Shown here piece by piece: positions 1-64,000 of a DNA stretch of 64,000 bases. Numbering within the stretch: position 1 is the first letter of the stretch; each line of letters starts with the position of its first letter. The translations under genes and the position numbers were made by a program. The stretch comes from Bacteroidota bacterium (GTDB lineage: Bacteria; Bacteroidota; Bacteroidia; Palsa-965): the NCBI GenBank assembly GCA_006218065.1, contig VBWE01000002.1, forward strand, positions 239,045 to 303,044. The letters are read 5' to 3'. The notes below the pieces were generated by a model that worked only from the letters and a program-made list of their open reading frames with translations, was not told the origin of the DNA and did no database searches.

Positions 1-76
1 CTGTTCCTTTATTTCCTGTGGTTTTTCGTGTGAACAAAAGTTTTAGGTAATTTCGCCTTCCGATTTCATCAGTAGA

Positions 77-167
77 TGAATACGAATAATTGCCCGGATG
101 CCGCCTTCATTTCATTACGGCAGACAGGGCGGAAGACTGTGAATATGAATTATTGCCCGAATGGCGG
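77..167 (+). repeat. Direct repeat overlapping the tRNA-Leu 5' end
   Basis: About 28 bases at 77-104 recur at 140-167 with roughly 80 percent identity. The second copy runs into the first 13 bases of tRNA-Leu, so the first looks like a duplicated leader plus a sliver of tRNA 5' end. It cannot fold as a tRNA. This is seen by eye and its age or function is unknown. Confidence 0.5.
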
Positions 168-241
168 AATCGGTAGACGCGCTGGTCTCAAACACCAGTG
201 AGCTCACCCTCGTGCCGGTTCGACTCCGGCTTCGGGTACCA
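155..241 (+). tRNA. tRNA-Leu (anticodon CAA)
   Basis: A complete class II tRNA. The acceptor arms GCCCGAA (155-161) and TTCGGGT (231-237) pair, discriminator A238 is followed by an encoded CCA, the anticodon stem CTGGT/ACCAG encloses loop CTCAAAC with anticodon CAA, a long variable arm follows, and the T-arm loop is TTCGACT. It reads UUG leucine codons. A rho-independent terminator begins three bases downstream. Its 3' half is echoed by a degenerate fragment near 9519-9580, which suggests use as an integration site. There is no open reading frame in 1-154. Confidence 0.97.
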
Positions 242-243
242 AG

Positions 244-273
244 CCGGATCATTTAACGATGATCCGGTTTTTT
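244..273 (+). terminator. Rho-independent terminator of tRNA-Leu
   Basis: A 9-bp perfect stem (CCGGATCAT with ATGATCCGG), a 6-base loop and six T. A near copy, with the same loop region and the same following GTTTC, lies at 7328-7357. Confidence 0.9.
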
Positions 274-414
274 GTTTCTCTTCCTCAATAAAATCAAGGC
301 TTTCAGTTCAAAAGCAAGATTCGATATTTTACGCGCTAAATAATCCGTATTTCAATTTGCATTGAGAATGAATTAATTGCGAGTTCGAGTACGGTTCACC
401 CTAAAAATTATATT

Positions 415-606
415 ATGAGCGACTACAAAAGATTAAGTATTGAGGAATTGAGATCATTTCCTGGCTTTGAAAATTACACTGATGAAATGGCTAAAGAAAC
501 CATTGTGAGTCTTGAAAGTTTGTCAATTCTATTTTATGAATTGCATCAAAAATCATCTCTCGAAAGGGAAAGTGGATACGAGCGAACTGAAAAGAACCGT
601 GATTAG
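415..606 (+). CDS. Small conserved-looking acidic protein, 63 aa
   Basis: I do not assign a function. The protein is short, hydrophilic and mostly predicted helical, with the core SIEELRSFPGFENYTDEMAK followed by a second helix rich in Leu and Ile. Small proteins with an ELR-F-GFEN core occur as hypotheticals in Bacteroidota accessory regions as far as I recall. It has no signal peptide, Cys or membrane segment. It is AT-rich like the SDR and AraC genes after it and unlike the chromosome beyond 6,900. The duplicated leader upstream of the next gene starts right at its stop codon. A role as a partner of accessory genes is only a guess. Confidence 0.6.
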   Translation: MSDYKRLSIEELRSFPGFENYTDEMAKETIVSLESLSILFYELHQKSSLERESGYERTEKNRD

Positions 607-665
607 GATACAACATACAGAGAATTGGCTACTCTGACGCTTTTAAAGTTGCTGAACTTTGTGTC
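601..665 (+). promoter_or_regulatory. Duplicated leader, copy 1
   Basis: This stretch contains an 18-base identical run (GAGAATTGGCTACTCTGACG with small flanking changes) shared with 2025-2090. A more diverged form containing GATAT...CTACTTTGA lies at 2921-2950. All three precede SDR-type starts in a block that also encodes an AraC regulator, so a shared operator or promoter is likely by inference. Confidence 0.5.
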
Positions 666-686
666 ATAATTAAAAACATAAAAAAT

Positions 687-755
687 ATGGCAACAAAAAA
701 TTGGACAACAGACGACATTCCTTCACAGCAAGGAAAAACAATTCTGAACACAGGT
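687..755 (+). pseudogene. Truncated N-terminus of a short-chain dehydrogenase
   Basis: The first 23 codons encode MATKNWTTDDIPSQQGK and following residues, nearly identical to the start of the intact SDR at 3003. The preceding poly-A-rich leader also matches (671-686 against about 2988-3002). Similarity stops abruptly inside the would-be TG-x3-GxG motif, reading LNTGTYRD instead of LITGANSG, and the frame runs on into a DJ-1-type gene. So it is the broken 5' end of a duplicated SDR gene, left in frame with foreign sequence. Confidence 0.8.
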
Positions 756-797
756 ACGTATCGTGACAGGAGCGTACTGACCCTATTGAAATACCCA

Positions 798-1916
798 ATG
801 AGAAAAGTATTAACCTTATTAACATTAATTATTATGACAACAAACACTGCATCTTACGGACAAAACACTTCGGCTAAAAATGTCGAGAAGAAACATGCAT
901 TGATCATCATCTCATCCGGTCGACAACTGCCGTTGGCCGAGCCAGCAGAGGTCAAGTCGATCTCGACCGGGTTCTTTCTTGTCGAGTTGGCACAAGTACT
1001 TAAGGAATTTGAGAACGAATACGATTTCACCTTTGTCACACCTGACGGCAAGGCTCCCCAGCTCGACATCAATGGCATGGCTCTGTCCATGCAATACATC
1101 GAGAAGATCGGTTACAAAACCATCCCCCTCCGCAGGAAACAATACCGCAGCTCGTTCGACGTTAACAGCTTCAGGCAAAGCTATCCCAAGTTGGTCAACC
1201 GCCGAGAACAGGAACTCCAGCTACTGGAGCGTCACATGGGGAAGATTCCAGTCTCCGAATTATTACCTAACAGCGAGCCAGAACTTACACAGTATCGCTC
1301 CGAACTGATTCGCCGCCTCGACACGTTGCCAGAGATCACTTTCCACTCGCTGAAGGAACTCATCGAGCGTCACCGCAACCCGGCCGACTCGTTCAAATTC
1401 TCAAACTTTGACTTCATTCACGCACCAGGAGGGCATGCTCCTATGGTAGATTTCTTGAACAACCCGTGGCTCGGCGAAACTCTCCACTTAGCACGAGAGA
1501 ACGGCGTCATCATTTCGCTGATCTGTCACGCACCCGTGGGGGTAACCTCCACCCGGCAGCGTATTGATACGCTAGGCCGTCCCTATCTCGTGAGCGACAA
1601 CCCGTTTCTCGCTGCCTCCATCTCGACCGTTCCCAAGATTGGCGAGTTGTTCGCACTGCGGTTCCTCTACCCACATGTCCTCGGCAAGAAGACCCGAACC
1701 TCTTACTTCGTCGACAAAGCCATCAAGGAAGCTGGTTTCAAACTTGCGACCTCCATCAACATAGCCGCCCCGAAACTGGCCTACGAGCCGTCTGTGCAGC
1801 TACTCACTGGCAACGGCCCGCAAGCCATCGACATGCAGACTGCCAAGCTGCGTAGCATACTCAACAGCACCGGAGCCACCACCAAGCGTACCACTGGCAA
1901 GAAGCTGAGTAAGTAA
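798..1916 (+). CDS. Secreted DJ-1/PfpI-fold protein (type 1 glutamine amidotransferase-like)
   Basis: From the ATG at 798 the product (372 aa) opens with a good Sec signal peptide (MRKVLTLLTLIIM, then ASYGQ), so that start is preferred although the frame is open from 687. The mature part shows DJ-1/PfpI features: an early strand KHALIIISSG, the elbow strand GVIISLICHAPVG with the usual nucleophile Cys followed by His, and an earlier HAPGGHAP glycine loop. Such proteins act as glyoxalases, chaperones or hydrolases; the substrate here is unknown. From about 880 on the DNA is clearly GC-richer than the signal-peptide part and the SDR genes on both sides, pointing to horizontal acquisition of the catalytic part. 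It sits behind a duplicated SDR leader, so its expression may follow the SDR regulation. Confidence 0.8.
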   Translation: MRKVLTLLTLIIMTTNTASYGQNTSAKNVEKKHALIIISSGRQLPLAEPAEVKSISTGFFLVELAQVLKEFENEYDFTFVTPDGKAPQLDINGMALSMQYIEKIGYKTIPLRRKQYRSSFDVNSFRQSYPKLVNRREQELQLLERHMGKIPVSELLPNSEPELTQYRSELIRRLDTLPEITFHSLKELIERHRNPADSFKFSNFDFIHAPGGHAPMVDFLNNPWLGETLHLARENGVIISLICHAPVGVTSTRQRIDTLGRPYLVSDNPFLAASISTVPKIGELFALRFLYPHVLGKKTRTSYFVDKAIKEAGFKLATSINIAAPKLAYEPSVQLLTGNGPQAIDMQTAKLRSILNSTGATTKRTTGKKLSK

Positions 1917-2024
1917 CCGTGATCGTCCACCTCTCTGGCAAGTGATCCTGCGGAATACTTTCGCTAGCGAAGTGTATGTGCAGCCTAATCAAAAGTTCAA
2001 CTATAAACAAACTTAAAAAACCTT

Positions 2025-2090
2025 GATTAAGATACATCATTCCGAGAATTGGCTACTCTGACGTTTTAAAGTTTCTTGAAATTTGTATAA
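2025..2090 (+). promoter_or_regulatory. Duplicated leader, copy 2
   Basis: This matches 601-665, including GAGAATTGGCTACTCTGACG and the following TTTTAAAGTT. It lies just upstream of the SDR start at 2110. It may be a promoter/operator read by the AraC protein encoded at 3932. Confidence 0.5.
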
Positions 2091-2109
2091 TAATTTAAAC
2101 TTAAAAAAA

Positions 2110-2922
2110 ATGAAGAAAATAATTTTAATAACAGGAGCGTCTTCGGGTATGGGGAAAGAAGCCGCTAAAGATTTAATCAAACAAGGGCACATTGTTTATA
2201 CAGCGGCTCGCAGATTAGAGCAAATGAAAGATTTAGAAGAATTAGGTGGCTTCCCTATTAGAATGGATGTTTCTAACGAATCGGACATTGAAAATACTAT
2301 CCAAACCATCATTAAAAAACATCAAAGAATAGATGTTTTGTGGAATAATGCAGGATATGGACTTTTTGGTTCAGTGGAAGAAATTTCTATTGATGAAGCC
2401 CGCAAACAATTTGAGGTAAATTTGTTTGGCTTGGCGAATCTTACACAAAAGGTAATTCCTTATATGCGTAAGGCACAATCAGGAACTATCATCAATACTT
2501 CTTCGATGGGCGGCAAAATGTATACTCCTTTGGGTGCTTGGTATCACGCTACAAAACATGCCTTGGAAGGTTGGAGTGACTGTTTGCGTTTAGAACTTAA
2601 GCAATTCAATATTAATGTAGTTATATTAGAACCGGGAGTAATAGAAACTGAATTTGGAGATGTTCTTTTCGAGCCTATGATGAAGGTATCGGGTAATGGT
2701 CCTTATAAAACCATTGCGACTTCAATTGCCAATGCAAAAAATTCATCCAGCATTGGAGGTTCGCCAACTTCGGTAATCTCGAAGACCATTTTAAAAATAG
2801 TCAATGCATCTAAACCACAAACAAGATACAGGGTTGGAAAATTTGCCAAACCATTGGTGTGGATGAGAACCTATTTAGGTGACAAAATATTTGACAAAAT
2901 TATTACAAGCCAAATAAAGTAA
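2110..2922 (+). CDS. Short-chain dehydrogenase/reductase (SDR family)
   Basis: A classical SDR of 270 aa from the ATG at 2110, which directly precedes the cofactor-binding strand (MKKIILITGASSGMG). The ATG at 2083 would add nine unlikely residues encoded by leader sequence. Motifs in order: TG-x3-GxG near residue 8, NNAG near residue 85, a catalytic Ser in NTSSMGG, and YxxxK in WYHATKHALEG. It should use NAD(P)H to reduce or oxidise a small carbonyl or alcohol in the cytosol; the substrate cannot be read off. The gene is AT-rich, followed by a second SDR and an AraC regulator in the same direction. Confidence 0.9.
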   Translation: MKKIILITGASSGMGKEAAKDLIKQGHIVYTAARRLEQMKDLEELGGFPIRMDVSNESDIENTIQTIIKKHQRIDVLWNNAGYGLFGSVEEISIDEARKQFEVNLFGLANLTQKVIPYMRKAQSGTIINTSSMGGKMYTPLGAWYHATKHALEGWSDCLRLELKQFNINVVILEPGVIETEFGDVLFEPMMKVSGNGPYKTIATSIANAKNSSSIGGSPTSVISKTILKIVNASKPQTRYRVGKFAKPLVWMRTYLGDKIFDKIITSQIK

Positions 2923-2999
2923 GATATATGGAAATATCTACTTTGATAACTTTCAACAATCCTTTTTAAAGGAATGATTTTACCTTTTAAAAACATAAA
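2921..2999 (+). promoter_or_regulatory. Duplicated leader, copy 3 (diverged)
   Basis: Weaker similarity to the leaders at 601 and 2025 (GATATATGG then ATCTACTTTGATAACTTTCAA). The last 12 bases, AAAACATAAAAA, are almost identical to those before 687. It lies between the two SDR genes, so the second may have its own promoter. Confidence 0.35.
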
Positions 3000-3002
3000 A
3001 AA

Positions 3003-3929
3003 ATGGCAACAAAAAATTGGACAGCGGTCGATATTCCTTCACAGCAAGGAAAAATAATTCTCATTACAGGTGCAAATAGCGGACTTGGGTTTGAAGCAAC
3101 AAAAGTATTGAGCAGTAAAGGCGCTCACGTAGTTATGACTGCCCGGAACCTGAAAAGTGGTAATGAGGCAATTTCCTTAATCAAAAAAGAAAATGCCAAT
3201 GCTAAGTTAGATCTAATACAACTAGACTTGTCCGACTTTGCTTCAATACATCAATTTTCTCAAGAGTTTCATAAGAAGTATAAGCAACTTGATGTACTCA
3301 TAAATAATGCAGGTGTTATGAATCCGGTAAATCGAGAACTGACTAAGCAACATTTTGAATTGCAATTTGGAACAAATCATTTAGGGCATTTCTTGCTAAC
3401 TGGGTTACTTTTGGATATATTAAAGAACACACCAAATTCCCGTATAGCAATACAGTCAAGTGCAATGCATAAGAATAAGATGGGTAAACCTGATATTTAC
3501 TTTGATGACCTAAATTTTGATAAAGGATATAATAAAAACATAGCTTATGCTCAAAGTAAACTTGCAAACCTATTATTTGCGTATGAATTAGACAGGCGGC
3601 TGAAAGCGAACAAGATAGATATTACTGTTGCTGCTGCTCACCCTGGTTGGACAAAAACAAATCTTACTAGGCATTCAGGTTTTTTTCTTAAAGCCATATT
3701 GAGCAACATACTTGCGCAAAAAGTTGAAATGGGTACATTACCAATATTAAGAGCAGCAACAGATGTTAATGTATCAGGTGGTGAATATTTTGGACCAACC
3801 AAAATGAATGAATTGCGTGGATATCCCGAATTGGTCAAGTCAAGTGACAAATCTTATGATAAGGAATTAGCTGGAAAACTTTGGAAGGTTTCTGAAAAAT
3901 TAACTCAAATTATTTATAATTTTACATAA
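3003..3929 (+). CDS. Short-chain dehydrogenase/reductase, retinol-dehydrogenase-like
   Basis: 308 aa. The N-terminus carries about 20 extra residues before the Rossmann motif, as in the WWOX / retinol dehydrogenase / protochlorophyllide reductase branch. Motifs: TGANSGLG near residue 24, NNAGVM near 103, a catalytic Ser in IAIQSSAMH and YAQSK near 183, so all catalytic residues are present. It should be a cytosolic NAD(P)-dependent oxidoreductase of unknown substrate. It sits two bases upstream of the AraC regulator, an arrangement common in Bacteroidota where the regulator controls the SDR. Its first 23 codons are duplicated at 687. Confidence 0.9.
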   Translation: MATKNWTAVDIPSQQGKIILITGANSGLGFEATKVLSSKGAHVVMTARNLKSGNEAISLIKKENANAKLDLIQLDLSDFASIHQFSQEFHKKYKQLDVLINNAGVMNPVNRELTKQHFELQFGTNHLGHFLLTGLLLDILKNTPNSRIAIQSSAMHKNKMGKPDIYFDDLNFDKGYNKNIAYAQSKLANLLFAYELDRRLKANKIDITVAAAHPGWTKTNLTRHSGFFLKAILSNILAQKVEMGTLPILRAATDVNVSGGEYFGPTKMNELRGYPELVKSSDKSYDKELAGKLWKVSEKLTQIIYNFT

Positions 3930-3931
3930 CC

Positions 3932-4852
3932 ATGAGTTCAAAGGAAAATAATATTATTAAAATAAATTCCGTTTCGGAATTGCATAAACTAATGGGTATC
4001 CCAAAGCCTAAACACCCATTAGTTAGTTTGATAAATTATAGCGATGTTCATTTATCTGCCGTAGATAGTTCGGTTAAAGTGGTATTGAATTTTTATATGG
4101 TTTCGATAAAGCGTAACTCTGATTGCAAGTTCAGCTATGGTCAAAATTATTACGACTTTGACGAAGGAGTTTTAGCATTTATGGAACCGGGACAAATTGC
4201 ATCATCGCCCGAAAGCGAAAATGAGCACCCCGATGGATGGCTGTTGATTTTTCATCCCGACCTTATTAGAAATTATCCAATTGGCAAAACCATAAAAAAT
4301 TACGGGTTCTTTTCTTATGCAGTAAATGAAGCATTGCATTTATCTGAATCTGAAGAAGCAATGATCGAAGGGATTTTTAAGAATATTGAAGAAGAATACA
4401 ATCATTCGATAGACCAATATAGCCAAGATGTTATGGTTTCACAGATTGAGCTATTACTCAATTATTCCAACCGATTTTACAACAGGCAATTCATTACCCG
4501 CAAAACAGCCAGCAATGATCTACTAACAAAAATGGAAATTTTGCTTGACAAATATTTCGAGAGCGAAAAAATAGTTGAATCCGGACTTCCAACAGTTCAA
4601 TTTTTTGCTGAGAAATTAAATCTATCGCCCAATTATTTAAGCGATATGCTAAGAACCATGACCGGACAAAGCACTCAACAACATATTCATAATAAACTAA
4701 TTGAAAAAGCAAAAGAAGCATTAACTACTACCAGCTTAAGCGTAAGCGAAATTGCATACCAGTTAGGATTTGAGCATCCGCAATCATTCAGTAAATTATT
4801 TAAAAGTAAAATGAATGTTTCGCCCCTTGAGTACCGGGCATCTTTTAATTAA
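3932..4852 (+). CDS. AraC-family transcriptional regulator
   Basis: 306 aa. The first 200 residues form a probable cupin-like sensor domain (strands with GYDFDEG-like turns, YGQNYYDFDEGVLAFMEPGQ), then two C-terminal helix-turn-helix units: FAEKLNLSPNYLSDMLRTMTG and the signature VSEIAYQLGFEHPQSFSKLFKSKMNVSPLEYR. It lies two bases after the SDR stop, so is cotranscribed. The repeated leaders upstream of this block are its most likely targets by inference. The ligand is unknown. Confidence 0.93.
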   Translation: MSSKENNIIKINSVSELHKLMGIPKPKHPLVSLINYSDVHLSAVDSSVKVVLNFYMVSIKRNSDCKFSYGQNYYDFDEGVLAFMEPGQIASSPESENEHPDGWLLIFHPDLIRNYPIGKTIKNYGFFSYAVNEALHLSESEEAMIEGIFKNIEEEYNHSIDQYSQDVMVSQIELLLNYSNRFYNRQFITRKTASNDLLTKMEILLDKYFESEKIVESGLPTVQFFAEKLNLSPNYLSDMLRTMTGQSTQQHIHNKLIEKAKEALTTTSLSVSEIAYQLGFEHPQSFSKLFKSKMNVSPLEYRASFN

Positions 4853-4891
4853 TGAGCGAAAGAGGCAAAGCAAACGACAGAATAAAGAAAT

Positions 4892-5941
4892 ATGTCTTCA
4901 AAACAATTCGGGGGGAAAATATCAGCGCAGTGGAAATCTGTTTACCAGTTATCGTCTAACTGGAAGGATGGCGCATTTAAAAACTTAACCAAAACTCAAA
5001 CAGGAGTTGATTGGAAACTAATTCCCGGTATTTTATGTAAGCAGATCAAAGGTCATAAGGAAGGCAGTCCAAAATCACGCCTTCCAATTGCACCATTCGA
5101 TAAAACCAATTTTCTCAAAGCATCAGACAATTCAAAATTTATTTGGTATGGACATTCGGTTATTTTGATGCGAATGAATAATCAAACTATTTTAATTGAT
5201 CCAATGCTCGGCGCTGACGCTTCTCCTATTGCTCCAACAAAAGTAAAACGCTTTTCGGATAATTCGTTAAAAGTTATAGATGATCTGCCTGAAATAGACC
5301 TGATGGTGCTAACACACGATCATTATGATCATTTAGATTACGATAGTATTAAGAGGCTGAAATCAAAAACCAAACACTATTATGTAGCGTTAGGTATTAA
5401 GCGTCATTTAATTCATTGGGGAGTTGATGAAAAAAATATTGAAGAGTTTGATTGGTGGGATGTAAAAACGTTTAAGGGTATTGATATTACTTATACACCT
5501 ACACGACATTTTTCAGGAAGAGGAATTAGCTCATTGGCAAAATGTTTATGGGGAGGTTGGGTTTTCAAAAATGAAACAGAAAATATTTGGTTCAGCGGAG
5601 ATGGCGGATACGGAGATCACTTTAAGGAAATTGGTAAACGATTAGGCCCGTTTGATTTTGCAATGATGGAATGCGGACAGTATTGTGTGGATTGGCCTCA
5701 GATACACATGTTCCCCAATGAATGCGTGCAAGCTGCTCTTGATGCGAAAGTAAAAGTGGCTATGCCTGTGCATTGGGCAGGATTTAATCTTTCGTATCAA
5801 CACGCGTGGTATGAGCCGGTGGAAGATTTTGTAAAACATGCAGATAAGCAATCATTAAATTACATAACGCCATCAATTGGCGAAATATTTAACCCAAGCA
5901 CCGCTACTAAACAGTGGTGGATTGCTCATAGAGGTGGCTAA
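4892..5941 (+). CDS. MBL-fold metal-dependent hydrolase (NAPE-PLD/UlaG-like)
   Basis: 349 aa. The metallo-beta-lactamase signature THDHYDHLD is near residue 140, with further metal ligands in TPTRHFSGRG (about 205), WFSGDGGYG (about 235) and MPVHWAGF (about 292). The opening GHSVILMRMNNQTILIDPML is typical of the N-acylphosphatidylethanolamine phospholipase D / UlaG-like branch. These are zinc enzymes cleaving phosphodiester or lactone bonds; the substrate here is not predictable. There is no signal peptide, so it is probably cytosolic. It follows the AraC gene by 39 bases and may be the last gene of that unit. Confidence 0.9.
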   Translation: MSSKQFGGKISAQWKSVYQLSSNWKDGAFKNLTKTQTGVDWKLIPGILCKQIKGHKEGSPKSRLPIAPFDKTNFLKASDNSKFIWYGHSVILMRMNNQTILIDPMLGADASPIAPTKVKRFSDNSLKVIDDLPEIDLMVLTHDHYDHLDYDSIKRLKSKTKHYYVALGIKRHLIHWGVDEKNIEEFDWWDVKTFKGIDITYTPTRHFSGRGISSLAKCLWGGWVFKNETENIWFSGDGGYGDHFKEIGKRLGPFDFAMMECGQYCVDWPQIHMFPNECVQAALDAKVKVAMPVHWAGFNLSYQHAWYEPVEDFVKHADKQSLNYITPSIGEIFNPSTATKQWWIAHRGG

Positions 5942-5962
5942 CAGGCGCAATAGCTCGGTACT

Positions 5963-6091
5963 ATGCCGGAAACGGAAAAAAACAGCAAATTATTCCTTTT
6001 TGAACTGAAACATCAGCTCAAAACCAACAAACAAAGCATGGAGCAAACCTGGGGTAAAAAGTTGATCAACGACTTGGAGAAATTTGCATAA
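5963..6091 (+). pseudogene. 42-aa ORF, possible DUF1016-type nuclease fragment
   Basis: A short frame, MPETEKNSKLFLF to LINDLEKFA, ends at TAA. The part SMEQTWGKKLINDLEKF recalls the YGEKLLxxLS segment of DUF1016 N-terminal domains, but this rests on memory and few residues. The rest of such a protein is absent. The remaining 320 bases up to 6414 hold only a terminator-like hairpin at 6181. Confidence 0.3.
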
Positions 6092-6180
6092 CAGGAGGGC
6101 AATTATTCATAAGAATTCTAAGTCGCTGGAAATCATCTAAAAAGTTCGATAATTGCAACCCGTAGGGTACAAAACAGAAA

Positions 6181-6207
6181 ACCGCTTGATTGTCAAGCGG
6201 TTTTTTT
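6181..6207. terminator. Bidirectional rho-independent terminator
   Basis: A 9-bp perfect stem (ACCGCTTGA with TCAAGCGGT), a 3-base loop, T-run on one side and AAAA on the other. It separates the AT-rich accessory unit from the unknown gene at 6415. Confidence 0.8.
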
Positions 6208-6414
6208 GTAAGTGAAAAATCGCGACATGCAACTAATTTTTTTTCAAGGTATAGCGGTTCATGTCCGGTTTCATTTATTGACAAAAAAAGCGATCTTTAT
6301 TAATGTGAATGGGGCTGATGCCTGTCACTAATTACGGCTATAGTCAAGTTATGTGTAATGCACCAGAATGGTATTTGAGTCGACACTGTTGTAAATGTAA
6401 AGAAGTACTGTAAA

Positions 6415-6798
6415 ATGAATTTAGACATTAACAATATTGAGTTTGCTGACAACAACGTGATCGAAATGATGTTCTCAGATGATCATCATGTTCTCTCCAT
6501 TACAACTGAAAACAGTTATTTAAGTAGCGATAAAGTCTGGCTTGGCAAAACCAAACTTGTTGTAAAAAACTGGGAAAGACTAACCGTTGAAAAATATGTG
6601 TCTAAAATCCCTGATTCAAAAGGAGAAACTTATGAAATTGATTGGAGAACGGAGTTCTTAACATTTGATATGATTCAGGAGGTAACTATCGGTCCAAACG
6701 AGCTAATTTTAAAAGGGTTCAGCAAACAGAACGGAGACTGGCTAACTTATATATTCAAAAATTGCAGTTATACTATTAAGGTAATTAAAAGTAATTAA
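6415..6798 (+). CDS. Hypothetical protein, 127 aa
   Basis: I do not recognise the family. The sequence is regular in beta-strand character (DIEFADNNVIEMMF, HHVLSITTENSYL, WLTYIFKNCSYTIKV), acidic, with no signal peptide or membrane segment, so it is probably a small cytosolic beta protein. Small single-domain proteins like this are often immunity-like or ligand-binding, but nothing here proves that. Base composition is AT-rich like the accessory block. Independent promoter likely, because a terminator lies upstream. Confidence 0.65.
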   Translation: MNLDINNIEFADNNVIEMMFSDDHHVLSITTENSYLSSDKVWLGKTKLVVKNWERLTVEKYVSKIPDSKGETYEIDWRTEFLTFDMIQEVTIGPNELILKGFSKQNGDWLTYIFKNCSYTIKVIKSN

Positions 6799-6876
6799 AA
6801 CTACCGTTACAGCACCTCTGGTCACTTCGCCTCAAAACGTTATGCGAAACCGATGTCAACCAAACACTAACTTCAT

Positions 6877-7299
6877 ATGGCTAAAAAATCAAAACTGGCC
6901 GAGATAAAGACCAAACAAACTTCCGCAAGTGTCGGGGATTTTATCAACGCGGTGCCGGATGAGCAAAAACGCAAAGACAGTTTTGCGATTTTGGAAATGA
7001 TGAAAAAAGCAACCGGGGAAGAACCCAAAATGTGGGGCAGTTCGATCATCGGCTTTGGCTATGTGAGGTACAAAAGTCCCGCCACCGGCCGGGAAGTGGA
7101 TTGGCTCCGGATCGGTTTTTCTCCCCGTAAAACGAACCTGTCGTTGTATCTTACTATGGATATTAAGAAACATGCTGCCGCACTTAAAAAACTGGGCAAG
7201 CATAAAACCGGTGTCGGTTGCCTCTATATAAATAAGCTGGAGGATATCGATATGAAAGTGCTGAAGGCAATGATAGATACATCATTAAACCGGAAGTAG
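6877..7299 (+). CDS. DUF1801 (YdhG-like) domain protein
   Basis: 140 aa matching the DUF1801 pattern: an N-terminal helix with VGDFINAVPDEQKRKDSFAIL, then MWGSSIIGFGYVRYKS, WLRIGFSPRKTNLSLYL and a C-terminal HKTGVGCLYINKLEDID. The family is small, cytosolic and of unsettled function, related to the YdhG / frataxin-like fold. GC content is back to the chromosome level, unlike the gene before. A strong terminator follows at 7328. Confidence 0.88.
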   Translation: MAKKSKLAEIKTKQTSASVGDFINAVPDEQKRKDSFAILEMMKKATGEEPKMWGSSIIGFGYVRYKSPATGREVDWLRIGFSPRKTNLSLYLTMDIKKHAAALKKLGKHKTGVGCLYINKLEDIDMKVLKAMIDTSLNRK

Positions 7300-7327
7300 A
7301 ATACCTTGTCCGTCCTTGTCGTACAGA

Positions 7328-7357
7328 AGCGGATCATTTTACGATGATCCGCTTTTT
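7328..7357 (+). terminator. Rho-independent terminator, near copy of the tRNA-Leu terminator
   Basis: A 10-bp stem AGCGGATCAT / ATGATCCGCT, loop TTTACG and five T. The sequence through the loop and the following GTTTC is nearly the same as at 244-273. Confidence 0.85.
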
Positions 7358-7409
7358 GTTTCCCTGCCCCTGCAAAACCGAACGGTGCAGGCCATTAACA
7401 ACCCGGTAA

Positions 7410-7535
7410 CAGGAATTCCGTTCAGGAGGAAGTACTTTTATTTATAAAGATAACGAGGGGAATTTATGGCTTGGAACGCACCTGGCAGGAGCTTATAAAT
7501 TCAACGGCAAGGCATTTGAGAAGTTCAGGCCATGA
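7410..7535 (+). pseudogene. C-terminal scrap of a two-component-regulator propeller (Reg_prop) protein
   Basis: The frame has no start codon and ends at TGA. It encodes TFIYKDNEGNLWLGTHLAGAYKFNGKAFEKF, which carries the propeller-blade signature (DNEGNLWLGT, then YKFNGKAFEKF). A stop lies just upstream at 7407. This is the last blade of a lost gene. The rest of the 346-base gap contains only the terminator at 7328. Confidence 0.7.
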
Positions 7536-7645
7536 GCACATAAGAAATCGCTGCATGCCGTTTTTTATTTTAAAATGATTTACGTTTACACGTTTCGAAG
7601 TTTAAATAGAACTCCCGCAAGAACGGGGCAATATAAAAGACCAGC

Positions 7646-8059
7646 ATGGCTGCACCAGGAAACACAAACGCCATTTTCCCAAAGGGCGAAAAAACTTCGC
7701 CGGATTATTTTACAGGAACCGCGTGGCTGAACCTTTTGGTTCCGAAAGATGAAACCGGGAACTATTCCGTCAGTGATATTGTATTTGAACCCGGCGCTAA
7801 AACCAACTGGCATACACATCCCGCAGGGCAGATCCTGCTTGTTACGGATGGTAAAGGCTATTACCAGGAACGGGGCAAACCTGCACGATCGCTTACGAAA
7901 GGGGATGTGGTAGTCATACCGTCTTTGATCGAACACTGGCACGGAGCCGCCAGGGACAGCAGTTTTACGCATATTGCCATTTCGAACTTTACTGAAAAAG
8001 GCGCTGTTGACTGGCTGGAAGCGGTAACAGATGAAGAATATAACAGGCTGGACAGATAA
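7646..8059 (+). CDS. Cupin-domain protein
   Basis: 137 aa, a single small beta-barrel. The cupin motif 1 is FEPGAKTNWHTHPAGQILLVTDGKGYYQE and motif 2 is GDVVVIPSLIEHWHGAA, which supplies the metal-binding His residues. The layout resembles the (R)-mandelonitrile-lyase-like / quercetinase-like small cupins that often accompany carboxymuconolactone decarboxylases. Cytosolic; substrate unknown. It precedes the arsR operon by about 120 bases and is separated from it by that operon's own promoter. Confidence 0.88.
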   Translation: MAAPGNTNAIFPKGEKTSPDYFTGTAWLNLLVPKDETGNYSVSDIVFEPGAKTNWHTHPAGQILLVTDGKGYYQERGKPARSLTKGDVVVIPSLIEHWHGAARDSSFTHIAISNFTEKGAVDWLEAVTDEEYNRLDR

Positions 8060-8102
8060 AATTCGGGGGGCTTTTTAATCTCCAGAAAAAAAACATAAAA
8101 AA

Positions 8103-8149
8103 TTTGCGAAACCAAATGGTTGCGCGTATATTTGCAACCGATTGGTTTC
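8103..8149 (+). promoter_or_regulatory. Promoter with two-fold operator of the arsR operon
   Basis: A -33-type TTTG at 8103-8106 and a perfect Bacteroidota -7 box TATATTTG at 8127-8134 are 20 bases apart. The -7 box lies between two copies of AACC-N4-GGTT (8110-8121 and 8136-8147), and the whole 8108-8149 is one large inverted repeat with arms GAAACCAA..GGTTGC and GCAACC..TTGGTTTC. This is the expected layout for a repressor that blocks polymerase, most simply autoregulation by the ArsR protein. Confidence 0.8.
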
Positions 8150-8182
8150 ATAAACAAAAGACATAGCTAAATTGTTTGACGA

Positions 8183-8503
8183 ATGAGAAGAGATGTTTTT
8201 CAAGCCATTGCCGATCCGACAAGGCGGGCGATTATTTTGCTGATCGCATCCCAGGCCATGACGCCGAACGCCATTGCCGAACACTTTGACATCAGCCGGC
8301 AGGCTGTTTCCAAACACCTGCGCATACTCACCGAGTGCGAGCTCGTAAAGCAGGAACATACCGGGCGGGAAATTTACTACCAGTTAGAAATAAACAAAAT
8401 GAAACAGGTCGACAAGTGGCTTGAACAATTCAGGAAGCTGTGGGAAAGCCGCTTCAACGAACTGGACAAGGTATTATTAACCATGAAAAACAAGAAAAAA
8501 TGA
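8183..8503 (+). CDS. ArsR/SmtB-family winged-helix repressor
   Basis: 106 aa. The winged helix is clear: [16 protein letters not shown], then the recognition region [22 protein letters not shown] and a wing with [10 protein letters not shown]. No Cys-containing metal box is present, so this belongs to the non-metal branch that is usually paired with an SRPBCC protein. The next gene is exactly that, overlapping by ATGA (8500-8503). It probably represses its own operon via the inverted repeat at 8108-8149. Confidence 0.94.
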
Positions 8504-9012
8504 CACACAACTTAGCCTTTGATTTTTCTGTAAACAGGGAAACCAAAACAATCACGGTAAAAAGGGAATTCGCCGCTGAGCGTTCTTTAGTTTGGGACGC
8601 TTACACCAAAAGCGAGATCCTGGATCAATGGTGGGCGCCGAAGCCCTGGAAAGCGAGAACAAAAACAATGGATTTCCGGGAAGGGGGATACTGGCATTAC
8701 GCCATGGTCGGACCGGCAGGCGAAGAACACTGGGCGCTGGCAAATTACAAGACGATCCGGGTCCGGGAAAAATTCACGGGACTGGATTCGTTTGCCGATG
8801 CCGACGGTAACGTGAACAAAGCTTTGCCGCAGTCGACATGGGATGTAACTTTTACGGATAAAGGACAAATAACGCTCGTGGAATTCCACATTGCCTATGA
8901 TGACCTGGCCCAGCTGGAAGCAACCATCCAGATGGGTTTCAAAGAAGGTCTGACCATGGCGATGGAAGGATTGGACGAGTTGCTTGGTTCACTGAAAAAA
9001 CAAACGTTATGA
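8500..9012 (+). CDS. SRPBCC (AHSA1/START-like) domain protein
   Basis: 170 aa from the ATG overlapping the arsR stop. Typical AHSA1-like features are [30 protein letters not shown], then [14 protein letters not shown] and a C-terminal helix [18 protein letters not shown]. The fold has a hydrophobic cavity that binds lipids or small aromatic ligands. Pairing with ArsR suggests the cavity ligand or a stress is also sensed by the repressor, which is inference. Probably cytosolic. Confidence 0.9.
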
Positions 9013-9386
9013 AAAAGAAAATCCTGTTTGTCGTAAGCCTGCTTTTCGGGCTGATGTTCATCAACGCGGGGCTGAATAAATTTTTTAACTACATGCCACC
9101 GCCCGATGATATGCCCGAGAACATAATGAAGCTAATGGCTGCCTTCATGGAAATAAGCTGGCTGATGCCGCTTATTGCAGTGGTCGAAATTGTCGCCGGT
9201 GTGCTTTTCATCACCAATAAATTCAGGGCGCTCGGTGCGATCATGATTTTCCCTGTCATGGTCGGCATACTTTTGACGCACATTATCAACATCCCGGCTG
9301 GACTGCCGATAGCGCTGGCGCTACTGGCGATAAACATCTGGGTCATTATCGAGAACCGGGAGAAGTACCTGCCGATGATCCGGTAA
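9009..9386 (+). CDS. DoxX-family small membrane protein
   Basis: 125 aa with four predicted membrane helices. The first is ILFVVSLLFGLMFINAGLNKFF, whose GxxF-N-GxxK pattern is typical of DoxX-like proteins. The gene overlaps the SRPBCC stop by four bases (ATGA), making a three-gene operon. Function is not established for most members; some assist thiosulfate or redox reactions. The following 296 bases to 9682 hold no gene, only a long hairpin and a tRNA relic. Confidence 0.85.
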   Translation: MKKKILFVVSLLFGLMFINAGLNKFFNYMPPPDDMPENIMKLMAAFMEISWLMPLIAVVEIVAGVLFITNKFRALGAIMIFPVMVGILLTHIINIPAGLPIALALLAINIWVIIENREKYLPMIR

Positions 9387-9471
9387 AGAAATAAAGTTCG
9401 AACGACAACTATCGGGAAGCTGTGGTATAAAAATCTTCCTTTTTCTTCAATCATTTGTGCAACCGGTAAAT

Positions 9472-9517
9472 GCACCTGCCTGCCAAAGCCCGGACCTGGG
9501 CTTTGGCAGGCAGGTGC
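9472..9517. repeat. Perfect 20-bp inverted repeat hairpin
   Basis: The arm 9472-9491 (GCACCTGCCTGCCAAAGCCC) is the exact reverse complement of 9498-9517, with a 6-base loop GGACCT. No T-run follows. Two bases later the tRNA-Leu relic begins. It is too perfect for chance and may be a mobile palindromic element or a recombination site. Confidence 0.85.
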
Positions 9518-9518
9518 C

Positions 9519-9580
9519 CTCAAACATCCGTGCACTCATCCTCGTGTCGTCCCGATAGCTATCGGGACAACTCCGGTTTC
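9519..9580 (+). pseudogene. Degenerate tRNA-Leu 3' fragment interrupted by a palindrome
   Basis: Positions 9519-9548 match the tRNA-Leu anticodon loop to T-stem segment (from 187) without gaps at 24 of 30 bases, including CTCAAACA and CCTCGTG. Then GTCCCGATAGCTATCGGGAC, a 20-base perfect palindrome at 9549-9568, intervenes, and ACTCCGG..TTC resumes the T-stem. The fragment cannot be functional. It is a plausible end mark of a tRNA-anchored island. Confidence 0.6.
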
Positions 9581-9682
9581 CGACCGGGGAGTAAGGATAC
9601 ATAATGCTCATTTTTTCATCGGCGAAAGCAGCATTTCTGTAAAAAATGTTGTCATTACAGTGATTTGTAAGATATAAAGAGG

Positions 9683-10240
9683 TTGATTGAGTCGGAACTT
9701 GTCAAAGAATGTTTGAAGGGGAAACAGGATTCACAGAAGCGTCTTTACGAGCACTTCGCTCATAAGATGCTTGGTGTATGTTACCGCTATGCTCATTCGC
9801 GTGAGGAAGCCGAGGATTTTTTGCAGGAATCGTTCATTACAGTTTTCAGAAAGCTGCACCAGTGGAAAGGGGAGGGAGAATTAGGAGCCTGGATTCGCAG
9901 AATAGTAGTGAACACCTCACTAAACTGCATTAAGTCCCGGCATTTTTTTACCCGGGATATAAACACGATCCCGATTGACCATATTCCCGACAACGATACG
10001 GTTTTACAGGATCAAACCAATGATAAAGAACTGGTGGAATTTATACATCAATTACCAACCGGATGTAAAACAGTTTTCAATCTTTATGCAATAGAAGGAT
10101 ACTCACATGACGAAATCGGGAAAATGTTAGGCATTAAGGCCAGCACATCGCGCTCACAATTTATGAAAGCACGAAAAATGTTAATGCTGAAATTAAGTAC
10201 AGAATTAAAAAACATTCAAAATGACGAACAGCATGGATGA
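9683..10240 (+). CDS. ECF RNA polymerase sigma factor
   Basis: 185 aa starting at TTG; an in-frame stop at 9668 excludes any upstream ATG. Region 2 includes YRYAHSREEAEDFLQESFITVFRKLHQWKGEGELGAWIRRIVVNTSLN, and region 4 includes LPTGCKTVFNLYAIEGYSHDEIGKMLGIKASTSRSQFMKARKML. It directs transcription of an unknown regulon. Its 3' end overlaps the next gene by 20 bases, which is the usual arrangement with an anti-sigma partner. A paralogue of the same type lies at 24933. Confidence 0.93.
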   Translation: MIESELVKECLKGKQDSQKRLYEHFAHKMLGVCYRYAHSREEAEDFLQESFITVFRKLHQWKGEGELGAWIRRIVVNTSLNCIKSRHFFTRDINTIPIDHIPDNDTVLQDQTNDKELVEFIHQLPTGCKTVFNLYAIEGYSHDEIGKMLGIKASTSRSQFMKARKMLMLKLSTELKNIQNDEQHG

Positions 10241-11585
10241 ACTTAATGACAAGTTCAAAAAGGCATCGGAAAAGTTTTCACTGATCCCCTCACCATACAT
10301 TTGGCAAAATGTGGAAGCCGCTATTCGAAAACGTGAACGTAAAAAAAGACTCATCATTTTCTTTTTTATAGGTTCGGTTTTGCTCTCAGCCGGAGTATTT
10401 CTCTTTGCTGATTTCTTCAAGACTGTAAACATCTTAACCGGAATTAAAAAGAACAATTCGATAATAACACAGCATAAAACGGTCAAACAAAACAGCTCAT
10501 CTCAAAATAATCGTTCTGCAACAGAAAATGGTGTTGCCGCAAAACCTGCTGTTGAAAGCAAAAGACAAAAAAACAATGACAAAAGAGCAGTGGAAATCAA
10601 TCAATCGACAAATGATATTTCTTCGACAAGAAAGAAAAACAAAAATGTACCCGAAACACAAGCCACCAACCAACACAGTTTGTTAGAAAAAAACCTGCTG
10701 CAGCAGGACGATCCCAAACCGACTTTCCTTGTTTTGCCTGTAACGGTGCACCCGGATACTGTCATTGCGATTATAAAAGACACCGTACAAACAGAAACTA
10801 TAGCTGATCGTATCCTGCTGATAAAAGAATCCGGTACAACGACGAAGGACACCTTGATTGTCAAGAAAGACAGCATCAAAACCGGTCCCTGTCAAAGCAA
10901 ATGGAGCATATCAATCGGAGCTGCCCCGGTATTAAGTTTTACGAAACCAGAAGAAGAGGGTAATTATCAATTTATATCCAATTACCGTGACTCATCCGAT
11001 CAAAATCCAGGTACATGGAATTATCATTTCTCGATAAATTATAAGATTATTCCTGAATTGGAGGTATTTGCCGGGGTCGGAATCGTAAATTTTGAGCAAA
11101 AAATTCTGTCCCATCAAACCGTTTACAAATACGATACACTTTCCGGTACTTCATTGCCCATTCCCCCGGTAATTCTCAGCCGGGGTTACTTCGATATCAA
11201 TGGTAATTCTGCGGGAACGTTAAAAAACAAGTTTTCATATCTTGAAATTCCTATCGGCAGCCGGTATAATTTTTTGCCCGATCATAAATTCAACATCGCG
11301 TTGCAATCGGAAATTTCTTTCAACAAACTAATTAAGTATGAGGGCTACAGGTATAACTTTCAAAACTTTACATACGAAAAAATAGAATCCGCTCATTTAA
11401 AATCATGGTTAGTGTCTTATGGCGCCGGTATCTCGTTTCAATATGCAATGCACAAAAAATTCGGCGTAACGTTTACTCCATACTACAGAAATTTTCCGAA
11501 ATCAATTTATCCCAATTCTTATGCTTTCAGTCAGCGTCTTCAGCAGGCCGAATTTCGTTTGTCATTGCGTTACCGGGTAAACTAA
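10221..11585 (+). CDS. Putative dual-membrane anti-sigma factor with C-terminal outer-membrane beta-barrel
   Basis: 454 aa. Residues 1-40 form a cytosolic helical piece (ASEKFSLIPSPYIWQNVEAAIRKRER) suited to bind the sigma factor, about 42-63 is a single membrane helix (IIFFFIGSVLLSAGVFLFADFF), about 70-220 is a low-complexity, Lys/Asn/Ser/Thr-rich linker, and the last 220 residues show alternating beta strands ending in RLSLRYRVN as in outer-membrane barrels. The same layout occurs at 25471. It resembles the dual membrane-spanning anti-sigma (Dma) class known from Bacteroides; that assignment is inference. The overlap with the sigma gene supports it. An internal ATG at 10233 is also possible. 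Confidence 0.75.
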   Translation: MTNSMDELNDKFKKASEKFSLIPSPYIWQNVEAAIRKRERKKRLIIFFFIGSVLLSAGVFLFADFFKTVNILTGIKKNNSIITQHKTVKQNSSSQNNRSATENGVAAKPAVESKRQKNNDKRAVEINQSTNDISSTRKKNKNVPETQATNQHSLLEKNLLQQDDPKPTFLVLPVTVHPDTVIAIIKDTVQTETIADRILLIKESGTTTKDTLIVKKDSIKTGPCQSKWSISIGAAPVLSFTKPEEEGNYQFISNYRDSSDQNPGTWNYHFSINYKIIPELEVFAGVGIVNFEQKILSHQTVYKYDTLSGTSLPIPPVILSRGYFDINGNSAGTLKNKFSYLEIPIGSRYNFLPDHKFNIALQSEISFNKLIKYEGYRYNFQNFTYEKIESAHLKSWLVSYGAGISFQYAMHKKFGVTFTPYYRNFPKSIYPNSYAFSQRLQQAEFRLSLRYRVN

Positions 11586-11653
11586 ATTTTCTTAAAAGCA
11601 GCGTTTTGCATTCTTCCATTGTCAATACTATGAATCCTTTAAAATAAAATGAC

Positions 11654-12466
11654 ATGAAAATTACTTTCCCTGCCCGATCCGGAAATAAGATGAGTCGCAT
11701 TTTGTTTCTCCTGTCAATGGCAATTCCTTGCTCATGTTTCTCACAAGTATTAAACGGTGGTTTTGAAAATGGTTCGGGCGCCGATTTATCTTATTGGGAA
11801 TGGACATGTAATGCAGCATCTTTTAACAGTTCGCCCCCGGGTGGGGGTAACTGGTGTATGAAAGTTACCGGCGGGAATATGCAGGGTTGCTTTCCCGGCT
11901 ATTCCTATCAAAAGATTCCTTCTATTACCAATGGTCAGACGTTTATTCTTTCCGGGTGGGCGTTTGCCGAAACATCTCCAATCGTTGGAATTTATTTTGG
12001 CAAAATAAATAACGGTATCATTACGATGCAGGCGGGAAGTACAACGGCATCCGCTTCGTGGACCCAATTAAGTGTACAATCGGGGTTCGTTCTGTCGGCA
12101 GGCGATACGGCTGTTGTTATTTTGTATGGCGGTCTTGTCGGTGGTCCCGGGCAGGGTTATGGATATTTTGATTTAATCAACCTTGAACAAGTAACCGGAG
12201 TACCCGCTATAGAACAAAAACGATCCGTCAGCATATTTCCCATCCCGTTTTCATCGGCAACGACTGTGCAAACGGATGAGCCATTCAAAAACGCAACCTT
12301 AACGGTATACAATTTCTGCGGGCAGGCAACCAGAAAAACAGAGCATATTTCCGGCCAAATGTTCACCTTATATCGTGAGGATTTGCTAAGTGGAGTGTAC
12401 TTTTTTTCTCTAACGGAAGACAACAAAATAATCATTGCCGGGAAATTATTAATCACAGACAATTGA
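11654..12466 (+). CDS. Secreted T9SS cargo protein, carbohydrate-binding-like
   Basis: 270 aa. After a signal peptide (ILFLLSMAIPCSCFSQ), a beta-sandwich-like region begins NGGFENGS and continues with SYWEWTCN and a glycine-rich stretch, reminiscent of CBM-type jelly rolls. The last 75 residues are a type A T9SS sorting domain (SIFPIPFSSATTVQTDEPF to SGVYFFSLTEDNKIIIAGKLLI). The product should be exported across the outer membrane and anchored or released. Its C-terminal domain is closely related to that of the next gene, which starts two bases after its stop. Confidence 0.85.
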   Translation: MKITFPARSGNKMSRILFLLSMAIPCSCFSQVLNGGFENGSGADLSYWEWTCNAASFNSSPPGGGNWCMKVTGGNMQGCFPGYSYQKIPSITNGQTFILSGWAFAETSPIVGIYFGKINNGIITMQAGSTTASASWTQLSVQSGFVLSAGDTAVVILYGGLVGGPGQGYGYFDLINLEQVTGVPAIEQKRSVSIFPIPFSSATTVQTDEPFKNATLTVYNFCGQATRKTEHISGQMFTLYREDLLSGVYFFSLTEDNKIIIAGKLLITDN

Positions 12467-12467
12467 T

Positions 12468-13916
12468 ATGAAACAACGTATATTAATATGGATGGCTCTC
12501 TTCATCGCAACATTTGCGAACGGACAAAACCAGGGAAATATTTGGATCTTTGGAGAAGGTGCAGCCCTGGATTTTAATACCGGAATACCGGTGGTTTTTT
12601 CCGGTAGCCAAATCTTCGGAAACCCCATACAGATGGGAGACTATCTATACAGTGAAGGTTGCACTTCAATAGCCGACAGCAGTGGAAATTTACTCTTTTA
12701 CTCGAACGGAGAAAAAATATGGAATAATCTCCACCAGGTTATGCCAAACGGAGACAGTTTAATGGGATTTTACTCGTCCACAAATGCTGCGTTCACAATT
12801 CCAGTTCCTTCAAGCGATTCGCTCTATTATTTATTCACTACAGATGCAATCGAAAGATATTTGCAAAACGGATTGAGGTATTCAGTCATCAATATGTGCC
12901 TGGATGATGGTAAAGGAGATATTATAGCCGAACAAAAAAATATACTCTTACTCGACACGGTCACAGAAAAACTCTGCGCTGTGGCCCATCCTAATGGAAC
13001 AGATATTTGGCTAATTGCGCATAAACACTTTTCAAATTCATTCTATGCTTATCTGATCACTCCTTCCGGGATTAATCCGCCCGTTATTACAGCTATTGGC
13101 TCAATTCATACGGGCAATGTTGGGTTTTACAATGGCTGCGGCACCGCCATTGGGCAAATGAAAGTATCTTCAAACGGCAATAAAATAGGACTGGTCTTTT
13201 CAAATGTAAACCCGGCAATAGCTGAGCTTTTTGATTTTAACTCAACAACCGGAACGGTTTCAAATGCCATGAGTTTGTTGACAGATGGCAGCGAATATGG
13301 AATCGAATTTTCTCCGGACAATTCCAGGTTATACACGACAAATGTGCAAGGTGTTTTTCAATTTGACATAAGTTCAGGCAACCAGGCGACCATCAATTCG
13401 TCAAAAACTCAAATAACGAATGCCGCTTGTGTGCCGGCACCGCTTCAACTTGCACCGGATGGGAAAATTTACGTGGCGCGGTGTTCGGATTTTTTAGGAG
13501 TAATAAACACTCCGAATAATTCAGGACTGGCTTGCAATTATGTTAACAACAGCCTGAATATTTCACCGGCGTTAACCAGTACGTCGTTACCTGCTTTTAT
13601 CGCGGGATATAATTATAATAACCATCCGGTGCCATATTGTAAGTCAACAGGGTTTGAGAATCTTTCTTCACCGGGAGGAATAACAATTTACCCTAACCCG
13701 GCTTCTATGGAGATAACTTTGCAAACAGATAAACCATTTGAAGACGCGATCTTAATACTTTGTAATTCTGTTGGGCAGAAAGTAAAACAAATAAAAAATA
13801 TTTTCGGGCAAACCATCACTTTAAACCGGGGCAATCTGCCTGGGGGGATATACCATCTTTGTCTGATGCAAGAGGATAAAATCCTTTTGTCAGAGCGTGT
13901 AATAATTACTGATTGA
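12468..13916 (+). CDS. Secreted T9SS cargo protein, beta-propeller-like
   Basis: 482 aa. A signal peptide (LFIATFANGQ) precedes a long region with repeated short beta motifs: GNIWIFGEGAALDFNTG, SIADSSGNLLFYSNGEKIWN, VKVSSNGNKIGLVF and EFSPDNSRLYTTN, consistent with a six- or seven-bladed propeller found in many Bacteroidota surface proteins. The C-terminus is a type A T9SS domain (ITIYPNPASMEITLQTDKPFEDA to GGIYHLCLMQEDKILLSERVIIT). The TDKPF segment mirrors that of the preceding gene. Both probably form one transcription unit. Confidence 0.85.
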   Translation: MKQRILIWMALFIATFANGQNQGNIWIFGEGAALDFNTGIPVVFSGSQIFGNPIQMGDYLYSEGCTSIADSSGNLLFYSNGEKIWNNLHQVMPNGDSLMGFYSSTNAAFTIPVPSSDSLYYLFTTDAIERYLQNGLRYSVINMCLDDGKGDIIAEQKNILLLDTVTEKLCAVAHPNGTDIWLIAHKHFSNSFYAYLITPSGINPPVITAIGSIHTGNVGFYNGCGTAIGQMKVSSNGNKIGLVFSNVNPAIAELFDFNSTTGTVSNAMSLLTDGSEYGIEFSPDNSRLYTTNVQGVFQFDISSGNQATINSSKTQITNAACVPAPLQLAPDGKIYVARCSDFLGVINTPNNSGLACNYVNNSLNISPALTSTSLPAFIAGYNYNNHPVPYCKSTGFENLSSPGGITIYPNPASMEITLQTDKPFEDAILILCNSVGQKVKQIKNIFGQTITLNRGNLPGGIYHLCLMQEDKILLSERVIITD

Positions 13917-13995
13917 ACACAAATAGTTAATGGAGGGTTTTGCAACCCGAAAACGAATGAAAAGATTTGGCCCCGGTTCTCTTGCGGTACCGGGG

Positions 13996-15348
13996 CTATA
14001 TCTTAAATCCAATCACTAAAATATCGTCCGTTTGCTCCAGCCCGCCTTTCCATTGCTCTATCGTTTCATCAAAAATATTTCCCTGGTCCGTGATGGACTT
14101 CTGATGTACGGACAGCATCAATTCCACCATTTGTTTGTATTTGAATTTCTTCCCTTTCAGGCCGCCAAACTGATCAGCATACCCGTCTGTATATAAGTAA
14201 ATCATATCGCCTTTCCTGAGGTCGATTTCCTGGTGCTTAAAAGTTTCATTCCGCTCACCTTTCCCGATCGGCATTCTGTCGGCTTCTAACGGAACAACCT
14301 TGTTTTCCCGTATTAAAACCGGGGCATTGTGAGCAGCGGCGTAACGCATCATTTTTTTCTCGCGATCGATGCAGACCAGCACCCCGTCCATGCCATCCTG
14401 CCCTCCATCCTGGGAAATATTGGCAATCAGCTTTTCCCTCACATAGTCACAGATCTCGTTCGGCTGCCCGATGTTCCTTTCATTTATTGCCTCATTAAGG
14501 AAGGAAATATTCAAAAGACTCATGAAAGCCCCGGGAACACCATGCCCTGTTGAGTCGCACACTGCGAGATAAAACCGCCCACTGTTATTTGTTGCCCAAT
14601 AAAAATCACCGCTTACAATGTCTTTCGGTTTAAACAGGACAAAATATTCATGCAGATTATGCTCTAACAGCTCCCTGTTGGCAAACAGTGTGCTTTGAAT
14701 CCGCCGGGCATAATTGATAGAATCCGTAATCTCTTTGTTCTTTTGAAGAATCTCCGCATTTTTTTGCTCTACGGATTTTTTCAGGCCGCTCTGCTTACTT
14801 ACAAAATAGTATTGCATGATGTAAATAATGCAGGAAATACCAAGAATATTCATAATGAATAAGGCCACGATAAATTTTTCGGAAAGATTCCAGTCAAAAT
14901 ATTGCGGCAGGTAGTTATTGACTATAAATGCGATGACAACCAGCAAAACAAAAGCGCTGAACCAATAGAGTGATTGTTTTACGTTATAAAAGACAAGTGC
15001 ACCAAGCGGTGAAACAAGTCCCCACAGTATAACCGAACTTGACGGGATAAATCCGCCGAGCGAGATTTGAAGAAGAAAGGGAAGCAGCAGTATGAGCAGG
15101 ATCTGGCTGAAGCGAAAAAAACGGAATTTTTTAAATACCATAAAATGGAATACGCTGATCAACGAAAGAATTCCATAACCGAACGGAATAGAACCCGGCA
15201 GGATCAATCCATTTATAAAGTACAAGACTCCCCAAAACAACCCTGCGACACCGAACGGGAAAGCCATGATCAGCAAAGTGGACTTTTTTAATTTCTCATC
15301 TTCACTGTCATTTGGAGAATGGCCTATCTGGACAAACTTTTTAATCAT
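13996..15348 (-). CDS. Membrane-bound SpoIIE-type PP2C phosphatase
   Basis: 450 aa. Residues 1-180 carry about six membrane helices, about 185-220 form a coiled coil (KKSVEQKNAEILQKNKEITDSINYARRIQ), then comes a PPM/SpoIIE domain. Metal-binding Asp residues sit in VSGDFYW, CDSTGHGVPGAF, YTDGYADQ and QTDDILV. It should dephosphorylate a serine on an anti-sigma antagonist-type protein; the partner is not nearby. The membrane part may sense an extracytoplasmic signal. Transcribed towards the T9SS cargo genes; a GC-rich hairpin without T-run lies between the two ends. Confidence 0.92.
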   Translation of the reverse strand: MIKKFVQIGHSPNDSEDEKLKKSTLLIMAFPFGVAGLFWGVLYFINGLILPGSIPFGYGILSLISVFHFMVFKKFRFFRFSQILLILLLPFLLQISLGGFIPSSSVILWGLVSPLGALVFYNVKQSLYWFSAFVLLVVIAFIVNNYLPQYFDWNLSEKFIVALFIMNILGISCIIYIMQYYFVSKQSGLKKSVEQKNAEILQKNKEITDSINYARRIQSTLFANRELLEHNLHEYFVLFKPKDIVSGDFYWATNNSGRFYLAVCDSTGHGVPGAFMSLLNISFLNEAINERNIGQPNEICDYVREKLIANISQDGGQDGMDGVLVCIDREKKMMRYAAAHNAPVLIRENKVVPLEADRMPIGKGERNETFKHQEIDLRKGDMIYLYTDGYADQFGGLKGKKFKYKQMVELMLSVHQKSITDQGNIFDETIEQWKGGLEQTDDILVIGFKI

Positions 15349-15544
15349 AGCTATAATATTAGGCTAAAATAAGCAGCCGTTCCTAATCGGTTGCACGATT
15401 ATGCAGTTTAATATGGACAGGAAACGACCCGTTCCCCGATCGTGCGCTTTTTGATTTCATCCTTCGTTTGCTCCATAACTCCGGCTATGTTTGCCTGTAC
15501 GCCTGTTTTCAGTATATTCGTGTACACAGCAAACATATTCCCTC

Positions 15545-18500
15545 ATGACAAACCGATACTTTGCAAACGCCCGAGCCCTTGCGGCGGGCTTCTTTTTCCT
15601 TGGTGTTTCCTGCTGCCTGCCGGAAGCGCATGCGCAAACCTGGGATCCTGCCGTTGAAGTCGCCGACCCGATGAGCACCGGCGGTGATGCAGGAACTTAC
15701 ACATCTGTCACACCGGTAAATGGAAACCCGGCCATCTCGTATTTCGACGTCACACGCGACAACCTGGTGTATGTACGCGCAAACGATGCGTCAGGTACAA
15801 GCTGGGGAACACCGGTCGCTGTTGATCAGCCCGGGCTTGTTGGTACCTACACTTCGCTGGTGGTCGTAAACGGAAATCCGGCCATCTCGTATTTCGATGT
15901 CACCAACACGGCTTTGAAATTTGTCCGGGCCAACGATGCGAACGGCACAAGCTGGGGAACACCGGTTACCGTAGAACTTGCCGGTACGGTAGGAGAACAA
16001 AGTTCACTCGACATCATAAACGGTTTCCCTGCGATTTCATATTACGATGCAACGAATACCGCTTTAAAATTCGTGCGGGCTTCCGATGCGAACGGCACAA
16101 GCTGGGGAACACCGGTCCTGGTAGAAGTTCCGAATACCGTCGGACAGTACACTTCGCTGGAAGAAGTCAACGGCTTTCCTGCGATTTCGTATTACGATGC
16201 GACCGGATTCAATCTGAAATACGTCCGCGCGCTGGACGCCAACGGCACCACCTGGGGAACCGGGCTGAACCTGGATCTTACAGGAACAGTCGGACAATAC
16301 ACGTCCCTGGAAATTGTACAGGGCCGCCCGGCGATTTCGTATTACGATGCAACAAACACGTCACTCAAATACGTATATGCTTCGGATGCCGACGGCGCAG
16401 CCTGGGGAACGCCTATCACGCTCGACCTTGCAGGAACCGTCGGGCAGTACAACGCACTGACGGTGGTGGACGGAAAACCGGCAGTCTCGTATTACGATGC
16501 GAGTACCACGGACCTGAAATACATCCGTTCCACCGATTCCACCGGTACCGTGTGGGGATCGGTACTCAATATCGATGTTACCGGAACCGTCGGCCAGTAC
16601 ACGGCTATGGCCATCATCAGCGGAAATCCCGCGATTTCATATTACGATGTTACGAACGGAAACCTGAAATATATCCGCGCCGTTGATGTTGCCGGAACAG
16701 CCTGGGCGACACCCATAAGTATCGACACCTATTCCACTTTCGGTGAATATACTTCCCTGCAGATCGTGAACGGAAACCCGGCTTTCGCCTGTTACGATGC
16801 GATCAACACTTCGCTGAAATATGTCCGCGCCAACGATCCTGCCGGGACAAGCTGGGGAACATACGTGGTTGTCGATCTCACCGGGACAGTCGGCCAATAC
16901 CTTTCGCTTGCACTGGTAAACGGCTTCCCGGCCATTTCCTATTATGATGCAACAAATACTTCGCTGAAATTCGTGCGTGCAACGGATATGAACGGCACAG
17001 CCTGGGGAACACCGGTCACGATCGATAACGCGGCAACGGTCGGACAATATACTTCCATGCAGGTGATCAACGGAAATCCTGCGGTAGCATATTACGATGC
17101 GACAAACACCTCGCTGAAATATATCCGCGCCAGCGATGTAAATGGCACAGCCTGGGCCGCCGCAGTCCCCGTAGAAAATTCTGCAACCGTCGGACAATAT
17201 ACCGCGATGCAAACCGTGAATGGTTTTCCTGCGATCTCCTATTACGATGCGACGAATACTTCGCTGAAATATGTCCAGGCGCTGGATGCCGCCGGCGTAA
17301 CCTGGGGAACGCCCGTTGTAGTGGATAATGCGGGATCAGACGGTACATACGGTTCGCTCGAAATGGTAAACGGTTTCCCGGCTATCTCGTACTATGATGC
17401 TACGAATACGGCGCTGCGTTACGTCCGCGCCACGGATGCCAATGGCCTGACCTGGGGAACGCCCGCATCACTCGATCTTGTGGGTACGGTAGGGCAGTAC
17501 ACGTCGCTTGAAGTGGTGAGCGGTTTCCCGGCCATCTCGTATTATGATCAAACCAACGGTACGCTGAAATATACACGCGCCGCCGATTCAACAGGAACAC
17601 TCTGGTCGGCGCCGGTTGTGCTGTACACCGGCAGCGGGCAATACACTTCGATGGTATCGTACGGCTGTGAAGTGGGTATTGCTTTTTACCAGGCAATAAA
17701 TACATATCCTTATTTCATCCACGGCAGTTTTGCGCCATCCGCCCCGGCCAATACCACGCCCGTTTCTGCGCAAACCATCTGCACGGGAAATTCCACGACG
17801 CTCACGGCAACAGGTTCCGCAACACTCGGCTGGTATGATGCAGGTACAGGCGGAACGTATCTTGGCGGCGGCGGAAATTATACGACGGGAATACTGACCG
17901 CCACGACTACGTTCTACGTGCAGGACAGCATTGCCTGCGGCCCCGGGCCGCGTACCGCGATTACCGTTACGGTGAATGCATTGCCCGTGATCACCATAAC
18001 CGGCGATACGGCGATCTGCATGGGCGATTCCGCAACGATTACCGCCGGCGGAGCAAGCACATATTCCTGGAATACGTCGGACGTAACGGCTGCGATTACG
18101 GTTTCGCCTTCGTCCACGACAAGCTACACCGTTACGGGCACTGATGTTTCCGGGTGTGTGAATACGCAAACACATACGGTTACGGTTAATACGCCGCCGG
18201 TCGTTACGTACACGGACTCCACGACGCTTGTCTGCATCAACTGGGCGCCGGTTACGCTCACGCCGGGATCTCCTGCGGGCGGAACGTACAGCGGCAGCGG
18301 AGTCAGCGGAAATACATTTGACCCGGCGGCCGCCGGAGCAGGTACGTTTGACATCACCTATACATACACGGATGCGAACGGTTGCTTTTCGAGCGATACG
18401 TCACAGGTTACCGTTGATGTCTGCACGGGAATCGCTGCGGTAAATACGAATTCCGGCGTTTCCGTTTTCCCGAATCCCGGCAACGGCATTTTTGTGATCG

Positions 18501-18676
18501 AAGCGCCGGCCAATACGGAAGTGAGTATTTACAGCGCAGTCGGTGAACTTGTGCGGCAGATCACCATGACCGGCCAGAACGAAACGGTGAACATGAAAGC
18601 ATTTGCCAAAGGCGTTTACTTTATAAAGACGCGGAATGAAAACGGCATCGCGGTGCAGAAACTGATTTTGGAATAA
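15545..18676 (+). CDS. Secreted T9SS protein with 13-14 tandem 50-residue repeats
   Basis: About 1,043 aa from the ATG at 15545, which places the signal peptide (ALAAGFFFLGVSCCLPEAHAQ) right; the frame is open 54 bases further upstream. From about residue 55 to 715, a 50-residue unit repeats 13 times plus one degenerate copy, with the core FPAISYYDATNTSLKYVRA then DxNGTSWGTPV and GTVGQYTSL. Next come an Ig-like region with a CPG-type Cys and two SprB/PKD-like parts, then a type A T9SS sorting domain (FPNPGNGIFVIEAP to GVYFIKTRNENGIAVQKLIL). Blade-sized repeats in a number near 14 suggest two propellers. Surface adhesin or carbohydrate-binding protein by inference. Confidence 0.88.
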   Translation: MTNRYFANARALAAGFFFLGVSCCLPEAHAQTWDPAVEVADPMSTGGDAGTYTSVTPVNGNPAISYFDVTRDNLVYVRANDASGTSWGTPVAVDQPGLVGTYTSLVVVNGNPAISYFDVTNTALKFVRANDANGTSWGTPVTVELAGTVGEQSSLDIINGFPAISYYDATNTALKFVRASDANGTSWGTPVLVEVPNTVGQYTSLEEVNGFPAISYYDATGFNLKYVRALDANGTTWGTGLNLDLTGTVGQYTSLEIVQGRPAISYYDATNTSLKYVYASDADGAAWGTPITLDLAGTVGQYNALTVVDGKPAVSYYDASTTDLKYIRSTDSTGTVWGSVLNIDVTGTVGQYTAMAIISGNPAISYYDVTNGNLKYIRAVDVAGTAWATPISIDTYSTFGEYTSLQIVNGNPAFACYDAINTSLKYVRANDPAGTSWGTYVVVDLTGTVGQYLSLALVNGFPAISYYDATNTSLKFVRATDMNGTAWGTPVTIDNAATVGQYTSMQVINGNPAVAYYDATNTSLKYIRASDVNGTAWAAAVPVENSATVGQYTAMQTVNGFPAISYYDATNTSLKYVQALDAAGVTWGTPVVVDNAGSDGTYGSLEMVNGFPAISYYDATNTALRYVRATDANGLTWGTPASLDLVGTVGQYTSLEVVSGFPAISYYDQTNGTLKYTRAADSTGTLWSAPVVLYTGSGQYTSMVSYGCEVGIAFYQAINTYPYFIHGSFAPSAPANTTPVSAQTICTGNSTTLTATGSATLGWYDAGTGGTYLGGGGNYTTGILTATTTFYVQDSIACGPGPRTAITVTVNALPVITITGDTAICMGDSATITAGGASTYSWNTSDVTAAITVSPSSTTSYTVTGTDVSGCVNTQTHTVTVNTPPVVTYTDSTTLVCINWAPVTLTPGSPAGGTYSGSGVSGNTFDPAAAGAGTFDITYTYTDANGCFSSDTSQVTVDVCTGIAAVNTNSGVSVFPNPGNGIFVIEAPANTEVSIYSAVGELVRQITMTGQNETVNMKAFAKGVYFIKTRNENGIAVQKLILE
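15720..17700 (+). repeat. 150-bp tandem coding repeats
   Basis: The same codons, for example GCGATTTCGTATTACGATGC, recur at exact 150-base intervals (for example 15731 and 15881 for the shared gccatctcgt). Thirteen full units and one decayed last unit are visible. Units 3, 9, 11 and 12 are closest to one another. Confidence 0.9.
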
Positions 18677-18740
18677 AGTTTAAAAGGATTCAATTCCCCG
18701 GGTCGTTTGTGAAAATGGCCCGCGGAGATTCCAGGCACAA

Positions 18741-18773
18741 AAACCGCCAGGTGAAAACCTGAGCGGTTTTTTT
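18741..18773 (+). terminator. Rho-independent terminator
   Basis: Stem AAACCGC-AGGT / ACCT-GCGGTTT with small internal mismatch, GAAA loop, then T-run. It closes the T9SS repeat gene. Confidence 0.85.
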
Positions 18774-18834
18774 ATTTCAGACCTTCGCAAGATTTGCAAA
18801 GCGCTTTCTTTTTCTTGTTCTACTTTTACGGTTC

Positions 18835-19716
18835 ATGTTGACAAAGGAAACTCAGAAGGAATATAAATCAAGAACCGATACCATTATTGACTTTATCCTG
18901 AAAAACCTAAATGGTGATGTGTCGTTACGCACCTTGTCTCATGTGGCAAACTATTCCCCTTTTCATTTACAAAAAGTATTTAAACAGGTAACCGGCCAGA
19001 CCCCTAAACAATACGTAATCAAATTGAGGTCGGAGGCCGCATTTCACCTGATACTCGTTCATCCTCATAAATCCATTCATGAAGTAGCGATGGATTGCGG
19101 TTTTTCTTCAGCGGCGGTATTTTCAAGGTCCATGAAAAAATACTTCGGTATTTCTCCTGAAAGGGTCCGTTCTTTATCGCCAAGAGAACATATAGCTATT
19201 TTAAAAAAACTAAACTTAAATCCGCGACCTGCAAAAAAGAACAGGGAAGCAGGGAGAAAAAGAGTTGTCCGCATTGTAAAAACAACAACCATAAGCGGGA
19301 TTTATTTATTAGCGTCATTTAATGATCCGGTCAAAATTCAGAAAACATTTAAAGAACTTGTACAACTTGCTCATGCTCATGATATGTATACTGTCGATTC
19401 TAAACTATACGGAATTCTGAGTCCCCAGCATGGCCATACTTATAAAGCGTTTCTTTCTTCAGATAAAATAAAAAACGTGCCTGGCAAGCTTAATGTAACG
19501 GAGATAAAGGCAGGTAAGTATGCGGTTATTAAGGCGAGTGGTCAAATGCGGGAGACGATGAAAGCCGTGCATTATGTTTTTCATAAATGGTTACCCGGAA
19601 GCGGATATAGAATAGCCGATGAGGTTACAGGATACGAAGTATTTTCCCGCAACCCGGAGACAACCGCGTATAGTGAAATAGACCGGGAAATTTATATACC
19701 TGTAAAACCCGCCTGA
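18835..19716 (+). CDS. AraC-family regulator with GyrI-like effector domain
   Basis: 293 aa. The N-terminal two helix-turn-helix units are intact: VSLRTLSHVANYSPFHLQKVFKQVTGQTPKQY and IHEVAMDCGFSSAAVFSRSMKKYFGISPERVR. Residues about 140-293 form a GyrI-like small-molecule binding domain with the ending EVTGYEVFSRNPETTAYSEIDREIYIPVKPA. It is of the MarA/Rob/SoxS-GyrI type. A lipophilic ligand sensor; target genes may include the small secreted peptide at 19828 (inference). Confidence 0.93.
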   Translation: MLTKETQKEYKSRTDTIIDFILKNLNGDVSLRTLSHVANYSPFHLQKVFKQVTGQTPKQYVIKLRSEAAFHLILVHPHKSIHEVAMDCGFSSAAVFSRSMKKYFGISPERVRSLSPREHIAILKKLNLNPRPAKKNREAGRKRVVRIVKTTTISGIYLLASFNDPVKIQKTFKELVQLAHAHDMYTVDSKLYGILSPQHGHTYKAFLSSDKIKNVPGKLNVTEIKAGKYAVIKASGQMRETMKAVHYVFHKWLPGSGYRIADEVTGYEVFSRNPETTAYSEIDREIYIPVKPA

Positions 19717-19827
19717 CGCTTCGCAAGTTTTGCAAACTCATTCCCTGTTTTTGTCATTATTCTTGATTTATAGCTTAGGAACTTAGCGGCATAATTCATA
19801 GGTTACTAACTAATAAGATTCAAAAAA

Positions 19828-19956
19828 ATGAAAACAAAAGTGATCTTAATTGCATTAGGTGTTGCTCTTGCTACAGGAGTTGCGCTCCACCTTGGTCATG
19901 AGGTTCCAAAGGATGGCAATTGCCCGCTAAAAACAGCACTGTCTTCTAAAAAGTAA
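19828..19956 (+). CDS. Small secreted or membrane-anchored peptide, 42 aa
   Basis: The frame starts at ATG with a run-up of A-rich sequence. It encodes a signal-peptide-like start MKTKVILIALGVALATGVAL followed by HLGHEVPKDGNCPLKTALSSKK. The single Cys in DGNCPLK resembles metal or haem ligand settings but no family is recognised. It lies 112 bases after the AraC-GyrI gene. The gap 19957-20177 holds a hairpin at 19972 and no other gene. Confidence 0.55.
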   Translation: MKTKVILIALGVALATGVALHLGHEVPKDGNCPLKTALSSKK

Positions 19957-19971
19957 TTTTAACGTTCAGGC

Positions 19972-20009
19972 CAGGGAGAGGTGTTTCATAACGAGACAAC
20001 CTCTCCCTG
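19972..20009 (+). terminator. Long hairpin after the small peptide gene
   Basis: An 11-bp perfect stem CAGGGAGAGGT / ACCTCTCCCTG with a 16-base loop. The following bases are ATTTAATG, so terminator action is only probable. Confidence 0.55.
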
Positions 20010-20177
20010 ATTTAATGTTCTGAATAGTATATAAAAGCGGTATGCTGAATAAATTTCCGGTACTGTCAAAATAATAATAGAGGAGTGACTGGCTTCATGC
20101 TCATTGCCCCGGTCTTTATGCTTCTTTAACTTTTCCCGCCGGGTTGGTTTCGCTATCTTTCGTACAAACCTCAGTCC

Positions 20178-22259
20178 TTGCGCACACCGTTTTTGTTCCT
20201 GCTGTTCTTTTTTTCGCTGCACGCGTATGCGCAACCGCAAACATCTGCACCGACCGGCAGCCTAAAAGGAACCGTGGAAAATGCAAAAACAAAAGCCAAT
20301 GTCCATGTTGTCCAGGTAAGTATCACACATGCGGTCACTGGGGAAAAGAAAAGTGTGCTGACCAATTATTACGGCAAGTACTTTTTCGAAGACCTGGAAC
20401 CGGGAATTTATGCTGTGCAAACGTATCACGGTAATTATTATGATACGCTCCTGCTGAATGTAGCCGTATTGGCCGATTCGGCAACGAAAATGAAAATTAA
20501 AATCCGCGCACGGGAAGTCCCGGTCGTTGTTGTCAATGTGTCTCTTCATCCACCCGATAATCTGTATGAAATAACTTATGATGACGAGGGGCCGGATCTG
20601 CCTTTTTATTCCGGGACATGGTGGACGGAAGAAAACATATCCACTGCCGGCTATGACCTGCTTGCATTTCAACACCTGCTCGTGAACCCGGGAAAAGTAA
20701 AACGACTGGAGATCAGCATCCCTCCGCACGGAAAAATTCCGCCCGAAATAGCGCAGTTTACGCAACTGGAACGGCTGAGGATTTCATTTTACGGCAGCCC
20801 TGTGCTGACGGACGAATTATGGAAACTTTCCCGGCTGAAAAAACTGAATATCCATTCGGATATGCCGCTGACCGTTCCGCCGGGAATCAAAGAACTACAG
20901 CAGCTGGAAGAACTGATTTTCAGTTGTAAAGAATTACAGCCGTTACCCGATGAATTTGCACAACTGAAATCGATCAGGATACTGAGCCTGAACTCCTGCG
21001 GGCTGACTGCTGTTCCGCCGCCCATCGCCGGGTTGACCCGGTTGCGCTGGCTCAGCATGAACGGGAACAAACTGAAAACTGTACCTGCTTTTCTGACCGG
21101 CTTAACGGAACTTCGCTCCCTGGGTTTATCTTATAATGAGCTGCCCGAAATTCCCGCAGAAATTTCCAGGCTGATTAAACTGGAGGAACTGTATCTTGAA
21201 AACAACCGGCTGATTACGCTTCCGCCGGAAATCGGTCAGCTGACATCATTGCGTCAGCTCACGCTGGAAAAAAATCAGCTCACCGTTTTGCCCGAATCGT
21301 TCGGTAAACTGGAAAAACTCACCAGCCTGCAACTGGAACAAAACAGGTTACGCGAATTGCCTGCAAGCGTTGGGCAGATGACGGCACTGACTTTCATTTT
21401 TGCTTCCGGTAATAACCTGGCGAGCCTTCCGCGCGAAGTCGGAATGCTCACGCAATTAACCGAGGTCGATCTGAAAAACAATAAAATTACTGTCCTGCCG
21501 GTTGAAATCGGGAACTGGCGCAAGCTTGAACAACTTACTTTATCAGGCAACCGGCTTATTACGCTCCCGGCTTCCGTGGGACAACTGGATTCGCTTACCC
21601 GGTTGTTCCTGCTCGGGAACCCGCTCCGGCAATTGCCGGCAGAGATCACCGGGCTTAAAAAGCTAGAATGCCTGGAGCTGGAAAAACTCGGGTTGCTCCA
21701 ACTGCCTGATACCACCTGGAACTTTATCAATAAATTCGGTTATATCATCTCTGGTGTTCCCGATTCGATCGCCGGGAAACCAGTATCATACTACCTGAAG
21801 CACCCGGATATCGATCCCTTTTCCAAAAAATTCGTGCAGGGAAAATTATCTTTTACCGGCGACAGCGTTACCAAGATTGTCCTGAATAAAATAAGCCAGG
21901 CCAATCGCGACGTACTGCCGTTTTACTTTTTTATCATGCATACCTGCATGCAGGAAGATCATTCGCCCGGGCGCGATCCCGATTTCATTTTCTATGCGTA
22001 CCACCAATTGCGTGAAGCGGCAGCTCATTTTGTTTTAACCCGCCCGTGTACCTTTTGCGCTGCGATAAAAAGTAAAGAGTATGCAGAATTTTATGACCTG
22101 TGGCGTTCTTTTATCACCTGCAGCATGGGCGCTTATACCGAAAATGCAGACCAGCAGATCAAGGCGGGATATGCCCGGCTGAAAAAAAACTGCGGATCGA
22201 AATATGCTGAAGAATATGAAGAGTTGATCCGGGAAATATTCTGCAGCGGGAAAGGATGA
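20178..22259 (+). CDS. Secreted leucine-rich repeat protein
   Basis: 693 aa from a TTG start. A signal peptide (FLFLLFFFSLHAYAQ) leads into a carboxypeptidase-regulatory-like beta domain (residues about 30-120, GSLKGTVENAKTKANVHVVQV). Residues about 180-520 form some 14 LRRs with the 23-residue pattern LxxLxLxxNxLxxLPxxIGxL, for example LRQLTLEKNQLTVLPESFGKLEKL. The C-terminal 170 residues are unlike LRR and contain RPCTFCAAI. It lacks a clear T9SS domain. It is probably periplasmic or surface-bound and binds protein. A promoter-like TATCTTTCG lies just upstream at about 20154-20162. Confidence 0.88.
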   Translation: MRTPFLFLLFFFSLHAYAQPQTSAPTGSLKGTVENAKTKANVHVVQVSITHAVTGEKKSVLTNYYGKYFFEDLEPGIYAVQTYHGNYYDTLLLNVAVLADSATKMKIKIRAREVPVVVVNVSLHPPDNLYEITYDDEGPDLPFYSGTWWTEENISTAGYDLLAFQHLLVNPGKVKRLEISIPPHGKIPPEIAQFTQLERLRISFYGSPVLTDELWKLSRLKKLNIHSDMPLTVPPGIKELQQLEELIFSCKELQPLPDEFAQLKSIRILSLNSCGLTAVPPPIAGLTRLRWLSMNGNKLKTVPAFLTGLTELRSLGLSYNELPEIPAEISRLIKLEELYLENNRLITLPPEIGQLTSLRQLTLEKNQLTVLPESFGKLEKLTSLQLEQNRLRELPASVGQMTALTFIFASGNNLASLPREVGMLTQLTEVDLKNNKITVLPVEIGNWRKLEQLTLSGNRLITLPASVGQLDSLTRLFLLGNPLRQLPAEITGLKKLECLELEKLGLLQLPDTTWNFINKFGYIISGVPDSIAGKPVSYYLKHPDIDPFSKKFVQGKLSFTGDSVTKIVLNKISQANRDVLPFYFFIMHTCMQEDHSPGRDPDFIFYAYHQLREAAAHFVLTRPCTFCAAIKSKEYAEFYDLWRSFITCSMGAYTENADQQIKAGYARLKKNCGSKYAEEYEELIREIFCSGKG

Positions 22260-22298
22260 AAAACAAATTTCCGTTCCCGGAAAATCCGTGCAAACGAA

Positions 22299-23531
22299 TC
22301 AGTAAAGCCCGTCGTGATCGACCAGCAGGGATTTGATCTCCTTCATGTCCTTCACATTAAAACTTGCCGACACCAGCCCCCACATGCCGTCGTAAACCAG
22401 GTTCACGTTGCGGAGGCCGGCATCTTTAAGCGCCTTGCTGCAGGTTGCACCGTCGCCTCCGCCCCCGCCGCATACGATGACGGTGGAGTTCCGGTATTTC
22501 GAAATTTCACTCATACTCGAATTCAATTCCGCCTGCGGGATATTGATCGCATTTTTGATATGTCCCACGTTATGCCACAGTTTTTCCGATTTATTGCTGA
22601 ACTCCACCGCCGTCCGCACATCGATAATGACCACGTCTTTTCCTTTCGTGATGAGGCTGACGGTTTCGCGCACGTTCAGGATATTGTAAGCCGGCATTCT
22701 TTCCAGGATTTCCTTCCGGCTTGTGGCGGATTCCGTCCCTTCGATTACTTCGGAAAGTCCGCCCAGCAGGTTCTTCACTTTCGTATAGCCGTTTTCATAC
22801 AGCATTTTCGCAACGTGATTGCTCCGGGCGCCGTTATCGTCGTACACCAATATGGTTTTCGATTTGTCGATCCCGGCCATTTTTTCTTTCATTTCCGCAG
22901 CCGGTATATTGACGGCATTTTTTATTCTCCCGATGTTCTGGTATTCCGCGGTATCTGTTCCTTCGAACTCGGCAACAGTCCGCACGTCGATGATCAGCAA
23001 ACCGGGTGTTTTTTTAATCAGCGCAATCGCTTCATCGGCGGGGAGGTTGCCGTAAGGCAGGGAAGAAACGATCAGCTCCTCTTTGCAGGGAAAATCTTTT
23101 TCACCGGCCTGGTTCATCCGCGACATGCCGCCGTTCAGGTTCCACACCTGCGTGAACCCGTTTTCCGTAAGCGTTTTGCTCACCCTCCTGCTGCGCTGGC
23201 TATGTGAACAATACAGCACAATGGGCTGGTCCGATTTGCTTTTAAGCAGGTCCATGTTTTTCGAAACGGAATCGATCGGGATATTGATCGCGCCTTTCAG
23301 GTGACCGATATTCAAACTGCCGTATCGCGAAGTATCCGAAAATTCTCCGGGCGAACGCACATCGATGAGCAGCGCCTGCGGATTTTTTCTCAGGAAATCG
23401 CAGAGGTCATCCTGGTACATGGTTTTGTACACCGTACTGTCGTTTTTAAAATCGAGCTGGGCGACGGATGGAACTGCCGCAAGCAGGAACAACACAACGC
23501 ATGAAGCGGTTTTTATTTTTCGTATGTACAT
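22299..23531 (-). CDS. Secreted triple-rhodanese-domain protein
   Basis: 410 aa with a signal peptide and three rhodanese domains (about 38-140, 165-265, 285-395), each with a D-V-R motif (IDVRSPGEF, IDVRTVAEF, IDVRTAVEF). Active-site loops differ: domain 1 has CSHSQRS with a Cys, domain 2 has DDNGARS where the Cys is Asp, and domain 3 has a Gly-rich CGGGGGDGATC. Rhodaneses move sulfane sulfur or bind persulfide. A periplasmic sulfur carrier or scaffold role is inferred. Divergent from the GlxA-like gene. Confidence 0.88.
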   Translation of the reverse strand: MYIRKIKTASCVVLFLLAAVPSVAQLDFKNDSTVYKTMYQDDLCDFLRKNPQALLIDVRSPGEFSDTSRYGSLNIGHLKGAINIPIDSVSKNMDLLKSKSDQPIVLYCSHSQRSRRVSKTLTENGFTQVWNLNGGMSRMNQAGEKDFPCKEELIVSSLPYGNLPADEAIALIKKTPGLLIIDVRTVAEFEGTDTAEYQNIGRIKNAVNIPAAEMKEKMAGIDKSKTILVYDDNGARSNHVAKMLYENGYTKVKNLLGGLSEVIEGTESATSRKEILERMPAYNILNVRETVSLITKGKDVVIIDVRTAVEFSNKSEKLWHNVGHIKNAINIPQAELNSSMSEISKYRNSTVIVCGGGGGDGATCSKALKDAGLRNVNLVYDGMWGLVSASFNVKDMKEIKSLLVDHDGLY

Positions 23532-23607
23532 ATCCCATGGTTTTAAAAACAGGTTATCCGGTTGTCTTTATACAAAGGAAAACAGGGATGCGGCATGCAT
23601 TTGTTAA

Positions 23608-23654
23608 TTGTCCTATCATGACGTATAATTGTCCGTATTTGTCGTATCCGTTTT
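23608..23654 (+). promoter_or_regulatory. Direct repeats TTGTC-type in a divergent promoter region
   Basis: TTGTCC at 23608 and 23639 and TTGTCG at 23649 each precede a TAT or GTAT. Spacing is 31 and 10 bases, i.e. about three and one helical turns. This fits an AraC-type operator upstream of the GlxA-like gene, but is a low-strength inference. Confidence 0.35.
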
Positions 23655-23665
23655 TCCTGTCGTTT

Positions 23666-24637
23666 ATGATTTCGAGACCCATCCAGATTGTTTTCCTGCT
23701 TTTCCCGAAAACCCATTTGCTTGACCTGGCAGGTCCTGCGCAGGTTTTTTACGAAGCGAATAACCTGGGGAATATGCAGTTCCGGCTGCATTTTGTTTCC
23801 GTCGCCGGATCGGTCCGCTCGGAGCAGGGATTGTTGTTTGCCCGGCTTTCGCGGATGGAGGATCTGAAACTGCAGAAAGGCGATATGATCTGTGTCCCGG
23901 GAATTGATTTCGCGAGTTTCTCGAAAGGCGAAATGGATACGTCCGTTCAAAAAGCAAAAAACTGGCTCCGGCAGCAATACAAACAGGGAATTTACCTGGC
24001 ATCCATCTGCTCGGGCTCGCTGCTCCTGGCTGAAATGGGTTTACTGGATGGTGTGAAATGCACCACGCACTGGAAATGCATCCCGTATGCCAAAGCGGAA
24101 TATCCCCGGGCGCGTTTCGTGGATAAACGCCTGTATATTTTCGATAAAGGTATTTTCACCAGCGCGGGCATGACTTCCGGCATCGATATGGCCCTGGCTC
24201 TGGTGGAAAAGTGGATCAATCCTTTGCTTGCCGCCCGGGTTGCGCAGGAAATGGTGATCAATATCCGGCGCTCGGAAACCAGCGACCAGAAAAATATTTT
24301 TCTCGATTTTAAAAACCATTTCAATGCCGACGTTTATAAAGCGCAGGAAATACTCGCCGGTCACCCGGAGCCGTCCTATACTATAAAGGACCTGGCAAAG
24401 GAATTGAACCTGAGCGCCCGGCAGCTGGCCCGTTTGTTCAAAAGCCATACAAAACAAACCATACAGGCCTACCGGGAAAAACTCCGCCTGGATCACGGGC
24501 TGCAGTTGCTCCGCCATACGGAACTGTCGGTCAAGGAAATCGCCCTCCGCTGCGGCTATGAAAGCGCCCGCCAGTTTACCCGTTTATGGAAAAAAAGAAC
24601 AGGGGAAACCCCGGTCGAAACCCGGAAAAACAAATAA
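23666..24637 (+). CDS. GlxA-family regulator (DJ-1/PfpI plus AraC domains)
   Basis: 323 aa from the ATG at 23666, the first Met before the DJ-1 strand IQIVFLLFPKTHLLDLAGPAQVF. The frame is open upstream but that part is leader. Residues 1-200 form a DJ-1/PfpI sensor with ASICSGSLLLAEMGLLDG at the nucleophile elbow. Residues about 220-320 are an AraC DNA-binding domain, YTIKDLAKELNLSARQLARLFKSHTKQT and VKEIALRCGYESARQFTRLWKKRTGETP. Such GlxA-like proteins usually activate operons for amine or aldehyde metabolism. It may control the adjacent rhodanese gene, inferred from divergence. Confidence 0.9.
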   Translation: MISRPIQIVFLLFPKTHLLDLAGPAQVFYEANNLGNMQFRLHFVSVAGSVRSEQGLLFARLSRMEDLKLQKGDMICVPGIDFASFSKGEMDTSVQKAKNWLRQQYKQGIYLASICSGSLLLAEMGLLDGVKCTTHWKCIPYAKAEYPRARFVDKRLYIFDKGIFTSAGMTSGIDMALALVEKWINPLLAARVAQEMVINIRRSETSDQKNIFLDFKNHFNADVYKAQEILAGHPEPSYTIKDLAKELNLSARQLARLFKSHTKQTIQAYREKLRLDHGLQLLRHTELSVKEIALRCGYESARQFTRLWKKRTGETPVETRKNK

Positions 24638-24932
24638 CTGTTTCAAATTCCTCCGAAGTAATTTTAATATGGAAAGATCAGGAAATCGTCGGAATAGATT
24701 ATCGCCAGCGGCAGTCAGCAGCAGCAGGTTAGGTATTACAGAAATGTCGTCAATATCTGCCTGCCTCTAAAGCTGCCGATGACTGCGCCGGGAATATAAT
24801 AAAGGGTAAAACAGGCAACCAAACGGGTTTTTTACGTCTGATTATTAGTGAGTTATCAAAAATTACGGTTACATTCCAACCCTTCCGGCCAACTGTTCGT
24901 TATCCTGTCAGTAACTCCGGAAAACCGATTTG

Positions 24933-25478
24933 ATGGAAACACGTTTCAAAGAAATTGTTGACGGATGCCGGAAAGGAAACCGGAAGGACCAGCAGGCGCT
25001 TTACGATTTCTTTTCGCGGAAAATGTATCGTGTTTGTCTTTCGTACGTTTCAGAATCGGAAGATGCGATGGATATCCTGCACGACAGTTTCATTAAAATT
25101 TTCGCCAAGCTTGCGCAATACGATTCCATCCAGCAGCTCGAAGCATGGATCAGGATGGTAACCGTAAATACGGCGATTGATTTTATCCGCAGGAAGAAAA
25201 AAATCGTGTACCTCGAAAACGACGATTACCGGCTCGAGCAAATGCAAACCGATCCGACCGGCGAGAAAATGGAAAGCCGTGACCTGGATGCGCTGATCGA
25301 TCTTTTGCCGAACGGCGCGCGTACGGTTTTTAATCTATACGCCATCGAAGGATACAACCACCGCGAAATCGCCGACCGTCTCGAAATAAGTGAAGGCACG
25401 TCGAAATCGCAATTATCCAGGGCGCGCCAGTTATTGCAGGATCTTTTAAAAATTCATTATCCCCAGGCACATGGCTGA
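24933..25478 (+). CDS. ECF RNA polymerase sigma factor
   Basis: 181 aa from ATG at 24933. Region 2: YVSESEDAMDILHDSFIKIFAKLAQYDSIQQLEAWIRMVTVNTAIDFIRR; region 4: LPNGARTVFNLYAIEGYNHREIADRLEISEGTSKSQLSRARQLL. It is a clear paralogue of the sigma factor at 9683 (shared TVFNLYAIEGY). It overlaps the next gene by eight bases. The 290-base gap upstream of it (24638-24932) contains no convincing gene; a short frame at 24669 is rejected. Confidence 0.93.
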   Translation: METRFKEIVDGCRKGNRKDQQALYDFFSRKMYRVCLSYVSESEDAMDILHDSFIKIFAKLAQYDSIQQLEAWIRMVTVNTAIDFIRRKKKIVYLENDDYRLEQMQTDPTGEKMESRDLDALIDLLPNGARTVFNLYAIEGYNHREIADRLEISEGTSKSQLSRARQLLQDLLKIHYPQAHG

Positions 25479-26802
25479 GCAGCTGGACATAGATGCGCTT
25501 TTCAGGAATGCACAGGAACGCCGTGCAGCCGAACCGCCCCCGCAGGCCTGGGACCGGATCCGCGAAACGATGGACGTGGACGACACCTGGAAACGGATCA
25601 GCGCCACGCTCGATGCACAGGCTGAAAAATCGCGCCGCCGCTTTGCGCTGATTTTCGTCTCGTGCTGTCTTTTGGCTGCTTTTACTTTCGGCATGCATCT
25701 TTTTAATACTAGCCGGACCGGCGCGGATGGAATTTCACTTGCAATGCACAATCCCGGTTTACCGGTCAAACAATCTACTGTAACAGCCGAAAGTAATGAT
25801 GATCCCGGAGCGATACCGGCAAGAACGCGCAGAGTCGCCACTTTTGATTTCAATAACCCGGTAAAGATTAACATCGGTCCCGGCCTCGGGGATAAAATAA
25901 AAACGGATGCAGGAAACACGGCTGGCGCATCGAATAGAACCGGCACAACGGGAACATCCAATGCCGGCAGCACGGCAGGCGTATCGAAAAAACAGGGAAT
26001 ACCCAAATCCGGCAAAGCAGAACCGGTAATCGCTGCTTCGACAAAAGATTCCATCCTGTTTTCATTCCTGCTTTTATCGCGCCCCGTGAATATTTTATTC
26101 GCACAAAACGCAAACGATTCGCTGGCCATCGATGCAACGAAATTGGATTCCGCACTTAAAGAAAATAACCCGCTCTCCCGTTTCTCCGTTTTTGCATTCG
26201 GCGGCGGCCGCATGAACTGGTTGCTGAACTCCGGCGATTTCATCACTCCGCAAACAGATTCTACAGGATTGACACTTTCGGATAAGCTGTCTTTCAGCAC
26301 AGTTGCCGGGGCCGGCCTGGCATACCAGCTTCGCCCGCGCCTGGGCCTGAACGCTTCATTTTACCTGCTTTCCGGCGGCGGACAAGCCATTACGCAAACC
26401 CAGGCGAATAAATCGGTAACCGAAGAACTGCGCCTGAAATATTCTTCGGTCAGTCTCTGGACCGGTGTGCAGGTGGGCAGGGGAAGAGCCACAGGAAATT
26501 TCGGAACATACGGAACGATTATCAGCGGGTTGAATTTTTCATACCTGCGCAAGTACAACGAACTGGTTTCTTCTGCACGGAATATCCGCGCAGCAAACAG
26601 TTACAAAAATTACGATGCGGGAGTTTTTCTCGGCTATGCGCAGCACTTCCGTTTCGGCCGTCGTTTTGAATTGATTCCTTCCGTAGCCTGGCACCAGGGA
26701 CTTGTGAATATCACGCGCCGTCCGGATAAGCTTCCCGCCAGTTTCAGCCGCGCATTCAATTCGGGTGTTGAAGGTCAGGTGGCTTTGCGTTACACTTTTT
26801 AG
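25471..26802 (+). CDS. Putative dual-membrane anti-sigma factor with C-terminal outer-membrane beta-barrel
   Basis: 443 aa with the same layout as the protein at 10221. A cytosolic N-terminal region includes PPPQAWDRIRETM and DDTWKRISATLDAQA, a single membrane helix follows (FALIFVSCCLLAAFTFGMHLF, about 58-78), then a Gly/Thr/Asn-rich linker, and about 220 residues of barrel-like strands from FSVFAFGGGRMNW to GVEGQVALRYTF, ending in an aromatic residue as barrels do. It probably holds the sigma factor at 24933 inactive until an outer-membrane event. It overlaps that gene's 3' end. Confidence 0.75.
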   Translation: MAEQLDIDALFRNAQERRAAEPPPQAWDRIRETMDVDDTWKRISATLDAQAEKSRRRFALIFVSCCLLAAFTFGMHLFNTSRTGADGISLAMHNPGLPVKQSTVTAESNDDPGAIPARTRRVATFDFNNPVKINIGPGLGDKIKTDAGNTAGASNRTGTTGTSNAGSTAGVSKKQGIPKSGKAEPVIAASTKDSILFSFLLLSRPVNILFAQNANDSLAIDATKLDSALKENNPLSRFSVFAFGGGRMNWLLNSGDFITPQTDSTGLTLSDKLSFSTVAGAGLAYQLRPRLGLNASFYLLSGGGQAITQTQANKSVTEELRLKYSSVSLWTGVQVGRGRATGNFGTYGTIISGLNFSYLRKYNELVSSARNIRAANSYKNYDAGVFLGYAQHFRFGRRFELIPSVAWHQGLVNITRRPDKLPASFSRAFNSGVEGQVALRYTF

Positions 26803-26813
26803 CCGGAGGAACG

Positions 26814-26864
26814 TACTCTTCGTGATTCTTTGTGCCTTCGTGTCTTTGTGGCAGGAGCTGTACA
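26814..26864 (+). repeat. Dispersed intergenic repeat, family C, copy 1
   Basis: TACTCTTCGTGATTCTTTGTG, then CTTCGTGTCTTTGTGGCAGGAGCTGTACA, almost the same as 50474-50516. A Ser-poor purine/pyrimidine hairpin CCGCAGAG...CTCTGCG follows at 26882-26904. No coding potential beyond chance; the annotated STM4015 frame is open here but starts at 27041. Confidence 0.7.
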
Positions 26865-27040
26865 GGCCCACACATGTTTTGCCGCAGAGAAATATTCCTC
26901 TGCGTAAACTCTGCGCCCCGGGTCCCTGCGGTAAAAAGCGAATACTTTTAAACAGATGCACGACCTGTTTTTCTTTCCGCGATGCTCACTGGGAAAACTT
27001 TTCTAAATTGCTGCTGAAAGCCAATCTCAAAAACACCACT

Positions 27041-27964
27041 ATGACTGTAAGCGATAATCTCGATGTTTTCTGCGGAAAATCCGTGGACGATTACGACCGG
27101 AACACCGGCATTGTTAACCCCCAGGGCCGTGCCTACCGGATACGGATCACGTATGACGAGTACGAACAGGGAACAAAATCCGAAGACCTTATCACGGCAT
27201 TTGTCAACGATCCGAAAGCCGGCGAAGTGACGGACCTGATCATCGGCGCATACGATTATGAATCGAGTACGGATTCGGTCGGCATTGTGACGGCTATCGT
27301 CAACGCGAAAGACAAACTGCGGAACCTGAAAAACCTGTTCATCGGCGATATCACCTACGAGGAAAGCGAAATTTCCTGGATCCAGCAAAGCGATGTCAGC
27401 CCCGTTTTTGCAGCATACCCGGGCCTGGTTCATTTCCAGGTGCGCGGCGGAACAGGACTCCGGCTCAGCGCGCTTAAGCACGATACGCTGGAAACACTCA
27501 TCATCGAAACCGGCGGCATGTATCCTGAAACGCTGAAAGATGTGTGCAACGCAAATTTGCCCAACCTGCGCTCGCTCGAACTTTGGCTCGGGTCGGAACA
27601 TTACGGGTTTGAATCCAAAACGGAAGACCTGGCCCCGATCCTTTCAGGAAAACTTTTCCCGAAACTCAAACGCCTCGCACTTCGTGACAGCGAGATCAGC
27701 GATGATATTGCAAAAGCGCTGACCGGCGCACCCGTTATGGAACAGATTGAAGAACTCGATCTTTCGATGGGAACACTCGGCGATGCAGGCGCGCAGGCCC
27801 TGATCGATAATCCCGCCGTGCGCAAACTGAAGAACCTAAATATCGACCATCATTACCTGTCGAACGCGATGATGGAAAAAATGCGCCAGATCGGCATTCC
27901 CGTAGAGATGGACGATCAGAACGAGGAAGACGAAGGCGAGCGTTACGTGGAAGTTGCAGAATAA
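27041..27964 (+). CDS. STM4015-family leucine-rich repeat protein
   Basis: 307 aa from the ATG at 27041; the open frame before it is repeat sequence. The N-terminal half has beta/alpha character (GKSVDDYDRNTGIVNPQGRAYRIRITYDEYEQ and later VTDLIIGAYDYES). The C-terminal half has RNI-type leucine repeats (LETLIIETGG, LRSLELWLG, LKRLALRDSEISDDIAKALTGAP, IEELDLSMGTLGDAGAQALIDNPAV, LKNLNID). It ends with an acidic tail EEDEGERYVEVAE. It belongs to a family named after Salmonella STM4015, always found with the next four genes; function unknown. A weak promoter-like TAAATTG at 27004 precedes it. The gene may be a scaffold or a substrate (inference). Confidence 0.85.
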   Translation: MTVSDNLDVFCGKSVDDYDRNTGIVNPQGRAYRIRITYDEYEQGTKSEDLITAFVNDPKAGEVTDLIIGAYDYESSTDSVGIVTAIVNAKDKLRNLKNLFIGDITYEESEISWIQQSDVSPVFAAYPGLVHFQVRGGTGLRLSALKHDTLETLIIETGGMYPETLKDVCNANLPNLRSLELWLGSEHYGFESKTEDLAPILSGKLFPKLKRLALRDSEISDDIAKALTGAPVMEQIEELDLSMGTLGDAGAQALIDNPAVRKLKNLNIDHHYLSNAMMEKMRQIGIPVEMDDQNEEDEGERYVEVAE

Positions 27965-27968
27965 GCAC

Positions 27969-29093
27969 ATGAAATTCCGGATACTGGGGAACCCGGAAAA
28001 CAGGCGGGTTTCTTTATTTGCAGAAGCGCTGCAATCCGCCGGCCTGGCTCCGCCGCAGGTTCTCCCGTATGCCGGTTTCATTCGCAACCCGGATCTTCCC
28101 GGTGATACGCTGCAGGAAAAATGCGTATTCCGCATCGATTCGCCCGGTGAGAACGAAGAAGTCCGGCGACTGCTTATCCTCCAAGGCATGCGCCGCGAAA
28201 AAGAAAAACAGGAAGAGGTCAGCCGGCTCACCGGCGATTTCGGAAGAGTGGGTTATGGCCGTGAATGGTACAACGGGTTTGCCGGGCTGCTGAAAACCAT
28301 CGGGCAAAAAGCGCAGGCTTATCCGCAGATCCGCTGGATGAATACGCCGCAGGATATCCGGACGATGTTCGACAAACAACAATGTCATGCATTGTTCCTC
28401 GAAAAAAATATCCCGGTCCCGGCGCTGCTTCCCGAAGTTTTTACTTACGAAGCGTTAAAATCCGAAATGAGGAAAGCGGGAAAAACACGGGTCTTTGTAA
28501 AACCGGCGCACGGTTCATCGGCTTCGGGTGTTGTGGCTTTCCGCATGCAAAAAGAAAAAATGGAAGCGATCTCTTCTGCAGAAGCAGTGGAAAAACCCGG
28601 CGGAATTGCGCTTTACAATTCACTGAAAATCCGTTCCTATAAAAATGAAAATGAAATCGCCGGTCTGCTCGATTCCGTTTTCAGGGACAAAGCCATCGTG
28701 GAAGAATGGATTCCGAAAGCCGGGTACAAGGGACAGGTTTTTGATCTGCGTATCCTGGTCATCGGCGGCAAAGCTTGTCACACTGTGGTCCGCAGGAGCA
28801 AGTCGCCGATCACCAACCTGCACCTCGGGAATAAACGCGGGCTCACGGAAGACGTCGTTGCGCTGATCGGGAAATCCAAAATGGAAGAAGCGCGTTTCAT
28901 CGCCGAACAGGCTGCGGCCTGTTTCCCGGGTTCGCTTTATATCGCAGCCGACGTGCTGATCGCGTCCGACAGGTCGACGATAAAAATACTGGAAGTAAAT
29001 GCCTTCGGCGACCTGCTTCCCGGGATCCTGCATAACGGTGAATCGACTTATACCGCCGAAATCAACGCGCTGCTGCAAAACGATGCCGGATGA
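27969..29093 (+). CDS. STM4014-family ATP-grasp protein
   Basis: 374 aa, starting four bases after the LRR stop. After an N-terminal Rossmann-like part (MKFRILGNPENRRVSLFAEALQSAG), the ATP-grasp core shows RVFVKPAHGSSASGVVAF near residue 180, the ADP-ribose/glutamate ligase-like block VFDLRILVIGGKACHTVVRRSKSPITNLHLGNKRG near 265-295 and the magnesium-binding EVNAFGDLLPG near 345. These enzymes activate a carboxylate with ATP and join it to an amine. Substrate unknown. It is one of five genes of a conserved cassette and shares ATGA with the next. Confidence 0.85.
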   Translation: MKFRILGNPENRRVSLFAEALQSAGLAPPQVLPYAGFIRNPDLPGDTLQEKCVFRIDSPGENEEVRRLLILQGMRREKEKQEEVSRLTGDFGRVGYGREWYNGFAGLLKTIGQKAQAYPQIRWMNTPQDIRTMFDKQQCHALFLEKNIPVPALLPEVFTYEALKSEMRKAGKTRVFVKPAHGSSASGVVAFRMQKEKMEAISSAEAVEKPGGIALYNSLKIRSYKNENEIAGLLDSVFRDKAIVEEWIPKAGYKGQVFDLRILVIGGKACHTVVRRSKSPITNLHLGNKRGLTEDVVALIGKSKMEEARFIAEQAAACFPGSLYIAADVLIASDRSTIKILEVNAFGDLLPGILHNGESTYTAEINALLQNDAG

Positions 29094-29887
29094 TCGACAT
29101 GAACGCTATCGTGGGAAAAATGAATATCGCGCTCATCACGCTCGATACGCTTCGCTACGATGTTGCGCAGGATCTTTTTGCAGCCGGCAGAACGCCCAAT
29201 CTCGCTTCCGTTATTCCCGGCGGATGGGAAAAAGCGCACAGTCCCGGCAGTTTTACTTTTGCCGCGCATACTGCTTTCTTCGCCGGATTCCTGCCCACGC
29301 CGGCCACGCCGGGAAATCATACGCGGTTATTCGCAGCGAAATTCCGCGGAAGCGAAACAACCGGTCCCGGAACCTGCGTTTTTGAAACGGCGGATATCGT
29401 TACCGGGCTTGCGCAAAAAAATTACCGCACCATCTGCATCGGCGGCGTAGGGTTTTTCAATGAACAAACCCCGCTCGGTTCGGTGCTGCCGGGATTGTTT
29501 TCCGAGAGCTACTGGAAACCTGCGTTCGGCGTTACCGATCCTGCATCGGCGAAAAACCAGTTTCATTTTGCCGCCGGCCTGCTCGCGGAACAGGAGCGAG
29601 ACAAGCCTGTTTTTTTATTCATTAATATTTCCGCCATTCACCAGCCGAATTATTTTTACCGCGAAGGAGCGAAAACAGATTCCTTTGAAACGCACGGCGC
29701 AGCGCTGGAATACGTGGATGCGCAACTGCCCGTGCTTTTCGATGCGCTGCGAAAACAGAACGATACGTTTTGCATTTTCTGCTCCGATCACGGTACGGCG
29801 TATGGCGAAGACGGTTACCGCGGCCATCGTGTGGGACCAGTTCCTTACGCATCATGTATCCTGAAAGGCAAAACCGATGAACGATAA
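29090..29887 (+). CDS. STM4013-family hydrolase, sulfatase/alkaline phosphatase fold
   Basis: 265 aa beginning at an ATG that overlaps the ATP-grasp stop (ATGA). The metal site appears in ALITLDTLRYD at the N-terminus, the catalytic-loop-like SPGSFTFAAHTAFFAG around residue 50 and the C-terminal metal-binding CSDHGTAYGEDGYRGHRVG. This is a compact member of the alkaline phosphatase superfamily, shorter than sulfatases (usually above 400 aa). It lacks the C-x-P-x-R sulfatase formylglycine motif, so a phospho- or sulfo-transfer chemistry with Ser or Thr is likely (inference). It overlaps the next gene by 11 bases. Confidence 0.82.
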   Translation: MIDMNAIVGKMNIALITLDTLRYDVAQDLFAAGRTPNLASVIPGGWEKAHSPGSFTFAAHTAFFAGFLPTPATPGNHTRLFAAKFRGSETTGPGTCVFETADIVTGLAQKNYRTICIGGVGFFNEQTPLGSVLPGLFSESYWKPAFGVTDPASAKNQFHFAAGLLAEQERDKPVFLFINISAIHQPNYFYREGAKTDSFETHGAALEYVDAQLPVLFDALRKQNDTFCIFCSDHGTAYGEDGYRGHRVGPVPYASCILKGKTDER

Positions 29888-31196
29888 GCCCGGCCTGTTT
29901 GCCGAAAAATATGCAGGCTATGCGTATTCCTATCCGCATAAGCATGCTTACCGGAGGCTGGATGAAAAAATTCCGGTGGAAAAAATCTGGCATACGGAGA
30001 ACAAAGAAGCCCTGTTCCTGTATGTGCATATTCCTTTCTGCGAAATGCGTTGCGGTTTCTGCAACCTGTTCACCATCGCCAACCCGAAAGAAGACGTTCC
30101 TTCCGCGTACCTCGATACCTTGCAGGTGCAGGCGGAAGTGATGAAGAACATACTGGGCGACGCAAAATTCGGGCAGATCGCCGTGGGCGGCGGAACGCCG
30201 ACGTATCTTGAGCTGCAGGAACTGGAACGTTTATTTTTTATCCTGCACGATGTGCTCGGCGCCGATCTGCAGGCATCTCCTTTTTCATTCGAGATGTCGC
30301 CGAAAACCATTTCGAAAGAAAAACTCCGTTTCCTTTTTACACAAGGCGTCGATCGTGTCAGCATGGGCGTGCAGAGTTTTCTCGACGCGGAAACCGGGCA
30401 GCTCGGCCGCCCGCAAAAATCGGGTGCTGTATATGAAGCGCTGGATATGATTCGTTCCGAAAATTTCGCAGTACTGAATCTCGACCTGATTTACGGTATC
30501 GCCGGGCAAACGCGGGAAACCTGGCTGCAGTCCATCCGCGAAGCGCTGAAATTCTCCCCCGAAGAAATGTACCTCTACCCGCTGTATGTTCGTCCGCTCA
30601 CCGGCCTCGGCAAAAAGAACCTGCATGAGGAAAACCAGCGCGATATACTTTACCGCGCAGGCCGCGATTATTTGCTGGAAAATAATTACGAGCAAATATC
30701 CCTGCGCATGTTCCGGAAAAAAGATACGGCAGGTCATGCGCGGAAAACCATGTACCGCTGCCAGGAAGACGGCATGCTCGGGCTTGGCGCCGGTGCGCGT
30801 TCATACACCAAAGCATTTCATTATTCGTCCGAGTATGCCGTGGAACGGAAAAGCGTGCGGGAAATCATCGCCGGGTATATTTCCAAAAACGCGGAAGATT
30901 TCCGGTACGCCGATTACGGTTTTCACCTGGACAGCGAAGAACAAAAACGCCGGTTCCTGATCAAATCGCTGCTGCACGGGAACGGGCTCGACACGATGCG
31001 TTACGAAATTCTTTTTGGCAGCCCGGTCGCGGTTGATTTTCCCGTGCTGCATCAACTGGAAGAAGAAGGCATGACAATGCGCGACGGCGAACGCATATTG
31101 CTCACCGCTTCCGGCATGGAGTACGCCGACGCCATCGGTCCCTGGCTTTATTCGCAGCAGGTACATGAACGTATCCGCCAATTCGAACTGAGATGA
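29877..31196 (+). CDS. STM4012-family radical SAM enzyme (HemN-like)
   Basis: 439 aa. The SAM/4Fe-4S motif CEMRCGFC (C-x3-C-x2-C) lies near residue 57 within YVHIPFCEMRCGFCNLF. GGGTPTYLELQELERLF and ISMGVQSF are the usual radical-SAM core strands. The overall layout, with a C-terminal HemN-like extension, resembles oxygen-independent coproporphyrinogen III oxidase, but family membership and context argue against heme synthesis. It should generate a 5'-deoxyadenosyl radical to abstract hydrogen from a substrate made by the cassette. ATGA overlap with the next gene (31193-31196). Confidence 0.88.
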   Translation: MNDKPGLFAEKYAGYAYSYPHKHAYRRLDEKIPVEKIWHTENKEALFLYVHIPFCEMRCGFCNLFTIANPKEDVPSAYLDTLQVQAEVMKNILGDAKFGQIAVGGGTPTYLELQELERLFFILHDVLGADLQASPFSFEMSPKTISKEKLRFLFTQGVDRVSMGVQSFLDAETGQLGRPQKSGAVYEALDMIRSENFAVLNLDLIYGIAGQTRETWLQSIREALKFSPEEMYLYPLYVRPLTGLGKKNLHEENQRDILYRAGRDYLLENNYEQISLRMFRKKDTAGHARKTMYRCQEDGMLGLGAGARSYTKAFHYSSEYAVERKSVREIIAGYISKNAEDFRYADYGFHLDSEEQKRRFLIKSLLHGNGLDTMRYEILFGSPVAVDFPVLHQLEEEGMTMRDGERILLTASGMEYADAIGPWLYSQQVHERIRQFELR

Positions 31197-32050
31197 ATTT
31201 TTCGATCCTGTACCGTGGCCCGCTTTCAAGCTGCAATTACAGTTGCGATTACTGTCCGTTTGCCAAAACCAAAAACACGCGCGCAGAACTGGAAGACGAT
31301 AAAAAGAAACTCCGGCGTTTTGTAAACTGGACGAAAGAAAACGCGCAGCATCATTTCGGTATTTTGTTCACGCCCTGGGGCGAAGCCCTGATCCGCAAAT
31401 ATTATCAGGAAGCCATAACCGAACTCAGTCATTCGGAGAATATCCGGAAAGTCGCTATCCAGACCAACCTCAGCTGCCCCACGGGCTGGATGAAGCATTG
31501 CAACCCGGACAAGCTGGCTTTATGGACTACTTTTCACCCGACGCAGATTTCACGGGCGGATTTTGTAAAAAAATGCCGGCAGCTTTTTGAATCCGGTGTG
31601 CGCTTCAGTGTGGGAACGGTAGGTTTTACCGACGCGCTTCCGGAAATCGAAAAACTGCGCGAAGAACTTCCGCCCGAAATTTATGTCTGGGTGAACGCGA
31701 ATAAAAAAACGGCGGATTATTACAGCGAAGAAAATATAAACAGGTTGCTTGCCGTTGATCCGTTGTTTTCCTGGAACCTGCATGCGCATCAAAGCCTCGG
31801 CGAATCCTGCCGTGCGGGCGAATCGGTTTTCAGCGTGGACGGTGACGGAAATATGACGCGTTGCCATTTCATCAAAACCCGTATCGGGAATATTTACGAT
31901 CCTTCCTGGGAAAAAGCGCTGCGCCGCCAGGCGTGTACGAACGCGACCTGCGGATGCCATATCGGTTACGTTCACCTCGATAAGCTGAACCTGCAACCGG
32001 TTTACGGCGACGGGCTGCTTGAACGTATTCCTGTTGACATGGGAAAATAA
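31193..32050 (+). CDS. STM4011-family radical SAM enzyme
   Basis: 285 aa. The cluster motif CNYSCDYC lies near residue 14 (LSSCNYSCDYCPFAKTKN). The C-terminal third has clustered Cys in TRCHFIKTRIGNIYDPSWEKALRRQ, then CTNATCGCH, an arrangement like a SPASM/Twitch auxiliary 4Fe-4S site. SPASM enzymes act on peptides, aromatic or sugar substrates. It is the last gene of the cassette; after it 316 bases hold only a hairpin repeat. Whether both radical SAM proteins act on one substrate in sequence is open. Confidence 0.88.
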   Translation: MNFSILYRGPLSSCNYSCDYCPFAKTKNTRAELEDDKKKLRRFVNWTKENAQHHFGILFTPWGEALIRKYYQEAITELSHSENIRKVAIQTNLSCPTGWMKHCNPDKLALWTTFHPTQISRADFVKKCRQLFESGVRFSVGTVGFTDALPEIEKLREELPPEIYVWVNANKKTADYYSEENINRLLAVDPLFSWNLHAHQSLGESCRAGESVFSVDGDGNMTRCHFIKTRIGNIYDPSWEKALRRQACTNATCGCHIGYVHLDKLNLQPVYGDGLLERIPVDMGK

Positions 32051-32106
32051 ATTTGAACGACACCCGATTTTTTTTGGAGTGCCGCACTACCCGGGTAACA
32101 AAAACA

Positions 32107-32184
32107 CTCAATGCTAAACGTTCAACGGACAATTATCAGGGGATTGTTCCGATGAGCCTTGAGAATTGAACATTTGACATTGAG
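32107..32184. repeat. Dispersed intergenic hairpin repeat, family A, copy 1
   Basis: Arm CTCAATGCTAAACGTTCAA (32107-32125) pairs with TTGAACATTTGACATTGAG (32166-32184), 16 of 19, with an inner CGGACAAT..ATTGTTCCG stem. Related copies lie at 41004-41064 and 60747-60862. The remainder of the 32051-32366 gap shows no gene. Confidence 0.75.
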
Positions 32185-32366
32185 CGTTAAAATGCCCTGA
32201 AAGTATAAATACTGTTTTTTCCGCCCTCCTTCCAACCCTTCGTCCGGGCTTCCCGTTATTCTATCAAACAGCTCTTCCGGCGTGGATGAACAGAAATCAT
32301 TACGCTGCGGGCTGAAAGTAAATCCAAACAAAAAACCGTTTAAGCAAACTTCTAAAATCAAAACAC

Positions 32367-32831
32367 ATGAAAAACGTTCGTTTATTTCTCACCCTGGCTG
32401 TCGTATTTATCGTTTCAGCCGCCACCGTTACCAGCTGCAAAAAGTATGAAGACGGTCCCATGCTCAGCCTGCGCACCAAGACACACCGCGTGGTGAACGA
32501 CTGGAAACTGGAAACGTATTACCTGGACGATGTAAACAAAACGGATTCGCTTGGCATTTCCAATTACACCGAATCGTTTAAAGATGACGGAACCGTACTG
32601 CGCAGTTTCATCTCCGTAGCCGGCGACACGGTGAGCGATACCTGCACCTGGGCTTTCGCGAATAAAAAAGAAAACCTGGAGCTGACCGGCGCCGACAGCC
32701 TGGAAATTTCGGAGCAGATCGGGTTTGTTACACCGGCCAACCTGAAAATTCTTCGCCTGAAAGAAAAAGAACTCTGGTACTCGTTCGAGAAGAACGGCGC
32801 GACGCACGAGTTTCACCTGCTTCAAAAATAA
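32367..32831 (+). CDS. Outer-membrane lipoprotein, lipocalin-like
   Basis: 154 aa. The signal peptide ends with the lipobox SAATVTSC, then KKYEDGPMLSLRTKTHRVVNDWKLE, typical of a Bacteroidota family of small lipoproteins with eight-strand barrels (lipocalin-like). Beta-strands such as SFKDDGTVLRSF and KILRLKEKELWYSF follow. Found at the outer membrane or periplasm. It is alone between two gaps; a terminator follows at 32866. Function unknown. Confidence 0.8.
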   Translation: MKNVRLFLTLAVVFIVSAATVTSCKKYEDGPMLSLRTKTHRVVNDWKLETYYLDDVNKTDSLGISNYTESFKDDGTVLRSFISVAGDTVSDTCTWAFANKKENLELTGADSLEISEQIGFVTPANLKILRLKEKELWYSFEKNGATHEFHLLQK

Positions 32832-32865
32832 TTTTCAGGAGCCCCCGATAACCTCCTGGAGAGGA

Positions 32866-32900
32866 CAACCGGTGCAGATCAGCGCGCCGGTTGATTTTTT
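32866..32900 (+). terminator. Rho-independent terminator
   Basis: Stem CAACCGG-GC / GC-CCGGTTG and seven T. It follows the lipoprotein gene. Confidence 0.8.
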
Positions 32901-33008
32901 TGGAAAAATGTTGCTCGCAGTGCTTTTAACAATTCTTGGGTTCTCCCGGCATCGTTTTTAAGAAACGCCTTTTCGTTTTCCTTACTTTAGACGAACCAAG
33001 CAGCCTCC

Positions 33009-34403
33009 ATGAAAATTTTCCCCGCCCTGATTTTTCTCCCGTTTTTTGCCGGGGCCTGCAAACCCGATTCGGTGAAGACCGGAAATAAACCGCATGCAGA
33101 AACACCAAAAGAACAAACGGCGGACTATAAAGTTAAATTCGAAAAGAAAATTTTCACCAGCCACGATTGCAGCATCCCGACGCTGACGGTAAAAAAATCC
33201 GGCGACCTATTGTTCCTGCACGATTCGCACGTGGATTCCGAAAACCTGAGCTGTATCGATTACAATACGGGAAAAGAGTTGTGGAAAATTCCGCATACCG
33301 TAGAAGAAGTTTTCCTGTACCGCGGAAAACTGCTCGTGCAATTCGAAGACCGCGTGGAACTGCTCGACATGCTTACCGGCAAATCTTCCTGGAAAATGGA
33401 CAGTACATACATCCATTATTACGAAGTGCGGGGACTGGAACCGGGTGATCTTTTGCCGGTTACTCATCGCGGACAAACAGGTTTGCTGGATCTTGTGCAG
33501 CGGAAAATAACCGTCATGTCCGATAGTATCGTAGTCGCCGCGCATTTCAAAACCGATGAGCAGGGACATGTTAGGCGGACGTTTACCGGGCTCGATAAAA
33601 CACAAAAAGTTCCCGGCAAGCTGCAACGGGCTGTTGTGCTGGAAAATGAAACGGGCGCGCGGCAAACGTATTTCTGGTCGCTCGAAGAAGGGAAACGCCT
33701 GTTCACAGTTTCTATTTATAAAGAGAAGCAGCCGGTGGATACGCTTTCCTGGACAATTCCCGACAATAACTACCCGGAAACGGATAGCCCGCGCGATCAC
33801 CGGGGCGAGCCGGATCCGCAGACATTGATGGCCGATGTGTATTTTATCGACGGCCGGCTCATTTTCTTCGAGAACTATGTGATGTATCGCTGGAGCTGGG
33901 GGCGCGGAGCAAACCGAATCACATGCATCGATCCCGAACAACAGTATATAAAATACCAGGTCTGGGGCCAGGGTCCGGGCGAATCGGTTTTCAGTACGTT
34001 TCATTTTACCGATGATGTTATACTGCGGAGCAGCGGCGTGCTTCATTTTCAGCAGGACAAATGCCGGCACAGCCCGCTCAACCTGCGCACCGGCGAAACG
34101 CTGGACAGCCTGCCGGGAAATGCGAATATCATCGCCGGGTTTAAACCTAACCTGCTGGCCTGTTTTGATTATCAAAGCACGATCACCGACACGGCGAAAA
34201 GTAAATATGAACATCGCGTTTCGGTTACAATCGTAAACCACGCCACCGGCCGGTATTCGGAAACGTTCGATTTTCAATTCGGGGAGGATTATCCCTATGA
34301 ACCGTTTCTTTTCGCGGACGACGGATTGTTGATTTTGTACCATTTCAACAGGAAAACCAACAAGACCGAATTGTTTTGTTACCGGGTAACACCCGGCGGT
34401 TAA
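33009..34403 (+). CDS. Lipoprotein with PQQ-like beta-propeller
   Basis: 464 aa. Lipobox FFAGAC after a short signal peptide, then repeats such as CIDYNTGKELWKIPH and LLDMLTGKSSWKMD that match PQQ/quinoprotein-type blades; later blades are less regular. No canonical enzyme residues are recognised, so a binding or sensory role is likeliest. The gene has its own promoter region, since a terminator lies upstream. It is followed after about 117 bases by dCMP deaminase. Confidence 0.75.
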   Translation: MKIFPALIFLPFFAGACKPDSVKTGNKPHAETPKEQTADYKVKFEKKIFTSHDCSIPTLTVKKSGDLLFLHDSHVDSENLSCIDYNTGKELWKIPHTVEEVFLYRGKLLVQFEDRVELLDMLTGKSSWKMDSTYIHYYEVRGLEPGDLLPVTHRGQTGLLDLVQRKITVMSDSIVVAAHFKTDEQGHVRRTFTGLDKTQKVPGKLQRAVVLENETGARQTYFWSLEEGKRLFTVSIYKEKQPVDTLSWTIPDNNYPETDSPRDHRGEPDPQTLMADVYFIDGRLIFFENYVMYRWSWGRGANRITCIDPEQQYIKYQVWGQGPGESVFSTFHFTDDVILRSSGVLHFQQDKCRHSPLNLRTGETLDSLPGNANIIAGFKPNLLACFDYQSTITDTAKSKYEHRVSVTIVNHATGRYSETFDFQFGEDYPYEPFLFADDGLLILYHFNRKTNKTELFCYRVTPGG

Positions 34404-34520
34404 TTTCTCCAATGGCAAACCACCGGGAGTCCTCCGTGGTATCTCTTTAAGCCTTTACATCCGCCGGTTAGCCTGTTCCGCGGGTTTAATTTTCGTATTT
34501 TCGCCCTGCAAACAAAGCCC

Positions 34521-35045
34521 GTGAAGCGATTCCGCTGCACCGCGCCTGCTGCAATCACGCTTTTGGATCAGAAACCACATCGCCCGTCATTCGACGAAAT
34601 TTACATGGAACTTGCCGAAAACCTGGCCAAGCGTTCGCACTGCGTGAAAGCGAAAGTGGGTGCGGTTTTAACCAAAGACACGCGCATCATTTCACTCGGG
34701 TATAACGGTCCGCCCGCCGGCACGCACAACTGCGACCTGGAATGGCCGGAGGAAGGCTGCCCGCGCGACAGCAAAGGAAGCTGCTCGCTGGCCCTGCACG
34801 CCGAACAGAATGCGATCCTCTACGCGTCCAAAAACAATGTGCCGATCGAAGGCTGTACCTTATACGTAACTTTGTCGCCCTGCATTTCCTGCGCGCGCAT
34901 CATTTATACGATGGGAATCAAAAAAGTGATTTATCTCCATTCGTATGCAGCGTATAAGGGAATTTCCAGCGATGAGGGTGTTGACTTCCTGAAAAAATTC
35001 GGCGTGAACGTGCTGCATTATCCTTCTGAAACACAAAAATCCTGA
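34521..35045 (+). CDS. dCMP/cytidine deaminase family protein
   Basis: 174 aa starting at GTG; a TTG at 34563 is an alternative closer to the usual family length of about 150. The zinc site HAEQNAI and PCISC is complete, and the substrate block VGAVLTKDTRIISLGYNGPPAGTHNCDLEWPE matches dCMP deaminase. It converts dCMP to dUMP for thymidylate synthesis. Its stop overlaps by one base with the start of the S41 protease, so the two are cotranscribed, an arrangement often seen in Bacteroidota. Confidence 0.9.
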   Translation: MKRFRCTAPAAITLLDQKPHRPSFDEIYMELAENLAKRSHCVKAKVGAVLTKDTRIISLGYNGPPAGTHNCDLEWPEEGCPRDSKGSCSLALHAEQNAILYASKNNVPIEGCTLYVTLSPCISCARIIYTMGIKKVIYLHSYAAYKGISSDEGVDFLKKFGVNVLHYPSETQKS

Positions 35046-36619
35046 TGCGCCGCAGTACTATTTATCTCCCGCTTATTCTCGGCGCCGTGCTTTCTGCCGG
35101 CATCTGGATCGGTAATCGTTTTTCCGGGAACATGACCGGGAACAGCGGCTACTCGGGTTACGATAAAATCAACGCGGTGATCGGCATTATCGAAGATCGT
35201 TATGTAGATTCCGTTGACCGCGAAAAATTAGTTGAGGAAACCATCGCGGGCCTGCTCCAGAGCCTCGACCCGCATTCCGATTATTTTACTGCCGACGAAA
35301 TCCGCGAGATGAACGAACCGCTGCAGGGAAATTTCGAAGGAATCGGGATCGAGTACAACCTGATTCACGATACGGTTACCGTGATGAGCGTTGTTCCCGG
35401 CGGGCCTTCGGAAAAAATACTGCTGCCCGGCGACCGCCTGGTGAAAGCCGACGGTGTACCGATTATCGGCGAAGTGGAAGAAAAATTCGTGCGCAGCAAA
35501 TTGCGCGGTCCGGCCGATACGAAAGTAAAAGTGACCTTCCGCCGCCCCGGAGAAGAAAAGCTGCTCGAAAAAGAAATCACCCGCGGCCGCGTTCCCATCA
35601 ACAGTATCGACGTGGCATATATGATCGATGCCTCAACGGCGTACGTCAAGCTCACCCGCTTCGCCGAAAAAAGTCACGCGGATTTCGTTAAAGCGCTCGA
35701 CTCGCTGAAAAAAATCGGGATGAAAAAACTGGTGCTCGACCTGCGCGGTAACGGCGGGGGGTACCTGCAGACCGCGGTGGCGATCGCCGACGAGTTCCTG
35801 CCCGCGGGGCAAAAGATCGTGTATACCGAGGGACGGAAAACGAAGCGCGAAGATCACAATGCCAGTTCGAAAGGGAGTTACGAAAATCTTCCGCTCGCCC
35901 TGCTGATCGACGAAGGATCGGCATCGGCCAGCGAAATCATTGCCGGCGCCATCCAGGATAACGACCGCGGTACGATTTTCGGTCGCCGTTCGTTTGGCAA
36001 AGGACTTGTGCAGGAAGAAAAATTACTCTCCGACAGTTCCGGTTTCCGCATCACCATTTCGCGTTATTATACGCCGTCGGGGCGTTCTATCCAGAAGCCG
36101 TACAACAAAGGCAACAAAGCATATTACGCGGAAGATAACCAGCGTTACAGCAAAGGCGAACTGCTGCATGCGGACAGTATTCATTTTGCGGATTCGCTGA
36201 AATACAAAACGATTTTCAAAAAGAGAACCGTTTACGGCGGCGGCGGCATCATGCCGGATATTTTCGTTCCGCTGGATACTGCCGGGCAAACGTCGCTGAT
36301 CACCAAACTGCTCGATAAAAACGCGTTCAACATTTATGCATTGGATTATGCAACATCCAACCGGAAAGTTCTGCACGCGCAGGGAACTTCTTCTTTCCGC
36401 CGCGAATTCGCCGTGAGCAAGGCCATGCTCGATGCTTTTGTAAAACTGGCTTCGGCCGAAGGCGTGGTGATGAACCCGGTGCAGCTGACCCGTTCGGAAA
36501 AACTGATCCGGATGTATATCAAAGCCGCCATCGCCCGGGTAGCCTGGGATAACGACGGATTTTATCCGGTACTGAATGACGATGACATCGCTGTAAAACG
36601 GGCGGTGGAATCGTTTTAA
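35045..36619 (+). CDS. S41-family C-terminal processing peptidase
   Basis: 524 aa. An N-terminal membrane anchor (IYLPLILGAVLSAGIWIG), then the S41 fold with an inserted PDZ domain (NEPLQGNFEGIGIEYNLIHDTVTVMSVVPGGPSEKILLPGDRL). The catalytic Ser is in LLIDEGSASASEIIAGAIQD and the Lys in RRSFGKGLVQ, both present. It should process or degrade periplasmic proteins from their C-termini. Length matches CtpA/Tsp-type enzymes of the phylum. Confidence 0.92.
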   Translation: MRRSTIYLPLILGAVLSAGIWIGNRFSGNMTGNSGYSGYDKINAVIGIIEDRYVDSVDREKLVEETIAGLLQSLDPHSDYFTADEIREMNEPLQGNFEGIGIEYNLIHDTVTVMSVVPGGPSEKILLPGDRLVKADGVPIIGEVEEKFVRSKLRGPADTKVKVTFRRPGEEKLLEKEITRGRVPINSIDVAYMIDASTAYVKLTRFAEKSHADFVKALDSLKKIGMKKLVLDLRGNGGGYLQTAVAIADEFLPAGQKIVYTEGRKTKREDHNASSKGSYENLPLALLIDEGSASASEIIAGAIQDNDRGTIFGRRSFGKGLVQEEKLLSDSSGFRITISRYYTPSGRSIQKPYNKGNKAYYAEDNQRYSKGELLHADSIHFADSLKYKTIFKKRTVYGGGGIMPDIFVPLDTAGQTSLITKLLDKNAFNIYALDYATSNRKVLHAQGTSSFRREFAVSKAMLDAFVKLASAEGVVMNPVQLTRSEKLIRMYIKAAIARVAWDNDGFYPVLNDDDIAVKRAVESF

Positions 36620-36664
36620 GAAGTAATTATTCCCCGTTCTCCGGGGGCTAAACCAATTTCCATC

Positions 36665-37228
36665 ATGACAAATGAATTGCGGGAATTTTTAGCATTCTAT
36701 CTCCCGGGCCAGGACCTGGGCGCATTTCTTGCCAATTTCACGGAGTTAAAAATAAAAAAAGGGAAACACCTGCTAACCCCGGGAAAAGACTGCAATTACA
36801 TTGCGTTCATTCAACAGGGTTGTTTCCGTGTTTACTATTACGACATTAAGGATAAAGAAATCATCACCTGGTTTTCGTTTAAGGAAATGGTGATAACGGA
36901 TTTGCTGGGCTTCTATACTACCGGCAGGGCACAGTTTTACGTTGAGGCGCTGGAGGACAGTATCCTGTATAAAATCACAAAGCAGGATTTGGAAAATCTG
37001 TATGAAAAGTTTCCAATCTACAGGGAGTTCGGAAGAAAATTTGCCGAAGAGGCGTTTACTATTTTAATGCAACGGACACATTCCCTGCATACCAAATCGG
37101 CCGAAGAACGCTACAAAGAGCTGTTGCGGATTCCTGATTTTATTCAAAAGGTTCCCTTGAAATACCTGGCATCATATCTTGGCGTAACGGATACATCGCT
37201 TAGCCGCATCCGCAAAAAAATCCGCTGA
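36665..37228 (+). CDS. Crp/Fnr-family transcriptional regulator
   Basis: 187 aa. The N-terminal cyclic-nucleotide-type beta-roll (KKGKHLLTPGKDCNYIAFIQQGCFRVYYYDIKDKEIITWFSFKEMVITDL) lacks conserved cAMP-binding residues, as is usual for Bacteroidota members. C-terminal helix-turn-helix RIPDFIQKVPLKYLASYLGVTDTSLSRIRKKI. A palindrome TTGCC-N4-GGCAA lies eight bases after its stop in front of the next gene, which it probably regulates. Confidence 0.92.
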   Translation: MTNELREFLAFYLPGQDLGAFLANFTELKIKKGKHLLTPGKDCNYIAFIQQGCFRVYYYDIKDKEIITWFSFKEMVITDLLGFYTTGRAQFYVEALEDSILYKITKQDLENLYEKFPIYREFGRKFAEEAFTILMQRTHSLHTKSAEERYKELLRIPDFIQKVPLKYLASYLGVTDTSLSRIRKKIR

Positions 37229-37236
37229 ACTGTTTC

Positions 37237-37250
37237 TTGCCTTATGGCAA
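37237..37250 (+). promoter_or_regulatory. Putative Crp/Fnr-type operator TTGCC-N4-GGCAA
   Basis: Palindrome TTGCCTTATGGCAA has the TTG-N8-CAA architecture of Crp/Fnr sites. A TTTG at 37252-37255 and a -7-like TTCCTTTG at 37273-37280 follow, so the centre at 37243.5 lies about 42 bases ahead of a start near 37286, the classic activator position. Confidence 0.6.
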
Positions 37251-37302
37251 GTTTGGCAGTTTGCCGTTCACATTCCTTTGTATTAAAATGTATACAAAGC
37301 GA

Positions 37303-37776
37303 ATGAGAACGTTCAAAACAAGTTTATTCCTGCTTATTCCGTTCCTGGCAATGACAGAGGGCGGGGCCATGTACCAGCGCCTGGTCAATGTGCCGTATTG
37401 GATCAGCAACATGAACCTGATGAAACAATTTCATGGTGTCGGTTTTTACTTTTTCTACTTTACACCGCCTGTCCTTATTGTTTGGCTCACCATGGTCATT
37501 TCGGGCTGGAAATATACCGGCCCGGGAAGAAGGCTGCTGTTTATCAACCATGTTTTCTATTCGATCATTATTCTTTCAACGGCTTTTTACTTTATCCCTT
37601 TCCTGGGCAGGTATATCGGTAATGCCGGGGCAGTGATTACAAATGCAGATGCCGAGCAGCTGAAAACATGGGCAACATTCAGCATGATACGGCAGGTGCT
37701 GGGCTTCGCACTCATTGGTATTTATGCATATGTACTTGGAGTGGCCGGCAAAACAAAAGAACAAATAAACGGATGA
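37303..37776 (+). CDS. Small membrane protein, four to five helices
   Basis: 157 aa from ATG at 37303; 37288 is possible but lies at the predicted transcription start. Helices include FLLIPFLAMTEGGAMYQRLV, FYFFYFTPPVLIVWLTMVISGW, LFINHVFYSIIILSTAFYFIPF and MIRQVLGFALIGIYAYVLGVAG. I do not recognise the family, though the size and position next to a cytochrome suggest a DUF-type oxidoreductase or membrane partner. The cytochrome gene overlaps its stop by ATGA. Confidence 0.75.
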   Translation: MRTFKTSLFLLIPFLAMTEGGAMYQRLVNVPYWISNMNLMKQFHGVGFYFFYFTPPVLIVWLTMVISGWKYTGPGRRLLFINHVFYSIIILSTAFYFIPFLGRYIGNAGAVITNADAEQLKTWATFSMIRQVLGFALIGIYAYVLGVAGKTKEQING

Positions 37777-38066
37777 AAAACTATTTAGTCATTTTGCTGA
37801 TCGTATGCGCCGCATCATCAGCATTTCAGGTACCGGAGCAACCCGATGGAAAAAAACTGTACGAAACACATTGTTTGCGTTGCCATGGAGCGGATGGGAG
37901 TAAAAGTTTTTTCGGGTCGGGCAAACTCATACAAAGCAGGTTAAATGACGAAACGGTCGCACTTATTATCCGGAATGGGAAGCGCATCATGCCGTCATTC
38001 AAAAAAACGCTGACGGAACCGGAGATAAAAGCATTGCTCACGTATATAAAATCATTCAGAAAATAA
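37773..38066 (+). CDS. Small monohaem cytochrome c
   Basis: 97 aa from the ATG overlapping the previous stop. A signal peptide (YLVILLIVCAASSAF) precedes the haem motif CLRCHG, with a Met-containing IMPSFKK as the likely sixth ligand. It carries single electrons in the periplasm. Probably the electron partner of the membrane protein upstream. A possible AAAGATCATG spacer leads into the hydrolase gene after seven bases. Confidence 0.9.
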   Translation: MKNYLVILLIVCAASSAFQVPEQPDGKKLYETHCLRCHGADGSKSFFGSGKLIQSRLNDETVALIIRNGKRIMPSFKKTLTEPEIKALLTYIKSFRK

Positions 38067-38072
38067 AAGATC

Positions 38073-38945
38073 ATGCAGAAATTTTCGTACCCGGAAAACC
38101 TTTACCCGTTTCAAAGCAAATGGACAACCATCAACGGAAATCGCATTCATTATATTGACGAAGGTCAGGGCGAAACAATTCTGTTCTGCCACCCGCCTGT
38201 TACATCTTCGTTTATGTATCGCAACATGATAAAAATACTTTCAAAGCATTTTCGCTGTATTGCTTTGGATTTTCCAGGATTCGGATTGTCAGAAATAAAC
38301 CCCGCCGGCAAATACACGCCATCCATACATGCACAAGCGGAAATTGTTGCAGGGCTTATGGAAATGTTAAAATTGGATTCCGTTTACCTGCTCATGCAGG
38401 AATGCGGCGGACATGCTGCGATCAAAGCATTTATAGAGGAACCCGAAAAACTGAAAGGAATAATTATTACCGATACCATCATATTTCCTGTTTCCGGGTA
38501 TCCGAAAATAAAAAAGATGCTGTCCATGATTAATGGGAGCGTTTTCAATTTCATTAATTCCAATTTCAACTTGCTCATTGCAGCGATGACCAGGTTTGGC
38601 ATAAACAACCGCAAACTTTCCGCAGAAGAAAAAAAGATATATAAAACGATTTTCAGGACAAAAGAAATGCGCAGAACATCTACCCGTATGCTTCACCAGC
38701 TGGTAACGGAAGAAAACCTGTTGCAGCAAATTCAGGCAGCATTTGAAACCACCTTCAATACTATTCCGGCGCTTATTATTTACGGCGAGAAAGACCCTTT
38801 GACAGGTATGGGAATTCCCCGGCGGATAAAAACACTTTTGCCCGATTCGGAGTTGTACCTGATAAAAGGAGAAGGCCATTTTCCTCACGAGGGTGAGCCT
38901 GAAAAAATGAGCAAACTTATTTCCGATTGGCTGAATAAAAAATGA
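38073..38945 (+). CDS. Alpha/beta hydrolase with unusual nucleophile elbow
   Basis: 290 aa. N-terminal strand IHYIDEGQGETILFCHPPVTSSFMYRNMI and the C-terminal active His in IKGEGHFPHEGEPEKM are typical of haloalkane-dehalogenase-like hydrolases. The nucleophile elbow reads LLMQECGGHAAI, i.e. Glu at the place of Asp or Ser in GHDWGG/GHSMGG, with Cys next. Either the nucleophile is altered, or Glu acts differently. Likely cytosolic, cotranscribed with the cytochrome. Confidence 0.85.
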   Translation: MQKFSYPENLYPFQSKWTTINGNRIHYIDEGQGETILFCHPPVTSSFMYRNMIKILSKHFRCIALDFPGFGLSEINPAGKYTPSIHAQAEIVAGLMEMLKLDSVYLLMQECGGHAAIKAFIEEPEKLKGIIITDTIIFPVSGYPKIKKMLSMINGSVFNFINSNFNLLIAAMTRFGINNRKLSAEEKKIYKTIFRTKEMRRTSTRMLHQLVTEENLLQQIQAAFETTFNTIPALIIYGEKDPLTGMGIPRRIKTLLPDSELYLIKGEGHFPHEGEPEKMSKLISDWLNKK

Positions 38946-38948
38946 AAC

Positions 38949-39080
38949 ATGAAAAATTTTGTAACCGGGATCCTTGCTATTATTTTTTTGCTTGTCGGGA
39001 CACACTCTTTTGCTCAACCGGGACAACTAAAAGCAGGTGAAACAGTGGCAGCGGCAGTAGCAGTATCCGTATTACAGTAA
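38949..39080 (+). CDS. Small secreted peptide, 43 aa, 3' end within a hairpin
   Basis: A clear signal peptide MKNFVTGILAIIFLLVG ending THSFAQ, then PGQLKAGETVAAAVAVSVLQ and TAA. The second half and stop lie within the left arm of a large inverted repeat (39047-39147), so the gene may be truncated by repeat insertion. Starts three bases after the hydrolase stop. Function unknown. Confidence 0.45.
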   Translation: MKNFVTGILAIIFLLVGTHSFAQPGQLKAGETVAAAVAVSVLQ

Positions 39081-39147
39081 TGTTCCTGGAAAATCGGCAA
39101 ACCTGCGAAGCGAACAACATCGACTGCTACTGCTACTGCCGCCTGCC
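39047..39147. repeat. Inverted repeat rich in GCAGTAGCAGT
   Basis: GGCAGCGGCAGTAGCAGTA (39047-39065) pairs with TACTGCTACTGCCGC plus TGCC (39128-39147). Spacer about 62 bases. The left arm codes for the end of the small peptide. Confidence 0.7.
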
Positions 39148-39232
39148 TCCTTGATCTGTTCCGAAGGAACTTTAAACAAAAAAACGGTCCCCGGAACTTC
39201 CGGAAACCGCTGAATATATCAACCGGGCTTTA

Positions 39233-39493
39233 CTACTTTCCTTTCGGTTTCGCTTCGCCTGCTTTTTTAATGCTGTCGTTTTTCATACTGTCGGCCAGGC
39301 GCGCGCTGTCGGCTTTACGCATAGAGTCCATCATCATCATCTCTTTTTCCGCTTCATCGAACATGGCATCACTTGCGGAGTCTTTGTTCTTTTCTGCAAG
39401 CGAGTCCTGGACATGGCGTTCTGCTTCGCTTGGTCCGCAGGCCGTAACGGCTAACATGCCGAGAACGGAAAGGAGGGCAAATGTCTTTTTCAT
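39233..39493 (-). CDS. Small Asp/Lys/Ser-rich lipoprotein
   Basis: 86 aa: a signal peptide with lipobox (VLGMLAVTAC) then a charged helical tail rich in EAEKEMMMMDSMRKADSARLADSMKND, likely coiled coil. It is probably anchored to the outer membrane facing the periplasm. No family recognised. Divergent from the superoxide dismutase gene. Confidence 0.75.
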   Translation of the reverse strand: MKKTFALLSVLGMLAVTACGPSEAERHVQDSLAEKNKDSASDAMFDEAEKEMMMMDSMRKADSARLADSMKNDSIKKAGEAKPKGK

Positions 39494-39589
39494 AACCGTA
39501 ACGGTGTTTTAGTTTGGTGAAGCACAAATGTATATAAAATCTGCGGCCTGTATAATGGTATAATCCAAACCGTTAATGGAAGAATTTGC

Positions 39590-39597
39590 TATTTTTG
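39590..39597 (+). promoter_or_regulatory. Bacteroidota -7 promoter box of the superoxide dismutase gene
   Basis: TATTTTTG fits TAnnTTTG. It lies about 46 bases before the ATG. No clear -33 TTG is seen at the expected distance. Confidence 0.5.
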
Positions 39598-39643
39598 ATA
39601 GATAATCCTGCCGATAAACAAACACAACTTAAAATAAACACCT

Positions 39644-40249
39644 ATGGCTTTTGAATTACCTGCTCTCCCGTATGCATTTGATGCGCTTGAACCGCATATC
39701 GATGCACGCACGATGGAAATCCATCACGGCAAGCACCACCAGGCTTATGTAACAAACCTGAACAATGCGATTGCCGGCACCGATGCTGAAAAAATGAGCA
39801 TCGAAGATATCTGCCGCACCATTTCGAAATACCCGGCGGCCGTCCGCAACAATGGCGGCGGGCATTTCAACCACAGTCTTTTCTGGACCGTGATGAAGCC
39901 CGGTGCGGGAGGTTTGCCCTCCGGCGAACTTGGCGATGCGATCAACGCGGCATTCGGTTCTTTCGACAATTTCAAACAACAGTTCTCGAACGCCGGGATC
40001 ACCCGTTTCGGTTCAGGCTGGTCGTGGCTGCTGGTAAGCGGTGGCAAGCTCGTGGTAAGCAGCACCCCGAACCAGGACAACCCGCTGATGGACATTGCCG
40101 AAGTAAAAGGAACGCCCGTCCTCGGCCTTGATGTATGGGAACATGCCTATTACCTGAACTACCAGAACCGCCGCCCGGATTACGTTGGCGCCTGGTGGAA
40201 CCTGGTGAACTGGGAAGAAGTGGCACGCCGTTTGAAGGCAGTCAAGTAA
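39644..40249 (+). CDS. sodA: Superoxide dismutase, Mn/Fe type
   Basis: 201 aa. Metal ligands: His in [12 protein letters not shown], His in [11 protein letters not shown], Asp and His in DVWEHAYYL. The GGGHFNH and NQDNP segments are Mn-type rather than Fe-type. It dismutates superoxide to hydrogen peroxide, as a cytosolic dimer or tetramer. The promoter box at 39590 lies upstream. Metal preference (Mn versus cambialistic) cannot be settled from sequence alone. Confidence 0.96.
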
Positions 40250-40286
40250 TACCAACCAAACTAAACGTAAACCAACCTTGTCTCAA

Positions 40287-40919
40287 ATGAAAAAGCTACC
40301 CGTTATTACTGTTGCTCTTGTCGTTGCCACCCTGGCAACATTCTCCCCGAGGAATGCCATGGCCCAGAAATTCCAGGGGCAAAGCGTAGTTACGGCCGGA
40401 GCCGGTTACAGCCTTGCCGGTATCCTGATGGGCGTTGTTACAGATGCCGTTAACGCAACCGATGCCAGCTCGACCAAAACACCGGTTATTGCCGGCATGT
40501 ATGATTTCGGTATCAGCGACCGCTTCAGCGTGGGCGCGGCCTATACTTACCAGGGCCTTACCGTGAAATACAGCAGCTACACCGATCCCAACGGAAACGT
40601 GATAACAGGAAATTTTACCGATCGCCTGACCCGCCAGAATTTCGGTGTGCGCGCTTTGTTCCACTTCGGTGATAATGATGACCTGGACACATACGCCGGT
40701 GCCCGTTTCGGCTATACGATGTGGAACTACAGTTCAAGTGCACCCAACGGCTACGACAACAGCGATATCCTTTCCGGTTTCGGCAGCCCGATCAAGCCCC
40801 AGGCGCTTTTCGGTATGCGTTATTTCTTCACGGATAATATCGGTGCAAACGCGGAATTCGCAATCGGGCCCACATACTTCATGCTTTTCGGTATCAATGC
40901 CCGCTTCGGCGGAAACTAA
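40287..40919 (+). CDS. Outer-membrane beta-barrel protein
   Basis: 210 aa from ATG at 40287 (the frame opens at a TTG nine bases earlier). A signal peptide ends in NAMAQ, then alternating strands such as VVTAGAGYSLAG, DRFSVGAAYTYQGLTVKY, FGVRALFHFG and MRYFFTDNIGANAEFAIGP, ending in a Phe-rich terminus FGINARFGGN. A small eight-stranded outer-membrane barrel of the OmpW/porin-like kind. Function unknown. A terminator follows at 40943. Confidence 0.85.
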   Translation: MKKLPVITVALVVATLATFSPRNAMAQKFQGQSVVTAGAGYSLAGILMGVVTDAVNATDASSTKTPVIAGMYDFGISDRFSVGAAYTYQGLTVKYSSYTDPNGNVITGNFTDRLTRQNFGVRALFHFGDNDDLDTYAGARFGYTMWNYSSSAPNGYDNSDILSGFGSPIKPQALFGMRYFFTDNIGANAEFAIGPTYFMLFGINARFGGN

Positions 40920-40942
40920 GCAGGGACCATATAAATCTTAAA

Positions 40943-40976
40943 ATAACCGGCGGAGTTTCTGCCGGTTATTTTTTTG
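40943..40976 (+). terminator. Rho-independent terminator
   Basis: Stem ATAACCGGC / GCCGGTTAT, 9-base loop, then seven T. Downstream of the beta-barrel gene. Confidence 0.9.
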
Positions 40977-41003
40977 ACGCCGCCATCACCGGTGCAGGAA
41001 AAA

Positions 41004-41064
41004 AACGCGCAATGCCAAACGCACAACGCTCAATCATCAAGGAGTCCGATGAACATGGAGCGTT
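41004..41064. repeat. Dispersed intergenic hairpin repeat, family A, copy 2
   Basis: AACGCGCAATGCCAAACGCAC, then an inner hairpin AACGCTC..(41025) with GAGCGTT (41058-41064). Resembles 60747-60776 in its first 20 bases. Part of the open frame before the TM2 gene start at 41111 but not coding. Confidence 0.65.
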
Positions 41065-41110
41065 TAAATATTTCCCAAGGAGAAGCATCTATTTTTTGCA
41101 AATTTGTTCC

Positions 41111-41542
41111 ATGAGATTGCTTTTGCTGAGCCTGTTTTTCCCTGCGGGATTGTTTGCCGGAAATGTACCGGACAGTATAAAAACTGTTTCTTCCGAAGCG
41201 GAGATCATATTTATTACCGGCAACGGAGATGATCTGCAGGAAGCTGCCGGCCACGAAGCTGCGTGCGATACGCTCGTACCTGTTGCAGCGCCTGCGGGTA
41301 AAATAAAAACAGAGAACCGGAAACTGGTCGCAGCATTGCTGGCTGTTCCGCCCTTCGGGATGCTCGGCCTGCACCGCATTTACCTCGGAACAAAACCGTA
41401 TATCCCGATCGTTTACCTCGTTACCCTGGGCGGCGGACTGGGCATCCTTCCGCTGATCGACCTGGCGGTGATACTGCTTTCCGAAAAAGAGCAGCTGGAA
41501 ACATTCCGCGACAATCCGAAAATTTTTATGTGGATGAAGTGA
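41111..41542 (+). CDS. TM2-domain membrane protein
   Basis: 143 aa from ATG at 41111. A signal peptide (LLLLSLFFPAGLFAG), a short periplasmic stretch, then a TM2 domain with two helices and the motif LLAVPPFGMLGLHRIYLGTKPYIPIVYLVTLGGGLGILPLIDLAVIL. TM2 proteins are widespread and poorly understood. The cytosolic end is ENFRDNPKIFMWMK. The open frame upstream to 41012 is repeat sequence. Confidence 0.85.
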   Translation: MRLLLLSLFFPAGLFAGNVPDSIKTVSSEAEIIFITGNGDDLQEAAGHEAACDTLVPVAAPAGKIKTENRKLVAALLAVPPFGMLGLHRIYLGTKPYIPIVYLVTLGGGLGILPLIDLAVILLSEKEQLETFRDNPKIFMWMK

Positions 41543-41546
41543 TTGC

Positions 41547-41710
41547 CGATTTCGGATTGTCGATTGCCGATTGCCACACCTGTTCCTGCACATTGAAACC
41601 AGTTAGCGCCTTCGTGTCTTCGCGATGAAGAAAACCGGAATACAGACTTCACCGCCAAGGTGCGAAGACGCTAACGTTCAATCGGCAATCGCAAATCGAC
41701 AATCGGAAAT
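41547..41710. repeat. Two nested inverted repeats
   Basis: Outer arms: ATTTCGGATTGTCGATTGCC.. (41547-41573) and its complement ..GGCAATCGCAAATCGACAATC (41683-41710), 24 of 27. Inner arms: GTTAGCGCCTTCGTGTCTTC.. (41602-41630) and ..GTGCGAAGACGCTAAC (41647-41675), 23 of 29. The whole space between the TM2 gene and glmS is a folded structure with no gene. Confidence 0.8.
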
Positions 41711-41715
41711 GGTTT

Positions 41716-43554
41716 CTACTCCACCGTAACGGATTTCGCGAGGTTACGCGGCTGATCCACGTTGCATCCGCGCATCACGGCGATATAGTAGGAGAGCAGC
41801 TGCAGCGGGACTACGGAAATCAGCGTAGCGAGTTTTTCATCGGTTTCCGGAACTTCGATCACGTGATCCGCAATTTTCCGAACGATGGTGTCGCCTTCTG
41901 TTACTACGGCGATCACTTTTCCTTTCCGGGCTTTTACTTCCTGGATATTGCTGACCACTTTTTCGTACGAAGCGCCTTTGGTAGCGATAACCACAACGGG
42001 CATTTCTTCGTCGATGAGCGCGATGGGTCCGTGTTTCATTTCCGCCGCAGGATATCCTTCGGCATGGATGTAGGAAATTTCCTTGAGCTTGAGCGCGCCT
42101 TCGAGTGCGACCGGGAAGGTATAGCTTCTGCCGAGGTACAAAAAGTTGCGCGCATCCTTGAAAATGGAAGCGAGGTATTTGATCTGGTCGTTGAGCTTCA
42201 GCACGCGTTCCACTTTTGCGGGAATGGAATCCAGCTCGCTGAGCAGTTCGTGGTAATGCGTTTCGGAAATCATGCCGCGTTTGTGACCGATCGCCAGGGC
42301 CATCAGCGTGAGTACGGTAACCTGCGCGGTAAACGCTTTGGTAGAGGCCACGCCGATCTCCGGCCCGGCATGCGTATATGATCCGGCGTGCGTGGTGCGT
42401 GCGATGGATGAACCGACTACGTTGCACACGCCGATAATGGTAGCGCCTTTGGATTTGGCCAGTTCGATGGCCGCCAGCGTATCCGCCGTTTCTCCCGATT
42501 GCGAAATGGCGATCACTACGTCGCTTTCATAAATAACCGGGTTGCGGTAGCGGAATTCGGAAGCGTATTCCACTTCGACGGGAATGCGCGCGAGGTCTTC
42601 GAAAAGATATTCGCCCACCATGCCCGCATGCCAGGATGTGCCGCAGCCGATGATGATGATGCGGTTTGCGCTGACGAATTTCTGCATGTACTCGCGGATA
42701 CCGCCGAGTTCCACCACGCCTTTATCCACATGCACGCGCCCGCGCATACTGTCGCGGATGGAACGGGGCTGCTCGTAAATCTCCTTGAGCATGAAATGAT
42801 CGAAGCCGCCTTTTTCGATGGCCTCGAGCTGCATCTGGAGTTCGTGTATATACGGCGTGATTTCCTGGTTGCGGATGGTTTTGATCTGCAGTTTTCCTTT
42901 GCGGTTCACTACGGCAATTTCCTCGTCCTCGAGGTACACCACGTTCTTCGTGTATTCCACGATCGGCGTGGCGTCGGAGGCTACGAAAAATTCTTCTTCA
43001 CCGACCCCGAGAACCAGCGGCGAACTTTTTTTGGCCGCGATGAGCAGGTCGGGATCGTTTTTCGAAAGCACCACGATGGCATACGCACCGATCACGTTAT
43101 TGAGCGCAATGCGCACGGCTTCCGGCAGGTCCACGTTTTCGCGCTGCTGGATATCTTCGATCAGGTGTACGAGTACTTCGGTGTCGGTATCGCTTTCAAA
43201 AACATGACCGCGCTTGATCATTTCTTCTTTCAGCGGCGCGTAGTTTTCGATGATGCCGTTGTGAATCAGCACCAGGTTTTTGGATCCCGAATAATGCGGG
43301 TGGGCGTTCACGTCGTTCGGTTCACCGTGCGTGGCCCAGCGGGTATGGCCGATGCCGATGGTCCCGGTTTTGTTTTTGTTTACCGTAAATTTTTCGAGAT
43401 CGGAAACTTTGCCCTTGCATTTGTAAACAACAAGGTCGCTGTTGATGAGCGCTACGCCGGCGCTGTCGTACCCCCTGTATTCGAGGCGGTGCAAGCCTTT
43501 CATCAGTATCGGGTAGGCTTCTTTTTTACCGATATAAGCAACGATTCCACACAT
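41716..43554 (-). CDS. glmS: Glutamine-fructose-6-phosphate aminotransferase (isomerising)
   Basis: 612 aa, usual length. The N-terminal catalytic Cys follows Met (MCGIVAYIGKKEAYPILMKGLHRLEYRGYDSAGVAL) and the glutaminase domain shows GIGHTRWATHGEPNDVNAHPH. Two SIS domains follow (GCGTSWHAGMVGEYLFEDLARIPVEVEYASEFRY, and KEISYIHAEGYPAAEMKHGPIALIDE). It makes glucosamine-6-phosphate, the first committed step to peptidoglycan and LPS. Last of a three-gene operon with DUF4270 and a glycogen synthase domain, a conserved order in Bacteroidota. Confidence 0.97.
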   Translation of the reverse strand: MCGIVAYIGKKEAYPILMKGLHRLEYRGYDSAGVALINSDLVVYKCKGKVSDLEKFTVNKNKTGTIGIGHTRWATHGEPNDVNAHPHYSGSKNLVLIHNGIIENYAPLKEEMIKRGHVFESDTDTEVLVHLIEDIQQRENVDLPEAVRIALNNVIGAYAIVVLSKNDPDLLIAAKKSSPLVLGVGEEEFFVASDATPIVEYTKNVVYLEDEEIAVVNRKGKLQIKTIRNQEITPYIHELQMQLEAIEKGGFDHFMLKEIYEQPRSIRDSMRGRVHVDKGVVELGGIREYMQKFVSANRIIIIGCGTSWHAGMVGEYLFEDLARIPVEVEYASEFRYRNPVIYESDVVIAISQSGETADTLAAIELAKSKGATIIGVCNVVGSSIARTTHAGSYTHAGPEIGVASTKAFTAQVTVLTLMALAIGHKRGMISETHYHELLSELDSIPAKVERVLKLNDQIKYLASIFKDARNFLYLGRSYTFPVALEGALKLKEISYIHAEGYPAAEMKHGPIALIDEEMPVVVIATKGASYEKVVSNIQEVKARKGKVIAVVTEGDTIVRKIADHVIEVPETDEKLATLISVVPLQLLSYYIAVMRGCNVDQPRNLAKSVTVE

Positions 43555-43573
43555 CTTGCAAAGGTATTGACGT

Positions 43574-44956
43574 TCAGTTGATCTTGGTATAAATAATCCG
43601 CAAATACATTTTAAGCGCAGGGGAAGGGCTTGAACCTCCCCCGATAACTGTCCTGCGCGGACTCTGAACGGGGTCGATTTCTTTGAGGAAGAATCCGAAA
43701 TTGGGTTCGCTTTCTTCGATCATGCGCTGCATATGGCGCGGCAGGTTGATCCGGTATTCGGAATTGGTGCTGTTGAACGATCCGCCGAAAGAACCGAGCG
43801 ACGTCAGCATGTCGATGAGCAGCAGGGAATTCCCGGAAGAATCCAGCGCGGTAAGGTAGAGTTTGACATTGGCCGCGTGCAGGTCGTTAATGTAGCCCGG
43901 GTCGGCCTGGATGACCAGCTCGGCTTTGTTTACGGCAATCGGGCCGAGGTCTTTCCATTTGGAAAGGTAAGGCATTTTGATCGCTGTTTTCAGGCCGCAC
44001 ATGCCCTGGATGTATGCAACGCTTTCCCCGTTGACCGTATCCTGTGTCGCCAGGTTGAACGTCGCTGTGCTGTAATCGTGCGTAAAGTAATTGTAATACG
44101 CAGCCGCGCCCGAAGGAACGGTGAACGAAAATTTAAGCGTATCCAGCGTAACGACATTCCGGTAGTACAGCGTGATCTTGGTCAGGCTGTCCGTCATGCT
44201 GAAGTGCATGATAGAGCCTTCGCCCGATGGGTTGGGATCGGGAGCGATGTAAAACCCTTTGCAGAAGTTCAGCCAGTTCGTATTGTTCTGCAGGTTACTT
44301 GTTCCCGACTGGTTGAAAATAATTTGTCCGAACGAAGGATCGAGCGGGATGCGCAGGTGGGCGGGCCGTTCGGAACCGTCCACGTTGAGCCGGGTGTGCG
44401 GGCGCGGGCTGAAGGTTTTTACGGCCAGGGGAGCGGGCGTGTAATGCTGTTTCACCTGGTTCGAGTAGTAGTTGCTGTCCTTGTAGATCGACTCGGTCAT
44501 CTGGTACACGCGCACGGTTTGCTGCGTCGTGGTGTCGCCGTAAAAATCGATCTTGTACGAAAGGCTGAGTACCGTTGAATCGAGTACCAGGTCGCTTTCC
44601 GTGCCGAAATCGATATTCAGCAGGTTGTTCGGGATCATGAACTGCGAGAAAATCCCTGCGGTTGATTTGCCGAAGACCGGGTCGTTTATGGCGCCGAGCA
44701 GGCAAACCGGGGCTTCGTCGCTGCGCGCGGAATCTTCACGAACGGTATAGGTCCGGAGCGTGGTGGTATCCTGGACGCCTACCAGGAGCAGGTCGTTTTC
44801 GGGCTGCACATCAAGGCCGAGATCGGATTCTTTGTTACAGGAAGATGCTGCTAAAGCAAATGCAGCGGCCAGAAAAAATTTCGTCCCGGTTCTTCCGTTT
44901 GCTTTCGGGACCCGGGACAAAATCTGCGAATAGTTGAATCGTGTTTTGAATATCAT
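43574..44956 (-). CDS. DUF4270 family outer-membrane lipoprotein
   Basis: 460 aa. Lipobox ALAASSC then NKESDLGLDVQPENDLLLVG, the usual DUF4270 opening. Mostly beta; ends LPRHMQRMIEESEPNFGFFLKEIDPVQSPRRTVIGGG. Function unknown though it is nearly universal in the phylum and always in this gene order. Located 19 bases before glmS and five after the glycogen synthase gene. Confidence 0.92.
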   Translation of the reverse strand: MIFKTRFNYSQILSRVPKANGRTGTKFFLAAAFALAASSCNKESDLGLDVQPENDLLLVGVQDTTTLRTYTVREDSARSDEAPVCLLGAINDPVFGKSTAGIFSQFMIPNNLLNIDFGTESDLVLDSTVLSLSYKIDFYGDTTTQQTVRVYQMTESIYKDSNYYSNQVKQHYTPAPLAVKTFSPRPHTRLNVDGSERPAHLRIPLDPSFGQIIFNQSGTSNLQNNTNWLNFCKGFYIAPDPNPSGEGSIMHFSMTDSLTKITLYYRNVVTLDTLKFSFTVPSGAAAYYNYFTHDYSTATFNLATQDTVNGESVAYIQGMCGLKTAIKMPYLSKWKDLGPIAVNKAELVIQADPGYINDLHAANVKLYLTALDSSGNSLLLIDMLTSLGSFGGSFNSTNSEYRINLPRHMQRMIEESEPNFGFFLKEIDPVQSPRRTVIGGGSSPSPALKMYLRIIYTKIN

Positions 44957-44961
44957 ACTCC

Positions 44962-45789
44962 TCAGTCGACCAGAAGGGGCTCTTCTTCCAGAACGGCGTC
45001 GTAAAATTCGGAATATGCATCGAGATAATCGTCAGCCCCTTTGAAATCGAGCGATAATTTGCCGGATTTCTTGATGTATTTCTCCACTTCGGCATTCAGT
45101 TTCGGCGCGCCTTTGATCACGGCATCGGAATAGTCGATGGCGAGTTTCGAAAGATTGGCGAAGGTGGGCGTTTTCAGCACGTCCAGGTCTCCTTTTTCAA
45201 TTCCTTCGAAAGCGAGCTTCTTGGCGAAATCCTTATGGAGGGGATTCGGAAAATCGTCGTCATAAGCCGAATAAACCACACGCGTTTCAGCAAAGAGCGG
45301 GTTATCACGGAACGATTTTTTAAGATAAAGGGGCATCAGCGCCGTGAACCAGCCGTGGCAGTGCACGATATCGGGCGCCCAGCCGAGCTTTTTTACGGTT
45401 TCGATTACGCCGCGGCAGAAAAAGATGCTGCGTTCGTCGTTATCGGCAAAATGTTCGCCTTTTTTATCTGTAACAATGAATTTACGCTGGAAATATTCTT
45501 CGTTATCGATGAAATACACCTGCATGCGCGCGGCCTGGATAGAAGCCACTTTGATAATCAGCGGGTGATCGGTATCATCAATGATCAGGTTCATGCCTGA
45601 AAGACGGATAACTTCGTGCAGTTGGTTGCGGCGCTCATTGATGCAGCCGAAACGGGGCATAAATGTTCTGATCTCCTTTCCTCTCTCCTGGATTCCCTGC
45701 GGCAGGTATCTTGCAATACGGCCCATCGGTGTTTCGTCCAGGTAAGGCATAATTTCCTGTGATACGAAGAGGACTTTTGCTTTTTTCAT
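44962..45789 (-). CDS. Glycogen/starch synthase-like protein, N-terminal domain only
   Basis: 275 aa from ATG at 45789. The GT5 N-terminal domain is present: KKAKVLFVSQEIMPYLDETPMGRIARYLPQGIQERGKEIRTFMPRFGCINERR and later DIVHCHGWFTALMPLYLK. The ADP-glucose-binding C-terminal half is absent, so catalysis is doubtful. Bacteroidota often carry this half-length protein upstream of DUF4270 and glmS. Its role is unknown; a carbohydrate-sensing or regulatory role is inferred. Divergent from panC. Confidence 0.85.
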   Translation of the reverse strand: MKKAKVLFVSQEIMPYLDETPMGRIARYLPQGIQERGKEIRTFMPRFGCINERRNQLHEVIRLSGMNLIIDDTDHPLIIKVASIQAARMQVYFIDNEEYFQRKFIVTDKKGEHFADNDERSIFFCRGVIETVKKLGWAPDIVHCHGWFTALMPLYLKKSFRDNPLFAETRVVYSAYDDDFPNPLHKDFAKKLAFEGIEKGDLDVLKTPTFANLSKLAIDYSDAVIKGAPKLNAEVEKYIKKSGKLSLDFKGADDYLDAYSEFYDAVLEEEPLLVD

Positions 45790-45962
45790 ATATATGGGAG
45801 ATGTGTTGGTTTCTTTTCGGAAAAAGGAATACAAAATTAAGCAAAAAATCGGCAGAAATCAAACTTTTAACCATAGTTTTGGCCTGTCCGTCGGAAACCA
45901 GCATGAAGACGATGCACTGGTGATTTGGTTGCCCGGTACTGATTAATCAACTGAAGATCAAC

Positions 45963-46814
45963 GTGCTGAAGATACTCGAAACCAGCGCCGGATTGCGGAA
46001 ACACCTCGATGAGCAGCGTTTGTCCGGAAAAAAGATCGGTTTTGTACCCACCATGGGCGCGCTTCACCAGGGACATGGAGCGCTTGTAACCCGCGCCCGC
46101 AGTGAATGCGACCTGGTTGTTTGCAGCATTTTCGTAAATCCCACCCAGTTCAACGATAAGAAGGACCTGGAACATTATCCCCGCACACCGGATGCAGACC
46201 GGGCTTTGCTTGAATCTGCAGGCTGTGATATCATTTTCAGCCCGTCGGTGGATGAGATGTACCCGCCCGGGGAAAAAGAGACTGTCCCCGCCATGCACTG
46301 GGGCGTGCTCGACCGGGTGATGGAAGCGCATTACCGTCCCGGGCATTTCGGCGGGGTGGTCCGGATCGTCAGCAAACTTTTTCATGCCGTGGGGCCCTGC
46401 AGGACTTATTTCGGGCAAAAAGATTTCCAGCAACTGGCGGTGATCAGGCAAATGGTCCGGGACCTGGCTCTGCCGGTAGAAGTGATCGGTTGTCCCACGG
46501 TGCGTGAAGCTGACGGACTGGCGATGAGTTCGAGGAACATGCGGCTGACTGCGGAAGAGCGGGCGATCGCGCCTTTGCTTTCCAGGGCATTGTTTCTCGC
46601 CCGCGAGCTCTGGCCCGATCATGACGAAGCGGTAATCCGCCGGCGTGTGCTCGATATGCTTGCCGCCGAGCCGCGTTTCCGCCTGGAGTATTTTGAAATA
46701 GCAGACGCCGATACGTTGCTTCCGCTTCCGGCAGGGCATAAAAAAAACGCCGTGGCTTGCATTGCTGCTTACCTCGGCGTTGTAAGGCTGATAGATAACG
46801 TCCTGTTGGCCTGA
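45963..46814 (+). CDS. panC: Pantothenate synthetase
   Basis: 283 aa with a GTG start. The ATP site HIGH-type PTMGALHQGHGALV, the FVNPTQF block, YFGQKDFQQLAVIRQM and CPTVREADGLAMSSRNMRL are all present. It condenses pantoate with beta-alanine using ATP. Divergent from the glycogen synthase-like gene as in many relatives. Confidence 0.97.
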   Translation: MLKILETSAGLRKHLDEQRLSGKKIGFVPTMGALHQGHGALVTRARSECDLVVCSIFVNPTQFNDKKDLEHYPRTPDADRALLESAGCDIIFSPSVDEMYPPGEKETVPAMHWGVLDRVMEAHYRPGHFGGVVRIVSKLFHAVGPCRTYFGQKDFQQLAVIRQMVRDLALPVEVIGCPTVREADGLAMSSRNMRLTAEERAIAPLLSRALFLARELWPDHDEAVIRRRVLDMLAAEPRFRLEYFEIADADTLLPLPAGHKKNAVACIAAYLGVVRLIDNVLLA

Positions 46815-46930
46815 GCTGTCTGAACCAATTTTAACCGAAACATTTGGTTGGCGATCCATCTTCGGTTAACCACTTTTGATGTGGTGCGCCCAGGGCCTAT
46901 GAGCAGTTGGAAGAACGCGGGTCTATCACA

Positions 46931-47104
46931 TCAGCCTTTATCCTGTTTTTTCTTGCTGCCTTTTTTTACCCGGCTTCCCGGGGCGGTTTCTTTCGATAGT
47001 TTGCCGGTCCTGTTTTGTTTTCCCAGGACTTTTTCCCGAAGCATTTTCTCCACATCTTCATCCACCGGCTCAATAAAGAATACAATGGCTACGATCAGTT
47101 TCAT
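46931..47104 (-). CDS. Small basic protein, 57 aa
   Basis: Frame read on the minus strand: MKLIVAIVFFIEPVDEDVEKMLREKVLG then a Lys/Arg/Gly-rich tail ending VKKGSKKKQDKG. A short hydrophobic start, an acidic middle and a basic end. It lies 24 bases after the pentein gene and probably shares its transcript. No family recognised. Could be chance, but the codon pattern and spacing are good. Confidence 0.45.
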   Translation of the reverse strand: MKLIVAIVFFIEPVDEDVEKMLREKVLGKQNRTGKLSKETAPGSRVKKGSKKKQDKG

Positions 47105-47128
47105 CTTATTAATTTTTTGATGGTGTTT

Positions 47129-48280
47129 TTATGCGCCCGTTCGCTGGATTACTTTGGCCATGCAGCGCAGCGATCCCATTTTCCGCGACAGGCCGAAAAA
47201 GCCACCGCTGACAAACCGTACGCTTCCTGCATTCCATTTCAGGATTTTCCATCTCAGCTGTTCCTGGATAGCCGCTATACGCTGTGCGGTTCCGTTTGCC
47301 GTTTTTCCTCCGTTTAAACCGGGCATAAAATCAGGGAGATATAAAATCCGTCCGCCCGGAGTTTGTTCAACCAGGCAATTGTTATAGCATCCGTAATGAT
47401 CCGCCTGCTCATTGAACACGAGTACCGGGAGCCGGAGCACCCTGCATTTCAGGCCGTGATGGTTCCGCGGATTTTCCATCCAGCGCGCGGTGCGGTCGAG
47501 CGCTTCTTTCAGCTGCGCTATTTCCGGGCTGTGATTGCAGAAAACATATTCGTTCCTGATCTCGCCCACAAAAACGAGTTCCGTATTATCGTCCGTTTGC
47601 CCGGCAAGTGACACATACATGTCGATATGGAAAAAAGGCTGGCGGCCGTTCAGCCGGCCGGATGCTTCGGTAGCATTCACCCAGTAAATGCGCATGACGC
47701 CGAATTTGTCACGCAGTTGGTTTTCCAGTTTGATCCTGGCTGCCGATCTTGCTGCGCCTGTGAGTCCCCGGCGATACCAGTTGAGCAGGTCGGCGCCGGC
47801 CATCAGGAAATCGCCGGTTCCGCCGATCAGTATGTTTCCGCCGTTGATCCGCGGCTCATTCATGGGCAGGCATTGCAGGCCGGGAATATGATTCTGCAGT
47901 TCGCGGAAAGCAGCCGGATCAATCCGCCCGGCATTGTAATGCAGGCGAAGCTGGTCCTGCCCGCCGGGCGTTTTACAGGAAAAAGCATGCACAACATCCT
48001 GCGTCCAGCGTGTGATCGAACTACCTGGGGTAAATCGTTCGGTACGCAGGGGAACAAGGTGTACGCGCTTTTTCCCGGTAACGCGGTTTTCTTCCGGGAC
48101 AGCCCGGTCGAACGGCGCGACAACAAAACATTCCACCTCGGGACCGAACGCATGCATCAGTCCGTCGTACTCTTTTTGCAACTGGCAGGGATCGCTATCC
48201 ACTGCGTTGTGAAAAAAGAGCAGCTTCCGGATGCGGCCGCCCGAAGAACAAACAGGATGATATGTTGTCGTTTTTTTCAA
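47129..48280 (-). CDS. Pentein-superfamily guanidino-modifying enzyme
   Basis: 383 aa starting at TTG, seven bases after the preceding stop. Catalytic elements of the pentein fold: RWTQD near residue 90, NGGNIL near 146, FHIDMYV near 219 and Cys in GSLRCMAKVIQR near 373. This is the agmatine deiminase / arginine deiminase / peptidyl-arginine deiminase group, which hydrolyses or transfers guanidine groups. The substrate is unclear: it does not match agmatine deiminase motifs closely, so a protein or modified arginine is possible. Between a Cys-rich protein and a Lys/Arg-rich mini-protein. Confidence 0.78.
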   Translation of the reverse strand: MKKTTTYHPVCSSGGRIRKLLFFHNAVDSDPCQLQKEYDGLMHAFGPEVECFVVAPFDRAVPEENRVTGKKRVHLVPLRTERFTPGSSITRWTQDVVHAFSCKTPGGQDQLRLHYNAGRIDPAAFRELQNHIPGLQCLPMNEPRINGGNILIGGTGDFLMAGADLLNWYRRGLTGAARSAARIKLENQLRDKFGVMRIYWVNATEASGRLNGRQPFFHIDMYVSLAGQTDDNTELVFVGEIRNEYVFCNHSPEIAQLKEALDRTARWMENPRNHHGLKCRVLRLPVLVFNEQADHYGCYNNCLVEQTPGGRILYLPDFMPGLNGGKTANGTAQRIAAIQEQLRWKILKWNAGSVRFVSGGFFGLSRKMGSLRCMAKVIQRTGA

Positions 48281-48286
48281 AACAGG

Positions 48287-48748
48287 TCAGGTAAAGTTTG
48301 CGTATGCATCACAGCATGAGCTGACTTTGCATTCTGATTTGACCACCGAGCAGGATTCGTTTCCGCAGGCGGTAAATACCGACAGGCTGTTGGCGCTTTC
48401 CCATTTGAGGCAAACGTTGGGACAGTTTGTCGTGTCTGTCAGGGGAAAACGGGTCAGCGAAATCTGGTTTGTAGGATCGCCGGTACAAATTATAATTTCA
48501 CCATCGGTGAGCTCGGCATAAGCATCCGAGTTCATGGTGAATGTTGTTTTAAACAGGGAACCTGTTGAGCCGTTATCAACAACAAGTTCATCTGTAGAAG
48601 TGTCAATCCATATTTTCCGCGCGGTATTCAGCGCAAAAACGGCTACAACATCGAGGTCCGAAAGGCGGTAAATGGCCATATATTTATACTGTTTCAGGAA
48701 CACGATCCGGGAATCGGCCATGGCATAACGTGCTGGTAGTGTCGGCAT
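48287..48748 (-). CDS. Cys-rich unknown protein, 153 aa
   Basis: From ATG at 48748; a TTG at 48802 would add 18 residues. An N-terminal beta part (VFLKQYKYMAIYRLSDLDVVAVFAL) and a Cys-rich end: seven of eight Cys in the last 45 residues, TNCPNVC, FTACGNESCSVVKSEC, VSSCCDAYANFT. No signal peptide, so the Cys may bind metal or Fe-S. No family recognised. First gene of a small operon. Confidence 0.6.
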   Translation of the reverse strand: MPTLPARYAMADSRIVFLKQYKYMAIYRLSDLDVVAVFALNTARKIWIDTSTDELVVDNGSTGSLFKTTFTMNSDAYAELTDGEIIICTGDPTNQISLTRFPLTDTTNCPNVCLKWESANSLSVFTACGNESCSVVKSECKVSSCCDAYANFT

Positions 48749-48940
48749 ACTGTTTCGGTTTAGATTAGGTTTTTTTACTCTTTTGTTTCTTCTTAAAACC
48801 AAAGAAAAGAACTCCGCGTCATTATTTTAGACCAACTTTACCGTCATTCGTGGAACTCAAGTGGGTCTCCGTCTAAACGAAATAGCTTGAAAACCAAATT
48901 ATTAGTATGTTTATGACCGCACGAAACAGTGTTTTTATAT

Positions 48941-50446
48941 ATGAAAGCGACTAACGACCTCCATCGGCTGCTTCACAGCCTCTCGCAGGCCGAAAAACGG
49001 TATATAAAAGTTGCTGCATCAAAGCAACTAATTGAAAATGAGAATATTGCACTATTCGATGCCATCCTCAACCAGGAAGAATACGATGAAAAAAAGCTGA
49101 AAGAGCAGCTAAAAGGCAAATCCCTGGTCCGGCATCTTTCTTCGAGCAAAAATTACCTGTATCGTTTCGTGCTGAAAAGTATGCGGATGTTTCATGCCGA
49201 ACGTTCCGTGGACAAGCAGTTGAAAGAATTGCTCATGGACGCCCGGTTCCTTTACGACCGCGGTTTGTATGAGCTCAGCTGGAAAGAACTCGAAAAAGCC
49301 AAAAAACTGGCTTACGAGTATGAAATGTTTCTCGTGATTCTCGAAATTCTGTTCATCGAGCGGCTGCTTGTCGTGGTTGGTCCCAATAAAGACATGAAAG
49401 CCCGGATTGATGCCGTGCACGAGGAAAGGAAAGAGGTGATGCGTAAACTGCATTCTTTTGCAGAGCTGATGAATCTCAGCGATACCGTTTTTGTAAAATC
49501 GCGAAGCAACTACCATTTGCGCGATGAAAAAATACTGGCGGAATTGTACCATGTTGCGAAAAGCGATTTATTCATAAATCCGCCGCAGGAAGATTCTTTC
49601 GAAGTGTATTACCAGTACCTGTTCGCCCGCGGAATCTTTCACATGAACATGGGCGATTTCGAGCAGGCGTACACGTACTATCACAAACAAATCGAGCACT
49701 GGGAAAGCCATCCGCGGTTTATCAGGGACGGCGGCCAGCGGTTCAAGAAAAGCCTGTTCAATTACCTCAACTGCTGCCTTGGCCTTGGCCGGTTTGAAGA
49801 GTTCCCGGTCATCCTGGAAAAAATCCGTTCGATTCCCTGCGTATCTCCCGACGAGGAAGCGGAAGAATTCCAGGGCGCGTATTACATGGAACTGATCTAC
49901 CTGGTGAACTGTGCGCGGCTTGATAAAGCGGAAGAACTGCTTCCGGATATCGAAAGAGGACTGAAAAAATACCGCGGCAAAGTAAGCAAGGCCCGTGAAC
50001 TTGGATTCTGCCACAATATCGCGGTGATGCTGTTCGTGAAAGAGGACTTCAAACAGGCGCTGACCTGGGTGAATAAGATCATCAACGACGTGAAATCCGA
50101 CAGCCGCCTGGACATCCAGCATTTCGCCCGCATCTTCCAGATGATCCTGCATTATGAAATGGACAAACGGGAACTGCTGCATTATGAACTCCGCACAGTT
50201 CCGCGTTACCTCAGGCAGCATAAAAGTTATTTCCCTTTCGAAAAAACGGTGATCCGTCACATCGAGAAATTGCTGGACGACGGTGTTTCGGAGCGGAAAG
50301 AAAATTTCTGCCTGCTGGCGAAAGAACTCGAAAAAATCAAGGAAGATCCGGCGCAGAAAAAATCGCTGGGCATCGAAGAAATCAACATCTGGGTGCAAAG
50401 CAATATCCGCCGCATCCCGATGATCGAATTCCTGAAAGGTGCGTAA
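48941..50446 (+). CDS. Conserved all-helical protein, 501 aa, TPR-like
   Basis: From the ATG at 48941; the frame opens 12 bases before. Helical throughout with TPR-like pairs (for example AYTYYHKQIEHWESHPRFIRDGGQRFKKSLFNYLNCCLGLGRFEEFPVILEKI). No membrane segment. A family known in Bacteroidota without function as far as I recall. Probably an adaptor. A family C repeat follows its stop. Confidence 0.8.
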   Translation: MKATNDLHRLLHSLSQAEKRYIKVAASKQLIENENIALFDAILNQEEYDEKKLKEQLKGKSLVRHLSSSKNYLYRFVLKSMRMFHAERSVDKQLKELLMDARFLYDRGLYELSWKELEKAKKLAYEYEMFLVILEILFIERLLVVVGPNKDMKARIDAVHEERKEVMRKLHSFAELMNLSDTVFVKSRSNYHLRDEKILAELYHVAKSDLFINPPQEDSFEVYYQYLFARGIFHMNMGDFEQAYTYYHKQIEHWESHPRFIRDGGQRFKKSLFNYLNCCLGLGRFEEFPVILEKIRSIPCVSPDEEAEEFQGAYYMELIYLVNCARLDKAEELLPDIERGLKKYRGKVSKARELGFCHNIAVMLFVKEDFKQALTWVNKIINDVKSDSRLDIQHFARIFQMILHYEMDKRELLHYELRTVPRYLRQHKSYFPFEKTVIRHIEKLLDDGVSERKENFCLLAKELEKIKEDPAQKKSLGIEEINIWVQSNIRRIPMIEFLKGA

Positions 50447-50473
50447 GTGCGTATGACCAGCTTAGCTTAATCA

Positions 50474-50516
50474 TACTCTTTGTGATTCTTTGTGTCTTCG
50501 TGGCAAGGAGTGTACA
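50474..50516 (+). repeat. Dispersed intergenic repeat, family C, copy 2
   Basis: TACTCTTTGTGATTCTTTGTG, then TCTTCGTGGCAAGGAGTGTACA, like 26814-26864. Bases 50488-50504 pair with 50521-50537 (13 of 17). Both copies follow a gene end in the same orientation. Confidence 0.7.
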
Positions 50517-50611
50517 AATCGCTACCAAGGCACAAAGTCGCACGAAACAGATCCGACCCGGAGCGCCGCCGGTTTTCCTCCCGGATAAGGATTTAATCGT
50601 TTCTTTGAAAG

Positions 50612-51187
50612 ATGAACCTGCCGGTTTTTCATTCGGAGCAGTTTGCTGTTTTTCCCGTGCTGGAAACAGCCCGTTTGCTGCTGCGCGAAACCGGGGAAAA
50701 AGATCTGCCCGGAATTTTCAGGCTTTATGCGGATGAACGGATCATGCGTTACCGCGGCGCACCCACCTTCAGCAGCGTGGAAGAAGCGGAACACTTGCTG
50801 CAGCACTGGTCCGGATTATTTTCCGGAACAAACGGGATCCGCTGGACCATCACGCAAAAAGAAAACGACCGGCTTATCGGCACGGCGGGATTCAACCGGT
50901 TTATGAAAGAACATTTCCGCGGTGAGATCGGTTACGAACTGGATCCGCAGCTCTGGAACAAAGGCATCATGACCGAAGCCCTGCGCGCCATTGCCGGCTG
51001 GGGTTTTACGAAAGCCGGGCTGCACAGCATCGAAGCCAATATTGCGCCGGATAACCTCGCATCGAAACGGGTGCTTGAAAAACTGGACTTTGCGCAGGAA
51101 GCGCATTACCGGGAAAATTATTACTACAAAGGCTGGTGGGATTCGGTGATCTATTCGCTGCGCGCGAATGAATTCCGCAACATGTAA
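50612..51187 (+). CDS. GNAT-family N-acetyltransferase, RimJ/RimL-like
   Basis: 191 aa. ETARLLLRETGEKDLPGIFRLYADERIMRY opens it and the acetyl-CoA block is GEIGYELDPQLWNKGIMTEALRAIAGWGFTKAGLHSIEANIAPDNLASKRVLEKLDF. It acetylates an amine, likely a ribosomal-protein N-terminus or small molecule. It converges with PorP/SprF. Confidence 0.9.
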   Translation: MNLPVFHSEQFAVFPVLETARLLLRETGEKDLPGIFRLYADERIMRYRGAPTFSSVEEAEHLLQHWSGLFSGTNGIRWTITQKENDRLIGTAGFNRFMKEHFRGEIGYELDPQLWNKGIMTEALRAIAGWGFTKAGLHSIEANIAPDNLASKRVLEKLDFAQEAHYRENYYYKGWWDSVIYSLRANEFRNM

Positions 51188-51188
51188 A

Positions 51189-52115
51189 TCAGTTGAACTT
51201 CGACTCCGATGCAGAAGCGGTACTGCGGTTGTTGAAACGGATACCGATCAGGAGTTCGTGCGTGCCTGAAGAATAGTTTTTCAGGTTGGTCGTCGTAAAA
51301 TCATACGAGTAACCGATCATCAGATTTTCGCGGTAGATGAAACCGGTGTACATGTCCCAGGCGTCGCGGTTCCGGAAAGATGCGCCGAACCATATTTTCT
51401 CTTTGTAAATGGCGCGCATGCCGGCGTCGAACTGGAAGGGGGCGGGTTTCACATACTTGGTGAGCACGGAAGGTTCGAGAATAAAATCTTCGCCGAGATG
51501 AAAACGGTACCCGGCCATGCCGTAGTAATGACGGTTGATCACGCCGGTAGTCGCCATATAATCGAAGAACTTGATCCGGCTTTCGAAAATCTGCATGGAC
51601 GAAGCGCCTACCCAGAAATTATCGGAATACAAATAAAATCCCGCGCCGAAATCCGGCATCAGCGCCGACTGGAGCGCGTTCTGCAATACGTAATCACCCG
51701 CATCGTGCAGCGTGATTTTTTGCCCGTCCATCACGAACTGCAGGATACCGGCGTTCAGCCCCAGGCCGAGTTTTATTTTATCCGTGAGCTTGGCATGGTA
51801 CGCATACGATCCGTAGAAACCGATCCGCCGCGTGGGACCTGTAATGTCCACGAACAGCTGGCTTCCCACGCCCATGTTCATTTTTTTCAGCGGCCCGTGC
51901 ACGGTGAGGATGTAGGTGCGCGGCGCATCGGTAATGCCGCTCCACTGGTAACGGTTATCCGACATACCGAGAAAATACGGGTTCTTGCCTGCGATAGCCG
52001 GGTTCATGGCGTAATCGTTCAGCATGTACTGGCTCCAGTGCGGCAGCTGCTGTGCGCCCGCAAAAAGCGACAGGCCCAGGAGCAGCAGTAAAGCGATCTG
52101 TTTTTTCATGTACAT
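51189..52115 (-). CDS. T9SS membrane protein of the PorP/SprF family
   Basis: 308 aa from ATG at 52115 (MYMKKQIALL). A signal peptide ends FAGAQ, then PHWSQYMLNDYAMNPAIAGKNPYF, the PorP/SprF start, and barrel strands. SprF-like partners anchor or export SprB-like adhesins, and this gene starts four bases after the giant SprB-like gene's stop, so they are one operon. Confidence 0.93.
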   Translation of the reverse strand: MYMKKQIALLLLLGLSLFAGAQQLPHWSQYMLNDYAMNPAIAGKNPYFLGMSDNRYQWSGITDAPRTYILTVHGPLKKMNMGVGSQLFVDITGPTRRIGFYGSYAYHAKLTDKIKLGLGLNAGILQFVMDGQKITLHDAGDYVLQNALQSALMPDFGAGFYLYSDNFWVGASSMQIFESRIKFFDYMATTGVINRHYYGMAGYRFHLGEDFILEPSVLTKYVKPAPFQFDAGMRAIYKEKIWFGASFRNRDAWDMYTGFIYRENLMIGYSYDFTTTNLKNYSSGTHELLIGIRFNNRSTASASESKFN

Positions 52116-52119
52116 GTTT

Positions 52120-55100
52120 TTATCGCATGATGGTGATCGGTCCTGTATAATCTTCCGGGAACAGCGGATCATTCAGGTCGATGACATAATAGTAAGTTCC
52201 TACCGGCAATTCCTGCCCGTTGTAACGTCCGTCCCATGGTGTAGTATATCCCACCGAGCGGAAAAGCAATTCACCCCAGCGGTTATAAACTTCTACCGCG
52301 CAATTTTTAAAGAGCTGGATATTGTCGATCACCCACACGTCGTTGGTGCCGTCTCCGTTCGGCGTAAACCCGTTCGGGAAAGCGATTTCCGGGAGTATGG
52401 TAACCGTAACCGTATCGGTTGCAGAGCAGCCGTTGCTGTTTGTAACCGTAACCGTGTATGTTGTTGTTACCGACGGAGTGGCAACCGGGTTCGCGTTCAC
52501 CGGATCGCCCAGGCCGGTTACAGGTCCCCAGGTATAGGTTGAGCCGGCAGGACCTGTGGGATTGCCGCCGATTACTGTCGATGAACCGGCGAGAATGGTT
52601 ACACTCGCCCCGGCATCCACCGCAGGTAACGGCGAAGCGGTGATCATCACCGTATCCGTATCGGCGCAGCTGCCGTTCAATGCCACCAGGATATAGCTGG
52701 TTGTACCTGTCGGCGGTGTAATGATTGCCGTAACGGCTGAACCGACAAGCGTCAGTCCCGGCAACTGGAACCACTGGTAACTCGTCGCATTCGTGCTGCC
52801 CGAACCGTCGAGCGTAACCTGCGCGAGATCGCAGGAAGTCGTATCGTTACCGGCATCCGCCAGCACGCTTACCGCCGCAATTACCGTGAGTGTATCACTG
52901 ACCTGGCAGCCGTTATTATCTGTAATGATGACCGTGTATGTTCCGCTGAGAATATTCGTAAGGTCTTCCGTTGAAGCGGTAAAGTTCGACGGGCCTGTCC
53001 ATTGATACGTATACGGCAGTGTACCTCCGCTCACGGTGATATCGATCGCTCCGTCGGGAACGGTGTTGCAACTGCTTCCGGTTATGTTCGGCACGCCGAG
53101 TACAAGCACCTGCGGCGCAACGAATGAATTGGTTTGTGTAACGGTACAACCGTTGGCATCCGTTACGGTAACGTTATATGATCCTGCGCAAAGGCCGGTT
53201 GCTGTTTGTGTCGTTTGCGCATTGCTCCAGCTGTACGAGTACGATAAGGTTCCGCCGGAAGGCAGTATCGTGATCGTGCCGTTGCACATGCCCGGGCACG
53301 ATTCGGGGATTACGTTCGCAAACGAAAGCGCGAGTTGTGCGGGTTCTGTAATGATCACCTGCGCGGTGGAAACACAACCGTTGGCATCGGTTACCTGTAC
53401 GAAATAAATTCCTGCACAAAGCGCGGTAAGGCTGTTTGTATTGCCGCCGTTGCTCCAGAGGTACGTGAAAGGAGCTACGCCGCCTGCAACATTCACCGAT
53501 GCAGTTCCGTCACAAACTCCGAAGCAGGTTACGTTCGTTGAAGCGGTGGTTAATGTCATGCTGCTGTTCACGTTATTCACGGGAATAACCACCTGCTGCG
53601 TACATGCGTTGGCATCCGTTATAGTAAGCGTATATAAACCGGCGCAAAGCCCGCTGATGGTTGCTGTCGTTTGTCCGCCGGGCGCCCAGAGATACGTGTA
53701 CGGACCAGTTCCGCCGGAAGGATTCACCGTGATGCTGCCCGAGCAAACGCCGCAGTCGGTATTGGTGATAGACTGGTTCGCGGTAAGCTGCGCAGGTTCT
53801 GCAACGGTAAAGCTTTGTGTAACGATACACCCGGCGTTGTCCATTACCTGTACGTTGTATGCTCCCGCGCAAAGATTGTTTACCGACAATCCTGTTTGTG
53901 CGCCGGGCAGCCACAGGATCGTGTACGGTGCAGTTCCGCCCGAAGGAGCAACCGTCGCCGAACCGTCGCAGGTTCCGAAACAGGTCGCATTGGTGCTTGT
54001 GAGATTTGCCGATGGCGCATTGGTTGCGCTCACCGTTACATTGTATTGTGCCGTGCAGCCGGCAGCATCGGTAATGACTACAGCATAAACACCGGCGCAA
54101 AGTGAAGCGACGTTTTGCGTGGTTGCGCCGTTGCTCCAGAGATAGGTGTACGGCGCAGTACCGCCTGATGTATTCAGGTTAACGCTTCCGTTGCATTGTC
54201 CGCAGGTCGTATTGATCACCGCGGGCGTGATGCTGATGACCGATGGTGCGTTGAGCGTCGTATTGGCTGTAACATTGCAGCCCATGCCGTCAACTACGTT
54301 CACCGTATAAGATCCTGCGCACAGGCCGGATGCAATTTGTGTAACCTGGCTCAGCGGATCATTCCACTGGTAAGTAACCGGCGCTGTTCCGCCGGTAATG
54401 TTGGCGGTTGCCGAACCGTTGCACAGGTTTCCGCAGGCGAGGCCGGAAGTAGTAATGTTTACCGAAAGCGTATTCCAGGGAGCAACAACCGAAGTATCCG
54501 ATTGGGTGCATCCGCTGGCATCGGTGATCGTTACGGTATATGATCCTGCGCAGAGCGCGTTGATGCCTGGTGTCGTCTGTCCGCCGGGCGCCCAGAGATA
54601 CGTATACGGTCCGGTTCCGCCGGTTGCACCCAGGGCGATTGCCCCGTCGCAGATACCGGTGCAGGTGGAGTTGGTAACAAAAGGATTGGGAACGATCGCC
54701 GGAGGTTCGGTTATCGTTACCGGGGAGAAACGAATACATCCGTTTGCATCGGTAACCTGCACGAAATACGAACCTGCGCACAAACCGTTCACCGTGCTTG
54801 TCGTTTGTCCGCCCGGCCAGAGGAATGTATAGGGCGCTGTTCCGCCGATCGGAACTACGTCGCCTGTACCGTCACAGATCCCGGAACACGAAGCGCCGGT
54901 TGTGGTTACCGTTTCACCTGTCGGGCCGCCTGAATTATTTACCGGGATGGTAAATGTATTGCCGCATCCGCTGGCATCGGTAACGGTAACGGTATAAAGT
55001 CCTGCGCACAGGGACGACTGGTTCGGCTGCGCCGGAAGCCCGCCCGACCAGACGTAGTTATACGGCGCTGTTCCGCCGGCCGGCAATACGGTAATGGTTC

Positions 55101-58100
55101 CGTTGCATGATCCGCAGTTTGCCGGGGAACTGGCCACAGCCACTGTAATGGCGGAAGCCGGCGTTACCGTAACCACCTGGATATCCTGGCAGTTGTTGGC
55201 ATCGTTCACGGTAACGGTATATGTTCCGGCGCAAAGTCCGCTGATTGTTTGTGTGTTTTGTCCGCCGGGCGCCCAGAGATAACTGTACGGGCCGGTTCCG
55301 CCCACCGGGTTTGCGCTTGCCGTGCCATCACATGCGCCGTTGCACGAAGGGCTCGTGAACGAGGTATTCGCCTGGAGCAGCACAGGTTGTGCAACCGTCG
55401 CCTGTAGTGTGATTGTGCAGGAATTGGCATCTGTTACGGTTACTGTATAAACACCCGGGCAGAGGCCTGACGCAGTAGCTGTTGTCGCTCCGCCGGGCAT
55501 CCACAGGTACGTGAGCGCGCCGCTTCCGCCGCCTGCTGCAACGGTTGCGCTTCCATCGCACGAACCAAAGCAGGAAACAGAAGTTACACTGGTTGTTCCG
55601 GTAATCGCCGGAGGCTGGTTGATGGTCAGCGACTGCACGGAGGAACAGCCGTTGGCATCCATGGTAGTGATACTGTAAACACCTGCGCACAGGTTGAGCG
55701 CTGTTGCTGTTGTTCCGTTGCCCGGCGACCAGAGATACGTATATCCGGGGACTCCTCCGTTTGCTACTACGGTGGCTGTTCCGTCGCAGGAACTGAAGCA
55801 GGTCGCGTCCGTACCGCTTACCGATGTCTGCAATGCAGTAGGTTCAGTAATAGTGACCTGCTGCTGCGTAGTGCATCCGTTGGCATCCGTTATCGTTACG
55901 GAATATGTTCCCGGGCAGAGGTTGGCCACGGACGGCGTAATCTGTCCTGATGTCCATGAATACGTAAACGGCGCGGTTCCCCCGGTTACTGTGGCCTGCG
56001 CAGTACCGTTGCAGGCCGAGCTGCAGGTTACATCGGTAAAAGTCATGTTGGCGCCGACAGCTACCGGTTCCGTTATTGTAAACTGGAGCACGTTCGAGCA
56101 TCCGTTCGCATCGGTTAATGTAAGCGTGTATGTTCCCGCACATTGCCCGTTTATCGACGGTGTCGTTTGTCCGCCGGGTGCCCAGCTGTATGTGTACGGA
56201 CCTGTTCCGCCCGAAGCGTTGGTGGTGATGCTGCCGTCGCAAACGCCGTTGCACGAAGCCGATACGATGGTTGCGGTTGCCGCAAGCGGCTGCGGTTCGG
56301 TAATGATTACGCTTGTAAATGTGATGCAGCCTACAGCATCGGTGACCTGGACAAACCATGTTCCTGCGCAAAGACCGGTTACTGCGTTTGTTCCGTCGCC
56401 GGTGGGACTTCCGGGCGACCAGTCATACGTAAATGGCGCGACACCACCCACTACGTTTGCATTGGCTGTTCCGTCGCAAACGGCATTGCATGTGGCATTG
56501 GTAGAAGTAGCCTGCACCGTCGGACCATTGAGATTGCTTACGGCGACTGGTGTATTTACGGAACAACCGGAATTGTCCGTGATCGTAACGGTATAAATAC
56601 CCGGGCATAAATTCGAGATCGTGGCAGTGGTTTGTCCGCCTGGCGCCCAGCTGTATGTATACGGACCAATACCGCCGCTTGGGTTGATGGTGATCGAACC
56701 GTCGCACATCGTACAGTTTGCAGGAGATGAAACGTCGTTCGCGACGATCAGGCTGGCTTCGGTTATCGTAAAGGATTGTGTTGCGGTGCAGTTATTGGCG
56801 TCGCTTACGGTAACCGTATATGTTCCGGCGCACAAGCCGTTGATCGATGACGTGGTTTGTCCGCCGGGAGCCCAGCTGTAGGAATAAGCGCCCGTTCCGC
56901 CGGCAGGAACCACGCTTGCTGATCCGTCGCAGACACCGTTGCAGGAAGCGTCTGTACTGGATGATGTGAGTGTGAGCAACGGCGGATCGACAAAGGTGAC
57001 CTGCGCCGAATTAAAACAACCCAGCGCATCTGTGACCGTTACGGTATATGTACCCGAACAAAGCCCGGATACGTTTTGTGTCGTCTGTCCCCCGGGCGCC
57101 CAGCTGTAGCTGTACGGTGCATTTCCGCCGGAAGCGTTCGCACTGGCCACACCGTCGCAGGCGCCGAAGCAGGAAAGACTGGTTTGTACGCTCGTGATGA
57201 TAATATTCACTACCTGGTTGATGTTGGCGACGACGGATGTTACGCACCCGTTGGCATCTGTAACGTTACAGGTGTACTGTCCTACGCATAAGCCCGTGGC
57301 TGTGGGATTGGTGCCTCCCGAAGGCAGCCAGAAATAAGCATACGGAGAAGTTCCGCCGCTTACGTTGATCGTGGCCGTTCCGTTACAGATCCCGCAGCTT
57401 GATGTGGTGGCCGAAACAACTGCAGAAAGCGGGGAGGGCTGCGCAATGGTCACCGTCTGGTTTGCAGAACATCCGTTCGCATCCGTAACCACGCAGGTGT
57501 ATGTACCGATACACAGGCCGTTGATCGATGACGTGGTTTGTCCGCCGGGCGACCAGAGGAAAGTATACGGCGCAGTTCCGCCGGTCGGGTTCGCATTCGC
57601 GATTCCGTTGCATTGTCCGTTGCAGGTGGCATCTATCGAAGCCAGGTTCGGCTGAAGCGCGGTTGGTTCGGTTACGGTAATCGTTTCTGTCCCGGTACAT
57701 GCGTTGGCATCGGTTACGGTTACCGTATAGGTGCCTGCGCAAACATTGTTGATGACGGCTGTCGTCTGTCCGCCCGGCGCCCAGCTGTATGTATAAGCGG
57801 GAGTGCCGCCTATCACAGCAATGGAAGCGGAGCCGTCGCACACGCCGTTGCAGGAAGTCGGTGTGGTGGATTGTGTAAGTACCAGTGCGGTAGGCTGTGC
57901 AATCGTAACGCTGCTTGTCGTGGTGCAGCCGTTCGCATCCGTAACCGTTACGGTGTACGATCCGGCACATTGATTATTTATCGTGGACGTAGTTTGTCCA
58001 CCCGGCGCCCACACGTATGAAAACGGTGCGGTACCTCCGGCAACAACGGCGGCAAGCGATGCATTGCAGGAACTGTTGCAGGGAATCTGCGTGGCGTTGA

Positions 58101-60372
58101 CGGAAGAGGTGAGCGGGTTGGGCTGTGTAACGGTGAAGTTTTGTGTCTGCACACACCCGTTGGCATCGGTAACGGTACAGGTATAATTGCCCGCGCAAAG
58201 TCCGCTGATCGAAGAAGTGGTTTGTCCACCCGGCGCCCAGCTGTACGAATAAGGCGCCGTTCCGCCGGTCGGGGTCGATGTTGCCGTTCCGTCGCACACG
58301 CCGTTACAACTTACGTTCGTTACGTTCACGTTGGGCTGAAGCTGCAGCGGTTCGGTAATCGTTACTGTAGCTGTCGCGGTGCACCCGTTGACATCGGTAA
58401 CGGTCAGGCTGTACGATCCCGGGCAAAGGTTGTTTATGGTTTGTGTACCAAGATTGCCGGGCTGCCATACGTATGTATAAGGTGAAGTTCCGCCTACCGG
58501 GTTTGATGTCGCGCTTCCGTCGCAGGCGCCGAAACAGGTTATATCGATATCCGACGCGTTCGCGATCAGCAGGGCCGGTTGTATAAGCGTAACCGAGCCG
58601 GTAGCCGTACACCCGTTGGCGTCGGTTACGGTAACCGTATAGGTTCCCGGGCAAAGGTTGGCCGGGTTGGCTACGTTACCGCCCGCAGGCGACCAGCTGT
58701 AGGTATACGGAACGGTTCCACCGCTGGCATTCGCCTGAGCGATACCGTTGCAGGCGTTGAAACAGGTGATGTTGATCCCGGTAGGATTTACCAGCAAAGG
58801 CGCAGGTTCGGTTACGTTGAAAACCTGCTGGAGTGTACATCCGTTGGCATCCGTAACCGTGAGTGTGTATGAACCGTCGCAGAGGCCGCTCAGGTTGGGT
58901 GTGGTTTGCCCGCCGGGCGCCCAGCTGTACGAATAAGGCGCCGTTCCGCCGCTGACCGAAGTACTGATCGCCCCGTCGCAGACACCATTGCAGGATGCGT
59001 TGGTGATATTGCCCTGGATGGCAAGCGGATTGGGTTGCGTAATGACGGCAATGTAAGTCGAGGTACAATTGTTTATGTCCGTTATGGTACAGGTATAATT
59101 GCCCGGGCAAAGTCCGTTGATCGAATTTGTAGTTTGCCCGCCCGGCGCCCAGCTGTATGAATAAAGACCCGTTCCGCCAATAGGATTCACCTGCGCCGAT
59201 CCGTCGCAAAACCCGTTACAGCTAACATCGATGTTGGTTCCCTGCGGGTTGAGCGCGGCCGGCTGTGTAATGACGGAGGTTTGTGTAATGGAGCATCCGT
59301 TGACATCGGTCACCGTTAATACATACGATCCCGCGCATTGATTCGTGATGGCCGGCGTGGTTTGTCCGCCGGGCGCCCAGCTGTACAGGTAGCCGGGAGT
59401 TCCGCCGGCGACGGATGCTGTACTCGATCCGTTACACTGGCCGTTACAAAGCGGCGGTACATTGCTGAAAAAGATAACCAGCGGTGGCGGATCGGTTACG
59501 ATGGCAAAGGCCGGGATCTGGTCGCCGTTGATCAGGTCGGTTACTACAACAAGATACGTTCCTGCGCAAAGACTGTCGGCCAGGGCACCGGTATCGCCGT
59601 TGCTCCAGACGTAACTGAAACTGCCCGAACCGCCGGAAACAATAGCGGTTGCCGTAGCCATGCAGTCGCCGTTGCACAGGTTCGGCACAACAACGGTGAT
59701 TACAGTATGCGTTTGAGGAGAAAGTTGTCCGCCGGAGTTTATTCCCGGGACATTGTTGTTGCCTGCCGGGACAAAAGATCTTCCGTTTACTTCATAGCCA
59801 TCGGAAACGACGGTGATTTTGGCTGCAGGATCTTTCTGAAAACCGGGCCCCGTGAAAAATATTTTTGTTCCCCGGAGTACCAGCTTCGCGCCTGTGCCTG
59901 CAGTTGTCAGCCCGCTGCACACGACCTGTTCCGCGCCGGCTTCGAACGTGCCGTTGTTGCTGACCCGGATGGTACCTGTAACGAATAAAGCAGGACTTGC
60001 CGTTTTCCAGCTTCCTTTATCAATGAGCAGGTCGCCCTGGATGCGGAGGTTTTCCCGGTGCTGCAGGAAAGCCTGTTTATTTGCAGAAACAGACCAATGG
60101 ATGGATTGCAGGTGGAGCGGCAGATCGACAGTGACCTGCTGACCGGGTGAAGTAAAGGAGGTATTGGTAAACCAGGCCTGGTCGCCGGAGCCGGGAACCG
60201 ACGCGCCGGGCCGCCCGCCGTTCGTTGCCGACCAATGTGCCGGATCGGACCAGTTTCCGCTTCCTCCGACCCAATAACGATCTGCAGCCGAAAGACTTGC
60301 CGTGTGGATCAGAAAAGAGAAAACCAATAAAGCGAAACGTAGGTGTTTGCCCAAACCTTTTACATGTTTCAA
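52120..60372 (-). CDS. Giant SprB-repeat adhesin with T9SS type B sorting domain
   Basis: 2,750 aa. A signal peptide (FALLVFSFLIHTASLSAADRYW), a G8-like or adhesin-like N-terminal domain to about residue 230 (YWVGGSGNWSDPAHWS), then about 30 SprB repeats of about 75 residues (CNGVCDGTA, GGTAPYSYSWAPGGQTT, LCAGTYTVTVTDANGC), each with four Cys, then two Ig/PKD-like domains and a type B sorting domain (FPNGFTPNGDGTNDVWVI, VEVYNRWGELLFRS, GTYYYVIDL). Surface adhesin, as in gliding bacteria, exported through T9SS. Followed by its SprF-like partner. Confidence 0.95.
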   Translation of the reverse strand: MKHVKGLGKHLRFALLVFSFLIHTASLSAADRYWVGGSGNWSDPAHWSATNGGRPGASVPGSGDQAWFTNTSFTSPGQQVTVDLPLHLQSIHWSVSANKQAFLQHRENLRIQGDLLIDKGSWKTASPALFVTGTIRVSNNGTFEAGAEQVVCSGLTTAGTGAKLVLRGTKIFFTGPGFQKDPAAKITVVSDGYEVNGRSFVPAGNNNVPGINSGGQLSPQTHTVITVVVPNLCNGDCMATATAIVSGGSGSFSYVWSNGDTGALADSLCAGTYLVVVTDLINGDQIPAFAIVTDPPPLVIFFSNVPPLCNGQCNGSSTASVAGGTPGYLYSWAPGGQTTPAITNQCAGSYVLTVTDVNGCSITQTSVITQPAALNPQGTNIDVSCNGFCDGSAQVNPIGGTGLYSYSWAPGGQTTNSINGLCPGNYTCTITDINNCTSTYIAVITQPNPLAIQGNITNASCNGVCDGAISTSVSGGTAPYSYSWAPGGQTTPNLSGLCDGSYTLTVTDANGCTLQQVFNVTEPAPLLVNPTGINITCFNACNGIAQANASGGTVPYTYSWSPAGGNVANPANLCPGTYTVTVTDANGCTATGSVTLIQPALLIANASDIDITCFGACDGSATSNPVGGTSPYTYVWQPGNLGTQTINNLCPGSYSLTVTDVNGCTATATVTITEPLQLQPNVNVTNVSCNGVCDGTATSTPTGGTAPYSYSWAPGGQTTSSISGLCAGNYTCTVTDANGCVQTQNFTVTQPNPLTSSVNATQIPCNSSCNASLAAVVAGGTAPFSYVWAPGGQTTSTINNQCAGSYTVTVTDANGCTTTSSVTIAQPTALVLTQSTTPTSCNGVCDGSASIAVIGGTPAYTYSWAPGGQTTAVINNVCAGTYTVTVTDANACTGTETITVTEPTALQPNLASIDATCNGQCNGIANANPTGGTAPYTFLWSPGGQTTSSINGLCIGTYTCVVTDANGCSANQTVTIAQPSPLSAVVSATTSSCGICNGTATINVSGGTSPYAYFWLPSGGTNPTATGLCVGQYTCNVTDANGCVTSVVANINQVVNIIITSVQTSLSCFGACDGVASANASGGNAPYSYSWAPGGQTTQNVSGLCSGTYTVTVTDALGCFNSAQVTFVDPPLLTLTSSSTDASCNGVCDGSASVVPAGGTGAYSYSWAPGGQTTSSINGLCAGTYTVTVSDANNCTATQSFTITEASLIVANDVSSPANCTMCDGSITINPSGGIGPYTYSWAPGGQTTATISNLCPGIYTVTITDNSGCSVNTPVAVSNLNGPTVQATSTNATCNAVCDGTANANVVGGVAPFTYDWSPGSPTGDGTNAVTGLCAGTWFVQVTDAVGCITFTSVIITEPQPLAATATIVSASCNGVCDGSITTNASGGTGPYTYSWAPGGQTTPSINGQCAGTYTLTLTDANGCSNVLQFTITEPVAVGANMTFTDVTCSSACNGTAQATVTGGTAPFTYSWTSGQITPSVANLCPGTYSVTITDANGCTTQQQVTITEPTALQTSVSGTDATCFSSCDGTATVVANGGVPGYTYLWSPGNGTTATALNLCAGVYSITTMDANGCSSVQSLTINQPPAITGTTSVTSVSCFGSCDGSATVAAGGGSGALTYLWMPGGATTATASGLCPGVYTVTVTDANSCTITLQATVAQPVLLQANTSFTSPSCNGACDGTASANPVGGTGPYSYLWAPGGQNTQTISGLCAGTYTVTVNDANNCQDIQVVTVTPASAITVAVASSPANCGSCNGTITVLPAGGTAPYNYVWSGGLPAQPNQSSLCAGLYTVTVTDASGCGNTFTIPVNNSGGPTGETVTTTGASCSGICDGTGDVVPIGGTAPYTFLWPGGQTTSTVNGLCAGSYFVQVTDANGCIRFSPVTITEPPAIVPNPFVTNSTCTGICDGAIALGATGGTGPYTYLWAPGGQTTPGINALCAGSYTVTITDASGCTQSDTSVVAPWNTLSVNITTSGLACGNLCNGSATANITGGTAPVTYQWNDPLSQVTQIASGLCAGSYTVNVVDGMGCNVTANTTLNAPSVISITPAVINTTCGQCNGSVNLNTSGGTAPYTYLWSNGATTQNVASLCAGVYAVVITDAAGCTAQYNVTVSATNAPSANLTSTNATCFGTCDGSATVAPSGGTAPYTILWLPGAQTGLSVNNLCAGAYNVQVMDNAGCIVTQSFTVAEPAQLTANQSITNTDCGVCSGSITVNPSGGTGPYTYLWAPGGQTTATISGLCAGLYTLTITDANACTQQVVIPVNNVNSSMTLTTASTNVTCFGVCDGTASVNVAGGVAPFTYLWSNGGNTNSLTALCAGIYFVQVTDANGCVSTAQVIITEPAQLALSFANVIPESCPGMCNGTITILPSGGTLSYSYSWSNAQTTQTATGLCAGSYNVTVTDANGCTVTQTNSFVAPQVLVLGVPNITGSSCNTVPDGAIDITVSGGTLPYTYQWTGPSNFTASTEDLTNILSGTYTVIITDNNGCQVSDTLTVIAAVSVLADAGNDTTSCDLAQVTLDGSGSTNATSYQWFQLPGLTLVGSAVTAIITPPTGTTSYILVALNGSCADTDTVMITASPLPAVDAGASVTILAGSSTVIGGNPTGPAGSTYTWGPVTGLGDPVNANPVATPSVTTTYTVTVTNSNGCSATDTVTVTILPEIAFPNGFTPNGDGTNDVWVIDNIQLFKNCAVEVYNRWGELLFRSVGYTTPWDGRYNGQELPVGTYYYVIDLNDPLFPEDYTGPITIMR
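52930..59690 (-). repeat. About 30 SprB-type coding repeats (about 225 bp)
   Basis: Every unit carries Cys in C-x3-C-D/N-G, LC-x-G and D-x-x-x-C positions. Units 11, 14, 21, 25 and 27 have the shorter C-x2-C start. Blocks 13-15 and 20-22 share the same order of unit subtypes and the NGPT/GGPT linkers. Confidence 0.85.
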
Positions 60373-60444
60373 GATTACCTTATACTGAATGGATCGAAGT
60401 TCGGTTACAAATTTTACCCGAAATAAGACACCGGCTCAGTCCAT

Positions 60445-60723
60445 GTGTTTATGAATTTCAACAGGGATGTTAACAACGTCCTTGTCAAATCCATTAATTT
60501 TGCCACATTAAATATAAGCAATTCCGAATTCCCTGCAAGCATGAAAGCGAAATCCGATAACGAAATACAGTTCCTGGTAAAACTGGGTCCCCATTTTATC
60601 AATGAGAAAAACATCCGTTCCCTTTCCCGGAAAGGCAAAGGCACATTGATTTCGCAGGTAAAAGGGAACGATATTTTCGTGAATATCGATTACGATAAAC
60701 TCCAGGATCTGCTTAAGAAATAA
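60445..60723 (+). CDS. Small hypothetical protein, 92 aa
   Basis: MFMNFNRDVNNVLVKSINFATLNISNSEF then KAKSDNEIQFLVKLGPHFINEKNIRSLSRKGKGTLISQVKGNDIFVNIDYDKLQDLLKK. A small mixed protein without signal; an internal ATG at 60541 is another start. No recognised family. Divergent from the adhesin gene. Confidence 0.6.
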   Translation: MFMNFNRDVNNVLVKSINFATLNISNSEFPASMKAKSDNEIQFLVKLGPHFINEKNIRSLSRKGKGTLISQVKGNDIFVNIDYDKLQDLLKK

Positions 60724-60746
60724 GGTGTTTTATGCCATCAGGGCAG

Positions 60747-60862
60747 AACGCCCAATGCCAAACGCACAATTATCAATGCTCATCGGAGCAATTCACCCGC
60801 CTGCTCCGCCTCAGGCGGATGCGGCGGACAGGTTGATAATTGTTCATTGGGAGTTTGGCGTT
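60747..60862. repeat. Dispersed intergenic hairpin repeat, family A, copy 3
   Basis: Arms of 30 bases (60747-60776 and 60833-60862), 22 matches, with inner palindrome TCCGCCT-C-AGGCGGA (60805-60819). Non-coding. It lies between the small hypothetical and the end of the TMTC-like gene. Confidence 0.75.
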
Positions 60863-60868
60863 GAACAT

Positions 60869-63211
60869 TTATTTTGTTTTTCCGTCAGGTGGCGGCGGCG
60901 TTTGCGCTGCGGGATCGGCGGGCGGGGGAGCGGCTTTTTTTGCTTCCAGGTCGGCGATGGCTTTTAATACTTCCGGGTCCCCGGGTTTGAGTTCCAGCGC
61001 TTTTTCCAGGCTGCTTTCCGCCGTTGCCCAGAATGCGGGCTGGTTGGTGCAGGCCATGCCATAGCTGAGCCAGCTGCGGAAATTGCGCGGTTCGGTAAAC
61101 GTTTTCTGCTGCAGCTCGTTGAAAAAGTTCGCTGATCCGAATCCTTCGTTCAGTTTGCTCATCATCGCGGCCACGTTCAGCGTATCCTGCACGGTTGCTT
61201 TGCCCAGCGAAATATTGGGAGCAATGCGGGCTTTCAGTTCATAGCCGTAGATATGTCCTTTATTGAAAGCGTCTTTGGCCTGCGCGAATTTCAGCGCCAT
61301 GAAACTGGTGCCGGCGTAATTGTTCCAGTTGTCCAGGTTCCAGGGATCGACCATGGCGGCCCAGCCGAAATAAACCGATGCGCTGTCGTAATCTTTTCTT
61401 GTACCTGCGGGGAAACCGAGGTTGGTGAAAAACTTCGCGTACTCGTTCGTCAGCGGGTGATCGTGGAAATATTCTTCGGCCAACGACCAGCTTTGCGCTG
61501 CGCGCGGATAATCTTTCTGGTAATAATAACAGAGCCCGAGGTTGAGATAACTGTTCACGTATTTCGGGTTGATCTCTACGGCCTTGAGCAAATATTTCTC
61601 GGCGATTTTGGCATAATACACCAGGCTGTCGCGGTGCAGCGAATCGTCTTTGAACGCGATGCCTTTATCCATGTAGCGTGCGCCGGCATTGCCGTTGGTG
61701 AGCGCACTTTCCGAAACATATTTCACATCGCGGCTGAACAGTGTGTAATCGTCGTGCCAGTCGGGGTTGCGCGAAATCGTTTTGAATCCGTACAGCCCGG
61801 TAATCACCACCACCAGGCCCGCACCGATCGCCATGCCGGGAAGATTTTTCGTCTTCAGCCATTCCGCACCTTTCACAATTCCCCAGGCGAGCACCATCAC
61901 GAAACCGAGCGAGGAATGGTAAATGAGTCGTTCGCCCATCGTGGCGCCGATGTCCATAAAAATGTTGGCGATCAGGGCGAAGAAACCAAAATAAATGGCC
62001 AGCGCAAATGCCAGCGGATGCCGTCGCCGCCAAAGCGTCCAGGCCCACCAGATCAGCACCGCATAAATGAAAAAGGAAAGCCAGACCATCGGGTCGTTGA
62101 AACCGGAATACGGAAAATGCCGGTACGAATAATCCGACGAAAGCGGGTGCGGGAAAACAAGCAGCACCAGGTAATCGTCGAGACGGTTGATTTTCGATGC
62201 GGTAATATTTCCTTTCTCTTTCGGTTTGGCTCCGTCTATCTTTTTCAGGTTGAGGTACGGATCGTTCAGGATGTCCTGCGTTTTCAGGTTCACCGGCGTT
62301 CGCGCAAGGCCCACCGCGTTGTAACGCATGCCGCCGTATATAACCACGGCGAGCAGCATGGGCAGGAAAGCCGTGATGGCCTGGCGGAGTTTCCTTTTAT
62401 GAAAGATGACGACGCCGATAATGGGCAGGAAAATCATGGCCAGCGCATATTCTTTCGACAACAGCGCAAGAAGCAGGCAGCCGGCGGCTATGGCCAGGTC
62501 TTTTATTTCCTTTCCCAGGTCGTACCGGAAATAAAAAATGAACGTAAGTGTGACGAAGATCAGGGAGAAAATTTCGTCGCGGCTTTTTACGTTCGCAATA
62601 ACTTCCGTGTGAATCGGGTGCGCGGCGAAAAGCAGCGTGGCGATGAATGCGATATCGGTATTGAACCGGAAAATAAAATTGCGCAGGAAGTAGAAAAGCA
62701 GGAGCAGGGAAACAGCGTAATAAAAAACCTGGAACCCGTGCCGTACCGGGGCGATACGCTGGTTCTCCATTTTTTCGAAACGGACTTTTTCTACTTTTTC
62801 CTGGTAATCGTTATGCTCTTTTATTTTTTGTTCATCCGCTCCCGGCGGAGGCGGCGCGGGGGAAAAGGTTTTGATGAAAAGCTGCGTTTCAATGGCGAAG
62901 CTTACGATGGACAGCGGGCGGTAACGGCCGCCGGAAAGCTGCTGTTCCACGCCCATGCTTTCGTAAAAACTGGCGTAGGCATCTTTCCCCATAATATCGC
63001 TGATGCCGGAAGTGCCGTCCATCACGTACCGGTTCTTGTGGATGATGATCTCGTCATCCAGCGCGTACCAGTTGCCGATAGAGTTGACGTACAAACCTGC
63101 GCCCACCAGGATGATTATAGCCGCCTGGATCCAGAATGATTTGACCGGAATGAGTCCGCCGGAAGCGAGTTCGGCCTGTTTGAAAGGCGCTGCTGCGTTT
63201 GTCTTTGCCAT
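60869..63211 (-). CDS. Membrane GT-C-like protein with TPR (TMTC-like)
   Basis: 780 aa. About ten membrane helices in residues 25-470, with ALDDEII after the first helix (an acidic metal motif like those of GT-C sugar transferases), AHPIHTEVIANVKSRDEIFSL and NRLDDYLVLLVFPHPLSSDYSY. Residues 500-750 carry TPR-like units (AEKYLLKAVEINPKYVNSYLNLGLCYYYQKDYPRAAQSW), then a Pro-rich tail. Such proteins are lipid-linked sugar to protein transferases by analogy with TMTC proteins. Substrate unknown. Confidence 0.8.
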   Translation of the reverse strand: MAKTNAAAPFKQAELASGGLIPVKSFWIQAAIIILVGAGLYVNSIGNWYALDDEIIIHKNRYVMDGTSGISDIMGKDAYASFYESMGVEQQLSGGRYRPLSIVSFAIETQLFIKTFSPAPPPPGADEQKIKEHNDYQEKVEKVRFEKMENQRIAPVRHGFQVFYYAVSLLLLFYFLRNFIFRFNTDIAFIATLLFAAHPIHTEVIANVKSRDEIFSLIFVTLTFIFYFRYDLGKEIKDLAIAAGCLLLALLSKEYALAMIFLPIIGVVIFHKRKLRQAITAFLPMLLAVVIYGGMRYNAVGLARTPVNLKTQDILNDPYLNLKKIDGAKPKEKGNITASKINRLDDYLVLLVFPHPLSSDYSYRHFPYSGFNDPMVWLSFFIYAVLIWWAWTLWRRRHPLAFALAIYFGFFALIANIFMDIGATMGERLIYHSSLGFVMVLAWGIVKGAEWLKTKNLPGMAIGAGLVVVITGLYGFKTISRNPDWHDDYTLFSRDVKYVSESALTNGNAGARYMDKGIAFKDDSLHRDSLVYYAKIAEKYLLKAVEINPKYVNSYLNLGLCYYYQKDYPRAAQSWSLAEEYFHDHPLTNEYAKFFTNLGFPAGTRKDYDSASVYFGWAAMVDPWNLDNWNNYAGTSFMALKFAQAKDAFNKGHIYGYELKARIAPNISLGKATVQDTLNVAAMMSKLNEGFGSANFFNELQQKTFTEPRNFRSWLSYGMACTNQPAFWATAESSLEKALELKPGDPEVLKAIADLEAKKAAPPPADPAAQTPPPPDGKTK

Positions 63212-63395
63212 ACGAATTACGAATGCTGCGAATTGTAAATTAAATTCGCGCCACGGACGAATTTATAGAAAAAAGAGTTTTGGTCTGAAATTTGTTTTGC
63301 TCCGGTGCCGTAATATGGCTGCCCGGGCTTGGGAAGCCGGTATTCCCGAAACTTTTCTACCTTTATTTCCTGTTTCTTAACCAAACACTTCCGAC

Positions 63396-64000
63396 ATGAA
63401 GAAATTACTCTCCGCTGCCGCAGCTTTCATCCTCGTATCCGCTGTCTCGGCACAAAACTTCGAAGGCACCATCGAATTCAAAAAATTCTCCGAAAAGGAC
63501 ACGATCAGCTACATTTATCATGTGAAAGGCGACAAAGTGCGTATCGACGAAATCGGTGCGCGTTCGAAGAAAGTGGAAGGCAGTTTCCTGATCGATCTTA
63601 AAGCAGGCACCACCAGGTTCCTGAGCCACGACCGCCAGACCTGGGGCGAGCACAAACCCAGCCAGGCCCCGGCAGTAACCGGTACGCCGAAAGTGGAAAA
63701 GACAAGCAACGTGAAAACCATCCAGGGATACAAGTGCACGGAATATATCGTGAAAAGCACCGAGGAAGGCACGAAGATTTCGTACTGGATGACCAGCGGA
63801 AAATTTACCTTCTTCAAACCGATGCTCAAACTGCTCAACCGCAAAGAAAAATTTTCCATCTACTACCAGCTCCTGCCGGTGAAAGACGGTGCGTTTTCCC
63901 TCGCAGCCATCCAGACCGATCTCTCCGGGAAAGAAACCGGGCGACTGGAAGTAACCAAGATCACCAAGAAAACGGTGGACGCTGCGCAGTTTACTATTCC
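63396..64000 (+). CDS. DUF4412-type secreted protein (3' end cut by window)
   Basis: The first 201 codons. A signal peptide (LLSAAAAFILVSAVSAQ) then NFEGTIEFKKFSEKDTISYIYHVKGDKVRIDE, the DUF4412 pattern, and NVKTIQGYKCTEYIVK, SYWMTSGKFTFFKP. Periplasmic or outer-membrane associated; function unknown. The start is supported by a short A-rich leader. The stop lies outside the window. Confidence 0.88.
   Translation, partial: MKKLLSAAAAFILVSAVSAQNFEGTIEFKKFSEKDTISYIYHVKGDKVRIDEIGARSKKVEGSFLIDLKAGTTRFLSHDRQTWGEHKPSQAPAVTGTPKVEKTSNVKTIQGYKCTEYIVKSTEEGTKISYWMTSGKFTFFKPMLKLLNRKEKFSIYYQLLPVKDGAFSLAAIQTDLSGKETGRLEVTKITKKTVDAAQFTI

Follow-up and report, generated by a model that had tools for sequence, protein, structure and literature searches.

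The question raised by positions 27041-32050 of the window (the whole stretch of 64,000 nucleotides from a Bacteroidota bacterium that was analysed) is what five neighbouring genes do together, and on which molecule their products act. All five lie on the forward strand and are intact, with one terminal stop apiece. They encode an STM4015-family leucine-rich-repeat (LRR) protein of 307 residues (27041-27964), an STM4014-family ATP-grasp ligase of 374 residues (27969-29093), an STM4013-family hydrolase of the alkaline phosphatase superfamily (29090-29887), an STM4012-family HemN-like radical SAM enzyme (29877-31196) and an STM4011-family radical SAM enzyme with an auxiliary cysteine cluster (31193-32050). 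The family identities given in the preliminary description hold, as each protein scores above the curated NCBIfam cut-off: 340.7 against 275 bits for STM4015 (NF038076), 386.2 against 175 for STM4014 (NF038074), 391.3 against 250 for STM4013 (NF038075), 575.5 against 380 for STM4012 (NF006067) and 403.4 against 200 for STM4011 (NF038073). NCBIfam names these families as STM40xx proteins or hydrolases and gives them no function, as had been stated. The overlaps claimed are real (ATGA at 29090 and at 31193, and 11 bases at 29877-29887); STM4015 and STM4014 are separated by a 4-base gap (27965-27968). By themselves, overlaps are insufficient for the "fixed stoichiometric unit" that had been read from them, and it is from genome comparisons that the co-inheritance of the genes emerges. 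Recent foreign origin was considered on the basis of composition and rejected, the GC content being 0.524 in the cassette and 0.488 in the window, and GC3 being similar in the genes around it. Elsewhere in the window, a protein of 2,513 residues (51189-59661) that contains 23 SprB repeats, carries a type IX secretion signal and is encoded beside a PorP/SprF gene is by its sequence probably a large surface adhesin.

Gene order was compared in about 50 fetched loci from Bacteroidota, Planctomycetota, Chloroflexota, Verrucomicrobiota, Myxococcota, Pseudomonadota, Actinomycetota, Deinococcota, Bacillota and others, in which 4015-4014-4013-4012-4011 is the usual order. The cassette is present in at least ten phyla, including some E. 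coli and Salmonella. The 4015-4014 pair lies on the strand opposite 4013-4012-4011 in six loci, and gene positions in three genomes from the order of Chitinophaga indicate 4013-4012-4011 followed by 4015. The cassette can therefore be divided into two modules, 4015-4014 and 4013-4012-4011, with the LRR protein pairing with the ligase. Among 199 genomes of the order of Chitinophaga, STM4013, STM4012 and STM4015 match one identical set of six; STM4011 was found in five of these and STM4014 in four, the absent cases being in fragmented assemblies, close to contig ends. Among 5,426 E. coli genomes, 4013-4011 were found in 154 and 4015 in 154, the two sets having been counted separately, and the single E. 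coli genome inspected has all five genes plus a HAD gene. Co-occurrence across genomes is thus near-perfect and the genes do not split freely, so that the notion of one unit stands as far as co-occurrence goes; its modules can nevertheless be re-ordered, and STM4015 is sometimes multiplied or unlinked (in three loci it is non-adjacent and lies elsewhere in the genome). The distribution of the cassette is rare and patchy. STM4011 was found in 0 of 11 genomes of the same family as the window genome, and since the cassette is missing from all of these, horizontal gain or repeated loss, of undated age, is likely. Two degenerate loci were also seen. On a Bacteroides finegoldii plasmid (L012:6513-10530) the locus is decaying, with STM4013 reduced to a 77-residue stub and STM4012 gone; a WGR domain is present at the N-terminus of its STM4015, and its STM4011 and a HAD phosphatase form one fusion protein. 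What is left in a planctomycete relic (L093) is a C-terminal fragment of STM4014 and a disrupted STM4015 end, the rest being absent in the stretch read.

STM4015 sequences share an acidic, hypervariable stretch, after which comes a motif that ends at one identical residue. In the window protein these are a linker (27911-27940), poorly conserved among 120 tagged homologues, and the C-terminal tag RYVEVAE (27941-27961) ending in Glu307, the proposed site of action. Cassette-bearing genomes yielded 122 homologues scoring 150 bits or more, of which 114 have the exact end acidic linker-R-[Y/F]-x-x-V-[G/S/A]-Glu-stop and 3 more a close variant ending in Glu; because the search pattern requires Glu and an aromatic residue, 117 of 122 ending in Glu is the less biased figure. 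Across the 120 non-redundant homologues that carry the tag, Arg is found at position -7 in 113 and Val at -3 in 92; -6 is occupied by Tyr or Phe, -2 mostly by Gly, Ser or Ala, and -1 by Glu. Matches to the pattern among 22,203 ORFs from fetched loci are nearly all STM4015 homologues. Comparison of the tails, as had been suggested, finds them conserved exactly through the last residue and tracking the cassette. Enterobacteria and Bacteroides have a variant tag, YMNxM[YF]TE or YPMITE, which keeps the final T-E and the M but not the R-Y, a point against modification of the tail; their STM4014 is also the most divergent (24-30% identity).

The AF2 model of STM4015 (pLDDT 95) has the same fold as PDB 2ra8 (TM 0.81, 32% identity), a structural-genomics entry with no function given. 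This Bacteroides fragilis protein (Q64V53) is itself a member of the family (278.9 bits to the profile) and has the tail YPMITE near its chain end; its natural C-terminus is not free, since eight further residues, probably a purification tag, follow the tail. The tail of the window protein is modelled at a pLDDT of about 87, and it might therefore pack against the body of the same molecule, which would be a second reason for its conservation. A second LRR protein in the window (20490-22259, 589 residues), with repeats resembling those of LRR effectors, is likely unrelated to STM4015 beyond repeat similarity.

In a myxobacterial Archangium MAG, 14 dispersed paralogues of STM4015 score above 90 bits; several of them carry WGR domains, all end in the tag, and STM4011 is in single copy. 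The mean identity of these paralogues is 0.32 in the body, 0.10 in the 20-residue linker before the tag and 0.66 in the tag. STM4011 occurs in 61 of 145 genomes of the order to which this MAG belongs, and at least one tagged homologue was found in 23 of 23 cassette-positive genomes tested (22 from that order plus the window genome). Among 55 Myxococcales genomes lacking STM4011, any homologue was found in four only, G444, G525, G530 and, weakly, G447, and none of these cassette-negative homologues has the tag, even though those of the first three score 110-167 bits (G525 and G530 162-167 bits). One further untagged homologue occurs in G112, a genome kept outside the cassette-free set. This contrast is small, with three informative cassette-free homologues, and points in one direction: the tag disappears along with the cassette. 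Against modification of the tail, the tag has been lost despite the cassette in the first (distal) Herpetosiphon paralogues and in one Myxococcales copy. Four Herpetosiphon loci (L029, L031, L033, L037; 1-3700) have four tandem STM4015 copies ahead of one enzyme set, the first copy having a spoiled or extended tag, e.g. AIAVSEYLQD.

It had been proposed that STM4015 is the carrier or substrate and that its tail is the site. As the tail is conserved and cassette-tracking and the genes do not split freely, this guess is well supported by circumstance, the chemistry being a prediction, and the cassette very probably acts on the tag. The preliminary description also left a choice between a natural-product and a protein-modification pathway. 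With many diverged tagged LRR proteins sharing one enzyme set, protein modification is favoured and a released natural product fits less well. The same sharing of one short C-terminal motif by diverse LRR bodies would also be expected if the tag were a docking peptide, by which the LRR proteins bring different targets to the enzymes, in the way that LRR F-box proteins do for one ubiquitin ligase. An exact end may be needed for C-terminal docking as well, and F-box LRR proteins are among the Foldseek neighbours of STM4015, though any LRR protein may match these. We nonetheless consider docking unlikely, as the nearest folds to the ligase modify a C-terminal Glu or peptide carboxylates, for which an invariant terminal Glu is what is needed, and as the pairing of 4015 with 4014 is explained no better by a docking motif.

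By profile, the best solved relatives of STM4014 are LysX (E 1e-7) and RimK. The nearest Foldseek matches to its AF2 model (pLDDT 92.8; plasmid-derived rows were left out of the structure-prediction alignment) are ArgX with LysW, PsnB, LysX/ArgX with LysW-gamma-AAA, and RimK with RpsF; the fold alone is no proof of a protein substrate, since D-Ala-D-Ala ligases match STM4014 too. Invariant in STM4014 are K136, K178, D259, R261, R275, the sequence TNLHL, D328, E342, N344, G347 and D348. For LysX and ArgX the substrate group is the gamma-carboxyl of the C-terminal Glu of LysW, whose tail is recognised by a GSWGR motif (PMC10433800), and RimK extends the C-terminus of RpsF (PMC10092738). STM4014 scores 32.6 bits against the RimK model TIGR00768 (cut-off 143.4) and 22.9 bits against the LysX/ArgX model TIGR02144 (cut-off 275.6), and has HGSSASG in place of GSWGR; falling short of both cut-offs and lacking the motif, it is neither LysX nor RimK. 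The core of the argument is this pairing of what the profile and fold comparisons class as a ligase of the RimK/LysX branch with a protein that ends almost invariably in Glu.

The likeness to ArgX/LysX with LysW, together with an acidic tail ending in Glu as in the EDWGE of LysW (PMC10433800), would also fit STM4015 as a LysW-like carrier, on whose terminal Glu a small molecule is built and then released as a free metabolite. Such a role seems improbable, to a greater degree than docking: up to 14 diverged, dispersed carriers for one enzyme set would be odd, as would the four tandem copies in Herpetosiphon, the unit has no LysK-like releasing peptidase, and the GSWGR motif is absent. Covalent modification of the tag's terminal Glu is, in our analysis, the best single explanation, with a docking role as its main rival.

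Of the remaining enzymes, STM4013 has, as described, no C-x-P-x-R motif, and FTFAAH stands in place of C/S-x-P-x-R; a formylglycine sulfatase was rejected on the absence of this nucleophile motif. Its Thr (29255-29257) aligns where the homologous phosphodiesterase NPP (2gsn) has SLTFPNH, and we take this Thr to be the nucleophile, going by what is known of the alkaline phosphatase superfamily. At 29822-29848 the window protein has five residues fewer than other complete aligned homologues (GHRVG-PVPY versus GHRVGHSTVWEVPM), and a nearly invariant His is among those missing near 29836. The gap could reflect an in-frame deletion of 15 bases or an error in the assembly, and the hydrolase may be impaired; apart from these five conserved residues the window cassette is an ordinary member. 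STM4012 is a HemN-like radical SAM enzyme as stated, its cysteines C55, C59 and C62 (30039-30062) being kept in 51 of 51 sequences. At 146.8 bits it resembles HemN, and the unit might on that ground belong to haem metabolism, with STM4012 as a coproporphyrinogen oxidase. This is extremely improbable: the score is far under the HemN cut-off of TIGR00538 (324.95 bits), two further HemN/HemW-like proteins are encoded in the window genome, and no haem gene recurs in the loci. STM4011 is likewise the second radical SAM enzyme that had been described, with C14, C18 and C21 (31232-31255) and SPASM-like cysteines at 206, 224, 248, 253 and 255 (31808-31957), all eight being conserved in 51-52 of 52 sequences. 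Its cysteine pattern is like that of peptide-acting SPASM enzymes, although, despite the five conserved auxiliary cysteines, it reaches only 16.7 bits against the SPASM model TIGR04085 (cut-off 27).

HAD phosphatase genes recur in 15 loci, lying downstream in Salmonella and E. coli and being fused to STM4011 in Bacteroides, a hint that the precursor is phosphorylated. A DUF6745 gene and a small protein of about 100 residues stand beside the cassette in 15 loci (L008:9897-11218, L010:3316-4641). In the window, neither a HAD phosphatase nor a DUF6745 gene adjoins the cassette. No natural-product export or peptidase gene is recurrent near the cassette in the fetched loci. Anti-phage defence was dismissed, PADLOC having given weak radical-SAM matches only.

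Intact co-inherited genes, exact conservation of the C-terminus, association of tag and cassette, the enzyme classes and conserved catalytic residues were all computed. For the ligation, the carboxylate used, the attached group, the order of steps and the cellular role, we infer the following. The cassette would be a protein-tail modification system, with LRR proteins as substrates, ligation by STM4014 at the terminal Glu, and radical-SAM and phosphohydrolase steps, a reading to which we give slightly better than even chances. Its substrates would be STM4015 and, in some genomes, many LRR paralogues whose C-terminus consists of an acidic linker and R-[Y/F]-x-x-V-[G/S/A]-Glu-COOH. STM4014, of the RimK/LysX/graspetide-ligase branch, would activate a carboxylate of the terminal Glu and join to it an amine-bearing, possibly phosphorylated group. 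STM4011, with its auxiliary clusters, and the HemN-like STM4012 would then modify the tail or the attached group, and STM4013, plus the HAD phosphatase in many loci, would strip phosphate from this group or from a precursor of it. The LRR body might be the constant partner or targeting part, and the modified tail the functional end. That one enzyme set puts a complex group on the C-terminal Glu of an LRR/WGR family sharing the seven-residue tag is a more specific proposal, to which we give a little less than an even chance. If it is true, the variable recognition domains of LRR/WGR proteins would bear one common chemical end, five anonymous families would be resolved into one mechanism, and LRR proteins with a radical-SAM-made C-terminal group would join the known protein modifications. 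Paper searches with the gene names, and for LRR together with radical SAM, returned nothing on function, and in a full-text search the only mentions of the gene names came from tables dealing with selection and sigma-54. The families already have names; no description of the tag, of its dispersed copies or of the link to the ligase appears to exist in the papers searched.

Several known systems resemble the cassette in part. Graspetide ligases such as PsnB, which is among the nearest folds to STM4014, activate a peptide carboxylate, and graspetide loci can contain SPASM-type radical SAM enzymes (PMC8939145), so that the LRR domain could be pictured as a giant leader and the tag as a core peptide that undergoes cross-linking and is cut away. 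We regard this as very unlikely. Graspetide core peptides have a conserved acid with Lys, Ser or Thr partners, whereas the tag has no such conserved nucleophile for an ester or amide ring, and neither peptidase nor exporter belongs to the cassette or recurs around it. RimK with S6/RpsF is a related ATP-grasp system acting on a protein C-terminus; it differs in its partner, in the distance of STM4014 below the RimK cut-off and in the extra enzymes of the cassette. The amino-group carrier pathway of LysX/ArgX and LysW shares the ATP-grasp fold and a partner with an acidic end and Glu as its last residue. LysW, however, is a zinc protein of 54 residues, whereas STM4015 is an LRR protein of 300 residues, and the accompanying enzymes are LysZ/Y/J/K there and two radical SAM enzymes with phosphohydrolases in the cassette. 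With the NCBIfam STM4015-STM4011 families, the window proteins agree in passing all cut-offs, and their gene order is that found in Salmonella, E. coli and Deinococcus.
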